From Lineolata rhizophorae (lineage: Eukaryota > Ascomycota > Dothideomycetes > Lineolatales > Lineolataceae): a DNA stretch of 64,000 nt. A program made the translations under genes and the position numbers. Positions within the stretch are counted from its first letter, which is position 1, and each line of letters begins with the position of its first letter. This document shows positions 1 through 64,000 of the stretch, piece by piece. The stretch lies in assembly GCA_010093515.1 (NCBI GenBank), contig MU001701.1:1-64000 (forward strand), read 5' to 3'. A model generated the notes under the pieces. It searched no databases. It saw only the letters and a list, made by a program, of their open reading frames with translations, and was not told the origin of the DNA.

Positions 1-32
1 GTGGTGAAGAAATTGAGGTGTAAAGCTAGCGG

Positions 33-48
33 ACGCGTCATGACGCGT
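33..48. repeat. 16-bp perfect palindrome with two ACGCGT boxes
   Basis: The sequence ACGCGTCATGACGCGT is identical to its reverse complement. ACGCGT is the MluI cell-cycle box known from yeast and fungal MBF-regulated promoters. The next gene starts about 800 bp away, so a regulatory role is only an inference. Confidence 0.5.
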
Positions 49-49
49 G

Positions 50-83
50 TCAACGCAGCCAGGGGGTCAACGCAGCCAGGGGG
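50..83. repeat. 17-bp direct repeat, two copies
   Basis: The unit TCAACGCAGCCAGGGGG occurs twice back to back without mismatch. It is non-coding and has no assigned role. Confidence 0.85.
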
Positions 84-310
84 TGGACCACGTTAGTAAT
101 ACTTTAATTATCTAATATTCCTAACTACTATTTCAAGATGAAGTATTCTACCCTTTTATACTACTTAGTATGGCATTAGGAAAATACACTCTTGTAAAAG
201 GGTATATTTCTTGTTTCTCCGTTTCTAGCTCCTCCTTCTAGTGCCCCTTCCTAGTTCCTCTACTCGTGACTCCTGCTCTTGGTTCCTCTACGTGCTCTTC
301 TACTACGTAC

Positions 311-376
311 CCTGCTATGCTATATACCCCTGCTGTGCTATATACCCCTGCTATGCTATATGCCCCTGCTATACTG
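311..376. repeat. 18-bp minisatellite, about 3.6 copies
   Basis: Units of the form CCTGCTATGCTATATACC repeat head to tail with one or two substitutions each. Open frames across it are only consequences of the repeat (runs of Tyr, Ile, Pro, Cys) and are not credible genes. Confidence 0.85.
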
Positions 377-404
377 CGTGCTCCTATGCTATAGGTATAC
401 TCCA

Positions 405-472
405 GCGCTCTGCATGCTCCAGTGCTCTGCATGCTCCTCTAGTGCTCTGCATGCTCCTAGGCTCTGCATGCT
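405..472. repeat. Minisatellite with GCTCTGCATGCTCC core, four copies
   Basis: The core occurs four times with spacers of 3 to 6 bases. It lies just downstream of the 18-bp minisatellite and is distinct from it. No coding function is apparent. Confidence 0.8.
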
Positions 473-848
473 TAACTCTATGCTATGTTGCGCGCTTACT
501 ATACACACATGTGCTCTTCATAAGGCCGAGGAGCTCTAGAAGGGCGAGCAAAGCGTAGCTCGTAATTGCTTATATAATCATACAAGAGCTGCAAGCCACT
601 GTTTATAACTAGAAGATTCTAGAGTTTTCCATCCAGTTCTGGTATATGGGTTAAAATTGTTTTCCTGCTTGCTTTCCGGGGGCTGGGATCTAGCGCTTAC
701 GTCTAAATATGGCGTGTCAATCCTTCGGTTGGACTTATTCGCCGGGATATAAGTACGACAACGCGCTCAGGTATCCGGTCCCCCTTTTCAAATCCAAGCA
801 TCTCGTTCTGCTTTACTTCAATTGTACTGCTGATTGCGAGGGACAAAA

Positions 849-1294
849 ATGTCTTCCGGAGGCGAATCGGGTGTCTACGATGGCAACTGCCACTGCGGGG
901 CAGTAAGATACACTGTGAAGCTGTCTCCTCCACTGCCCGAATACGTCGTCACTCAATGCAACTGTAGCGTCTGCACGAAGATCGGCTACCTCCTTGTTTA
1001 TCCGTCAATCGACGACTTTACCTCCACTCGAGGCGAGGACCAGTTGAAAGAGTACCGGTTTGGATCCAAGCGTCGCCCGCATCGCATGTGCGGAAATTGC
1101 GGTTGTTCAATCCTCATCGATTTGTCGGAAACTGGCCAAAATACCTACGCCCTCAACGTAAGGTCGTTTCGCTCTTATTACGTTGCAAATTCTAATGAGG
1201 ATAGGTCCGCATGTTCAAAGACGTTGACCTCGACAAGTTCAAATACAAATACGTCGACGGCAAGAACCTAGCCCTTCCGCAGTACGAAATTTAG
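849..1294 (+). CDS. GFA/CENP-V fold zinc protein (DUF636)
   Basis: Small protein of the GFA family (glutathione-dependent formaldehyde-activating enzyme-like, CENP-V fold). Exons 849-1157 and 1205-1294 give 132 residues. The intron 1158-1204 starts GTAAGG, has a TCTAATG branch-like site and ends ATAG; removing it restores the reading ALNVRMFKDVDLDKFKY and an in-frame stop. The zinc-binding cysteines of the family are visible: CHC at 14-16 followed by GAVRY, the CNCSVC cluster at 37-42, and CGNC in the middle of the protein. Family members bind zinc in a beta-tent fold; a few detoxify formaldehyde or sulfenic acids, but most have no known substrate, so no reaction is assigned. The ATG at 849 (AAAATGTC) is preferred over the upstream non-ATG extension. 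Confidence 0.85.
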
Positions 1295-1501
1295 GCGGCG
1301 CCGGAAATTGTCATGGGATTACCACTTGCGGGGGCTTTATCCCGGCTAGCCAGTCTAGCATGCAGCTCTTTGGAATAAACTCTTACATTCTCTAGTCCAA
1401 TTTGCTTCCAGCGTCTCGAACATCCAGTCATCGCGGGTATAAGTGTAGACGTAGTACCAGGCGCGGTGCATGAGAAAGCAATGAAATCGCAGCCCTGTGC
1501 G

Positions 1502-3088
1502 TTAAGAATTCAGACGAACATAATTACCTACGTTCCGTTAGCGCGGTTCCGACCCTGCGAAGCAAAGGGCTACGTACCTGGAAATTGACCTTGCCGTCCA
1601 CCAACCTTTCCCGTCCACCACTCGTTGTCGTTATCTGTGCGCTGCACGATCTCGATGACGTCGCCGGTGGTGAAGCTCAGGTCGCCCTCGGCTTGGGCTT
1701 CGTAATCGTAGAGAGCCGTGACCGTTTCGACGCCAGTCGCCTGTCCCTTGAGCTGGGACGGCTTAGGCTTCGGTGGTGGCGGTGCAGCACCCTTGGCTTT
1801 TGCGGCTGCACCCCACGAGCTCCCGGTGCTATTTGCGCGGCCGATAGAAGTCGCAGATAGTGGCGGGGAGAGTGTGTTATTTGCTGGGCTGGGACTGTAC
1901 GGAGGGGGGGGTGTTTCTGTGGAATCCAAGGTCGACCGCCGAGCGGGCTTGTTGTCAAGGGCCAACTTACCACCGCCGTACCTGGATGGCCGGTTCTTCA
2001 AGCCGCCGGTGGCCTTGAAGTGGACGATGGTCAGCTGTTCCGTGCGGTCCTTGATGTCGCCGCGTTTCTTCTCAAAAGCGGCCTCAATATCTAGCGTCAG
2101 GTCGAAGTAGCCAATATCGATGGACTGCATGCGCTCGTGCAGGGTGTAGAAAACATTGAGCTGCATGTAGTAAAAGGACTGGAATAGCGGTAGGATAAAT
2201 TCGCGCTCGAGCTTGAAGAGTTTGGGTAGCTCGTCCTTGAGGAGTTCGTTGAAATAGTTGTATTCTTCCGTGGCCATCTCAACGTCGTTCTCCGCCTTGT
2301 AGAGCGCCTTTTCGTCCTTGAGTGTCTTCTCCTTCTTGTCCTGAAGCTTCTTCAAAGCCGCGCGATGTCGGTCGTAGTCCAGCTGCTTGTGATCTCGCTT
2401 CAAGGCGGCCTTCCGGATCACCTTGATGATGTCGAGTAGTTCATTCGCCGGCTGGATGACCCGCGTCTCGATCATCTCGAGCTCCGGCTGCAACGTGCCT
2501 TGCAGGTCGCGAACGATCAGCTCGTACTCCTCGCACGCCTTTATCCCCTCGGGGTTGCCCTCCTGCACGAATGAGTCCGGATCCGACATTCGCCCGGAGA
2601 TGGGCTTGTAGATCTCGGCGCACGCCTTCGAAAACTCGATCTGGTGACTGAGCATGCCTGCAGTCCTATGGTCAGAGCACGGCACCGAAAGCGCAGGGCG
2701 GACCTACCCACCATTGATGGCGTCGAAGTACCTGATTGCTCCGTTAGCGGCTTCGTTTCGCACCCAGGCCAACGAAATACCCACTTCTTGGATTCGTCGT
2801 GCAGTTTCTTCGTCTCTTTTTCGAGCTCCTGGAACCGACGCTCGGCGTCTATATAGACCGGATCTTTGGTGTTCTCGCCCTAGACAGAATCCACAGTGTC
2901 AGCCACCCGCTCCTCCGGGTTGCCGCGGCACGGCGCCGTTTTAGTGCAAATGGCGACGAACGATGTTGAAGCGTTGCTTCACAGTTTGGGGCGCCTGAAA
3001 CGAAGCCTGTCAGCACTGTGCCATCGCTCCTGGCGGCCGACGCTGCTAGTACCCTGACAACGCCCTTCTGGAAACCCTTCCAACTCAT
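1502..3088 (-). CDS. rvs167: BAR-SH3 endocytic adaptor (Rvs167/Hob1 type)
   Basis: Membrane-curving adaptor that acts with Rvs161/amphiphysin partners at actin patches during endocytic vesicle scission. Six exons: 3088-3053, 2994-2962, 2879-2785, 2731-2712, 2657-1578 and 1527-1502, about 429 residues. The N-terminal BAR domain runs to about residue 260 ([23 protein letters not shown], long heptads [13 protein letters not shown]). A Pro/Ser linker (TPPPPYSP) follows, then a C-terminal SH3 domain ([31 protein letters not shown]). The last exon only adds NYVRLNS, which completes the SH3 fold. One intron donor is GTTCGT, weaker than the rest. The 5' exons are tiny (36, 33, 95 and 20 nt), as in other filamentous fungi. 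Divergent from nfs1 across an 811-bp shared upstream region. Confidence 0.92.
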
Positions 3089-3899
3089 GGCGCACCGGCT
3101 CTCGGGAACGGACGAACTGCGGACGAAAAGGGCGCGAGGAGGTGGGCGGTGGCGGATTATAACACGGGTTGCACTCGTCGGACGCTATATATGTCGCGGG
3201 AGGGGACCGAGGGCGGAAATACGGAGACGCGAGGTTGCGAGGCGAAAGCGGGCGGAGGAGGCAGCATTAAATCGCGAGAAGCGCAGGCGGACCGGTATGA
3301 CGACGGCAACGAGTGGCTGAGCCCGGGCTTATGTGCGCGCCGGGCGAGCCCGAGCCACCCCCGCTTGGCGTACGTCGACGGCCGACCGCGGAACTGGACG
3401 GGCGGCCGAGCTTCACGAGAAACAAACAAGCGCCGCCGTCGAGTGCCGGCGCCCGGATGTGCGCACGACGCCAGGCGCTCCGCAGCTGTGAGCGGGCGAA
3501 TTGTACAGGCAGATTGGCGCTGTGCGGCTGAGGGCGATCGCCGGACGAGTTGGGGGGCAGCCGCAGCGAAGGTGCACGGGAGTAGGACTTCCCCGCCGCG
3601 CAACGTCAAGATCCGGATCTGTCGGCGACTCGCGTGCAGACGTGTGCTCTAGTCGCATGCCTCTCTAGTCGCACGCCTCGGCAAGGCACAGCCCTGGAAG
3701 CGTGCCAGTGAGATGTTTCCGGCCCCTCGTCCCAGCCCGGCGGTCGTGGCGGTGTGGTCACGTGGCTGCGTAGTCATCCTCGGCAAAACCCCGCCCGCTT
3801 ATCAGATCTTTCTGATGCAATAGATCGTCGACGCTTGTCGCCGCTCCTCCGCTCCATCACCCTCTTTACCCATCTCGTCACCCAGTTTGCGCTTACGAA
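3089..3899. promoter_or_regulatory. Shared divergent promoter region of rvs167 and nfs1
   Basis: An 811-bp GC-rich interval lies between two start codons pointing away from each other. Open frames run on both strands but look like arginine- and proline-rich consequences of base composition. A pyrimidine-rich stretch with TTTGCGCTTACGAA precedes the nfs1 start. No protein gene is supported. Confidence 0.55.
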
Positions 3900-5655
3900 A
3901 TGTCGCACGGCGTACCCGCCACGGCGAGGCATGCCCTTGCCGGCGCCTGTGCTCGCCGCGTCTCTTGCGCCAATGCCGCCCGCCCCTCGGTGGCGGCTTT
4001 CCGCCGTGCGAGCAGCGGCGGCCGGCGAACGTACGTCTCCGAGACGAAGCCCTCCAAAGCCACGGTAAACGTGGAAAGCGCCATCAAAGCGGATCAGAAG
4101 GCGTTCGTGCAGAACGCTGGGAGGAAGCCCGAGGATGTCCAGATGCCCACCACGGGCATGGGCGCCGACACCATGATGAGCCCGGCAGCAGGAATCCTGA
4201 AGCAAGCCACCGTCATGGACCAAGGCACCCGCCCCATTTACCTCGACGCGCAGGCGACGACCCCGTTGGATCCGCGCGTTCTGGATGCGATGCTTCCATT
4301 CTACACCGGTCTCTACGGCAACCCGCATTCGCGAACGCACGCCTACGGCTGGGAGACCGAAAAAGCGGTGGAGCAGGCCCGGAAGCACATTGCGGACCTG
4401 ATTGGGGCGGATTCCAAGGAAATTATCTTTACGAGCGGCGCGACCGAAAGCAACAACATGAGCATCAAGGGCGTCGCGCGCTTCTTCGGGCGCTCCGGCA
4501 AGAAGAAGCACATCGTCACCTGTCAGACCGAGCACAAGTGCGTCCTGGACAGCGCCCGCCACCTGCAGGACGAAGGTTTCGACGTCACCTATCTTCCAGT
4601 GCAGTCCAACGGCCTGATCAGCATGGAGGAGCTCGAGGCAGCAATCCGGCCCGACACGGCCATTGTCAGCATCATGACGGTCAACAACGAGATTGGCGTG
4701 GTGCAGCCCATCGAAGAGATCGGCAAGCTCTGCCGGTCCAAGAAGGTCTTCTTCCACACCGATGCGGCGCAGGCAGTCGGAAAGATCCCGCTCGACGTGA
4801 ACAAGATGAACATCGACCTCATGTCCATCTCCGGGCACAAGATATACGGTCCCAAAGGCATCGGCGCGTGCTACGTGCGTAGGCGGCCTAGGGTCCGCCT
4901 CGACCCCATCATCAGCGGTGGTGGGCAGGAGCGAGGGTTGAGGAGCGGTACGCTCGCGCCGGCGCTCGCTGTCGGCATCGGCGAAGCAGCGCGCATCTGC
5001 AAGGAAGAGATGGAGGTAGGCTCGCCAGTTTGGTTTCCATATTGCACGGCATTCAGTGATTATACGCTTCAAAACATGCATGGCTTTCTGAGTGAGCTCG
5101 ACGGGTGTCGCAGCCGCGGAAGCAGCTGTCCGTCAACTCCGTGCTGCCAGGTAGCAGGGGTTATGAGAAACATTCCCCCTTCCATTTTCAACCCACCGTG
5201 GCGCCTATGGACCCGAACTAACGTTGAAATAGTACGACAAGAAGCGCATCACGGCGCTCTCCAACCGCCTATTGTCCGGGCTGCTCTCGCTAGAGCACAC
5301 GTCCCAGAATGGTGACCCGGATCGCCACTACCCAGGCTGCGTAAACATCTCGTTCGCCTACATCGAAGGTGAGTCGCTGTTGATGGCCCTCAAAGATATT
5401 GCGCTTTCCTCTGGCAGTGCCTGCACGTCGGCTTCGCTTGAGCCAAGCTACGTGCTCCGGGCTTTGGGCAACAGCGACGAGAGCGCACATAGTAGCATCC
5501 GATTTGGCATTGGACGGTTCACGACGGAGGCGGAGGTCGACTACGTGCTCAATGCCGTCAAAGAGCGGGTTACGTTCCTGCGGGAGCTGAGCCCGCTTTG
5601 GGAGCTGGTTCAGGAAGGCATTGATTTGAACACGATTGAGTGGAGCCAGCATTGA
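3900..5655 (+). CDS. nfs1: Mitochondrial cysteine desulfurase Nfs1
   Basis: PLP enzyme that takes sulfur from cysteine to make alanine and a protein-bound persulfide for Fe-S cluster assembly on Isu, and for tRNA thiolation. Exons 3900-5015 and 5233-5655 give 512 residues. An Arg/Ala-rich mitochondrial presequence precedes the mature part, which opens near [17 protein letters not shown]. Visible signatures are [13 protein letters not shown], the PLP lysine in [22 protein letters not shown], and the persulfide cysteine in [13 protein letters not shown]. The C terminus TIEWSQH is the conserved Isu-binding end. The single intron is 217 nt; reading through it would end the protein at 5315. Its removal joins EEM-E to [16 protein letters not shown] as in orthologues. 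Length matches the family. Confidence 0.96.
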
Positions 5656-6209
5656 GGGCCGGGCAAGCGCGTTTCCATTCTTGTACTCTGATCTCGTTGA
5701 ATAGACCGCCCTGGTAATTATTTCCCCCGTGCCGCTGAGTTTATAGGACTGTCAATGCATGTGCCTGGCGACTTGCCGGTCCGGCATTTTGTATAGTGTC
5801 ACACGGCTGGGAATTGCATTCGTGTACAGCCACACGCGACCGTAATGCGAAAGAGGTTTGGCCGTAGCCCCTGGGATCGAGAGCACGCCTGTATGTGACT
5901 TGCACGAAACCTGAAGCCGGTCCCGTGATGCCGGCCCAGTGCACACCCGCCGCAAGGCTAGCCGAGTCTTGGCTGCGGGCGGGAGTGGCGCCGCCGACGA
6001 TGATCCAAGCTCCCGGCCGCAACACGTACGTAGTATGGAGGCACACGCAGCCATGATCTCCCCGCCGCGACCGCACGACCGCTGCAAAGAGATTGTGTCA
6101 AGGTAGTTTTTTGCCCCGCCGCGCGGTCACGTCGGGTGCTCGTTGCGCCGCGCGAAGCCGCTCCCGAACGCCCACGTCCACCCGCCGCGACGCCCGTTAG
6201 GCCACAACC
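5656..6209. other. Intergenic: nfs1 3' end and vps23 promoter
   Basis: The 554-bp stretch holds the nfs1 3' region and the upstream region of vps23. Short frames occur but have no family resemblance. I see no RNA gene here. Confidence 0.4.
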
Positions 6210-8112
6210 ATGTCGGCCGTCCCCGACAGGGTTCTCAACTGGCTCTACAGTGCCCTCATAAACGTATGCCGCCAGACTCCTCGTCGCCCTCTCGCAGAAC
6301 TGCTAACGCGCGCTGCCGCGCGCAGGAGTATCGCGACGTGAATCGGACGTACAGCGACGTCGCCGAGACGCTCTCCCACTTCCCGTCCCTCAAACCGCGC
6401 ACCGAGGTGTTCAGTACGTGACCCCGCGTGGTCCGCGCAAACCGGCCAGAAATAACTATACTCACGCTCCCTCCAGCCTACGACAATGGCACCTCCGCCC
6501 TTTTGCTGCTCCTTGCCGGGACCGTTCCGGTCATGTTTCGCGGCACTGTGTATCGGTTCCCGCTGGCGGTGTGGGTGCCGCACGCGTATCCCCACGAGTC
6601 GCCCATCGTGTTCGTGACGCCGACTCAAGACATGTTGGTCCGTCCCGGGCAGCACGTCGCCGCAGACGGGAGGGTCTACCATCCATACCTAGCGCAGTGG
6701 GCGAAGTATTGGGACGTAGGTGCACGCCGAGCGTGGGTTCCGGAACGCGCTAAGACCCGTCCAGAAATCTTCGGTGCTCGACTTCCTCGCCGTCCTCCGC
6801 GGCGTGTTCTCCAAGGAGCCGCCGGTCCGCTCAGCGCAGCAAGGCTATTCGCCCCCGCAGCCAGCTCCACAACCTCCGCCCGTACCACCGCCTCCTGAAG
6901 AGTGGCGGCGATCCCAGTTACCCTCGCAAGAGACTTCGCCGAGTCCCGCGCAAGTGCGCCAACCTCCTCAACCTCCTCAACCACCTCCTAAACCACCGAA
7001 GCCACACGAGGCGACCGCAAGTCCCGGACCACAGCAAGAACCGCAACAGCCTTCCGTGCCGCTACCTCCTCCCCTACCACCGCTTCCACCCGATGCTGCT
7101 GCTCGGTATGCCAACACCCACGGCTCCGGGAACCAACCGCTTCAACCGCAGTTTCATGCTCACCCGGGCGACTTTGGAGGGCAACACGGGGCTGCGCCCA
7201 TTCCTCCGCATCCATCGGCCACTCACCAGGTTCAGCCGCCTCTAGAGGCCCGGAATCGCGGATTTGACTTCCCCGTAAGCCCCCATCTCCCCCCTCCCTA
7301 AAGCCCAGTCTCAACAGCTCTCTTATCTCCAAAATCAGCAGGGAGTGCCTATCGGAACTGGTTATGTTGGCGCAGGTGCGGCTCCTCAACCACGGCCTGG
7401 GCCACCCCCTCCACCACCCGAGCAATCGCAGGTCCCACAATTTTCGTACTCCCAACAGTTTCAAACCTACCCTCCTCCGTATCAGCCTCCGCCTTCCACC
7501 CTTCAGCCTCCTCGCGAATCTATTCCTGACCTGCTCTCGTCGCCACTTGACGTCACGCTACCGAGCCAAGATCCCGCCAACGCACCTCCGCCAGCCCCCC
7601 CGATCCCGCCGAATCCGGAAAAGGATGCGCTCTTGAAAGCGATATCGCAGTCGCTCATCAACCAGCTACGTAAGGCGGTAGAAGAGCATGCTGCCGCGCT
7701 GCCGGCCCTCAACGCGCAAAATGCGGCGCTCCGTCAGGCGCACGCCCGCCTCGAAGGCGAGATGCGCGCGCTTCGCGCGCTCGACGAAGACCTAGCGTCC
7801 AACGAACGCGCGCTACATCAGAGCATTCATTCAGCCGACAGGGTGATTGCGGAGGCGGCACGTATGGAGCGGCCGGACGTGGATGCGGTTCTCGTCGCGC
7901 CGACGGTGGTGGCGAGCCAGCTGTATTCACTCGTGGCCGAAGAGAGGGCCGCCGCCGAGACGGCGTTTGTGCTCGCAAAGGCACTAGACCGGGGCCGTCT
8001 CAGCTGCGATGTTTTCGTTAGGCAGACGCGAGCAATTCACAGGGACGCGTTTTTGAAAAAGGCTTTGATAAAGAAGATTGCCAGAGGTATCGGATTAGAA
8101 GAGGGCAGATGA
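6210..8112 (+). CDS. vps23: ESCRT-I subunit Vps23/TSG101
   Basis: Subunit of endosomal ESCRT-I that binds ubiquitinated cargo and passes it into the multivesicular body pathway; in filamentous fungi it also serves ambient pH signalling with PalA/Rim20. Exons 6210-6263, 6326-6413, 6477-6715, 6765-7274 and 7309-8112 give 564 residues. The N-terminal UEV domain covers about residues 1-145 (RVLNWLY, YSDVAETLSHFPSL, VPHAYPHESPIVFV, GRVYHPYLAQWAKYW). A long Pro-rich linker follows, then a coiled coil (LRQAHARLEGEMRALRALDE) and a C-terminal steadiness box ending FLKKALIKKIARGIGLEEGR. All four introns are short and in frame. The active-site cysteine of true E2 enzymes is absent, as expected for a UEV. 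Confidence 0.95.
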
Positions 8113-8321
8113 GAATTCGATCGGTCGAGATTGTAGGGGTCTAGCGCCCTCTTGGTAAGGTTGGGCGGCCGCTATAGGGGTAGGAACAACACACGGGAGC
8201 ATCACAATACACTGAAAGAGTCACCCCGATTGCGAGTGATATTGCTATTCGACGTCAGGTATCCGGTGAATTTCATGCCGAACCTCGCGCGTCGAGGCGT
8301 CGGTTGGTATGCCGCCTCGAT

Positions 8322-9088
8322 TCATCTCGTCATCCTGATGAGCTCCCTCAGCTCGCCCCCTTCAACCCACTCGCCGGAAGACGTGGTGGTGGCGCCGCCG
8401 CTCATTCCGCCGGGGCTAACGCCCCATCCCTCCCCAAGCTCGCCGACGACGCGAGCGGGCTGGCCGCCGACAACCGAAAAGGACGGCACGACCATGTTGG
8501 CGGGAACGATGGAGCCGGGCAAGATCTTGACGCAGTCCTTGACGATGACGCCGGCCTGCAGGATGCTGTTCTCGCCGATGTGCACGTGCGAGCCGATGCT
8601 GGCGGCGGAGACGGTCGAGCCGGGCCCTGGGCGCGCACAGGCGTCAGTTCAAACAAACGCCCGGATCGGCCCTCCACCACGCCATCTCCGGGAGCGCCTC
8701 ACCGATGAAGACGTTGTCGCCGATGCGCAGCGGATAGTAGCTCACTTGGCCCCTGCTGATCCTGCTGGGCGGCTTGATGACGCAGCCCTGCGAGATGAAG
8801 GTGTACCTCCCGACGTTGATGGCCGTGGCGGGCGCCTTGGCGTCGGCGCCGTCGGTCCGCCGCTGCAGGTCGCCGCGGAGGTAGGCGTCGGCCTGGATCA
8901 CCGTCTTGCCGCCGAGCGTGATGTTGGCCGTGCCTGTGATGTTGGCGCGCCGCGAGACCTTGTTGCCGGTGTCCTGCGAGCGAGCCTGTGTCAGCTGCCG
9001 TCCCGTCGCCGGTCGGCGCGTGGGGCCGTACCGTCTCGATGTACTCGCCCTTCTGGGCCTTTCGACCCCCGGCGCTCTGCCTGGACAT
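8322..9088 (-). CDS. Dynactin p25 subunit (DCTN5), left-handed beta helix
   Basis: Pointed-end subunit of dynactin that helps dynein bind cargo, notably early endosomes in fungi. Exons 9088-9032, 8973-8703 and 8626-8322 give 210 residues. The protein opens KGEYIET then DTGNKVSRRANI, followed by hexapeptide repeats that build a left-handed beta helix (GGKTVIQADAYLRGDL, INVGRYTFISQGCVI, YYPLRIGDNVFIG, SIGSHVHIGENS, SFSVVGGQPARVVGEL). Intron 2 starts GTGAGG and ends GCCCAG; removing it rebuilds the continuous FIGPGSTVSAASIG repeat. Its 3' end faces vps23 only 210 bp away, and its start is divergent from the Arf gene. Confidence 0.93.
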
Positions 9089-9849
9089 GGCTCGGAATGC
9101 GGCCGGGAGGTGAGGTTGGGTGCGCGGAGGTCTGAGCCCGGCGATGCCGCGATAGACGCACGCGAGCCGCGGGCCGCGGCGTTCGGCAGCGGCCGAGGGC
9201 CCCGGGCGGCTGCCGCGGCTGGCGGCGCGCGGCGACCTGCAGCGGTGCACGAGCGGCCTGCAGCCCCCGGCCCTAGCGAAATGAAACACCCGCCGCGACC
9301 ACGAGCACCCACAAGCTTCAACTCCACGGCCCAGCCAGCTGCCAGCCCCCTATCTGCCGCTCCGCTCTCCCTCTCCCCCTTTCCCTGCCCCCGTTGCACC
9401 TTGCGTCGCCCGCCACCCACCCCCTCGCAAGCCCTTTCCCAACCCCCACGCGGGCCGCCTCTTCCTCCCATCCGTCTTCCCATCATCCCCTACCACGTCT
9501 TCCCTGTCGATAATATCACCGCCCGCCCTCTCTCCAACCTCCTCCCCGTCGCTCTTCCTTTCTCGTGTTTTGCGGCCAGCCACAGTCTCCAATCGCACGT
9601 CCTCGAAGTTTCTGCCGCTCCGCCGACCGCGTGCCGTCTCTGCCTTCGCTTCCCTTAGCGCTTCACTTCCCGTCCAGACCAAGGCTCGCCACGCCGCCCC
9701 TGCAATCTTGCGAGCGAGTGACGCCCTTCGGCTTTCCACACCACTGAATTACTTCTTCTGGCAAGTGGGCAAGCTTTCCGTGCCATTCCGGATCTGATCC
9801 GCAAGCCGCGCGCAACTCCGTCCCCGCTCGCTCGCACCCCGCCGCGACC
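9089..9849. promoter_or_regulatory. Shared divergent promoter of dynactin p25 and arf6
   Basis: The 761-bp interval between two divergent start codons is GC-rich near p25 and strongly pyrimidine-rich (CT tracts 9300-9550) toward the Arf gene. CT tracts of this kind mark many fungal core promoters. No coding signal is convincing. Confidence 0.5.
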
Positions 9850-10578
<729 letters not shown>

Positions 10579-12005
10579 ATATTCTGCTTGTGGATCGCAT
10601 CTCCCCCGTCTCTATGTTCCGTGTGATATACCCCCTCACTTGTTTTCAAAAGTCGATACTTTCTTTGCCTCGGTGCCTACCTTGGCAGCCTTAGCCCTTG
10701 GCGGAAACCGATCTTCATGGTATAGGAGGTCTTTGGCTGGTGTTGTTGATATTCTTGTACTCTGTCTTAATAGTCTTTTTGTTCATTGCGTGTTTGATAC
10801 TCCTGCACTTGTTTCCCAGCAAGTGTGGGCTGAATGCTTGGGCAATGTTAGCGTGGAGTTCAAATTCCCTTTTGGTTTGGTCATTTTTCCCTGTACGGTA
10901 GATGGTCGTGATCATTTCATGCTTAACGCAGCGGCACCGGCCTTCGAGTGAAGATCACTTGGAAGATCAACGGGGTCTTTTCTGTCCGGCAAACAATACG
11001 ACGGATTCTACGAAATGAGTTCTATTTCTCGTGCCGAGAACTATTGCCCCTCATCTTAGTCGATAAACTTGCTTAACTATAGTCATATGAAGAATTCACT
11101 AACTCACTCCTCAGTTTCCCCGCTTAAAACTTCAACATCTTCCAGACAACTCGGGCCCTATACCATCAAACACGCTGATATATATATATATTAGCTAATC
11201 CAATGGCATTTACAATTGCACCAGATACTCCAAAATATCAATTGTGCCTTGGTACCGCTTGCACGCTGCAACACTATCCTAATGCAGGGCACCACTTCGG
11301 ACTGAAACTCAGGCTGTAAAACTTCCCCTAGTCGTCCCACAGGCCCATATAGGGACGCAGAATGTCTTCGGTCCAGTCCACTTGGCATATGAAACGAGCC
11401 CGTGCCATGAGATCGAAACGATTAAAGAGAATCGGCGCACCAGAAGTAGCGGCGTATCTCAGCCTCCTATCTTGGCCTTGGCCGTTTGGCTGCAGTTCGG
11501 GGGAAACCCGAGAGATATATGCAAATTAATACGAGGAACAGGATAGCAATCGGGATTGTCGATAGGTTCGGAATTCTAGGATTAGATGTTGGGGCCCTGC
11601 AGTGCAAACGAGATCCTACTACCGGCCCCCCTCGAGTGCGGCTGCCCACATTGGTACCTGACTCAATCACCTGCATCAGTGGTCCTGGGAGCCACTAACG
11701 CCGAAAATCGTCGGAAACCTGCGGAAGTGCAATCAGCATGAATTCGTTGTTGCAGCTGTTGCATCTCTCAATTTATTAGCCGTATGTGAAGTCGGGAGCT
11801 CACTTCCTCCGATGGTCCTATAGCATACGATCACGAAGTGCTGTAAATAGTACCTGAGCAAGTCGCTAGCATAGAATTCATGGATTTGTCGGCTTGAAAT
11901 CTCTGAGAGCGCTGTTCTTCACCTGCACATGAGTTCTCATAAAAACAAGAAGTTTAGATGCCCGAGAAATAACTTTTTTTTTTCTAAACAACCATAGTGG
12001 GCGCG
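10579..12005. other. Convergent intergenic region, no gene seen
   Basis: The 1.4-kb stretch lies between the 3' ends of arf6 and the phosphomannose isomerase gene. It is relatively AT-rich, with an (AT)n run near 11178-11192 and a T-run near 11972. No frame resembles a protein family, and no RNA gene was recognised. Confidence 0.4.
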
Positions 12006-13605
12006 TCACGTCTTACTCTCTGGCGCCAACTCGCAGAAAGCTTTGAAGGACACAAACTCGTCGCTTGCGCTCTCCAAAGTACACTCTGCCGTTGCACCAA
12101 CAAAATACACGTACCCTTCTTTCACCACCTCCTTCTTCGGTCCTACGCTAATCCATCCTTCACCTTTTGTGCAAATGATGATCGAGGGCCCTGCAACCGG
12201 CTCAAACACAGCCCTGCCGCCGACTCCGCGAAGGATGCTGTAGACGACAGCAAACTCCTCAATGGGAGGGTCGTAGAGCTCGAGAGATGAGCCGTTAGTG
12301 TAAGCCGTTGTATTCATTGTGGCGTGGGCGTAGGGTGTGGGAGGTAGCTTCTGCGCGTCGGGGGGAGCGTAATTGTAAGTGAGCATCGAGGTCAGCGTCG
12401 ACACGTCCTTGAATTTAGGGGTGAATCCTGCGCGGACGACGTTGTCGGAAGACGCCATGCACTCGATGATGTCTGCAAATGGCGTCAGTTGTCGCGCTCC
12501 CGGCGATCCTCGGGCTTGGCAATCACTCACCACCGGAGATGTAAGCGTGGATGTCGTCAGCCTTTAGGAACATGGCCTCGCCCGGTTCTAGCTTGACGTA
12601 GTTCAGGAAGAAGAGAACAAAGAGGCCAATGTCGCCCGGGAACTGGCCGTTGAGCGTGTCCACTAGCTCCGCAAGCTCTCGCCCGCCACTCCCCTTGCTC
12701 TCGTACGCCGGCCCCCCGCCACCCGCAAACGACTCCGGGGAAGACTTGGCCGATTCGACAAGCTCAGCGGCGGCAGCCTCGATGTCATGGGGACGGCTGC
12801 TCATCAGGGATGAGAAGGCATTCTTGAGCACCTTTTTGTTCGCATCCACGTCGATGGCATTCTCGGAGGTGTGCTTGCCGGAAACAAGGGTCTCGAATGC
12901 CGTGGCGGCCCCCTCGCCCACGAGCTTCCTCAGCGGCGCTACAGCGGCGAGGAAGTGGGCGATCTCGTCCAGCGGCCGAAAGCCGCACAGGCCGGAAAAG
13001 GGGGTGATGGCAATGGTCATCTCAGGCTTGTGATTGTCGTCGGGGTAGTTCTTGGGGTCTCGGGCGTGCAGCTGCTCGGCAAGCTTCTTGTTGGGGTGGG
13101 CTTGGATGGAGAGCGCCTTGCTGATGGAAAGGACCTTGAAGAGGAAAGGCAGCTTGGCGCCATAGCGGTCGCGGACCTCGTGCGAGAGGAGCATGGCGTT
13201 GTCCTCGACCAGGTCCAGCAGAGTCCGCTGAGTCTCGACGTCGCGAGAAGGAAGCGAGGGGTGGGTGCCCATCCATAGCTAGAGCGACTGTCAGGGGCGC
13301 TGAGCCTATTCGAGCGTGGAGAGGCAACGAGTTGGGGACTCAGACCTCGGCGTACGGCTTTTCATCTTGGATGCTCAGGTCCGCAGACGGCGTAGCGGCC
13401 GCAAACTTGGCGGCGGCAGACTTCTTTCCAATCTTGCCTGCCCGCAATCAGAAGGCGTGTCGGCTAAGTTAGGCGGACGGGACGACATACCCCAGTCATA
13501 GCTATTGACGCCTTCAAGAGGTTAGTCGGGCCAGAAACGACTCAATTGCGGGTGAAGGGGCGGGAAACACGCACCGCACTGAAGGCGGATCAGAGGCACT
13601 TGCAT
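12006..13605 (-). CDS. Mannose-6-phosphate isomerase, type I
   Basis: Zinc enzyme that interconverts fructose-6-phosphate and mannose-6-phosphate, feeding GDP-mannose for glycosylation and cell-wall mannan. Exons 13605-13575, 13511-13491, 13437-13346, 13278-12531 and 12472-12006 give 452 residues. Zinc ligands are visible: Gln and His of SIQAHPNK, Glu of HKPEMTIAI, and the second His of [10 protein letters not shown], which is rebuilt across the last intron. The N terminus [18 protein letters not shown] is the family's opening strand and spans three exons, one of only 21 nt. The cupin C-terminal half carries [14 protein letters not shown]. Length agrees with fungal PMI40/ManA proteins. Divergent from sgf29. 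Confidence 0.95.
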
Positions 13606-14332
13606 GGCGGGAACGTGTCTGCCTGGACTTGTCGCTCGGGACGGGGCGGCGTGGACGGAGAGAGCGGGTTGAGGGTTTCCAGCAGCAGGTGGGCAGCGGG
13701 GGAGTGACGGCGTGATGGAGTCGCAGCTTGACCGCCAGGGTGGGGCAGGTTCCGCGAGAGCCAATGGGCGCTCGCTGCCGGGGGTGCGGCGGCCAACTCC
13801 TTGAGTCTCGAGCTCGCTCGGTTTCGGGCGACTGGGGCGGAAACCTGGAGGCGTCTGGGCTTTCGCGCGCGGCTACGAACTCAGCCTGTGTCCGGTCGCT
13901 CCCCATCGTGGCGGCGGTGGCTTCCATCGTATGGATGTGGCTCAGCCGCGGGGCTCCACCGCTGCGTACTACCTCTGCACGTCGGTTAGTAAGCTGTTAG
14001 CCCGTGGCTGAGCGTGGCGGTGGCTAGTGCCGCCAAGCTCGCTTCCGTCACGTGATTGCGGTCGCCCTCGAGCTCGAGCTCGAGCTTCACAACTCTACTC
14101 CATCGCGAAGCGCGAGTCCGCTCGCTTTTCCCCCGGCTGTTCTTTTCGTCGCGTCTTTTGTCCTTGGACGACTGCGCGTGGTGAGAATTGGCGCCTTGCA
14201 CTTTTGCTTGGCCGAGGCGAAGGTACTGCTCACGGTCTACAAGTACTGGCTAGGTCACCGCGGTCCTCTGCGCTCCCACGAGCCGTCTTCGCCCGGTTGC
14301 AGACGCCTTCCGTCCGCGGTCGTTTCGGCATC
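13606..14332. promoter_or_regulatory. Shared divergent promoter of phosphomannose isomerase and sgf29
   Basis: 727 bp separate the two divergent starts. It contains a TCACGTGA box near 14048-14055 and three consecutive CTCGAG hexamers at 14067-14084. Protein-like frames across it are antisense or out of frame with both genes and carry no family motif. Confidence 0.5.
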
Positions 14333-16201
14333 ATGGCGGCTCGCAACCGCCCGCGGGCAAGTCAAATGTCCGACGACGCCAGCGAAGAGAAAACCCTCTG
14401 GAACCATATTCGTACCGACGCGCGCAAGGTCGACGCGCTCGCCGTAAGAGCTTCCCTCTTTTCGTCGTCCGCCGGCCTCGGGACCCTGCTTTTCTTTTCT
14501 TCCGCCCTCTTATACCTACGACTGCCATGCCTTCCTTAAACGCTTCCCTTTTGTCGCCCTCCCGAACACCGTCCCTTCGGCCAGTGTCTGCCGCTCCCGG
14601 AGCATCTCGCAAGCCTATCCGAGCTCTTCAGGCCTTAGGAGAAAGAGAGCTGTGGCGCAAGCTTCGCGAGTCGGCCCGTCAAGCGGATGAGCTGGCTGTT
14701 TGACACCGTGTTCGCTGCCGGCTGGTGTACTACTAACGTCTCATCCTTACAGAACAAGAGCGATGAAATCACCAAGAAAATGGTTGAGCTCCTAGCTGCT
14801 CAGGACGCCGCTCACGGTAAATCTCCAACTTGTACTTGCACTTACTGGCACTCTCCACTGCGTCCGGTAGGGGCCGGGGTGGCCGCTAAAGAGTCATCGC
14901 GAGCGGCGCAGTCAGGGCTGACCGACTTAAGGTCGTGGAGAGACTCCCTCTGCCGAAATCGACGACGAAGTCGAGATGCTTGCCCGCGAGAATATGCGTC
15001 TCTGCAACGAGGTCCAGTCGCTCGTGGGCAGCGATCCTGGCTCAAACAATGTGTCCATCCTCTCCGGCCTCGAAGTCCTCTCCGCGCTGCGCGCTCCTTC
15101 CGAGGCCGAAAACCCCTCTTCTCGCGCCACCGCCGCAACCGGCAAATCTTCCCGCAACTTAAAGCGCAAGCTCGACGTGCCCACGCCCACTCCTTCGCAT
15201 CGCGGATCCGCACTCGGAGACGACGATCGCGACTCTATTGCCGCGGAGAGCCCCGGTGGGCCGAGTCCGAAGCTCGCCCACCCGGCCGGCGCGGCCAGCC
15301 GCCTGATCAAAGGTGGAAGCAGGGCCGGTAGCGTGCCAGCTGGGCGCGAATCGAGTGTCAAGGCTGAGGAGGGTGAAGACAGTGCGGCGCCCTCCGCCAA
15401 AGGTTCGAGAAACCGTTCACCGTACTTTCTGCGCCACAAAAGGCGCTACCCTTTGCCTAGGTCTGGCAATGAGTAGTGCTTTACTGAATTTGGCCTTGGG
15501 TTTCGCATGCTCTCCTCTCAACCAGTTGAGATGCCACCCAAGCCTTTTAACCAAGGGAGCTCCGCTGCCGTACGACTCTGCACGGCTCCGTTTTTCTTTT
15601 GCTTAGGTCGATAGACTTAACAGATTTCCCACCGCGGGCTCCTGCGCCCTCTGGTTGTTTACGTTATTTCTTTCTTGAAACCACCGCCATCCCGTCCACT
15701 GACTTCTGGGCCTCAGCCTCCACCGCATCACGTCAACCGCTCCAAGTCGGTGTTGAAGTGTTCTACCGCAACAAAACCAAGGCCGTTGAAGGCGAGGGTA
15801 TCCTATGCAGCATCACCAACGTGATCGGGGAGGGCAAGCAGCGCCGCTATGAAATAAAAGACTCGGATCCAGAGCCTCCCACACCACCGGTGCCATATCG
15901 TGCTTCTGTCTCCCATCTCGTTGCCATCCCCCCCACCAACTCCGGTTTGGTGGAACTGCCGCCAAAGAAGCAAGTCCTAGCCCTCTACCCTGGCACAACA
16001 ACGTTTTACAAGGCTGAGGTTGTGGCCCCAAAGTCTGGCGCGCAGGTATCCGGAGTTGCCGGCGGGCCTGGTAGCGGCTTAGGCGGGCCGCTTGGTGACC
16101 TAGAAGATGGGTACGTGAGGTTACGATTCGAAGGTGAGGAAGAGGCGGAGCGTGAGATGGATGTTGAGAGGCGATATGTCTTGCCAGAAGGTGGAAAGTA
16201 G
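14333..16201 (+). CDS. sgf29: SAGA complex subunit Sgf29 (tandem Tudor)
   Basis: Chromatin reader of SAGA that binds H3K4me2/3 through a C-terminal tandem Tudor (SGF29_C) domain. Proposed exons are 14333-14443, 14632-14697, 14753-14816, 14941-15402 and 15717-16201, 395 residues. N-terminal helices (KTLWNHIRTDARKVDAL, ELWRKLRESARQADEL, ITKKMVELLAAQDAA) lead to a disordered middle and the Tudor part: VEVFYRNKTKAVEGEGILC, RRYEIKDSDPE, QVLALYPGTTTFYKAEVV, VRLRFEGEEE, DVERRYVL. The last intron (15403-15716) is long. It may contain a further small exon near 15622-15650 encoding FPPRAPAPS, since its phases also fit. Exon 2 borders are the least certain (donor GTTTGA). Confidence 0.88.
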
Positions 16202-16565
16202 GGTTGCTTGCCTTGTCTTCTCGGTTGCTATCGGCGTGATTGAATGTAAACACTGGTAAGCCAATCATTGGGTCGCCAATACACGGACTCAATCCTTTTG
16301 ATTTTGGGAAGCTCCACATATGAAAGTGGGAACTGCTAACGCGGAAGTTTGTTTTCCTAGCGAGAAGTGGAAGCGATTTTCCCTCCAGTTGGATACAGTC
16401 GAGCCCATCGACATACTAGTTCTCATATTCCTCCGCGAACAGTGTCCTACTCGTAGGTCCCCCTGGCGTTGGAACAGTCGGGATGAGCACCTGTAAAATT
16501 TTATTCCTTGTTTCCAGAGGGACAAGACACGTTTTCCCGAGATATCTGGACTTATATTCTTACAA
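16202..16565. other. Intergenic: sgf29 3' region
   Basis: 364 bp between the sgf29 stop and the 3' end of the decayed acetyltransferase on the opposite strand. It is AT-richer than the neighbouring exons. Nothing else is recognised. Confidence 0.35.
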
Positions 16566-17289
16566 TCACGCCCTATGAATCATGGCACTAATCAAGAGTT
16601 TCTCATTCTCGCCTTCTGTTTGGACTGTAACGGAACCTAGGTACTCAAACCCCATGTACGCGTACAATTTCTGTCCCCCTGGACTGCTGAACGGAGTGGC
16701 AGGGACTTTGAGATCCTTGGAAATGTCCATCCCCCATTGGCGCAGCTTCGCGCCCGCGCTGTGCCGCTGACAGTCTCGGTGGATAGTTAAGACTAGCAGG
16801 TGCACTTGCCGGTCGCCCAACTCTCCGAAATACATCTTTTTCCCTTCGGTGAGGCGTTGCAAAATGCCTTCATATGTTTCTCGTTTGCATCAGGCCGATC
16901 GTCGGTAGGCGACTCTGTAGCAACCACCAAAATTTTCAGAATTCCGACAATGGAGTATAATAATCCGAGGGCAGCACATACCCGCTTCTAGAAATATTTC
17001 CGAATGCCTGAATTCCGAAGCTGCGAGAGCAATGGGTTTCTCAACCGCTATTCCACCTTCAATCTTCTTGACAACCAGGTTGATGACGACAGCATCGTCT
17101 AGCATAAGGGACTCGAAGAATCAGCGAGTATGCGCAAAGTGCTCTTTCAGATACTGCTTACAGAGTGGGAACCTGTAGTCCTACTGGGGAGAAGAAGGGA
17201 GAGCGGCAGACGTAATCTGTCAGGGCATCTAGATCGTCCGCGGTGGCCAGACGAAGATTAGTATTATGACCAGTTCTTGCGGTTGTCAT
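16566..17289 (-). pseudogene. Decayed GNAT-family N-acetyltransferase
   Basis: The minus strand reads as a GNAT acetyltransferase broken into frames. The start MTTARTGHNTNLRLATADD with DDLDALTDYVC fits the family N terminus. Downstream frames give DYRFPLCKQYLKEHFAHTR, MLDDAVVINLVVKKIEGG and, near the end, the acetyl-CoA region HLLVLTIHRDCQRHSAGAKL followed by GQKLYAYMGFEYLGSV. Two in-frame stops sit where the family expects Trp (TGG to TAG, near 17176) and Arg (CGA to TGA, near 17127), and at least two frame changes occur; no set of introns reconciles them. The stops are C:G to T:A changes, compatible with RIP or deamination. This looks like a host enzyme gene that has been lost. A multi-intron gene with sequence errors is less likely. 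Confidence 0.6.
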
Positions 17290-17926
17290 TGCCAACAATC
17301 GCTCAACACGTCTCGTCGACTTAGAGCTTTGCGAAGACCAGTCACTCGCCGTGTCAGCTCTGGAAAAATTGGCGGCTACGACTATCCAACAGACATGAGT
17401 AGGCGACCACTGGCCGGGAAGTCGCCGAAGTCGGCGCATTACCACTTTTGGACATAGTGCGGTGGACCACGTGGAAAATTCCAAGCAGTTGCCTTCTCGG
17501 ACCTAGCGTGGGTCGAGCTTGCAGCCTCTTCGCGAAGGCAGCTAGTGAAGTGCAACATCGATCTCGCATGCTCCACAGTCCGAGCCATTGACGAGATGAA
17601 CGGCCGTCTGGAGTTGAGTCCATGCAGTGACCGGGTGGTTGGTCCTGCTGGCAACCCCTGCTCTCTGCCGCCATCCCGCGCGGAGCCAAGCGCATGGCAC
17701 CCCACGTCGGTTGCATGCAAGTCAATCACGTCGGCCAATCACTTGTCACTGCCTTTTCAAAAAGCAGTCCGTATCGGGCCTCGTACAGTAGGGCGGCTCT
17801 CTATTCCGGCATAACGCTTGCTGCTGTGCCGCGGTGGCCCTGTGCTTCCGCCATATATCCGACTCCTTCCCCGGTGTACGGCTAGTTCGCACGAAGCGGC
17901 CCCGGCTCCACCCCCAAGGTACCCTC
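17290..17926. other. Intergenic: methyltransferase upstream region
   Basis: About 640 bp upstream of the LaeA-like gene. Frames on both strands are short and show no family motif. No TATA box or RNA gene stands out. Confidence 0.35.
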
Positions 17927-19144
17927 ATGGCCACCGCGTCATCCTCTACGCCCCAGGCGCGGTCGCGAGACACTTCTGACCCGCACGCGCTCGACATTCA
18001 GGATGCCGCCCAGCAAGCCGAAACCGCCATTGAGCCCGCGACCGATGGCGATTCGAGCTACGAGACCGATTCGGTGGCCGGAGGATCGGAAATGACTTCT
18101 CTGAGTTCGTCGGTGCGCGACTACACATTTGAAAACGGGCGCCGGTACCACCGCTTCCGCGAAGGGGCGTATAATTTTCCCAACGACGACGCCGAACAGG
18201 ATCGCGAGGATATGAAGCATGCTCTCGTTGTCGCGGCGTGCGGTGATAAGTTGGCGTTTGCTCCCATTGGTAACAAACCGCAGCGGATAATAGATTTGGG
18301 AACTGGAACTGGAATTTGGTGCATCGAAGGTGTGTCGTTTGCCCAAACGTCGCCCATCAAGCGATTGCAAACGTCTTCTCACTTGCTCATCACGTACTGC
18401 TACACTGCCATTCAGTTGGCGATCAGTATCCCTCAGCCCAGGTGGTTGGAATCGACCTTTCGCCAATTCAACCTGTCTGGGTACCTCCGAACGTTCAGTT
18501 CCTGGTTGACGACGCCGAGAGTCCGTGGACATTTCCAAACGATTACTTCGACCTTGTGCACTGCCGGCACATGGTGCAGGCATTCAAGGACTATTCCAAA
18601 GCTCTTTCCACGGCGTACAAGTATGGAATGATTTTGTAAACTAATGTCGCAGCGACACGCCATACTCTCTCCGCTGACCGTGTGTCTGCGCAGGCACATC
18701 AAGCCCGGCGGCTGGGTAGAGCTCCAAGAGTTAATTTACGCGCCCAAGTGCGACGACGGCACTATGCCTGACGACTATGTGCTCAAAATATTCCTTGACA
18801 ACGTTAAAGAAGGGCTTACCCGGCTGGGACCTGACATGTACGCCACTGCCAAACTGCCCGGGAAGGTGAAGGACGCCGGGTTTGTCAACATCACCGATCG
18901 CGTCGTGAAGCTACCGGTGGGGCCCTGGGCGAAAAATAAGACCTTGAAAAAGGTCGGCTTATACCTATACGCCGGTATTATGGATGGCCTCCAGGCCATT
19001 GCCATGGGCCCGATGACGAGAGGTCTTGGGAAGACGCCTGTAGAAGTGGAGCTGTTTTTGAAAGAAGTTCGAGAAGGCATGAAAGATTCCAAAGTCCATT
19101 CATACTTTGACATGCATATTATCTACGGCCAGAAACCTGAGTAG
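17927..19144 (+). CDS. LaeA-like SAM-dependent methyltransferase (TAM domain)
   Basis: Class I S-adenosylmethionine methyltransferase of the large fungal LaeA-like family; members affect secondary metabolism and development, but most have unknown substrates. Exons 17927-18329, 18416-18620 and 18694-19144 give 352 residues. After a disordered acidic N terminus, the core starts YTFENGRRYHRFREGAYNFPND. SAM motif I is IIDLGTGTGIWCIE, motif II lies in AQVVGIDLSPIQP, then FLVDDAESPWTF, FDLVHCRHM and KPGGWVELQEL. Both introns sit inside the Rossmann core and join cleanly (GIWCIE-VGDQYP; STAYK-HIKPGG). It is one of many paralogues in such genomes rather than clearly LaeA itself, so no symbol is given. 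No biosynthetic cluster surrounds it. Confidence 0.9.
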
Positions 19145-20128
19145 TTGCGGTTCCACAGTTTCAAAGCGCTTTGTCCCAGTTTTCTGTCCCGTGTTGACAT
19201 AATTTTGAGAAAGCTTCGCAGTGACGTTACGATATTGGAAGCGTAATCCATTAAAGTATTACGTCATTCAACATCTCACGCCACGCACTGAGGTTTAAGT
19301 CAGCTTGGTGAATTTGGGGATTCTAAGCCTCACTCAGTGTTAGAGCCGAAATATTCGAGGGCAACACTGTATGGATATCATACACTGGCTATTGGCACCA
19401 CCACCACAAACTTACTCAATCCGTCTTGTCTAATACCCGAAGTCCATACGCAAGAGAGGGGCAATATTACCAGTTTGACGGAGGCCATGGCAGATCTAGA
19501 TAATCGCCTCACCCTCTGTAGCAATCGCGGGCCCCTCGCAGGCAATGGCATGAATGAGCCCATACAACTGAGGCTGCCAAATCTTGTGTAGAGCACAATG
19601 CTCTGCTCAAAAGTAGGGCCTGGATCTCTGACCTGTGACATGCTGCAATTTGTCGGAGCCTTCTCCACACGTTTAATCGCGCGCCTAGTAGCCGTGGGAC
19701 CGTCCCTACGTCTCACATTTGACTCGACCAGCGAAATTTAAGGATACCAGCAATCGCATGAGCAACATCGTTCCACGCTTACCTCACGCCAGTGCGCATT
19801 TGATCTGTGGGTTCAACGGTTGTACGAACTTATGCCTAGCTGCGTTCATCATGCACCCCATTGCGGCGTCTCGTTTCGATCTCTTGCATAAAGTCGCAAA
19901 ACCCGAAGAAAGCAAGTTTTATTTTCCGTCCAATGCCAGAATGTGCTAGATATAGATTTTTACAATGATGCAGGGTTTATTAAATTGCATCATACTAAGA
20001 AAGGTGACAAGAATGCTAGTTCACAATACAAAAGGCCGCAGGCGTCGGTCCTTTTCAATGCGTCCGCCAAGTACTCTACGCTATATCCCCGATGTACCTC
20101 CTTTTCTCACGTGGAGTAAAGCTTCAGT
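19145..20128. other. Convergent intergenic region, no gene seen
   Basis: 984 bp between two converging 3' ends. A TTACGTCA element (CRE/ATF-like) occurs near 19258-19265. No frame resembles a known protein and no RNA gene was found. Confidence 0.35.
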
Positions 20129-21593
20129 TTAAGACCGCGCGAAGCGGAAAAGCTTCCTCTCCTTCTTGGCCGAAACTCCCAGAGCGTCGTTGAACAAGTC
20201 AACGATGGTGTCGTCGCGGAGGCCGGACGCCTCAACGTCAGCTTGGGCAGCAAGGCACGCATCGACGCCGGCCTGGTTGGCCTCGCACACGTTGACGAGC
20301 TGGTCACAAACCCGGTTGCAGATGATGTTAGGGTTGAGAGCCTCCTGTTGGCCCTCAGAGATGAGCGGATCCACAGCCTGGAAGGTGAACTCGTCGGCAG
20401 GACGACCGTTCAGGCCACCAGCGCGGAAAATGGCCGGGTTGCAGACGCCAAAGTTGGCACCAGCGGCCACATCAGCCTCCGCGTCATCGGCAGCCGCATC
20501 ATCAGCCTCCGCGTCATCGGCAGCCGCATCATCGGCCTCAGCATCGTCGGCCTCGGCGTCTTCGGCCTCGGCATCGTCTTCAGCATCGGCGGCCGCCTCG
20601 GCATCATCAGCTTCAGCGACAACTACGTCCTCGCAATCAGCGGCTACGATTTTCGTAAGTAATTCGTCTTCGAGTATGTTATGCATTGTATTCCTAGCTA
20701 CCGAGCTATAAACCGTCAAGTGCGATAGGCAGAGCAGAGGGAAAGTATACAGGCTAGTCTTGCAATTCCAGTTCTTGTAAACATGCCCTCTGATTGGAGC
20801 ACGAGGCTCTGTCAGTATCGAATCCGACCAGGGGTGCAAGTACCCACGAGCCAGAGAGGAACTAACAACTCAATCAAGGGGTGGCCCACAATAATAGAAA
20901 CGCAGAGCCAGTCCTCCGATCCCCCTGGTAGACGTATCGAATACTTGATCGAGTGTATGCTGGCAGCTGTCATTACTCGTGGGCGTAACTACTTACGGGC
21001 GTCGGCCGCCGCGCCAGCCTGATCTTCAGTAGCACCGTCCAGGGTCTCGGCAATAAAGTTGTCGAAGCCGTTGGCAATGAGGAGATCGGCAACGGACAAG
21101 CCATCAGCATCGAGAGGCGCATCGGCAGTCTGAGCGCTCAGCTCAATGGCTATATCTGCGCCATCAACACCAGGGTCAATCAGAGGAGTGATGCCCTTGA
21201 GGAGGGGGTTGGCCGGGAGGTCGATTTCGGCGCAGACAGTCCTAGGTGTGCATTGTTAGAAGCAGATACAACAGACGAGAAGAGATAAGGCGAGCTTTAC
21301 GGTTGGTCGGCCTCGAAGTTGTTGAAGTTCTTCTCAGCTGCTACCAAGCCAATGGCAGCAGCGACGGCATCGGCGCCTTCGCCGAGCTGGGCGAGGATGT
21401 CATCGGCGCGCACGAGCTTGTCGCAGGCGTTGGCACCACCGAGGAGGTCGCTGATCGCTTCACCAGCGATAGTCGCGGCGAGGCCAGCGCCGCCATCATC
21501 AATAGCAGAGATGGCGTCGATGGGAATGTTTTCCTGGCCGAAACGAGCGTCGGCATAGGCAAAGAGAACGGCAAGAGCAATGGCCTTGTACAT
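20129..21593 (-). CDS. Secreted protein with acidic Ala-Asp repeat
   Basis: No known enzyme family is recognised. Proposed exons are 21593-21301, 21241-20997 and 20643-20129, about 350 residues. A signal peptide MYKAIALAVLFAYADA is followed by two Ala/Asp-rich helical blocks (LLGGANACDKLVRADDILAQL; NGFDNFIAETLDGA), then an acidic repeat built on DDAEADDAA, then a Cys-bearing C-terminal domain (GVCNPAIFRAGGLNGRPADE, CNRVCDQLVNVCEANQAG). The C-terminal part resembles secreted proteins of filamentous ascomycetes often labelled circumsporozoite-like because of the repeats; that name says nothing about function. The second intron is about 350 nt and its acceptor could lie upstream near 20697. A TATA box lies about 200 bp before the start. 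Confidence 0.7.
20450..20610. repeat. Coding repeat for acidic Ala/Asp tract
   Basis: A degenerate 15- to 30-bp repeat inside the secreted-protein gene encodes alternating DDAEADDAA units on the minus strand. A near-perfect 30-bp duplication is visible within 20461-20530. Confidence 0.75.
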
Positions 21594-22694
21594 TTTGAAT
21601 GATTTAGTTGTTTGAAGAGTGAAAATGAGTGGATATTTACACCAAAGTGAAGTGAAAGAAGGGGTGAGAGACTAGCTCTTGGAGAGAAAGGAACCGCACT
21701 GCGGGAATGAAGCTGAAGAGAACGAAAGAGCAGACCGCACCGTGAATGAATGTGGAATGGGGAGAGAAGCGAGAGCGACGGATACAAACAGGCCATTATA
21801 TACGGGCGTGGCTACATTGCACAGGGCGAGCTAGCAGGTTTCGAAGAGTCACGATGAAGTGCAGTGTGCCCGCACCACCACAGCCAAGACGAAGGGATAG
21901 AGTTTAGCCAGCAGGGCCTGGCAGATGACGATTCATGCGGCGGTTCTGGACGCGCCAACGAAGAGCCGCGCCGGGGCGCGGCGAGAGAAGGTTATTACCC
22001 AAAGCTATTACCAAGGTGGTTGAAGTACCAGCCTCAGGCAGCGGGCTGCGGCGACAGAGCGGGCTTGGCGCCGTCCAGCTGGCGGCGAGACTCTCGCCGG
22101 CGGCGAGACTCGCGACGTCTGAGGTCGCCTCCCCGGCCCTTGACCCCAGTTTCATCTCGCCTCGCATCCTAGTCACCTTCCCCACAACGCCACCAAACAC
22201 CGTCTTGGCCGCGGCGAGCGCCAACCATCCGTTCAATTCAATGCGCCTCCGCCCAAGCCCTTGGTCGCCTGCAACGCGCCCGGAGGTGCCCGGCGGTGCC
22301 CCGTACTTCAATAAACGCCTGAACAGTGCGCCTTTGAATTCCATCACGCATGTCACAACCCGGCCGCAGAATCCCCATATTCAAGCTTCTATTAAGACCG
22401 CAAGAGTGAGAGAGTACCTGTCAATGCTCCAAAGGCTTGCGAGCGCGGGCCCCTTGGCTTGGCGCCGCGCGCCGCGCAAAGTGAAAAAGGCTATACACTA
22501 CTGCGACAAATGGTCGCCTTCCCGTTGCCACCGCTAGGCGCGCGCACACGAGAAACAAGTCGATACTAAGGAAGACACCAAGAAGAGCACGGGCTTCTAT
22601 CCGTGTCTCATGATACAGCCGGAAAGAAAAAGCAGGGCCGTCGACCCGTCCGAAACAGGGGTAAAGAAAAATTCATGTGCTATGACGATGCTCT
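21594..22694. other. Upstream region of the secreted-protein gene
   Basis: 1.1 kb between the secreted-protein start and the 3' end of the mS38/Cox24-like gene. It holds a purine-rich leader, a TATA box at 21796-21802 and a GC-rich block with the direct repeat GGCGGCGAGACTC near 22080-22115. Open frames through the GC-rich block look incidental. Confidence 0.4.
21796..21802 (-). promoter_or_regulatory. TATA box of the secreted-protein gene
   Basis: The minus strand reads GTATATAATGG about 200 bp before the ATG at 21593. This is the spacing of a TATA-driven, strongly expressed gene with a medium-length leader. Confidence 0.5.
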
Positions 22695-23894
22695 CTAAGT
22701 CCGATCCAGCTTCCGCCTCAGGTTCCGCGTCCGCTTCAGAAGTTTCTTGTACTTGTGCTTTTTCATCTTCATCTTCCGCTGGCGTTTCACGCTGATCGCC
22801 ATGTACTCTCCGGCCTGGTTTCGCTGATCCAGCCACTTCTGCTGACGGATACGCATGCGGTTCAAAAAAGGCTGTCGGATCTGCACCTTTTGAACACCCG
22901 GCTCAACGACATTTTGCTCGCCCTTGTGAAGCCTTTTCATGGGAGACGGCTCAGCGACGACTGTCACCCTCCCGTCAGGATACCGAGACTCTGTGAAAAC
23001 GATGGTCGTGCTATAAGTCTTCTTGGTCGGCCTACCGCCACCACGGATAGTCCTCGATCTCGGGACGGGTGGTGCCTGGAACGGCTGACCGTGAGCAGTA
23101 ACGTCGTGGATCTCCGGTGATGGCGCTTGGCCGTCGTCGCGGTTCCTGACGATTTCATTATGTTCGTCCTGGTCGGCCACAATCTGTACCGTAAGAGGAC
23201 GTCGCTTCCTTCCTTTTCCAGGCGCCGGCCGACCTTGCATACCTTCCTCGAGGCTGGAGAGCGCCCCAGTTAGCGTCTCCAGCACCTCCCCGACGGATCT
23301 GCGTTGTGGCGATGGCGATGAGGACTCGAAGATGCGGTTAAAGCTCGCCTCCGTAGAAGATGGCGGTACTGACATAGTGATGGATATCGGTCTGTGCATC
23401 GAGAAGAAGGAAGAGAGGACGATGTCTGATTTGCCATGTAAGCAAGCACTAGTCGAATGCAACACTTCGTACGGGAGCCGTTGTTGCCGTATACGGGAGT
23501 GCCGTAGACAATGAACAAGCTGCATACCAGATGGGTCCACGTGTGATGTTGAAGGCACAGATGGAAGGTTTAACGTCGCCATCCCCGCTAACGGTTGGGC
23601 CTTTGCCGCTCTCTTGCGAGACGATGTTGACGGCTTGGCCGAAGAGTCGTCGGTGGCGCCATTCGCCGATGCGTTGCCGGCCGGCTGTTGGCCGGAGTTA
23701 TCGCCGCGCGAGTTGCCTGGCGGGCATGCTTTTGACGAGGAATAGCGGCGCTGATGAGCCTTGCGCGAGAGAGGGCGGCGGGCGGCGGCTGACGCAGAAG
23801 CGCCGGTGCAAGCAGGTACGCGCGGCGCCCAGCTGCTCGGAGTCGTAATGGAGCCCGTTGAGCGCGCGACGCGGCCCAGAGACGACGAGAACAT
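22695..23894 (-). CDS. Mitochondrial mS38/Cox24-type protein (AURKAIP1 domain)
   Basis: The C terminus is a run of basic residues typical of the mitochondrial small-subunit ribosomal protein mS38, also known as Cox24/AURKAIP1, which supports mitochondrial translation and mRNA processing. Exons 23894-23528 and 23425-22695 give 365 residues. The first exon is an Arg/Ser/Ala-rich presequence (MFSSSLGRVARSTG). The conserved end is QAGEYMAISVKRQRKMKMKK followed by HKYKKLLKRTRNLRRKL. The proposed 102-nt intron keeps an open frame, so a 34-residue longer product without splicing is possible; the intron has GTATGC and AATCAG ends. An upstream in-frame ATG at 24044 is less likely because the later start gives a classical targeting peptide. 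Confidence 0.85.
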   Translation of the reverse strand: MFSSSLGRVARSTGSITTPSSWAPRVPACTGASASAAARRPLSRKAHQRRYSSSKACPPGNSRGDNSGQQPAGNASANGATDDSSAKPSTSSRKRAAKAQPLAGMATLNLPSVPSTSHVDPSGMQLVHCLRHSRIRQQRLPYEVLHSTSACLHGKSDIVLSSFFSMHRPISITMSVPPSSTEASFNRIFESSSPSPQRRSVGEVLETLTGALSSLEEGMQGRPAPGKGRKRRPLTVQIVADQDEHNEIVRNRDDGQAPSPEIHDVTAHGQPFQAPPVPRSRTIRGGGRPTKKTYSTTIVFTESRYPDGRVTVVAEPSPMKRLHKGEQNVVEPGVQKVQIRQPFLNRMRIRQQKWLDQRNQAGEYMAISVKRQRKMKMKKHKYKKLLKRTRNLRRKLDRT

Positions 23895-24664
23895 GGCCGG
23901 GCCCGGTCGTGAACGAAGAGAGGGGGGACAATGGAGCGTGGCGGTCGAGGTGAAAGAGGACCGCGACGGCGCCAGGTATGATGTAGGGTACGATGGAGGT
24001 TGGTGGTTGGCCCGGGCCAAGTGCTTGGGCGAGTGGCTCGGCATTTGCCGCGGTGCCGCCTTCGGATGTCACGCGCCGATCTGACCCGACCTTGGCCGGT
24101 TCAATGTCACGTGTAGTCGGCCAGGATGCGCCTACGGAAGCATTCAGTGGGAAGCTGTCAAAGCAGGCCGGATTGAAATGGGGTTACGCAGTACTCTGCA
24201 GTGGGCAATAATGTAAAACACAGTATAATCGCCAGAAGCCGGGCGTCGACTTGATTGTGAGCTGCGCTTTATTTTTCTGCCGTTCGTATCGCAAGGACGA
24301 ACTCGGCATGCATGAATTTAAACAGCAGAAAAAAAAAAAACCTGAAAATGAGTATGTTCCAATGGTTGGCGGACTGGCACGCCAAAAGAAGAGAAAACCA
24401 CCGCATGAAAGTTACTATGCGGGCGCTGGGTAATAAACACAATAGCCTGTAAGTACACGTTGCCGCCATTTCAAAAGCATTTCAAGCCGCCGTCTAACCA
24501 GTACAAATTGTGAAAGAGCAACTCGAGACTCCGAGTACGCCAATGACAAAGCCCGGTATCACAAAACAAGACCAGGCCCGCTTTCAATAAGTCGTTCAAA
24601 CCTTCGTCTGCCCGTAACTGAACCCAGAAACCCCGCCACCTCATTAGGCGAGCCGTTTCGGAGT
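23895..24664. other. Intergenic: mS38-like gene promoter and G-alpha 3' region
   Basis: 770 bp with a 12-A run near 24331. Two head-to-tail minus-strand genes flank it. No additional gene is supported. Confidence 0.35.
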
Positions 24665-25958
24665 TCACAGGATTAGCTTGTTGATGTTCCGCTGCACAAT
24701 CATATCCTGCACCGATTGCATGGTCTTCTTCAGCAAGTCGGTATCGGTCGCGTTCGTATAGTGGACATAGATCTCCTTTTTTGGATCCCGCACGAGGTTC
24801 TCAAACTTCTGCCTAAAGAACTGTTGACCGGCTTCGATATCGTTATCCTTGCCACGATAGTCGGGGAAGTGCTTTCGAATAGGACTCATGCCGCCTGACA
24901 GTTTCTCACGGAATAGATCGATCTTGTTCAAGAACAATATCAGGGCAGACCTTTCGAAGTACTTTGAGTTCGAAATGGACTCGAACAGCATCAACGCCTC
25001 ATGCATTTGATTCTAAAACAGCTGTCAGTCCAGATTTAATCAAGCGCAAGAGACAAAACTTACGCCGCTCCGATCTTCAACAAGAGCATGGTCGTAACCG
25101 CTGATCGCAACCAGAAAGAGCACGACATGGACATTATCGAAGACGTGGATCCACTTCTTACGCTCGGAGCGTTGGCCGCCGACATCGAACATTCGGTACG
25201 TGAGATTTCCGAGCTCAAATACGGTCTCGCTGATACCGGTCGTCCGCAGGCGGGTACGAAGGATATCTTGGTCGGTCGGCAGGTAATCCTTTGTGAACAA
25301 GCGCTCAATATCCTGGAAGAAGCTGCGGTATGGTCAGCATACTGGAACAAAGATGTAGAGTGGAGACCACGCATACTAGGAGAGGTTATCGTGCAGCGCA
25401 TATTCGTTGCCCTTGAGCATGGCCAGCTGCACGCCCTTGTCAGACCAAAGGCTATTGAAAGCGTGCAGGCAGTCCATCGGCATGGGATCATCCGGGCCAA
25501 TGTCCGGGTCCGAAGCCAGCAACTCGGCGAACCTCTACGTCTTGGAGTCAGCAAGAAGGCGCAATCTCAAGGCTGCTATCCGAGTGATTAGAGGCAACCG
25601 TACAATATTATCCTCGTCCTCAAACTCCGTCTCTTGTTCCTGCATGGCGCTCATCAGGATTTGGAACGCGTTGACCAGATTGTTAAAGATGACGACACGC
25701 CATTGCTTCCTCTCGGATTTGTTGAACCCGCCAGCGTGGATAAGGCGCATCTGCTTCAGTACCGTGGATTTGCCGCTCTCGCCGGCACCTATAACCCGGT
25801 AAGCCACGAAGTCTGGCTGGCAAACGATTGTACGGCAGCTTACCTAGCAGCAAAAGCTTGACCTCCTTCTCAGCCTTCTTCCTGTCCAGCCGAATCACCT
25901 TCTCAATCTCCTCGTTCCTCCGCGCCTCAGCGTCTTCTGCTTTCTTTCCAAAACACAT
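24665..25958 (-). CDS. Heterotrimeric G-protein alpha subunit, group II-like
   Basis: Guanine-nucleotide-binding alpha subunit that couples seven-helix receptors to downstream signalling. Exons 25958-25844, 25788-25604, 25534-25377, 25322-25064 and 25012-24665 give 354 residues, the normal length. G boxes are complete: GAGESGKST (P loop, rebuilt across intron 1), RLRTTGI (switch I), DVGGQRSE (switch II), FLNKIDLF and TNATDT. It begins MCFGKKAEDAEARR and ends NKLIL, both resembling the GNA-2/GanA branch rather than GNA-1 (MGCGMS) or GNA-3. There is no Gly2, so N-myristoylation is not expected; Cys2 could be palmitoylated. The branch assignment rests on memory of these termini and is probable, not certain. 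Confidence 0.94.
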
Positions 25959-28900
25959 TATGCCGGGGGCCATGTGCGCTCGATGGACCGAAGTTGGTTG
26001 CAGAGGGATCGCAGCTCCAGCAGAGTGGAGAAGCCGGGCGGATTGAGGGGCGGGACAGAAGAAGTCCGGGTCACGGAAGAACTTTCCACAAAGAGTGCGC
26101 GTGCACGTCAGTTCCGGCCAACAAAGACTATCCGCCGCACCGATGGGTGTCGTGTCGTCCCCGCCCTTGCTCATCCACGGCCAATCACAACGCAACAAAG
26201 AAGGGATCCAGGGGCGGGACGAGGAGAATTCGAGAGAAAAATCCGCAAGGGAAATCTGCAAGGGCGAAAGAACGACTGGACCGGATTTCAGGACGCAACA
26301 GCACAGCACGCAAGGGCGTAGGTGGGCTCGGACGTCTCTGGAATGCTGGGTGCCCGGCGGGGACTCGCAGAGGGGATGGGGACGATGCTTGGCGCGGCTG
26401 GAGAGCAGCGGGAGATGGGAGCACACGCAGGTCTGGTCGAGATGGCGGCCTCGGCGAGGGACGACGCTGGTTGGATTGCGCGGCGGACAGCGTCACTCAG
26501 TCTTCGGCGGACGGGGATGGCGCGCGGGGGACCAGCAGCAGCGCGGCGGCGGGCGAGAGTTTGGGGAGCTCGGCGAGGGCGGAGCAGGGACCGGCAGGGG
26601 GAGGCAGCGAGGGGGATATACATGGACTGCAGGGCTCCGGGCTGGCACGACGGGATACATATGCGATGGAGGAGCAGGCGCAGGCGGGCCAGGCGCATTG
26701 GGGCAACGGGCGCTGAGGAAGCTGCTCCGTAGCGCAGCTAGCGTGCGATAAGGCGCCGGTGCGGGCGCCGCATTCAGCCAGACGCTGCCGTCCCGAGGCA
26801 GTGGGCGGCCTGTCTCACGAAGCCTGTCATCGGCCGCGCTGCGCCCATGGCCCGCGCTCGCCCGGGGCCGCGTCGCCGTCGCTCGCCGCCCCCGCGGCCG
26901 GGGTAACGCAGCGGCGCGCCGCCTGGGGTTCCCGGGTCCGCCGCCGCGCCCGCCCGCCCTCCCGCGCCGCCGATGCCGAGCCATCTGCGCGGGCGCCGTG
27001 CCTGTCGCCAGGTGCTGTACGGACCACCGTGCTCCGCACCGCATCCTCCCCTTCTCCACACGCTGCGAATGCGCACTACGTATGGATTCCCTGCCGTCCA
27101 CGGTTGCGAACCCGCCGAACGAACACAGCTCGCCGTCTGAGTCCCGCTGTCCGGCTCGCCGCCAGTCCAACACAGTCCTCCTCCCTTGCGTCCTCCGCCC
27201 TAGCCCGCGCTAACAGAGGGCGGCCGAGCTGCGACACAGGGACTCCCTCCGTTCGCCTCCCACCGGACGCCATCGCATCGATAAATCCGCCCTCGCGCGC
27301 GGCCCGTGGCTTCGCGCACCGTGCCGGTAGCGCGATGCCATCACAAACACCGCCGGACGCACCTCGGCATTAGCCTGCGCGGCCGGTCCATCTAGGGCAT
27401 CGAGGGGCGGAGGATCCGGGTCGGGTCGCGGGTGCCCACCCGCTTGGTCCATTCGCTTGCTAGCGAGCAAAGGACAAAAAAAAAGAAGCATCCAGGACGC
27501 CCCGACCCGCGATTCGCCCGCGGGCACTACCGGGGATGTGGCGCCTTGCGTCCCATTGGTGCACTCGATGATGAACCCTCGCCGATCCGCCGCGCCCACG
27601 AGCCTCCGTATCACGACCTAAATTGAACCTGCATGGCGACCGACGGACAGACGCTCTCCCAGGCTGGCGTCCGCATCGCCCCCACATTGAGCTCTGTCAG
27701 CGTACCTTCCTTTGTTATGGTTTTCGCCTACGGCGGCCATTCCAGCTCTTGAGGCAGCGCTGATGTTGTCCCCGTTCGGTTCTGCCCACGTTTGCTTCCC
27801 GCTCGTTCTGCTCATGACTCTGCGTCTACCGGGCGTTTAGCGTTGTGGACCAGCAACCCTCTCATCAGGGAATGCCCAAGTGCGCCACAACGACCGCCGT
27901 AGCGCGGACGCGGTTTAGGCCAGCGACAACGTGAAACCGCCCCTTTCCCAACGACGCCGCTCGCGTAAAGTTTCCCCATGCACGATGCACAAAAAAAAAA
28001 AAAGAAAAAAAAAGTGATACGGCGGCGTCGTCCTCTACCTTCTACGTATGCACTGCACATATTTATCTTACGTGCTCGAAGATACAAGGCAGTGGGGGTT
28101 CAAGAAATCTGCACTGAATTAGATCAAGATCTGAGCATTCCGCAGGCCGCGCGGGAGATCAACCTGATCGCCTTGAGATCCCCCGTCCGCTGCACATCAC
28201 CTGGACGCCGGGTCTTTCCAGCGGGCCAAGGTGCATATAAAAAGTGCGGATCCACATTCGCAGCGTGCCACTACGTACTAGGTAGCTTATAGAATGTCAA
28301 GCATAGTAAGGTACTACAGGAAGCTTAAATACAAGTGCAGGCTGGGAATAAACTTCACTCCCATCTTTCCTAACACTTTCGTCGTTTGGTAATTCCAGTG
28401 CGTTCAACCCGACGTGGTGTCCAACACGACGTGGTGCCTAACTCGTAGATGTCTGCAACCGCAGCGCTTCAGCATTTGGAATTTTCGCGCTTTGGGTCAG
28501 GAAATCCCGCCGGGTGTGCGGTCTCGATAGCCTCCATGGCCGGCCAATGACATCACTCGATGGGCAGGCAGAGACTGCCGGACGGTACCTTCCTTAGGTA
28601 GTAGCAAGGTACGCTGGTCGCTTCCGGCCAAATTCACCACCACAAGCTCGCCACAAAGGCTGTCGCCCGCCACCTCAAGGCCTTCCTTCTCCAACTTCGC
28701 CTCCGCGTCACTACATCACCGGTTCCTTGCCTCTGCTTCTCGTTCCGTCAAGCATTCCGAAAAGCGCAAGCATCCGCTACCATCGTCGGACCATTTGTAG
28801 CGTTCCTAGCTCTCCCAAGCACAGCGGCTCGGAACTGCTACTCACGACGCCATAGCCTTTGCCCTCGCTTCTCATTCGGAAAGCGACGACTTCCTCCCTT

Positions 28901-29132
28901 GAGATCTTGGGGTTCTCCGCTCTCTCTAGTCGGATCTTTCATCTCTTTCCAAATTCGGACCTGCCCCCTCGAGCTCTTGTCGATCCCGAAACACCCTCCT
29001 CGCCACAACATCTCACAAGTTCTCTCACAAGTCTCTCCCTCCCCTAGTCAAAAAACAACTGCCTTGAATTCGAGCCAATCGCCGACGCTCCGCAGCAGCT
29101 TTTACTTTGCAACAGTCTTTAAGCTTCCAAAA
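25959..29132. other. Gene-poor 3.2-kb GC-rich region upstream of G-alpha
   Basis: GC content is very high from about 26300 to 27400, with long Arg/Pro/Ala frames on both strands at once, which is the signature of composition rather than of genes. Homopolymer A-runs occur near 27990-28012. From 28500 to 29100 the sequence becomes CT-rich, resembling a fungal promoter for the decayed coding stretch that follows. No tRNA or other RNA gene was recognised. Confidence 0.45.
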
Positions 29133-30251
29133 ATGCCTTATCGTCGCGTGAACGGCAACGCGATCCCCATGATTCCTGACTACATCTCTCCGAAACTCTG
29201 GGCCCAACACCTCCCCATCAGGCTTGGAGACGCCCATTGCGTCCTCCATTGGCAACGACACACCTGAAATGTGCTGCAAGTCTGTCGAGGAACTCCAGAA
29301 GGAGTATTACGAATGTCATGATCGCCTGAACAGTACATGGGTGCCCAAGATGGTGGGGGTGTTCCAGTATTTGGAAGAGATGCAAGAGCATGTCAAGAGT
29401 TATGTTATACTCCTCGAGTCACAGCCAGACTGCAGGAGCTCGCTATCAACGCCCCTAAGGATGCCCTGGTTGACGACAACAACATCTTCAATCACGTCGA
29501 GCGTGAATTATCCTCCTTCCAATGCTCTATGCAAGAGCAGAAACGTCTTCTACACGTCCAATATTCCGTAGGCCGTGCTGAAGAAGCCAACGAAGATGCT
29601 ACGCTCTTCCGTCGCCATACGAGATTCACTGACGGAGGTGCCGATTTATGTCTAGCCGACACAGTGAAGCTTGCTCCAGCCCATGAACCCAACCCTCCAA
29701 CCGAGAATTCGCAGTTCACGGTACTCATCTTAGGCCTTAAAGCACCGAAACATTCAGCCGTGCCATAGAGGGATGTCGTGGAGTCATCAAGCCGTCAAAA
29801 GATAAGGAAAACACGTCGTGCAACCAGACACTTAGAAAGACCCGCGAGATGGTCAAAGACATTCAGAAGGGCAATGCGGCCAAGAACAGTGAACTTGGTG
29901 AACTACGCACAATGGTCCTGCAGTTGCAGCTAGAGCTTGCGACCAAGACGAACAAAGAGTCCGCCGAAAACGTGCCATCGAAACAAGAGTCCGCCAAGTG
30001 TCGTAAAATGACCAAAAGCCTCGAGCGCTGAAGTTCACGGTAGGACAATTCGAGCAGCGCAACACTGCTTGCGAGAGGATGTGAAGGCATACTTAGCCCA
30101 GTTACGCTCTTGTGAGTCCAACAAATCCTCAAAGGACCCAAGCAGTATTAGCGGACATAATATTGTCTCGACGTGTCGAAACTCGGAGCTTGCCATCTCG
30201 AAGCTTGGGGCAGAGTTGGACAAGTCCAACTCCAAGACTATTTCGGCTTGA
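29133..30251 (+). pseudogene. Possible decayed coiled-coil protein gene
   Basis: No family is recognised. From ATG 29133 (MPYRRVNGNAIPMIPDY) protein-like sequence continues in shifting frames: SVEELQKEYYECHDRLN with FQYLEEMQEHVKSY, then RLQELAINAPKDALVDD with HVERELSSFQCSMQEQ, then GELRTMVLQLQLELATKTNK, then EDVKAYLAQLRSCES. The heptad-like Leu/Glu pattern runs through all pieces, suggesting one ancestral coiled-coil protein. One junction (GTACTC to ATAGAG, 29721-29770) could be a true intron, but the others offer no adequate splice pair, so about three frame changes remain. A CT-rich leader precedes the ATG. It could also be a living gene with unusual introns; transcripts would decide. Confidence 0.35.
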
Positions 30252-31997
30252 GTTGGCAACTCTACGTGGTCGTGCTCAGGGGCGGACCCAGTGTCTAGTA
30301 CTCGGTGGCTCCTTCTGGGGAGGATAGACTGCCAACTTTAAGTTTGGCATTCAAGTGGAGATGGCTGTGCTGAGGACTTTTCACGCTCCGGAGGCATTCA
30401 TGGGACAAATGATGTGATTTGAGTAGAATAGAAATTCTCTGCCTCTTGGCATATTGAAAGCGATTTTTCAACACGCTGCACTTTGTCAACAGTTTAATCT
30501 CGCCGAATTTTTGCTATAACCTTCACGACTCGAAGGGCGCCGGCTGGGGGGCATTTTACCAGTACTAGGGCGCATCGATTCTAGGAAGTGCTAGCTGCAC
30601 TGAGCACCATATCCATGATTCATCGCCCTGGCTCAGAAGTGTACGTCCTTATAAAATTAGCCAACACAGATGATAAACACTCCAAATAATTTTTGGGGAG
30701 TTCTACTAAGCTCCGCATACCTCGAGCCACTCCAGGTCTAAAAATAGTTTTATGTTTCTACGGTATAATTCCGTGATAGTCATCTTAATCAACGTTGGGC
30801 GTGGCTGGCAATCAAAAGCTCGCGAAAGAATACATATTTGGCATGCAGTCGCCAAATCCCTCAACGTAATGACCCAACAATTTACTAACTGGGTGCGAAA
30901 ATCGCGACGCCGACCATAAAGGTGCGCGCGGCTAAGTCCAGGGTCGGTGGATGGCCGGCAAAATTTCTCAGTATTCCGCAAAGAATAAAACCTGGGTCAA
31001 GATCGATGAATCGACGGCGGCGGTGCTCCGTATCTCACCTGGTGGCGCCGCTCCAGGCTCCCGAGGCTCCGCGCCCGAGCGAGGCACTAACTCGGGACCG
31101 CGGGACCGCGGTGGCGGTTGGCCGGAGTGGCCTGAGCCGTGGGCCGGCGGGCTACGGAGTACGCATGTACTACATAGCCCGCTAATGTATGTAGGTAGTG
31201 CTACTGAACCTGTGGGGCCCGAGAGGGACAGGGTCGAAACGAGAAAAATACGACGCGAAGCGCGCGTGTGTACGGAGCGCTGGTATCGTGACATCGTCTG
31301 GTGCCAAAATGCGTTGATGGCAAGTGCATCGAATCACGCGCTGCGAAGCATTCTCCCGGATCTGCAGACGCCCGGCGTTGATCTCGGCTGCTCCGGGCGG
31401 TGGGCACGACCAGCCGTGGAAATGAGCGCGTTCTCCTTCAAACGCCAGCAGACCCTCCGTGGTCCCTGATCGCCTGTGGAAAAGAGCGGGAAAGCCCGCC
31501 GATGCCGGCTGCTTCCGCCGACTAGAGCTTGTAAGCATCTGGCCTTGCGAGAAACAGAGCCTGATATGTCTTGCAGCCACATGCAAACTGGATGCGTCTA
31601 GAATTAACGTGGAGACTTAGGCGCGCCTGACACGGAACGCATGGTGCGAGGTCGACGGAGAGCCTCAGGCTGGAACTGTTCTGCCGGTATCCTACGCCCC
31701 TCCCCTCCAGCTAGTATTACCAATTGTGCACGTTTGAGGCGGTCAAGCAGTTCCTATCTCCTGGTGCTAGCTCTCTAGCTTGTTCTAACCCCTATACTAG
31801 GAGGTATATAGCGAGACAGCCCAGCCGAGCGGAGTGAAACTGTGGAACATTTTCCAGAGCTTGCGCCCTGTGCGGCTGAGGCGGCCAAGCGCCCACGCCA
31901 CGATGCCGCACCATCACCATCGGTTTGGCCACGTCGGATGGGCGGTGGCGTGGTGCTCAGCATCGCGATTTATTTCTCTCTCTTTCTCTCTTTTTTC

Positions 31998-32030
<33 letters not shown>

Positions 32031-34448
32031 CCCATATGTGACCTGCCCAGGTACTCAACGGTTGAAGACCCATATTCACGGGAATGGTTGGCTACGAACG
32101 GAGTACCAAATAGCGAAACTCTGGGTTAAAAGCTACTTACAGGGATAAGACAGCTTTAGAGAGAGGCATAATTTTAGGCTCTATCGATTAGCTTTCGGAA
32201 CGGTCCGCCAGGCCTGGATTGGTAGGGCGCCATGATTTATTGGCCAGCTCGGGATTTTGTGAACCTGCGCCGAATCGCGGACTTTGCTGGTAACCTATGA
32301 TTAAATAGGACTGATGGAACACACGACCGCTATCGCACCGGTGAAACCTACGAGAGCCCCATATCCCTTTTTTTAGTGAAGCCGCCGATTTGTCAAACAC
32401 ACGAATCTAGAACTTTACCAACGCTTCGAAACATGACATTCCCAGTTTCACCCGTAACCTTTCGGTTCCATGACTACCACGGAGTACGGAGTATGTGGTT
32501 GCTAAATAAGATTCATGGATAGTTGGAGACTCTTAGCCGAGCCGTGATGACTCCTTACCACAGACGCCCAAGTAGAAGCAGATCTAGGTCCTAAACGGAA
32601 AGCTCTGTCGGCCATACAACCTTGTGAAGAAACATATAAATTTTACTAGCCGTTGCACTGACAGCAGAAGAGTCGCTATTCACAGACCGCGGCGGTTCTC
32701 AATTCAAAGATGGAAGTTAGCTAGACAAAATGGCGCCTATCAATCTCCAAAGAATTTGTAGCTAAGAAAGATCCTATGGAATCCTGGTTGCACGTTGAAA
32801 CTGGATGGCTATGTGCATGGTTCTAAGAAATGCAAGAATAGGTCCTTAAGCCGTCCTCCTGAATTGTGCGGTAAGAATGCTGTGTAGGCGACAAATGTGA
32901 TACAACATGCCAAGAAGTCAAACAGCTTGGACCACGAATGTTAGCTTAGCCACTTAGTAAAGTATCTTGCCTATCTTTTGCAAGAAAAGTCTATGAATTT
33001 GATCTTCTGTACAGCCACGTGACTATGTGCTTGTGCTCCATTTGTCGAATTTTGACCGATTCGAAATATTCTAATTTAGGGTGTACAGGCTTGGAGAAGA
33101 GGGCGCTTGCGGTAGTATTGGATCTTTTAGGCTGTACTCAGCTTTGTGGTCCCGCATTTGCACGGTGAAGCCTAAATATTTGTTTGGAGATAGGGAATTG
33201 TGTGGTCAACTTTACGCCACTGCAGAACGTAAGGGCCACTAATATACACCTCAACTCTACAATTGCAAGCCCTGAGTAATGTGGCATGCCAGTACTTTAC
33301 GAAAAGGGACTTTACCATAGTTTGTTTTGGCGTAGGTTTTTATTGCCTGGCTCTAGCTGTCCAATTCGATCGGTTGCATCATATAGAGCTCAAATGGCTG
33401 CGAGCATGATTACGGACTACACACCCACTACGTAGTAAGTCCACGATTTACGTAGTAGTCCCGATGGACGGAGGCCAGTACCAACAAAGTAATCACGAAG
33501 AGATTCCGAACCGAAGAGGCACGGAAAGTCTCTGCATCCAGCTGGGCGGTGCCGCTCCAAGCTGAACCTAGTAAGCCGAGCAGCAAATTTCAGACCGTCC
33601 GAAACGCCGCGCAAGGTGGGCGGCGATCGGGCAGCAGACCGGTAGACGATGATTCGAGAAGGATTCGACGGCAAGCACACAGCGCGAGCACGCTAAGCCT
33701 GCCAAGCTTTTAAGATCAGCGCGCTAGGGCGAGCTAAGCCTGGCGTCCCTTGTCAGCAGCGAAAGACGCTCTCGAAGCGCGGGGAGGGGTTCGCCGTCAT
33801 TGTTGGTTCCTCCGGCCGCCAGGTTCGGGGAGGGTACGCAAATGAAGTCCGTGGCGGCCTTTCGCCAGTTGTGGCCCTACCGCTGAGCAAAGAAGCGCGG
33901 TGGTGGCCATTTCTGGCCCGTCCGGACGCCGAGTGTCTGGGGAGGCTTGCAGCCAAAACGGCTAGCGTCGCGGAATGGCTAGGTTCCGACGCACAAGTGT
34001 CTTGAGTCTAAATTTAAGCATGATCGCAGGCGGCATCCGACAACGCCGCCAGCCAGTCACGATGGCAGGCCGGGCGTGGCAGGTGGCCGGCAAACCCTTT
34101 CATACGACAGGCCCGGCACAAGGGTTGCTGCACGCTCCCGTAGCCGCATCGCAGCTTCGTCCGCTTTCCGGAAACTCGTACTTAAGCCGTGGCCACCGCC
34201 CCGCATCGGACCTCAATCGGCGGTGCTTAAGTCCGCTACCGATTCCGCCCATTCCTGGCCGTGGCCGCGCAACACTTCGTTTGCATAAATGGCCGCCTAG
34301 CAGAAACAGCCAATCCACTTGCCGCGTACCAGTTGCAGTCATCGCGCGCAGCTGCGTTGGAGATTTTGTTTCGTTATTTACCCCGTCGTCCTCGAGATTG
34401 TTTGTTGGCCGGATTTGACGCCGGACTAACCGTCTCTCGTCTCCCAGA
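30252..34448. other. 4.2-kb AT-rich gene-free region
   Basis: Between the decayed coiled-coil stretch and the Pgc1-type gene. It holds a CT/T tract at 31976-32032, the fungal intergenic motif ACGGAGTACGGAGTA near 32478, and paired CTACGTAGTAAGTCC / TTACGTAGTAGTCCC elements at 33428-33463. From 32401 to 33416 no open frame reaches 60 codons on either strand. I recognise no transposon ends or conserved protein fragment. Confidence 0.45.
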
Positions 34449-35722
34449 ATGAGCGACAGCGGAGAGCCGACGGCGGAAACGCCCTTGGTGGAGAATATGG
34501 CGGTGCCTGCTTTCATCGCTACCGCGGATAGAGGGGAAGTGAATGATCCGCTGCTTCCGGCGAGAAGGACATTCTCAATGCGTGAGATCTGCCAGCTGTC
34601 TTTGGTAAAAACATCCACGGCGTTTTATGGTACTAACTCCCGGCCTCAGCCGCATTCACTCGAGCGAGGATCGATAAGCTCGGAAGGCATATGCCTCAGA
34701 CCATAGCACATAGAGGCTACAAGTCAAAGTATCCCGAAAATACTATGGGCGCATTCGCCGGTGCCGCGGATATCGGAGCCCACGCTATTGAGACCGACAT
34801 CCACCTATCTAGAGACGGGGTCGTAGTGCTTTCTCATGTAAGACGATGTGTACGGAATAGAACGGTATACGGAAGTGTAAAACTCATCACTTGCTTCGGC
34901 TAGGATGCCACCCTCAAACGATGCTTCGGCCAGCCTGGAAAAATCGTCGACTACGACTGGGAATACCTTGGCACCCTTCGCACTGCCAAGGAGCCTCACC
35001 TACCTATGCCTAGGCTCCTTGATCTTTTGAAATATCTTGCTAGGCCGGAGAACAAACATCTCTGGGTTCTGCTTGATATCAAGGTAAGCTTGCTTGGTGC
35101 TGACAGGAGTGATCACAGCTTACGATATCGCCAGATTGATAACGACCCCGACGATGTCATGCGTCTGATCGCGGCAACCATTGCCCAAGTGCCGCCCGCG
35201 AAAGGTCGCCCCTGGGCAGAGCGCATCCTTCTCGGTTGTTGGGCGGCCAGCTACTTGCCCCTCTGCGACAAGTACCTGCCAGACTTCCCGATTACGTACA
35301 TCGGCTACTCGCTCAGTTACGCGTCGCAGTTCTTCGTCACGCCTAACGTGTGCTTCAACATGTTGCAGGCAGTCTTGGTCGGGCCGTTCGGCGCCCGCTT
35401 TCTTCATCAGGCAAGGCGCCTCGGCCGGGCAGTGTACGCGTGGACCGTGAATAGCGAACTCCGGATGCGATGGTGTATCTGGCGAGAGCTGGACGGCGTT
35501 ATTACTGACGACCCGAAGAAATTTCTCGACGTATGTGAGGGAGTCAAGAACGACCTGTGTGCCCCTTCCAAGCTAGCGTTGGATTGGAGCACGTTGTTCT
35601 ACGTTGTGAGGGTACACCTTTTGTTGCTGGTTTTGGAATTACTTCTGAGATGGAAAGTTTTTGAGCTGGCAGCCCGAATCAAACGGACGGGGCGGGATAA
35701 GCCGAGTTCCATTGCAGCGTAG
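34449..35722 (+). CDS. Glycerophosphodiester phosphodiesterase, Pgc1 type
   Basis: GDPD-family phosphodiesterase resembling yeast Pgc1, a phosphatidylglycerol-specific phospholipase C that trims PG in mitochondria and lipid droplets. Secure exons: 34691-34837, 34904-35083 and 35135-35722 (304 residues from MPQTIAHRGY). Catalytic motifs are AHRGYKSKYPENTMGAF, AIETDIHLSRDGVVVLSHD and LLDIK. A C-terminal hydrophobic stretch (VRVHLLLLVLELLLRW) would anchor the protein in a membrane, as in Pgc1. An upstream exon 34449-34604 (MSDSGEPTAETPLV) can splice in phase 0 to 34679, giving 360 residues; this part is probable but its acceptor is uncertain because nearer AG sites are out of frame. The last intron is 51 nt and leaves an open frame if retained. 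Confidence 0.88.
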
Positions 35723-36033
35723 CATAACGGAGTAGATGGTTTCCGGGATGCATTTCGGCGGCGTTTTCTTGGTGGATCGTGTAAATAACGGCCGACTTCT
35801 GTGACAAGTGCTCCACGTGTATAAACCAAGAGCTCGATTGAAGCAAAGCGGTCAGGGAATGGTATGCCGTCGGGTCAGTCAAAATGAAGAATCGCTTGTC
35901 TGCTGTCGGACGGGCATGTCTTGGCGCGCCAAGACTTTCTGGACGCGGCCGCTCGCCTTCACGCGTCACGACACGCGCACAACCCCAACCCCGCGGCGCA
36001 ACATTTCCACATCAACTCCAACAGCCAGCGAAG

Positions 36034-37879
36034 ATGCCAAGGTAGGCGGGCGCCGAAAAAAAGAGTTTCTGGGCGATGTACTAACTGCGACTAGGGAAAT
36101 AATAACTTTACAGGCCGGCCAGTGCGGCAACAGCGGTATGCGCCCTTCGACTTCTTTGTTCCCGACCATCTTCTGTGCCAAGCTACAGGCCGACCGGACA
36201 GATCTCCATGATCAATCTCTATATGTGTCTGACTGAGCGCATCTAGTTGGTAGCCAGTTTTGGCAGCAGCTATGCCAAGAACATGGGATTAGCCAGGACG
36301 GTAATCTCGAGGACTTCGCGACCGAGGGCGGCGACAGGAAAGACGTCTTTTTCTACCAGGTATGCAACCTAGCGTTGTTCGCAGGGCTGGCTCGCGTCTG
36401 ATCAGGCGCTGGTGTTGATTTCCGACACAGTCGGACGATACTCGTTACATACCCCGCGCCATCCTCCTCGACCTGGAGCCTCGCGTGCTCAACGGCATCC
36501 AAACCGGGCCTTACAAGAACATATACAACCCAGAGAACTTCTACATACACCGGGACGGAACCGGCGCCGGAAACAATTGGGCGGCTGGCTATGCAACGGG
36601 GGAACAGGTGCACGAAGAGGTCATCGACATGATTGACCGGGAAGCGGATGGAAGTGATTCGCTCGAAGTACGGACCATGTAGCTACGTGGCACTAGGGAC
36701 ATATTTCTGATCCGTTTTAGGGCTTCATGCTTCTCCATTCCATTGCCGGTGGTACTGGGTCTGGTCTTGGAAGCTACTTGCTGGAGAGACTGAACGACAG
36801 GTTCCCGAAGAAGTTGATACAAACCTACTCGGTCTTTCCGGACACCCAAAATGCGGGAGACGTGGTCGTGCAGCCATACAACAGCTTGCTGGCCATGAGG
36901 AGGTTGACACAGAACGCAGACTCTGTGGTATGTGCGTTGCGTGGACGAATCATGGTGGTTAGACGTTGACACTACCTAGGTTGTCCTCGATAATGGCGCT
37001 CTGTCAAGGATTGCAGCAGACCGTCTGCACGTTCAAGAGCCTTCGTTCCAACAGACAAACCAATTAGTAAGTCACGACAGTGCGTACCATGCTAAAACCT
37101 ACCCTAACCGGAGCTCTAGGTGTCAACGGTAATGTGTGCGAGTACAACGACACTCCGGTATCCGGGCTATATGCATAACGATCTCGTCGGCATTGTCGCT
37201 TCACTGATTCCAACACCGCGGTGTCATTTCCTTATGACGTCGTATACACCCTTTACGGGTGATAATGTCGAGCAGGCCAAGACCGTTCGCAAGACTACGG
37301 TGCTAGACGTGATGCGGCGATTGCTACAGCCGAAGAACCGCATGGTTTCAACCAATCCGAGCAAGAAGAGCTGCTATATCTCCATCCTTAATATCATCCA
37401 AGGGGAGGCCGAAGCTCAAGACGTAGGTGCTCATTCATCATTGTGCTTCCGGAATAGATGCTGAAACTCTTGCGACGCAGGTCCACAAATCTTTGCTCCG
37501 CATCCGCGAGCGTCGCCTTGCTACCTTCATCCCCTGGGGCCCGGCCTCGATCCAAGTAGCTCTCACGCGCAAGTCTCCCTACGTTTCATCATCGCACCGC
37601 GTGTCCGGCCTCATGCTTGCCAACCATACAGGCATCGCCACGCTGTTCAAGCGCATCACGTTTCAATACGACAGGTTGCGGAAGCGTAATGCTTTCCTAG
37701 AGCAATACAAGCGGGAGGCGCCTTTCTCGGACGGCCTGAGCGAGTTCGACGAGGCTCGGGCTGTGGTTCAGGATTTGATCCACGAATACGAGGATGCTGA
37801 AGAGGCAGATTATTTGACAAAGGATATGGACAAGGAAGATGGAGATGGTCAAGCGGCTGGTGGGGCGGCGGCGGCGTAG
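36034..37879 (+). CDS. Gamma-tubulin
   Basis: Tubulin of the gamma-tubulin ring complex that nucleates microtubules at spindle pole bodies. Exons 36034-36041, 36095-36135, 36247-36359, 36431-36667, 36721-36927, 36980-37066, 37120-37422 and 37481-37879 give 464 residues. The start codon lies in an 8-nt first coding exon (ATGCCAAG) that splices to [19 protein letters not shown]. The GTP-binding glycine loop is GGTGSGLGS. Gamma-specific text includes [36 protein letters not shown] and [12 protein letters not shown]. The tail is acidic then Ala-rich ([18 protein letters not shown]). Seven short introns, all in frame, match the intron-rich pattern of filamentous fungal gamma-tubulins. Confidence 0.97.
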
Positions 37880-40198
37880 TAGACTTGCGGGTGAGTTGGT
37901 GTTGGCAGTATTGTTAATGCGGTACAGACCATGGCTTTCCACATATCCTGGGGTGTTTTGGCGCAAATACGGCCTTTATTGGTATAGCCCTAGTCGGTGT
38001 CTCCAAAGCCCGAGGTCGCTCGGAATGGCTCATGTATCATGGGTATTCCGGAAATGCTATGGTATGCTCGAATCTTGCGGAGAACTATTGAATTCAAAGT
38101 AGACCCAAAATATTTCTCCACTGTTGAAATATCGAGCGGCCAGTGCGTCAAGCTTCCCCGCATTTTGATTCTGCTCAAAGCCACCTAGTGAGCCGTTCCC
38201 GCCCTCGACAAACTTCTCCTAGTCCGTTTCCATCTAAAGGTGACTTATCTCGTACGGTAGGCAGTTCCCCACCGCTCGCTGAATTGCAGAAGAGTTCTTT
38301 CGGGCGAAGCGCCCAATCTAGAACGTGAATTGATTGCTAACGTCAGGGATTCCCCGCACAAAGCCATTTGTGACACTTTGGTGTTGGACGCCCAAGACTA
38401 CTAGTGCACGCTCCCGCGGACGACCACTGCTGGTACTGCTGGGACTTTGGTTGCACCTCAAAACAGCACTCTCCCACAATCGATCACACCCTAGGTATGG
38501 TCTGCAGTGTTTATAAAGTGGGCTCTTGGCCGTAGAGCCCGTTGAGGGCAACCGGATTCAACATAAAAATCGTCTCATGGACTCCATCTAAGTCAGACGG
38601 TTATCAACAACAAGCACGTGCTTCCCGGAAGAGTTAACGATAAGTCAGGCCACGCGCCGTAGTTCCGATGGACTAACCCGTGCACGTGTGGTCGGGCTTA
38701 ACTACGGCTCAGTATGCGGCGTAGCTTCTGCGGTCCGTCAATGACTCGGACCGTGGATCAGTTCGACTGCGCCATGGAACGGAGAATCCGGCGAGAGGTT
38801 GAGTCGAGACGAGCCGCACAGCAGCAAAAGTCGGACGGTTGTCTCCCGCTCTAGCTGCCCTGAAAAACATCGCCCCCAAATCCTCCGCAAGGCGCGGGGC
38901 TGTACTGCGTGCGTTCGAGACCATTACTCGTGTCGGCGGCCCGTGACGTCTGTTTATAGCACATTGTTTCCGGACCGGCTGCGGACCATGGGGCTTAGCG
39001 CCTTGCGTGTAGCGGGTACCCTTACGAGCCGTGCCGCAAATCCGCATAACATCGTCTCTTCGACCTGCGGAGCGACGCCGCGGCGAAGAGTGCGAGTTTG
39101 CGCGCCGGCTGCCGGCCTTGGCCCTTGGAACGTGGCTCGGCGGCTCGGCCGAATGGGCTCCGCAGCTGGCGCCCCTCATTGGTCCACAATTCTCCGCCTT
39201 GTTCCACCCGCCGCCAACTCACTGCCAGCCCTTGCGACGTTGGGCCAGCATTCTCCTGGCGGCCGCCCTGCGCGTCCGCACCTACATACGGCGAAGGCGT
39301 CTTCATTGGCCTCGCTTGCATGGCGACGGGCGCACGCTTACCACGCGTGGCTTGCTGGCTCCGATCCCTTGGCGTTCCGCTGCCACTCCCGGTTTCTTCT
39401 CCCTCGTTCGGCGCCGACCTGCACGCCGAATCGCGCCAGCCTTCCATTGCCACGGCTCGCCGGCCAGTGAAGGGCCGCCCCTGGCTGCTCCGGCCGCGGG
39501 CACTCCCTTGTCGGACCAAGGGACGGAACGGCCAGGTCCGGGACCTCCAGCCAAACGGCTCGCTCATGCCCCTGGCAACCGTGGGTCGCCGCCGTGGGAG
39601 AACCCAGCTAAACACAAAACACTCCATCCCCACGACGGTCCACGCTGAAGCGGGTCCCCATTCCTGCCCGGTCCTTCTCCTAACTGGCTGGCCCACAAAC
39701 ATGAGCGCCAGTCACACAGCCTGCGCCCATTCACGACGACGTCCTGCTGAGCAACCAAGCGGGCAGCTCCACCGGCCCGCTGCGGACGACGAATCCCACG
39801 TCCAGCCCCGCAGCCACCGTCGTGGCCATGGCGCTAAGGCTCCGCGGGGCTTGGTCACCGTTGCGGGTCACGGTGCTGGCCCTGCTGTGCGCGGATACTA
39901 TGGTGCAACGCCATGTTGTGCTGGCCAGCACGACCCGTGGCCTGCTCGGACCGCAATTCATGGCAGGGCGGTGGCTACGGTGGCAGGACATGGAGTGGAA
40001 CGGTCGCCCTGAGCCGTGGGAGACGCAAGAGCCACTGCGGGTGCGTTGAGTATAAGTTTCTGTAGCCCCCTCCTGTTCCTTTTGAGGATCTCGTACGCTC
40101 TTCGGCCTTGCGCACGACGATCATCACTGTCAGTCAACTGTCAGCTTGCACAAATTTCGAACCTCCTTATTGCCTTTGTATCATCTCTTGGGCCGATC
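37880..40198. other. 2.3-kb intergenic region, GC-rich in its second half
   Basis: The first 900 bp are mixed-composition 3' flank of gamma-tubulin. From about 38900 to 40040 the DNA is GC-rich with overlapping long frames on both strands (Arg/Pro/Ala-rich, no motif), which I treat as non-coding upstream DNA of the GH76 gene. A TATAAG element lies near 40051, about 150 bp before the GH76 start. Confidence 0.4.
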
Positions 40199-41431
40199 AT
40201 GCTACATCATCGCGGGCCACTGCTGCTCACACTATGCACTGCCCTGCAGGCCTTACCGGCGGCGGCGCGCACCGCTCAAGATTATTTCAGTCAAGTAGGC
40301 GATGCTATGGGAGTGCTCCAGAGGTGGTATGACTATGACACGTAAGATTGGCCCCTTGCTTTTCATGTTTGGACCCGTACTCTTTTATTTGAATTCAAAA
40401 CTGACATAAATTATAGAGGCCTGTGGAACACTACTGGCTGGTGGAACAGCGCCAATCTGGTCACTATGCTAGCCGATGCCACAATTGCTGACTCTACTTT
40501 CGACAACACCACCTCGGAGATTTTCACCAACACATTTGAAAAGGCCCAAGAGACCAACTTAGAAGAAAATCGCATTGATATGGTGCGTCGCTGCGTAGCG
40601 CCCAACTGCCCCGGAAATGCGCCCGTCGTCGTCAGGCCACGAGGCTTTATCAACGGCTTCTTCGACGACGAAGGCTGGTGGGCGCTCGCCTGGATCCGCG
40701 TCTACGACCTGACGGGCCAGCAGCAATGGCTCGACGCCGCCAGCTTCATCTTCAACGACATGCTGTCGACGGGCTACAACGCGACCTGCGGCGGCATCTG
40801 GTGGGACCGGGACCACACGCAAAACGCGGCCATCGCCAACGAGCTGTTCCTCAGCGTGGCGGCGCACCTAGCGAACCGCAAGCCCAACGGTGACTTCTAC
40901 CGCGGCTGGGCGGTGCGGCAGTGGGACTGGTTCCGCAACTCAGGCCTCATCAACGGGGCCGGCAACATCAACGACGGGCTAAACTTAGATACGTGCCGCA
41001 ACAACAACGGCACCGTGTGGACGTACAACCAGGGTGTCATCCTAGGCGGGCTGGTCGAGCTGGCGGCCGCAACGGGCGACGACTCGCACATCACGACCGC
41101 GACGTCCATCGCGAGCGCCGCCATCGACACCCTCGCCGACGACAACGGCATCATCCACGACAAGTACGAGGACCACGCGGACTGGGAGGACGGCCACACT
41201 TTCAAGGGCGTCTTCGTGCGCAACCTGGCCGCGCTGCACGCCGCAACGGGTGACGCCGGCTTCAGCGACTTCCTAACCGCCAACGCCGACAGCGTCTGGG
41301 ACGTCGCCCGGGACCGCGGCACGGGCGAGATCGGGCCTGTCTGGTCGTTGGGCGGGGGTGTGAAGAGCGCTGGGACGCAGGGTTCGGGGCTGGATGCGCT
41401 GGTTGCGGCGGGCGCGGTGAGCAGCGGGTGA
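40199..41431 (+). CDS. Secreted GH76 family alpha-1,6-mannanase
   Basis: Glycoside hydrolase family 76, the endo-alpha-1,6-mannanase/Dfg5-Dcw1 group that cleaves or transglycosylates mannan and GPI glycans at the cell wall. Exons 40199-40341 and 40417-41431 give 385 residues. An N-terminal signal peptide (LLLTLCTALQALPAAARTA) is followed by YFSQVGDAMGVLQRWYD and GLWNTTGWWNSANLVTMLAD. The catalytic Asp pair of the family sits in FFDDEGWWALAWIRVYD; downstream signatures are CGGIWWDRDHTQNAAIANEL and VWTYNQGVILGGLVEL. No C-terminal hydrophobic GPI signal follows, so a soluble secreted enzyme is more likely than a wall-anchored Dfg5. The intron (GTAAGA to TTATAG) interrupts the tenth codon from the end of exon 1's conserved helix. 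Confidence 0.93.
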
Positions 41432-44150
41432 AGCCGTCTGCTCGCAGAGGCGGGCTAATGCCACTATCTATGGAATTCTGGATGGAATGGGATTTTGTGG
41501 TAATTGCGAGCAACTCAGAGGCGCTGGATTGAAGACATGGTTGGATACTTGTGTATATTTTTCTGATTACACCATGTATATAGCGTTTGATGACTGATGA
41601 TACCCAATTACATAGGTTCGTGTTTCTAGGCTGCGTTTTATTCGAGTTAGATGCTTGCCACGTGATGCGAACCCTCGTAAAGCTAAGAGTGATCTCACTT
41701 AATCAACGTCACTCCGAGTCATCCGCTGTTTTGAAGTGCTTCAGTTCAATTCACACAATAAAATGCGCGTAGTGCTGGAGAGCCAACCAAACCTTAAATG
41801 GTTCAGATTTTTGAATTGGTGGTGAAGCCTTCTTTGATATCCCAGATGCATGGTTGTTGAACACTAAAAGTATGGCTTTCTCTTGCAACATGATTTAGGC
41901 AGTAGCCCCCGAGTCTTGTTGTGTTGTTTCAGTGAAAGATTAGCGATCGATGCGTGGGAAATGCACAGGTAATTTGCCCAGCAGCCATCGAGTACGCTAC
42001 AGAATAGTTCGACTTGAACTTCCTGGTTTCGCATATTTTATTTTAATCTCTAAGAACAGTATAAAGTTGCATGAAGGCCACTAGTACCTCCGGAAGATGC
42101 TCTACTACTATACCTATGTTCAAGATCGCCGGGGCGTGCTTGGCACAGTTGCGACGCTTGACTATCCGAGCATGACATCATTTACCTACTTTCTCTAAGT
42201 GGTTGGACTGCATCTATATTTGGGTTACACTATGGCAGTTATGGCAGTTCTGTTGACCATGACGCGAGTGGCGTTTCACGGAATGGGTGCGACCAGGGAA
42301 GCCGAGAAGTTGAATAGGGCAAGGTTGATGCGTCTTCTCAGCTGCACACGTCTAGCACGTGACTTCGGAGGCTGTCACCAAAGCGCGTTCTAGTTCAAGC
42401 ATGACGCAAAACGCAGGAACCAGGAACAAACGCCAGAAGGCTGTCCAACGGATTGCTCGCGATCTCCAGGAACATTTTTGTTGACATGGACCTAGGTGAG
42501 TAGGTATTCGTGGCATGGCAGCAGTGGCTCGGGGCTGACGGAGACAGGCACAAGCTGCAGTCGGGCGGAGCGTAACCGTTTCAGGCTAGCGCATTGACGG
42601 GCGCGTGGATCGCTGCGCTACGTCTGAGGAAGATGAGTGAAGGCATTTTGCCTCAGGATGCGAGCAAGCAAGCCCTTTTCCTCACGGCAAGATGGGACTG
42701 GAGGAGCATGATTGCCCGCACCGAGCATCAAAGTGGACTGATTCCTCCCCAACCAAACCGCAGAGCTCAGCAAGGCAGTCGTATTAGGTCTAGCGGGTGC
42801 TGCAGATGACAGGCCTGAGCGAACGCACGTGGCGAGGATATTTTGATTTGAGCCGTTAGACCGGCCGACTGGTGGCGACTCTGCTTCTGCGGAGGCTTCG
42901 CAAGCGACTGAGAGGGACGATTGGTGACTACGGTATATACCTACGTAGGACCAGTTGACCGCGGAGAGGCAAAAGGAATGTGCCCCGCAGGCACTCCGTA
43001 GATGGCGAGAGCTCGAGCCAGAAGATCCGGGGCTGGAATGTTTTGCGACACGTTGGCGGGGCAGCTAGGCTCTTGGCCGGAACGGTCGCTGATGTTTGTT
43101 AGGACCTGGCGTGCTGCACTAGACGCAGGGCGCCGGGTCTACATAGGCAATAATGTCGCACGTGCTGCAGGCCGTTATATGAATCTATCCGTCTCCGTAG
43201 AGACGAGAGCGCGGCTGCTAAGCGCCCGTCGGGTCGGAGAAGGCGGAAAAACAGAAGGTGCGGAGTGTAATATAGTACTTCGTAACTGTGTGCAGAGGTC
43301 GTCGGTCGCGACCGGAGGCGTGGTCGTCACTTGACCAGCGCAGGTTTGAGGGTCACAGGCTGTTTCTCTGCTGGCGCGCGGCACCAGGGCGATCGAGGGC
43401 GGCGTGGGCTCGCGGGAGAGCGCCGCCGGGCGGCGAGAAGGTTCCAGGCCAGGGAAGGCGCAGCGGCGCGTGATTGGGCCGCCAACGGCGGGCCTTGGCA
43501 GGGACCTTCGAGCGGGAGCGCCTGCCCGCCGCCGGCGCCAGCAGGAGCCCCTCGATCCCTCGATTGCTCCTGCCCGGCCAGCGCTCTCTGCCTCCATTTC
43601 GTCTGGCCCAATCCCGTTGCGACCACGCCCTCCGGGAGGAAGGGGCGTGCAGACTGAGAGCAACGCGGCTGCCGCTCTGGCTGGCTTCGAGAACCTCCGT
43701 GCTTGTCCCGCCCCTTCCTTCTCCGCGAACATTTCGAACACTCGGTGCTGCGTTTCTCCCCTGGACCCTTCCCGAGTAAGGGTCTGCAGTCTTGAGACAC
43801 TTGACGGGGCCGCGCCGGCGACCTCAACACTCCCGGATCGCGACACAGGGCGACGGCCGTTGTCTGCGGCTCCCAACACCTGCGCCGGGCCACGATTGTG
43901 CTGTCGCCGGACGGGAACCGGGACTCTCCTCGCCTCGGCGTGCGCTTGCAGGCACCTTTGGCACAGCGGGGCGAGAGGAAAGCGCAGGCCTGCCGTGCCT
44001 TCCCTCCATCGACGCCGCAGCAAGCTGGCTCCTCCGCCGGCAACCACGACTGCCCGCGCCGGCCAGCTTGTCCTCAGCCGTGCCTTCCTCTCCGGCAAGC
44101 GACCCGCGGAATATGCGTGCCCGGCCGGCGCGCCTCCCTTCATCGTCGCC
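41432..44150. other. 2.7-kb intergenic region before the Ser/Pro-rich gene
   Basis: AT-rich to about 42200, then mixed, then GC-rich from 43300. The GC-rich end carries an in-frame upstream extension of the following gene and long antisense frames; none shows a family motif. A palindromic CCTACGTAGG occurs near 42941. I see no RNA gene. Confidence 0.4.
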
Positions 44151-45473
44151 ATGACTTCGCCCGTCCTCTCCACCTCTCCCTCGTCCTCCTCGTCCTCCGC
44201 CTCCACAGTGCTTCCGCTCGTCGCGCCAGAGCATCCCGCCAACACCTCTGAACCGCACCCGTCGTGCAACCCTTCGGGCTCGAATTCTCCACCGAAGCCG
44301 GCACCGAACTCATTTGAGGACCACGAAACCGCCATCTCCGCGCCCGTGCCCACCACGCCCCTCCCCACTGAGCACATCACCGTCATGGCCGCTTCGACGG
44401 TCGACAGTGCGGCGGCAGAGCCTACGGAGCAACGTCAGGCTCGTCCGATGACTCCTCGGGCTTCCTCAGATCCGACCTCCGCCAGCACTGGCAGTAGCGG
44501 GAGTAGCGGCAGCGAGCTCGCGGTCTTCAGCTCACCTGCCACGTCTCCTTTGCAGCTCGGGGAGCCTCGCAACCGCTCTCCCTACTCTCGCAACGGACAC
44601 TTCCGCTCGCACTCATCTTCTGGCGCTACGGGCGCTCCGCCCATGGCGCGCGCCAACTCGCTTCCGACCATGCCAACCTCGATGTCGCAGCTGAGCCTCT
44701 CCACCTCGCCATCTCCGTCCTTGATCGCTTCCTCCGACTCGCCCTTTATGCGCCCGGTTAGCCCGCTCCGCTCCCCCGCTCGTGTCGGTCGCAGCCCCTT
44801 CCGCACCAGCTTCGACGACTTGCCCGTTCCTGGTGGACCCGGAGGCCCTCCGAGTCGCGGCAGCGAGATCGGGAGCATCTCGGAGGAAGACGTCTTGGAC
44901 TTGACACCTAAGCACCAAAAGCAGGCCGCCGAGCGCGGGTCGCTGCAAAATACGAGCTCGCTAAGCGCTTTGCCTTCGTTGCATCACAGCAACTCATTTC
45001 CTCGCCGCCGGCGCCCCGCCTCACCACTCCATCAGATGAGCAGCGCGTCTATTCCGGGCCAGCCGTCCCAGCAGCAGCAGCAAGCTTCTTCGACACACTC
45101 GTCACCCCTGCTCTCAGCCACCAGATTCAATGAGCCATTCCCGCACTACGCTGTGTCGCTATCGTCCACTTCGTCGGTTCCGTCGACGCCCACTTCGATG
45201 CGCTCGCGCAGCCCATCTATCTCCTCGCTCGAAACCATTCCGGACTCGCCGGATGCGGAGGAGGCTGCCATTGAGGCCGACCGCATCGCGCGCCTCAAGG
45301 CTGCGGCCGAGCACGAGAACTCTTCCTCGCGCAGCAACAGCCTGGAAGTGCCCTCCGGACGTGGCGGTGCCTTCGGGGGAGGCTTTGGTGGCAGGGACAA
45401 GAGGAAGCGCTGGAGCGTGTGCGGAGCTGAAAGGCGTGGTGACCTGGATTTGGAGACGATTTGGGAGGATTGA
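44151..45473 (+). CDS. Ser/Pro-rich protein with conserved C terminus
   Basis: A single open exon of 440 residues from ATG 44151. Most of it is low-complexity Ser/Pro/Thr sequence with many SP/TP sites (SPLRSPARVGRSPFRTSFDD; SLSTSPSPSL), suggesting a disordered, kinase-regulated protein. The end is different: SISSLETIPDSPDAEEAAIE, then a helical EADRIARLKAAAEH, then RDKRKRWSVCGAERRGDLDL and ETIWED. That basic-then-acidic block looks conserved and could be an interaction or localisation motif. I do not recognise a named family and assign no function. The frame is open upstream to 43404 but the first good ATG context is at 44151. Confidence 0.7.
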   Translation: MTSPVLSTSPSSSSSSASTVLPLVAPEHPANTSEPHPSCNPSGSNSPPKPAPNSFEDHETAISAPVPTTPLPTEHITVMAASTVDSAAAEPTEQRQARPMTPRASSDPTSASTGSSGSSGSELAVFSSPATSPLQLGEPRNRSPYSRNGHFRSHSSSGATGAPPMARANSLPTMPTSMSQLSLSTSPSPSLIASSDSPFMRPVSPLRSPARVGRSPFRTSFDDLPVPGGPGGPPSRGSEIGSISEEDVLDLTPKHQKQAAERGSLQNTSSLSALPSLHHSNSFPRRRRPASPLHQMSSASIPGQPSQQQQQASSTHSSPLLSATRFNEPFPHYAVSLSSTSSVPSTPTSMRSRSPSISSLETIPDSPDAEEAAIEADRIARLKAAAEHENSSSRSNSLEVPSGRGGAFGGGFGGRDKRKRWSVCGAERRGDLDLETIWED

Positions 45474-46778
45474 TTGCAAGCAGTGCCGGCCGATGGGTTG
45501 GGTCTGCGAGAGATAAATTGAAGAGACTACCTATCAGATGACGGGACATTCCAAATGAGAGAGAGGCTTGCTGGAATTGTTGATCGCGGAAAAAATTCGA
45601 AGTCGGGGCATCGAGATCAATACCACACGTACATGGAGCATACTTTTCACGGTCTACACGCAACGCGGGCTACGAGACCAACGGCAGACCCCCAAGCTTT
45701 CTGTGGTGGCTTCTTATGGTGGTTTTCCATTGTCTTTCTGGTTTCTATTAAACGGCGTAATCAGTGAATCGGGTACGACGGCGTCCATAATGGCACACTA
45801 GGCGCATCGACATGGTCGAAATCTCTCTCTTTTCTTGCATTCGGCTTAAGCCTTCAAGGGGTTAATGTTTTACTAGTACTGGGTCCTTTTTCCCTTGATC
45901 GGCTCAGCCACCGCGAAACACTCAAGGGCGCGCCGCACTGGGTTGGATGGATGGATACTCGGATACCCTACTTCACCTTCGTACTCCGTTTCCTCTCACA
46001 TACAAACCGCGGACTGTCGCGCTCGGCAATTTCAGAGAGGTGCTCACTGTGGGTGCGAGGCACGCTGATGGTGATGGTTAGGTATCCACTTTCCCCCTTT
46101 GCGATTTCCTTTTTCACTTTTATTGAGCAACGTAGACCCCAACTGCTGGGAAGCGTCTGTATGCATTGTGAGAGTGGATAGCATAAACTAGTTAGCTGCT
46201 CGTCTAGCATTCGAGCTCGTAACTGGTACATTTGCGGATGGCAGAGTCTGGAGATTGTTTGGGTTAGCGGGTGAGCTGGGACTGGCCGGGTACGGAGGGT
46301 GGGTGTAAACGGTCGAATATACCTGAGCCTGTGGTTAGGCACGCGCGTACCTCTACATACATAGGAGCAAAATGCTAGCACTTCGAGCAAGAGTCTTAGA
46401 GTGCTATAAACGTGCATATTCTTTCTCACAATGAGGAGGATTTGATGCCATACGTGGGGGAATTAGTTATGGTGTCTCTTACTAGCTGCGACAGGAAATG
46501 TCAACTACGGAAGTCTTCTACGCATTCTCATATCCGAGTACCAATCCCGACCCTAGACTCTAATTCTACACCCCGACCAGAACGCCAGATCGCGCAACGA
46601 AGCTTGAACCGACCCATAGAGCTACCGAAGCTGCCCAAACATTCGCACAATCATGGAAATACAGCCGTCTCAGAAAAAAAAAAAAAAGCTAAAACATGAA
46701 AAGGCCCAGAAGACCATGGCGATATGGAGCGCGTTACATCCGAAACTTCGCAATACATACCACTAGACCAAACCGATT
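45474..46778. other. Convergent intergenic region
   Basis: 1.3 kb between the Ser/Pro-rich gene and the 3' end of the MFS transporter gene. It contains a 15-A run near 46674. No gene is supported. Confidence 0.35.
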
Positions 46779-48465
46779 TCAATCCTCACGCTCACTCCTC
46801 GGCGGCTCCCTACCCCACACCTCATCGACGCTCTTCTTCCCCTTGCTCTCGGGCACGCCCAGGGCGACGAAGACCCAAAACACGGCCGCCAGGGCCGCGA
46901 AGACGAAGTAGACCTTGCCGCCGAGGCGCTCGTTGGCGAGGGGGAAGAACTGGGCGACGACGAAGGTGGCGATCCAGTTGGCGGCGAGGGCCCAGCTCTG
47001 GGCGGCGCCGACGGCGGCGGGGCCGACGAGCTCCGAGGCGAGGATGAAGGGGACGGGCCCGAGGCCGAGGCCGAAGGAGGCGACGAAGGTGAGGACGGCG
47101 ACGGCGGAGAGGGCGGGCACGTGGCGTAGGATGCCGGCGGCGAGGAGCAGCGACGAGATGCCCATGCCGGCGATGGAGGACAGCAGGCACGTCCTGCGGC
47201 CCCAGCGGTCGACGAGCGGCGAGCAGGCGAAGGTGACGACGACGTTGAGGGCCGACACGCCCAGGTTGAGCGCCGCCGACCGGGCCGACAGCAGCGACGT
47301 CAGCAGCGACACGCCGTACATGATGATGGAATTGATGCCGGTGAGCTGCTGAGCGAGCATGACGCCGACGACGGCGAGCACGGCGCGGCGCGAGGCCGGG
47401 TCGCGCAGCACGCCGATGATGGAGAGGTGCCTGCTCTCATGACGGCTCGGCGAGGGGGACTTGCCCAGCGACGGCGTGCGCGGCGCGGCGTCTCGCTCGT
47501 CGTGGGCCAGCAGCGTCTGCTCCTCGTCGCGCACCGTGGCCTCCGTCTCGTCCTCGGCATCGCTCTCGGCATCCCAGCTCGCAATCTCCTCCTCCACCTC
47601 GAAGTACTCGCCGCGAATCTTGTGCAGGTCCTTGACAGCGCGGGTCTTGCGCCCGGCGTGGGCGTTCCAGCGGGGGCTCTCGACACTAAGCACTAGGCCG
47701 ACGGCCTGGGCAGCCCCGATGGCGCCCCCCGCCGCCAGGATGACGCGCCACAGGTTGCCCTTGCTCAGGAAGAAGCCGAGTAGCTGCGCGATCAGGATGC
47801 CGACGTTGACCATGACCTGGGTGAGGGAGCCGAAGAGGCCGCGCTCCTTGGGCGGCGCCACCTCGGAGATGTAGAGCGGGACGGCGACGAGGGCGGCGCC
47901 GGCGCCGACGCCGGACACGAAGCGGCCCAGGGCAAGCACGCCGATGTTGGGCGCCAGCGCCTCGAACACGGGGCCCAGCGTGAAGAAGATGGTCGTGAGG
48001 CGCATCGTGAGGAGGCGGCCGCGCTTGGCGGCGATGGGGCCGGCAGCGAGGGCGCCACTGAGCCCGCCCAGCGTGAAGATGGACCCGACAAGACCCCATT
48101 GGGTGGGGTCCATGGGGATGCACTGGGGAAGAGCGGAGGCGGTAGTGGCGGGGGCGGAGAGGGACGAGTGGATGGACTCGCGCTTGCATCTTATGACATC
48201 TTCGGGGGGGTTGAGCTCGGACTGGGCAGTGACAGTCAGCAGGCGGTGCGGCTTGAAGAGGGCAACACGGAGAGGAACGGATTCATACCAGATGGAAGCC
48301 GAACAGCAGCGGCCCGATGGTGGCGACGAAGAGGATGAAGATGAAGTAGCCCGTCAGGTCCTTGAGCCAGGTGCGCGGGTCCATGGTGTGGTGCTGGCGC
48401 AGGCGGCGCTTGGGCTCCTCCTCGGGCAGGGACGCGGGGATGGTGATGGTGTCGTACTGGCGCAT
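46779..48465 (-). CDS. MFS sugar-type transporter (Vps73/YBR241c-like)
   Basis: Twelve-helix major facilitator of the sugar porter subfamily. Exons 48465-48289 and 48221-46779 give 539 residues. The N-terminal cytosolic part (MRQYDTITIPASLPEEEPKR) leads to TM1 (GYFIFILFVATIGPLLFGFH). Sugar-porter signatures are GRFVSGVGAGAALVAVPLYI followed by SEVAPPKERG, VESPRW at the end of the first half, and DRWGRR in the second half. The central loop is long and acidic (ESDAEDETEATVRDEEQ) with a possible phosphorylated segment (LGKSPSPSRHESRH). The start MRQYDTITIP and the two-exon structure match the fungal Vps73/YBR241c group found in vacuolar membranes; substrate is unknown. The closest experimentally studied members have no proven cargo. 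Confidence 0.9.
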
Positions 48466-49512
48466 TGTGTCCCGTGAGCAGGTATTTCTTTCCGCTTGCT
48501 TCTTCCTTCAACAGATCCCATGGGCAGGGTCGGGGCCAGACGCAGCCGGACAAGGGGGCATCTGAAGCACATATATAGCACGTACCGGAAGGCTCGGCGG
48601 CGCTCACGACGGCGGGCGCGTCGTCATTGAGCGGCGGTCGGCGGCGCAGCAAGGGGGTGGGGGAGGCGAGCTGCAGCGCGCTCGCGGCGCGGAGCGTGGG
48701 AGTCGAGGCGGCGGCCGTGAGAGGCTGTCGCGGGCGCGGGCTGGGGCGGCGGGCGTGGGTGTCGGAGGAGGCCGACGGTGGTGATGCGACGGGACGGCGG
48801 GGGCAGCGTGTGACGCGAGACGCGGCCCGCGCTGGGCCCGGGGCACGCGGCTCTGCCGACGCGGGCCTCCACCACCTCCAGCCTCGCCCGCACGCCGGCC
48901 GTCGGACTCGCGCGACGCGCTCCAGTCCGCGCCCGTCCACGGCCTGCCGCGATGGCATTCTGGCGACGATTTTCTCTGTCGCCCTCGAGCCGGCCGCCCG
49001 CCGACTGGGCCGTCCCCGAGCGCTTCCTGTCACGCCGGCACGTCACGGACACCACCCGCCGACCGTCCCGCGGCCACGTCCGCCGCCGCGGTGAGGCGCA
49101 ATCTCTGCTTTTACTCGATTCTCCTACGTACAGCGCGCCTCAGGCCGCGGTCCCGGTTGCGGGCCGGCCATCTTTTATAGCCGCGCCGCGCCGCGCGCAT
49201 GCAGCATCTCGTGAGCCGGCCTGCAGCCACGCGTCACGCACATGGCGGCCCGCGGCGCCCGATTGGCTCGGGCAGCCACGTAGCACTCCGTTATTCTTGT
49301 TGCCCCGTTGAAGGGCTGTTCCTTTTGGGCTGCGGCCCGCACCGTATTCGCCATGTTCCACCTTCTCCCTCGCGAGCGGTGCTGCTGGATCTGGTCCGGC
49401 AAGTCATCCGCGCTTGGCCGTCTGTCCACATGGCATCGAGCGCATCGGTTCAGTCGTGTGTTTCCGGCCGGTTTCTTTGGGTCTATAAGCCTTTTTTCCC
49501 CACACTCTCATC
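48466..49512. other. Upstream region of the MFS transporter gene
   Basis: About 1 kb, very GC-rich from 48600 to 49100, with overlapping Arg/Pro/Ala frames on both strands that carry no motif. The 5S rRNA gene begins at its right edge. Confidence 0.4.
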
Positions 49513-49631
49513 ACGTACGACCATAGACTGTGGAATGCATCGGGTCCCGTCCGCTCCCCTGTAATTAAGCCACAGATCGCTGGACTAGTACTTCGGTGGG
49601 TGACCACGAGGGAATCCCCGGTGTTGTACGT
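49513..49631 (+). rRNA. 5S ribosomal RNA
   Basis: A 119-nt match to fungal 5S rRNA: it begins ACGTACGACCATAGACTG, contains CCCGTCCGCTC, AAGCCACAGATCG (A-box region), GGTGGGTGACCACGAG and GGAATCCCC (C-box region), and ends GTTGTACGT. Helix I pairs fully (ACGTACGAC with GTTGTACGT, one G-U). A T run follows at 49631-49634 and again at 49636-49643, as expected for an RNA polymerase III terminator. It stands alone, in keeping with the dispersed 5S genes of filamentous ascomycetes. Confidence 0.93.
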
Positions 49632-50101
49632 TTTGCTTTTTTTCCGGGTCTGGTGTTCAAGAACGAAGCATGCGATATCACCGATAGCATCCAAGAAGTG
49701 AGGTAAGTTTGGATTTTGGTATGTCGATGCGTGGAAAGCCGCAACGGTTTCGGTCCTGCACTCCCTAGTTACCGAGCGGAATGATCACGACAATATCCTC
49801 CAACAACACGTTCTGGTGAGAACATTTTCCTTATTCGGTGCTTCTCATAATACATGTTGAATTTTTTGGTCCCCTTCGTTGTCGTACTCCATACAGTCCT
49901 TTTCGCGGACCACAATTGGTATATGCGCTTCCAGCGTCGTTCCAAGACCTAGCGCCCTTTTTCATGTTAAATGAAAAAGCATCTTACTCCACGCTCCGCC
50001 CTATGCCTAACAAAAAAAAAAAAAAAAAAAAAAAAAAAGCATAGCCAACACGACCGTTGCCAGATAGCCAAAATCACCACTCAAAATTCCGGAGGCGGCC
50101 T
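49632..50101. other. Intergenic: 5S downstream and methyltransferase 3' region
   Basis: 470 bp containing a pol III T run, then ordinary sequence, then a 27-A homopolymer at 50012-50038 shortly before the end of the MetE-like gene on the other strand. Confidence 0.45.
50012..50038. repeat. 27-nt poly(A) homopolymer
   Basis: An uninterrupted run of 27 A. It lies 380 bp after the 5S gene and 64 bp beyond the stop codon of the minus-strand MetE-like gene. It may be a retroposon tail or simple slippage; no flanking target duplication was seen. Confidence 0.9.
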
Positions 50102-51494
50102 TTACGGCTCGCCGGGCCAGATCTCGTCAGCAATCTCTCTTACGAGCTTCAGTTTCTTCTCCATATCTTCGTGCGTAACCAAGTTACCAACAGCGTGGCT
50201 CGCGAATCCGCACTGCGGGCTGACGCCCAAGCGCTTGAGCGCATCCTCCTTGGAGCAGCCGGCGCCCTTGGCCACGACGCCCGCGGCCGAGTGCACGCGC
50301 GCCACCATCTCCTCCTTGTCCTCCATGGCCGGGAATTTGCTCGTTATGACGCCCAGCACGCAGTTCTTGTGCGCGGGCAAGTGCTCGAGAGGCTCGAAGC
50401 TGCCCGCTCGCGGCGTGTCGTACTCGAGGTAGTAGGTGGACACGTTGAGCTTGGTGAACAGGGTGCGCGCGATGCGGTCATAGCCGCCCTCGGAGAAGTG
50501 GCGCGAGCCGACGAAGTTGCCTGGACTCGGGGTAAGTACAATGTCGAAAATCGCGTTCCCGAACAAGGGGGAAATCGAGACTCACCTCGGCAGATGTGCA
50601 GGCCGATGTGCATGTCCTCGGGGGCCTTGGAAATGCACTCGTTGTAGAAGTCGACGTAGGCGAGGAAGAGGTCGTCGGACGTGCCACTGTTGAGCGGATC
50701 GGCTTTCCAGCCTTCGATCATCTTCTCGGAGCAGAAGTAGGCGAAGTTGGGGTCGTCGATCTGCACGTTGCGCAGGCCCGCCTTGTACAGGATGTCCAAC
50801 TCGGTCTGGTACGCGACGGCGATGTCGTGGAAGTACTCCTTGTCGTTGGCGTACACGTCCTTCGGGTACGCCCTACCCTCGCGGTACCGCAGGTGGTACC
50901 AACAGGGGGCGGCCAAGGTCATCTTGATCTCCCCGTGGCGCTCCGACGGCGTCAGGGACTTGAGATACTCATACTGCCCGATGTAGGTGCTCTCGCCCGT
51001 GTGCCGGATCTTGCCCGTGCATACGATGCTCTCGCCGGGGATCTTGTCTTCCTCGAGGAAAGCTGCCATGTCCGGCACGTAGGTGCGGAAGATGTCGAGC
51101 GTCGGGTTCTTGATCTCCGTCATACCCTCGAGCCCGGGGAAGAAGGTGCCCCAGAACATGTGGCGGCTGGAGGTTATGGGTCAGTTCTCTTCACCGCTTT
51201 CGTATCTACTCTCACCGAATGCCATGGGATATGGTTGGGTATCTCCAGTTCAACAACCAAAGGAAGCTCTTAGAGAAATTGCGCTCACCGGTACTCGCCG
51301 TCAGTGATCGCCCTGTAGCCCCACTTGATCTGCTTGTCAACGATATCCTTGATGGCTTCATCCTCAATCCTCTGGAGCTCCGCGTCGCTCGCCTTGGGCC
51401 CGCCAAACTCTCCCCTAGCCTCGAGAAGCGGCTTCGGCCTCAGCAGAGAGCCGAGATGCTCGGCGCGGAATGGCGGGTTGCGGTGGGTAGTCAT
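50102..51494 (-). CDS. Short MetE-like zinc methyltransferase (UROD/MetE-like)
   Basis: Resembles the C-terminal catalytic half of cobalamin-independent methionine synthase. Exons 51494-51289, 51166-50586 and 50520-50102 give 401 residues, about half of full MetE. The zinc ligands are in place: HIC in IGLHICRGNF (spanning the last intron), the Glu of YYLEYDTPRAGSFEPL, and the Cys of GVSPQCGFASHAVGN. The start MTTHRNPPFRAEHLGSLLRP is typical of the stand-alone short form, with RYREGRAYP and VQIDDPNFAYF in the barrel. Without the N-terminal half it may not use polyglutamylated folate; many short homologues use other methyl donors or substrates. A cluster of CACGTG boxes lies 1.4 kb upstream. 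Confidence 0.9.
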
Positions 51495-53229
51495 TGTTGT
51501 TTGAGATTTTACAGAACTTGGAATCGAGCAAGGTCGAAAGGATAGCTTTCGGGTCTTTTCAGCACCGCCGGATAACCAAAAGAACAGCCAACGGCCAACG
51601 TAGCAAACGGAACGACACGATCTAAAGCAATGGCTAAGCTGCCTTTAAGACCGAGCAAGTAGCACCTCGGCAATTCACGCGCAGAAGCTTGACAACCAGT
51701 GTTCCAGACTTTAAACAGAGACGGCGTCAAAAGGGGTTTGTGGGCCAAGCAGCAAGAGAAGGAAGACGTCACGGCCGGTAGAGCATCCCACTTTAAAGCT
51801 CTGCCGAAGAAGATGCAGCCTTTTTTTTTCTTTCTCTCCCCGCACTTCGGGCCGCCACCAGGGGGGGGCGGCACCTCTTATACTTAGATGCCGGACGGTG
51901 CGCGAATCCCCATTGCCCCGTGCTCTTCTCCGCCCTCGCCTGCAGACATTGCCGCTTTGTCTTGTCCGCACGAGCAGGGGCCCTAGTAGCAAAACTGCCC
52001 CCGGCCAGGGCCCGGCGCGGCCCTGGAACGAAAGGGGATGGCGGGGTCTGCGGCAAAGGCGGGCTGGCCGTCGAATGGCCGAGCGCCGCTCGTAACTGAG
52101 GCGGACGGACCGGGGCTGTGGATGACGGGTTTGGCGGGGCTGCCAGCCCTCACTAAACCTTCCCTACCAGCCTGCATGTGGGATCCCATTGCATTCTTGC
52201 CCATTGCATTCTTGCCCGCTGGCGCAGCGAGCCAAATTCGGCTGGACCGAGGGCGCAAGGGCGCCGTGTGCGAGTCGCAGAACGGCTGAATTGGACTGAT
52301 CATGATTCTGCCCGGAGTTCAATGGCGGCTCCGGTGCTCACGGGTCTCGCAATCCCACGGCAAACAGGACCTACGTAGTAAGCCCACCCCACATGCAGGC
52401 AGTGAGAACTTTCAGACAGGACTGCGGAGTCCGAGCCCCGGACACATCAGGCCGACGGTTCCCTAAATGGCAAATCATGCCTGCCTCCACCTAAGTTTGC
52501 CTCGTGGGTCTAGGCATGATGCCAGTTGCCCCAGTGCCACCTCCAATCCCGCGTATGATGACAGGCGGGGCACGCGTGCCTTGGCATCGGCGCCCCGGAC
52601 ACCGCCGACCCACGCCCGGCGCAAACGGCGGGGCGCGCGCCGCAGACTTTGCAGAAATGGTGGGGATGCCTGGGCTTGCGGCTTGAAGGCGGCAGGCTCG
52701 CGGCGAATCACGGGAGCCGCGAGCAGAGATCGGCCGCCCGTCGCATGGTTTAGTAGCGTTTTGCAAGCCACCCGACCTGCGCCGACTCGCCTGCCGGCAG
52801 TTCCATGTGGCCCCGCGGCTGGCGGAAGCCGAGGGGCGCGGGCACGAGCGCGGAGTTGGGCAGAGGGGAGCACGTGCTGGCGCTGCACGTGCTGGCGCTG
52901 CACGTGCTGCAATCTTCACGTGCCGGGGTCGTGGTTTGGCGATGTTCGGACGCAATTGACAAGCATGACGCTGGACCATACTTCCGTCTTGGCCTGAGCT
53001 TGATGACCTCGACACGATCGAGGCCACGCCCAAAGATCACATCCGCCGCGGATGCCGGCGTGTTCAAATCCATCCCGGCTCGACGAAGTCGGTCATCATG
53101 GATATGTCAGAATTACTGCCATTGCTCTCCGCTCGAAGTAACGAACCACGGATGCCTCGTAGGAGTGAAGAGCGTAGTTCGAACAACGTGACCGTATATG
53201 TGCTGCGCGCTTGCTATTTCCCCGAGAGC
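51495..53229. other. 1.7-kb intergenic region with E-box cluster
   Basis: Holds a T/C tract near 51819-51840, a 15-bp duplication at about 52185-52214 (CCATTGCATTCTTGC twice) and four CACGTG boxes at 52871-52922. Several frames of 100-180 codons cross it on both strands but are compositional. No protein or RNA gene is supported. Confidence 0.45.
52871..52922. promoter_or_regulatory. Four CACGTG E-boxes in a 15-bp tandem repeat
   Basis: The unit CACGTGCTGGCGCTG occurs twice and partly a third time, followed by TTCACGTGCC. CACGTG starts at 52871, 52886, 52901 and 52917. Such boxes bind bHLH factors; TCACGTG is the Cbf1 site of yeast sulfur genes. The nearest start codon downstream on the minus strand is the MetE-like gene. 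Confidence 0.5.
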
Positions 53230-54248
53230 CTACCATCCATCATCGATCCCCCTATCTTTCTCCGCCTTCCGCCTCTCCAGGGTCATATCCCACCACCATT
53301 CGTGCGGCACTTCCGTGGTTTCACCAGGCCGTTCGTCCCAGGGCTTCGGCGCCAGGATATAGTGCACATTCTTCACGCACTCATCCCGCCAGATCGGGGC
53401 GTGCACGTAGTCGTACCGCAGCGTCTTGAGCGCATTGTACACGTACGGCAACGCCACCCATCTCCCCGGGAACAGGTCCGCCAGCAGGCTCTGGTCCGCG
53501 AACTCGTAGCCAGCAGTGCTGGTCGCCTGCCCCAGGCGCTCGACGATGGCGTCGTAGACCTCCCGCGACGGGTTCACGACCTGGAGGCCGCCGTTGGGCA
53601 TGGCGAGCCCGGCCGTGGGCGGAGCGCCCTCGGCCTGTGCCCGCTCCGGCTCGCCGTGCTGCATCGTGAAGGCGCAGTTCGCCGGCACCCAGTCGCGCGG
53701 GTAGTGCGGCTTCCCGAGCGGGTTGCAGACGCAGGCGTGGGAGGCGGCGAAGGCGCGGGTCGCTTTGCCGTCGGCGGCGTCGGCGCCGGCGTCGAGCGCC
53801 AGCTCCATGAGCTCGTCCATGTTGCGCCGCACCAGCATGTCGCTGTCGAGCTGGACGACGCGGTCGTAGGCCGTCAGCGAGAAGGGCGTCAGCTTGCTCC
53901 AGCAGTCGTAGAAGCGCGGGTCGCGCGAGAAGTCCTTGGGCGTCGCCGGCAGCAGGTAGGCGACGCGCTGCCGGGGGATGCCGCGCGCGGCGAGCGCCGC
54001 GTGCCCGGCCGCCGGGAAGCCGTCCGTGTAGAGCGCGACGAGCGGGTAGGCGGACCCGGCCCGGCGCAGCGAGTACTCGAGCGTCAGCAGCCCGCTCAGG
54101 TACGCCGTGTTGGTTATGAGCGTCGTCCAGACTACAAAACGCTCGCGTCAGAACGCGTGCCTGCCCTCGAGCGCCCTCGTTGGGCCGACGCACCTTTCTT
54201 CGACTCGACGACGCGCTCCCCCGCCGTTGGGTCCGCATTTGGCGCCAT
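53230..54248 (-). CDS. GT8-like glycosyltransferase (glycogenin/Gnt1 type)
   Basis: Nucleotide-sugar transferase of the GT-A fold related to glycosyltransferase family 8 (glycogenin, galactinol synthase, fungal Gnt1-like). Exons 54248-54194 and 54131-53230 give 318 residues. The fold opens WTTLITNTAYLSGLLTLEYS and SAYPLVALYTD; the metal-binding DxD is in RVVQLDSDMLVRRNMDEL. NGGLQVVNPSREVYDAI and YEFADQSLLADLF are typical acceptor-side motifs, and KPWDERPG near the C terminus matches the K-P-W signature of the family. No signal peptide or membrane helix is evident, so it is probably cytosolic. The sugar donor and acceptor cannot be read from sequence. The intron (GTGCGT to TTGTAG) joins SKK to VWTT in frame. 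Confidence 0.88.
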
Positions 54249-54831
54249 TGCAGATGCTCCCAAGCCGCGCAATGCCTCAAATCGAAGGCCGACGGCGGAG
54301 CGGTATTGGGGAGAAGTCGCAAAGAACTTCCAGCACTGGGGGTTGACTACATGGCAGTTAATTTCCCGCGAAGCTGCTCACAAATCGCAGATTCCGTGCC
54401 CGCAATGACGAACGCTAACTAGTGCGGAGCCGTCCGGATCTGATAACCGAACCTGATCATAGCAATTGTTATCTTTTGGATCAAGGCTCTCGAGGGCGTC
54501 AACTGCAGAATGATTTATGGCATTCTTATCCCTATGGGAAGAACAAACCATGTGCGTCTCATTAGCGGGGCTGAATTTCTCGTCAGCTCAGAATTTCGAC
54601 CTTCAGCTCCACCAATGTAGCGCCTCCGATGCGGTGCCAAATTGCTGCCGTCAACGATCGGATCAATCTCCGACGCCACCCGAATTTCGTCCAACGCGAC
54701 ATCCACCGGTTTCCACTTTGTCAGCGCGTAGCACCCGGCCAACGCTCGTCTCGCCCGTTCGACTGCTCATTTGACAGCGGCATGTCTAACGCTCTCTCCG
54801 CCGGCTCAGAGACATTCCAGCCAAGTTGGCA
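54249..54831. promoter_or_regulatory. Shared divergent promoter of the GT8-like and carrier genes
   Basis: 583 bp between divergent start codons. Composition is mixed and no TATA box is clear. No additional gene is supported. Confidence 0.4.
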
Positions 54832-56149
54832 ATGTCGGCTCCGGTGAGCGTAGCGCACGATGATCTTGCCGGAACGACCGGCACGGCCGGAAAGAGGAAG
54901 CGGACCCCCGTTACCTCTACCACGAGCAATTACAAAGGCTTCGTTGCCGGCGTGTTCTCTGGAATCGCGAAACTGAGCGGTGGGTGGCTTCGCATGTGCT
55001 TATTACTCGGAGACGGGCTGCGAGGACTAACGTGCGGACTCAATCGCAGTCGGACATCCGTACGTGCTGGCAGCAAAGGCGAAATGTTTGCCCGGTACCT
55101 AGTTCTGACCAGCTCCAAGATTCGACACGATCAAGGTTCGCCTGCAAACGTCCGAGAAGTCGCGGTTCCGCGGGCCGCTCGACTGCGTTCTCCAGACCGT
55201 ACGCAAAGAAGGCGTCTACGGCCTCTATAAGGGCGCCACGCCGCCGCTGGTGGGATGGATGTTCATGGACTCTGTGTAAGGGATTCTTGACACGCCATCC
55301 TGGCCAGCACAAACGGCGCATATCTGACGTGTCGAGCTTCGCGCAATAGGATGCTCGGCTCGTTGACGTTGTACCGGCGTATCTTGCGAGAAAAGGCGTT
55401 TAGGCCGAGGCAAACGGCCGACGGTGGGCCTGGCAAATTGCCGGCATTCGGCCACGGGGTGGCCGGTATGTTTGCCGGCTGGACCGTTAGCTTCATCGCA
55501 GCGCCGGTGGAGCACGTGAAAGCGAGGCTCCAGATCCAGTACCAGGCGAAGAAATCCCAACGCTTGTATAGTGGGCCGCTTGACTGTTCCAAGAAGCTGG
55601 TACGGATGCCCAAACGCTTGATCAGCTGCAGTCGTGTTCCATTTTAAGTGCTTCGGAGTCGGAGCGTACCCGTCGCGCGGCTCTTCTCTCCCGCGATGGT
55701 CTAGGTAGAATCTTGGAACCTGCAGCTAATGCAAGACACAGCTCAAATCGCACGGGATCCCGGGCCTGTTCCACGGCCTTAGCGCCACCCTCATCTTCCG
55801 CACCTTCTTCTTCTTTTGGTGGTCGACGTACGATCTCTTTACGCAGGCTCTCACCAGCCGTACGTCACTCTCCACGCCCGCCGTCAACTTCTGGGCCGGA
55901 GGCCTCTCCGCCCAGGTCTTCTGGATCACGTCCTACCCCTCGGACGTGGTCAAGCAGCGTATCATGACAGATCCGCTAGAGCCCGAGCGCCGTCGGTTCC
56001 CGCACTGGAAGAACGCGGCGAAGACTGTTTGGCGGGAAAGCGGGTGGCGAGGGTATTGGAGGGGGTTTATGCCGTGCTTTCTGCGCGCGTTCCCGGCCAA
56101 CGCGATGGCGTTGGTGGCGTTCGAGGGGGTGATGAGAGCGTTAGAATGA
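54832..56149 (+). CDS. Mitochondrial carrier protein (SLC25 family)
   Basis: Six-helix inner-membrane metabolite carrier. Exons 54832-54979, 55050-55059, 55120-55275, 55350-55599 and 55742-56149 give 323 residues. The three signature repeats are HPFDTIKVRLQT, APVEHVKARLQIQ and YPSDVVKQRIM, each ending a first helix of its module. Conserved blocks include GLYKGATPPLVGWMFMDSV, GMFAGWTVSFIAAPVEHVKA, FRTFFFFWWSTYD and FLRAFPANAMALVAFEGVMR. The latter resembles the carnitine/ornithine-like branch; the substrate cannot be stated. The second exon is only 10 nt and supplies VGH and part of Pro of the first signature. The final intron uses the CACAG at 55737-55741 rather than the nearer CTGCAG, since only that keeps LKSHGIPGLFHGL in frame. 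Confidence 0.93.
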
Positions 56150-57745
56150 GGCTTTTACGAGGCGCCATGTCAGAGCTGGTGCAAAGTGAGTGGGCTTTGT
56201 TTGTAGCCGATCGAGAGGCTCGTCATCCGAAAGACTCAGGCCGAGCTTTGTGCGGTGCACGATTACCGGGGCTGTCAGTGCAATGCGAACGGCTTGCGAC
56301 AACGTTGCAGGGTGAACACAGTCTTGTACCAAATGCTCGGTGGATTGCTAGAATCCTAACCCGAGTGCGTGCAGGCACTATCAATGACTTTACCAAGGTT
56401 CTAACGGTGCGAAGTCAATGTGTCACTCAACCTTGATTCTCACGAAGCTTGCTGTTGTATTTCCGCAATGTCTAGTTCGTTTATTGGCCAGACTTTTTTC
56501 ATCCTCGCAATCACATATTACCGTTCACATGTCTAGGTGCTTCCGATTGTTAGGTCCCATATCACTGCTATTTACAGTACTTGCATCTTCGGTTTTCTAG
56601 TGCTCAGCTACTTATCGAAGCTCAACATTTATATTACTTCCATATCTGCGCTATCTTCAACATAGCGCCTAAACGAGGGTCTGGGCACTAGTCTACACAA
56701 TATTCATTTTCTTTTCTTTTTTTTTTCTCGACCTAGATCTTTGGCAAACGGGTATATGCATGGTATGGCCAGTGTTACCCGGTCTTGATATGTGTGAAAC
56801 AGCGTAGTGTGTCCGTTTCCATATGAATCAAACGGGTACACCCATTATAAGGTAGGTGACCTCTTCTCGTTCATGATTGGACCGCCATCCTTCTGTTGGT
56901 GCATGTCTCAGCCCTGGAATCCAATCTAGACATTAACGGCCTCCAGCATCCAGTCAGGAGTTAGCCACAACAATGACATTCCACGTGGGCCAACAATACT
57001 GTCTCAGTGCTTTCTTCTCCAACTAGAACTATGTCGTATCACTTGCAGCAATCCTCACCACGTACAATTCAACCTGACGAGAAATGAGGCTTCCCTAGAT
57101 TAATAGAATGTTTGGTGATTCAATAGACAATGCTGTTTCTCGTTCGCCTCGCAGGACTGTGTGACTATTCCAGCGGGCTTCTGGAAGGTTCTTCACCGCT
57201 AGTGCGAACAGGAATAGCACACAGGGCGAATCAACCGTGAGACTGGGTCTCTGAGTCAATGAAGGTATGTCTATTAGCTCTTCGTCCCCAAAAGTGCCTA
57301 GCACCCGTGTACTACACGCAGTCATCCCTCTTTGGCCGAGCGACTTATTTGTCAAGCTCTCCCACATGTCTCACAATCATAAGGCTCTTTAGCAACACCC
57401 ATGCTACTGTAGAGTCAGGTTTCATGACTGGCACGACTATCGTGCTGGTCATTCCCGCTATAAAATCCCCCCTCTCTCCCCACTCCAACATTCGTTTTGT
57501 CGCTCATCTACACTGTCAACTCTTCTAAGGTTTACAACTCGTACCTTGACTAGACGCCCTCTTTTCATGTAAGTATAGTAGTATCTAGAAACGCACAGGC
57601 CCTGTATTCATGAACACTTTCCCCTAGTCCTCTCTTGTTTAGATGTGGACCTTTACAGTGCTCTTCATTGCTGGGTCATCTGACAAGACTAACAGAAAAC
57701 TCGACCGTCCCAACACTCAGGGTCTAATAGTTCACTTCTCTCATT
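56150..57745. other. Upstream region of the Argonaute gene
   Basis: 1.6 kb, AT-richer than average, with a T/C tract near 56709-56727. A TATAAAA box at 57459-57465 is followed by a CT-rich start-site region, and a possible 5' UTR intron runs from GTAAGTAT (57570) to GACTAACAG (57694). No other gene is supported. Confidence 0.45.
57459..57465 (+). promoter_or_regulatory. TATA box of the Argonaute gene
   Basis: GCTATAAAATCCCCCC is followed by a run of pyrimidines (CTCTCTCCCCACTCC), the usual fungal TATA plus CT start-site arrangement, 280 bp before the ATG. Confidence 0.55.
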
Positions 57746-60700
57746 ATGGGGAAAGAGAAAGAGAAAAAAGCGTTCTGTGAACGTTGCAACAAAAAGGGCC
57801 ACAAGACAGGAGACTGTGATCCCGGCAACGAACCGGAATGGCCGAAGGCGCTGATCAAGAGCCGCGCCGACTTTGATCGAGCTGAAGCTCAGTGGCAGCA
57901 GGCTTACGAAGCTAGGAAAGCTGACAACACATCTGGATCAGCGGGCCCCGCAGCACCCATTGCTCCTGTGGCATCGGCTCCTGTGACATCGCCTGCTGTG
58001 GTGTCTCCTTCTGCGGCAGCTACTACACCCGCCGCTCCCACTCCTGCGGTGCCAGCTCCTGCGGTATCCGCTCCTACGGTATCCACTCCTGCGGTATCAG
58101 CTCCTGTGGCATCCACTCCTGCGGTACCCTTGATTCCGGCGGTGCCTCATCGGCCTAAACAGCCACAGCAGCCTTTGCCATCTAGTCCCGCGGAGCAGTC
58201 AATCAAACCATCCTCGAGTAAGCTACGGCAGTCTTCGCCGTGGCGTTCTGCGCAGCAGCCTACCAAGCCGCCCCCGAGTAAGCCACAGCAATCTTCACAC
58301 TGGGGTCCCACGCAGCATCCCGCCAAGCCATTCTCGAGTAAGCCACGCCAGCCTACATCGTGGGGTTCCCTGCGGCAGGCGGCCGAGCCATCATCGAGTA
58401 AGCTGCGCCAAACTGTGCCGTCGGATCCTACAGTACAGACAACCAAGGCGTCATCGAGTAAGACTGGGACTAAGGCGCCTTCTACGGTAAACCTTTCCCC
58501 GCGGCCCGGTCTGACTGACCCAGATGACGAGACGGCAACGGAATGGCCGAAAAATTCTGTGCCATTACCTTCGTCGAGAGCACTAAGTGCTGAAGATAAG
58601 AAACGTGCGAACGGTCAGGCCCGTGTTTGTGCGGGTAAATTTCTTGGGGATCGAATGCTGTCACTTAAAGGGCTGGCCGACGTGCGGCAAGCAACATTTC
58701 CGATTCGGGAGTCCTTCGCTTCAATGGCAGAGCAGGGGAACTTGGTGTGGACCAATTACTTTAAAATCAACATACCGAACAGGAATCTCAGGCGCTATCC
58801 AATCGGAGGGATTCGCGATAATGCCAACAAGAAACGCAGTAATTATCTTGTTCGGCAGTTTGTCCAGAACAATTTTATCCTGAACCAGCCTCACTTTCGC
58901 AGTGGCTTTGTGGTGGACGGTACCAACGTCTACACATTCGATGACTACAGCATTTCCACGAGGGAGCACGGCGATCGATGCTTTACGACGGTCAATGATC
59001 CCCAACGTGGCGACAGCTCCAGAACTGAAGGAGTTACCACTGTCACGCTTGAGTTGCGAGTTGACGACTGTTATGAGTACAGCTTTTCTCTTTTGCGGGA
59101 GTACATTCAAAGCGGGCGCACACCCTTGGAGACAAGCTTTGACGGTATCGAAGAGCTATCGCACATCAACCGCCTTTTGTCGCATGCAAAGCTTCGCTCT
59201 AAACATCGTACCTTTTCAGCTAGCAAAGGTACCAAAGTCTATCGCAAAGACGGATGGTCCGAACTTGCTCCCTCGTTGCTGGCCGCTCGTGGCTACTTTT
59301 CGAGTGCTCGTGCACTTATGGCTGGTTGCCTGCTCAATGTCAACGCCGTCACGGGCTCATTCTGGGCCGCCAAGAATGTGGGAGAAATCTTGTACGATTA
59401 TGGCCCTACGCGTAAGGTGGATGTCGAGCATGACGTCAAGGGGCTCAGGGTAATCAAGCTGTACGGCAATGGAAGCAAACATACTGTCTTTGGACTTGGC
59501 AAGCCCCCCGGCGAACAGACGTTTACAATCAAGAGAAAAAACGGTGAGACAGAACGAACTTCGGTCCAGCGCTATTTCCAAGAAGGTGAGTTCACATCGA
59601 ATTGCTTCTTGTCTTATCGTGTCAATTACTAATTCCTGTGGATGTTTAAGTATTGGAAATACACATCAATTATCCAGAATCTCAATGTGTGAATGTAGGA
59701 GGCAGCGGAGAAAAGGCGCAATGGATCCCTGCGGAGCACCTGGGCATCCTTCCATTTCAACCCTATACTAAGCAACTCCCCCCCGATGCCACTAAAGCAA
59801 TGATTCTGCAGGCTTGTCGTGGACCAGCGGATAATCGAAACGCGATTTTAAAAGAAGGCCTAGAGTGCCTTGGTCTCGCTGATCCTACAGAGCGGTCGCA
59901 CGTTCTGGTATGTCGCATGTTCTCCAACCTAACTTGATATACGTGCCTGTTGGCTAACAACTAGTATTAGGCCGTTGCTAACATGCTTCCCGCAATCTTT
60001 GACATGGTTTCTGTACCCCGTCGACAAATCCAAGCCCCCTGTGTCGAGTATAGAGATCAAGCGAGGCCGGACGCCTCACGAGGAAACTGGAACCTCAAGG
60101 GTTGCAAATTCTACAACGTTCCGCGAGACACTTATCGAGGCGGAGTTTTGTATCTTGTCCCTGGGAACGTAAACCCCACGGACATAGGTTATCTCCATCG
60201 AATTCTTTTCGAAGACGCGATGAAGAATCATGGTTTTAATTGGGAGCCTGCGTGGGTCGACAACTTGCAGTTCTCCAGCAACAGAGAAGGTCATTGGGCT
60301 AGCGTTGTGGACAAATACGTCGCGGAATGGACCAGCGATGGAATTCGAAGCGATGGCACGCCATTAGTGGTGCTAATTACGGACAAGCCCAAGATCTACG
60401 GCGAATTCAAGACGAAGATGGACCGCGACCTGGGTGTACACTCGATTTGCCTGCGATCCGACACCCGAAGGTTTCGAGATCGAATCCGTAATTATCGTAT
60501 CGGCAGCGAGAACCCAAGTAGTGGTGATCTCAACTTTTTTGCGAACATCAGCATGAAGCTAAACCTGAAGCGCGGTGGTACAAATCATATTGTCAAGCCT
60601 TCCGGTTTGGCAAAACTGTTTGGGGTTCAAGGAGTGAAGACTCTTGTTCTGGGGGCCGACGTTACCCATCCCGGATCTGGGTCTGGTTTTGCGCCGTCAA

Positions 60701-61602
60701 TTGCAGCTCTCGCTGGAAGTGTTGATGGCAAATTTGGTAGATTCTTGGGCTCCATGCGTCTCAATCCTAGGCGACAAGAAGTAAGTGAACTGCACGAGTT
60801 CCGTTCCTGCCGGGTGGTGGGTTCCATTGCTTATGGCTTCTGCAGATTATCGCCGACATTGGAGCAATGGCCCTGGAGAGGATCCGCGACTGGAAGGAAG
60901 AAAACGGCCGCTTGCCCGAAAGCATCCTTTACTATCGCGACGGCGTTGGCGAGAGCCAGTACCGAGACGTTTTACGAGACGAAGTCGACAAGATTCAAGC
61001 GGAATGCCGGCAGCGTTTCCGCGAATACAATCCCAGAGTGACCGCTGTCATTGTCACCAAGCGCCACCACACACGCTTCTACCCTACATCCGAAATTAGA
61101 AGCGCGGCCAATGGCAACTGTCTGCCCGGGACTTGCGTTGAGTCTGGCGTCACATCGCCATATTACTTTGACTTCTACCTGCAGAGCCACCACGGCATAC
61201 AGGGGACAGCCAAGCCAGCGCACTATTTCGTCGTCCGCAACGACATGAGGCTTAGCGCGGCAGAGCTGCAAGACCTGGTGAGTCGGAGCATCGCGGTTTG
61301 CTACTCCGCGTTTGGCGCCGTTGCTGACGTGTCAACAGACGCACAACCTGTGCTACACCTACGTCCGCTCTGCGGCCGGCGTCTCGTACGCAGCGCCGGC
61401 TTACTACGCCGACAGGCTTTGCGAACGCGGCCGCAGCTACCTGGGCGAGTTCAGCCGGCGCAACGACGCGAGCCCGCCGGAACACATGACTCAAGAAGAA
61501 GGCGAGGATGCCGTCTTCAATCGCGCTGTGCAATGGTGGACCAGGGACAACGACGGCAATCCTTGGCACCAGGGCCTCAGCAAGACGATGTTCTGGATGT
61601 GA
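57746..61602 (+). CDS. Argonaute with N-terminal CCHC zinc knuckle
   Basis: Argonaute/PIWI protein, the small-RNA-guided effector of RNA silencing (QDE-2/SMS-2 class of filamentous fungi). Exons 57746-59585, 59651-59907, 59971-60780, 60846-61277 and 61339-61602 give 1200 residues. N to C: a perfect CCHC zinc knuckle (Cys11, Cys14, His19, Cys24); an Ala/Pro/Val-rich linker to about 150; four 20-residue repeats (155-235) with W166, WG186-187 and WG206-207; N domain; ArgoL1 (SLLAARGYFSSARALMAGCL, about 510-560); PAZ to about 690; MID; PIWI. Slicer residues are D929 (GADVTHPG), E969 (RRQE), D1001 (YYRDGVGE) and D1138 (PAYYADRLCERG), spaced 40, 32 and 137, so a DEDD tetrad. The first exon is intron-free for 613 codons. 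QDE-2 or SMS-2 branch is not resolved. Confidence 0.95.
58208..58465 (+). repeat. 60-bp coding minisatellite in Argonaute, 4.3 copies
   Basis: Units start at 58208, 58268, 58328 and 58388, with a partial fifth at 58448. Each encodes about 20 residues opening P-x-S-S-K-x-R/Q-Q and ending near T/A-K/E. Copies 1 to 3 carry Trp at the same place (codons at 58241, 58301, 58361); copy 4 has lost it. Copies differ at several sites, so the array is not recent. Confidence 0.9.
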
Positions 61603-62228
61603 GCGCAGACTTGGCCGGGGTGCGGGATGGGACTGGTTTCTTTTCTTCCACTGTGGAAATGGCTGGGCAAGAAAACGAGACGCCGGCCTGTCCGTTTCCA
61701 CCATCTCTCTGAATGTTTCCTTGATAGAATGCTCTGCAATATGTTGTGCTGTCATCAACGCTGCGTTTGAAACCTGCGTGAACGTGCCCGCAGAGCCCGG
61801 CCCGGGCGGAGCGATCGCTAAGAATGGCTAGCGCCGCCGCAGCCCAGCCAATGGACGGGCCGCAAAACACTTGCTCGATTAGGCAATCGCAACTCCCGCG
61901 GCTGGGGGCGCCTGCCCCGCCCGTGCGACGTTCAGCAAGATCTGGTCGGCGCGGGGCAGGCGCCATCGCGGTGCCGGGTCGACGCTTCCAGGCTTGTCCA
62001 ACGTGCCGGCGCCGCCGCTGCCGCCTGCGGCCCGCCGGGGCATCTGCGGTTTATCCGCGCGCACGCAACCCGCACCTCCAGCCCGATGCCGCGCCTCTGC
62101 ATCCTTAGCCCGCTCCCCTTCACTGTCGTCGCCGCGCCGCCGCCACACTCGTTAGCCTTGCATCTTTCCCCGCAGCATCCACTCCTTGCATATCCGCTTA
62201 CCGGTCCTTGCGCACTTCGTCGCCCGCA
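61603..62228. other. Intergenic: Argonaute 3' end and OYE promoter
   Basis: 626 bp, GC-rich from 61850 to 62100 with frames on both strands that carry no motif. Two CT-rich stretches precede the next start codon. No additional gene is supported. Confidence 0.4.
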
Positions 62229-63897
62229 ATGTCGCAGAGCACCGGCTCTTCCAGTGGCGACGTCGACATGCCCGACGTCGAGCATGGTTCCCCCATCGCT
62301 ACAGAGCCGGGCAGTGACCGCGCCCTGAAGTCGTCGTCGGAGCGGCACGTCTATCACCGCGACATTGACATCAGCCCGCTCGGCCGGCCCATCGTTTTCG
62401 AACACGGCGAGCGCGTGGCCAAAAATCGACTTCTCAAAGGTGAGACATCAGTATCCTTCACGATTCGATGCCTCGTCCGTTCGCTAACACAGTAGCACCG
62501 CTTCTTACATAGCGGCTATGACCGAGCGCATGGCATCGTGGCACCCGACGAATCTAGCGCAGCGCGGTGTGCCGACCGCCGACATGGTTAGAGTAAGTTT
62601 CTCAGCCTCACCTTGTCGACTGTCTGCCTGGCTTTTCAGTTCCAAAACAGGTTCCCTTCGATTTAACACTAGCGTTCTCTAGTTGTACGAACGTTGGGGC
62701 GAAGGCGGTTACGGTGTTATCATCACGGGCAATATCTTCATTGCGAACGACCAGCTCGAATCACGTGGCAACGCCACCATCCCCCTAAATTGCCCGTTTC
62801 ACGATGAACGTTTCGATGCCTACGAAGACATTGCGGGGGCAGCCAAGAAGCACGGTTCGCTCATCGTAGCTCAGTTGAACCACCCTGGTCGCCAGGTCCC
62901 AATCAGCATCAACGCAAACCCCATCTCCGCGAGCAATGTCAAACTCGAAGTAAGTCACCCTGATCCCTCTAGGTGAGCCTTATGTCCGTGAAACTGAAAT
63001 CTGACTGTGATGATGCAACACCAGGGTGTTCACTTGAACCAGATCTTCGGCCCACCGCGCATGGCCACGGCGATTGACCTCTGGTATGTCGTGCAAGGCT
63101 TCGGCTACGCCGCAGAGTATCTTGAAGAGGTCGGCTTCGACGGGATTCAGATCCACGCCGCTCACGGCTATCTGCTCTCGCAGTTCCTGTCGTCCAACAC
63201 CAACCACCGACTCGACATGTACGGTGGCGATATTCGCGCCCGTGCGCGCCTCCTGACGCGCATCACGGATTTCTGCCGGCACCGGACGCGCAACGGCTTC
63301 ATCATCGGCATCAAACTTAACAGCGTTGAGTTCCAAGATGGCGGGCTGACGCCTGCAGAGGCGGCGGAATTGTGTGACATACTGGAGAGCACGGAGTCCG
63401 TCGACTTTGTCGAGCTATCCGGCGGCACCTACGAGCGCATGGCCTTCCGCCACCAGCGCGAAAGCACCCGTCGCCGCGAGGCCTTCTTCGCCGAGTTTGC
63501 CGAGCTCATCGTGCCACGCCTGAATCGAACCCGGTCGTATCTGACGGGTGGATTCCGGTCCGCGGGCGCCATGGCTGCCGCGATGGCCGAGTGCGGTGTT
63601 GACGGCGTGGGCATCGGAAGGCCAACGGCACAGGAACCGAACCTAGCTAACGGCATCCTCAAGCAAGAAATCCCGGGAGCGCTCAAACTGAAGATACCGG
63701 AGGAGAACTTTCCGGTCACGGTTGCGGCCGCTGGCGCGCTAATGCGCATGATCAGCGAGGGCAGGGAGCCTGCGGACTTAACCAAAGAGGAAAACGTCAA
63801 TGCCCTCATGCTACACATCACGGCTCATCTCCAGCGTATGCGCTACGACGTTATGTTAGCCGGGCATGCGCCCATGGTGAAGTCCTACGTGGATTAG
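62229..63897 (+). CDS. Old Yellow Enzyme-type NADH:flavin oxidoreductase
   Basis: FMN-dependent TIM-barrel ene-reductase of the OYE/NADH oxidase N-terminal family. Exons 62229-62439, 62513-62592, 62683-62949 and 63025-63897 give 476 residues. After about 45 disordered residues the barrel begins SPLGRPIVFEHGERVAKNRL and AAMTERMASW, the FMN-binding opening. Others are LYERWGEGGYGVIITGNIFI, VAQLNHPGRQVP (flavin-binding Gln-x-x-His), FDGIQIHAAHGYLLSQFLS, NHRLDMYGGDIRARARLL and GGFRSAGAM. The third junction joins KLE to GVHLNQIF. Fungal relatives act on enones, nitro compounds or in metabolite pathways; the substrate here is unknown. No biosynthetic cluster is visible beside it, although the window ends 103 bp later. 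Confidence 0.92.
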
Positions 63898-64000
63898 TGG
63901 CGTCAGGACTCAGGAATAGGCGTTCTCCGAGGTTTTGGGCTCTTATGGCTTGGATAAGAGACTGGAGAGGCATTCTCGAGCGTTTCGGTTGCAATTATAT

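Follow-up and report, generated by a model that had tools for sequence, protein, structure and literature searches.

A candidate zinc knuckle at the N-terminus of an Argonaute in the ascomycete Lineolata rhizophorae

Argonautes are generally thought to be directed to their targets by a guide, with no more help than a diffuse N-terminal tail can give. A gene of the Dothideomycete Lineolata rhizophorae raises the question of whether a compact zinc-binding module may also be attached to such an enzyme, and of what it would contribute. The gene lies in the first 64,000 nucleotides of contig MU001701.1 (assembly GCA_010093515.1), this whole stretch being the window referred to below. Its initial annotation proposed that the interval 57746-57830, corresponding to residues 1 to 28 of the predicted protein, encodes a CCHC zinc knuckle placed directly ahead of an otherwise complete Argonaute and possibly adding RNA binding.

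As to the Argonaute itself, the gene model comprises five exons on the forward strand (57746-61602) with a product of 1,200 residues, separated by four putative introns of 61-65 bases each with canonical ends; the window carries short-intron genes. In this predicted splicing pattern, exon 1 (57746-59585) would encode the knuckle, a linker, the N domain, ArgoL1 and the start of PAZ, and exon 2 (59651-59907) the remainder of PAZ, as judged from the model and Pfam. MID, the start of Piwi and two of the catalytic residues, D929 and E969, would be contributed by exon 3 (59971-60780; model, Pfam and alignment), more of Piwi with the catalytic D1001 by exon 4 (60846-61277; model and alignment), and the end of Piwi, with D1138 at the fourth catalytic position, followed by the stop codon, by exon 5 (61339-61602; model and alignment). 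Piwi (residues 831-1146, E 2.5e-72), PAZ (residues 559-659, E 1.1e-9) and ArgoL1 (residues 505-540, E 8.5e-6, 25.8 bits against a cutoff of 22) all score above their Pfam cutoffs, the first two placing the protein among the eukaryotic Argonautes, while the N domain (ArgoN; 58745-59143, forward strand, residues 334-466) falls below its own (E 2.8e-4, 21.7 bits against 30.9) and the fifth family listed, PMBR, is far under its cutoff. In alignment with human Argonaute-2, the D, E and D of the catalytic tetrad are kept and an aspartate (D1138) stands at the position of the human histidine, so that the D-E-D-H/D set characteristic of Argonautes is present. A search of PDB sequences with the whole protein matches 44 distinct sequences, all labeled Argonaute, Piwi, QDE-2 or eIF2C except for one 'uncharacterized protein,' with the human Argonautes scoring highest. 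With only the MID stretch as query, four PDB sequences are matched, of which the first three are Neurospora crassa QDE-2 (best E 1e-7), SMS-2 being the other fungal type, and the fourth is a plant Argonaute 10; the QDE-2 chains in the PDB cover MID or MID-PIWI only, and with the whole protein the human Argonautes score higher. The core is thus an ordinary Argonaute and, by its sequence, apparently slicer-competent.

Among the 20 open reading frames (ORFs) of the window scanned with Pfam (18 of the 33 listed and two others), none matches a further silencing family, and 8 match no family at all. Neighboring ORFs match glycosyltransferase family 8 (53230-54147, reverse strand), a mitochondrial carrier (55730-56149, forward strand) and an FMN oxidoreductase (62998-63894, forward strand). 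A lone 5S rRNA gene is found at 49513-49632 (85.7 bits), which together with the short-intron genes is in keeping with a filamentous ascomycete.

Whether the knuckle belongs to the protein depends on where translation starts. Relative to the ATG at 57746, position -3 is an A and position +4 a G, and M1 is the sole in-frame methionine ahead of residue 304. The 303 codons preceding M304 contain no stop in this frame, compared to 6 and 19 stops in the other forward frames and 9, 4 and 13 in the three frames of the opposite strand; no stop interrupts the frame over the 613 codons that precede the first putative intron, as the initial annotation had stated, nor from there to 59629. Codon scoring (log2 per codon) gives +0.42 in frame for residues 1-40 (0.08 and 0.12 in the other forward frames) and negative values in all six frames for the two 120-base blocks upstream of 57746. 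In this first run, based on 8 training ORFs, the background stretch overlapped the upstream blocks tested; when the scoring was rerun on two other backgrounds, with 7 training ORFs after the one without a Pfam hit had been dropped, the reading frame of residues 1-40 was the only positive one (+0.18 and +0.11) and the upstream blocks were still negative. Residues 1-60 outscore the Argonaute core in all three runs (0.37 versus 0.00, 0.12 versus -0.06 and 0.06 versus -0.10), the core scoring this low and yet best among its six frames. The linker (residues 61-280) is different in that its reading frame is not top-scoring in any run (0.01 versus 0.38 and 0.40 in other frames in the first run; -0.29 versus 0.16 and -0.23 versus 0.25 in the repeats). 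Third-position GC within exon 1 is 0.58 in residues 1-60, 0.51 in the linker and 0.56 in residues 281-613, all below that of the window's 8 training ORFs (0.77). As M1 is the only in-frame methionine before residue 304 and codon scores turn positive from there, the knuckle is probably translated, and the proposed fusion to a complete Argonaute gains support from the gene model, the open frame, the single upstream methionine and the codon scores of residues 1-60.

The alternative that the gene start is wrong, with translation from M304 or from some other upstream exon giving a protein without a knuckle, would draw on the poor in-frame scores of the linker and on an out-of-frame ATG at 57643, which, if the leader is unspliced, opens a frame of 45 codons overlapping the start codon. 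However, the leader probably contains an intron at 57569-57720 (forward strand), a candidate picked by eye from a GTAAGT donor, a CTAAC branch-like site at 57689 and a CAG acceptor, and its excision would remove the upstream ATGs at both 57610 and 57643. With the context of the ATG at 57746, the 303 open codons and the change in codon scores at this position also against it, we consider a misplaced start very unlikely. Exact joining of the candidate leader intron would leave, by eye, a mini reading frame of start, Val and stop at the junction.

Residues 11-24 (57776-57817, forward strand) spell an exact C-x2-C-x4-H-x4-C, as originally noted for the first 24 codons, with the ligand spacing of CCHC zinc knuckles and with glycine immediately before the histidine. 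When all six frames of the window are scanned, three matches to the bare pattern emerge: one match contains an internal stop, one is antisense to a linker repeat, and one is the Argonaute knuckle. Across 60 shuffles of the window under a first-order Markov model, stop-free matches to the bare pattern average 0.13 and matches to the Gly-His form 0.000, and the location within the first 24 codons of an enzyme acting on nucleic acids would make a chance occurrence less likely still. Residues 1-24 contain 8 K/R versus 4 D/E. When used as a query against the PDB, the knuckle alone (21 residues) lists 15 sequences up to E 10, 14 of them retroviral nucleocapsid or gag: eleven such sequences come first (E 0.057-0.84), followed by the splicing factor SLU7 (1.5) and three more nucleocapsid or gag sequences. 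With residues 1-61, the list up to E 5 comprises 12 sequences, of which the top four are unrelated enzymes, one adenylate cyclase and three amidinohydrolases, and the remaining eight are nucleocapsid or gag chains (E 2.8-5).

The likeness to retroviral nucleocapsid thus extends to ligand spacing and to the Gly-His pair. It does not extend to the number of fingers, two in the five nucleocapsid chains aligned and one here, nor to knuckle position 2, where each finger of those chains has an aromatic residue, a trait of the nucleocapsid subgroup and not of every knuckle, and where the present protein has a glutamate (Glu12). All Pfam knuckle models score under their cutoffs, the best being zf-CCHC_3 (16.8 bits against 27) and CLIP1_ZNF (16.6 against 25), followed by a B-box, copper fist and zf-CCHC_2, likewise under cutoff; a single short knuckle can score under a Pfam cutoff. 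Judged by its ligands, the knuckle likely binds zinc; base stacking of the nucleocapsid type is unlikely. The suggestion of RNA binding is supported only in part: the top nucleocapsid matches speak for it, weakly (best E 0.057), and Glu12, the Pfam scores and the unrelated chains ranking first with residues 1-61 speak against it, leaving RNA binding only plausible. A single-sequence AlphaFold2 model of residues 1-60, the structure prediction originally suggested as a check, has a mean pLDDT of 70.2 and a pTM of 0.40. It predicts a helix after the knuckle (residues 40-59; 57863-57922, forward strand) and draws another across residues 3-17, with the knuckle not formed, and as a single-sequence prediction it says little about the knuckle itself.

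The knuckle does not stand directly ahead of the Argonaute, as had been thought, since 309 residues, largely low-complexity repeats, separate it from the ArgoN match starting at residue 334. The stretch includes an Ala/Pro/Val/Ser/Thr linker of 15-nt (5-residue) tandem repeats (57960-58142, forward strand) and five repeats of 60 nt (20 residues) that are basic and rich in Ser, Pro and Gln (58161-58460, forward strand), with residues 141-260 containing 16 K/R versus 5 D/E. Both unit lengths, 15 and 60 nt, are multiples of three and keep the frame. Identity to the reference copy is 60-84% in a 45-nt family and 63-70% in the 60-nt family; dN is lower than dS in 9 of 10 pairs of repeat units, the excess of third-position differences not being significant (77, 51 and 76 differences by codon position; permutation 0.24). 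With E values of up to 10 admitted, no Pfam family matches residues 43-291, and the composition suggests a disordered linker. The only repeats detected around the gene (56440-62250) are the linker families; no inverted repeats are present there, and thus no retroelement ends are seen in this interval. Three of the five 60-nt repeats (58221-58400) contain a tryptophan (W166, W186 and W206) at an exact 20-residue spacing, two of them as W-G, recalling the GW/WG motifs that bind Argonautes, in this case inside an Argonaute itself.

N-terminal nucleic-acid-binding additions to ascomycete Argonautes are a class already known, of which the knuckle would be a variant. One example is AGO1 of Colletotrichum higginsianum, which, in the passages describing it, carries an N-terminal RGG box credited with nucleic-acid binding and protein interaction (PMC4890784); like the protein described here, it is an Argonaute of an ascomycete and has an accessory segment at its N-terminus, and it differs in that the segment consists of RGG repeats rather than of a zinc knuckle. 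Only standard domains are described, in the texts consulted, for FgAgo1 and FgAgo2 of Fusarium graminearum, for AGO1 and AGO2 of Verticillium nonalfalfae (by Pfam, CDD and SMART) and for QDE-2 of Talaromyces marneffei, and neither the papers on these three species and on C. higginsianum nor one further paper mention 'zinc' in their main text. Across the titles, beginnings of abstracts and selected passages covered by our literature search, no Argonaute with a zinc knuckle was encountered, which is not proof of absence; in the passages from other papers, zinc knuckle or CCHC is never joined to Argonaute, and one paper counts 12 unnamed CCHC-type factors. The present knuckle would likewise be missed by Pfam at its curated cutoffs, and the absence of knuckle-bearing Argonautes from the literature may thus reflect the tools used. 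Among contigs searched for relatives, the pattern was matched 4 times in viral contigs and 18 times in bacterial and archaeal genome contigs, with none confirmed in either set.

What, then, might such a knuckle do? The reading we favor, tentatively and at somewhat less than an even chance, is of an Argonaute with an N-terminal accessory module of about 60 residues, made of the CCHC knuckle and the short predicted helix, that acts as a weak RNA-docking arm. The module would be tethered by the low-complexity repeat linker of approximately 200 residues (61-260) and some 70 further, unassigned residues before the N domain. The knuckle would touch unpaired RNA, of a target or of a precursor, raising the local concentration of RNA around the guide-loaded core, as has been proposed for the RGG boxes of other Argonautes. 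Contact with RNA is preferred here to docking of a protein as a matter of choice between two close options, docking being a close second. The knuckle of CLIP1 (PF16641), a microtubule-tip protein otherwise unrelated, binds a partner protein, and a knuckle of this kind could bring in a partner for silencing or anchor the Argonaute at a granule. This possibility, which we rate as on the unlikely side, is suggested by CLIP1_ZNF scoring level with zf-CCHC_3 and by the glutamate in place of the aromatic residue, both matches being, however, under cutoff, and the first eleven of the 15 PDB sequences matched by the knuckle being nucleocapsid or gag, with no CLIP1 chain among the 15.

It is less probable again that the N-terminal extension is translated with little selected function, as a fast-changing, low-complexity tail that passively retains a knuckle-like motif or has recently acquired one. 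The divergence of the linker repeats, the insignificant third-position excess, the poor in-frame codon scores of the linker and the position of the knuckle below all Pfam cutoffs would be in agreement with such a tail. The exact Gly-His motif, unexpected by chance in the shuffled window, would not, and neither would the in-frame scores of residues 1-60, higher than those of the core in every run. As to the tryptophans, they could form an internal 'Ago hook' folding onto the protein's own tryptophan pockets, a proposal compatible with any of the other readings and prompted by their even spacing in a Ser/Pro/Gln-rich stretch and by the two W-G pairs. Most of the residues that line the human pockets are, in a comparison by eye, changed here (W-K, for example, stands in place of the aromatic pair that follows the catalytic Glu), and the probability of such a hook appears slight in the extreme.

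Beyond the favored weak RNA-docking arm, one may speculate that a fungal Argonaute lineage gained a nucleocapsid-like knuckle on a long arm, as its own device for RNA capture or for recognition of retroelement RNA beside the guide, an idea that we consider quite improbable. If the zinc module is real, it would allow target capture or partner docking to be addressed separately. If the knuckle is not shared by relatives of this Argonaute, it would be a one-gene curiosity, and if it is, it would mark a sub-family of fungal silencing enzymes.
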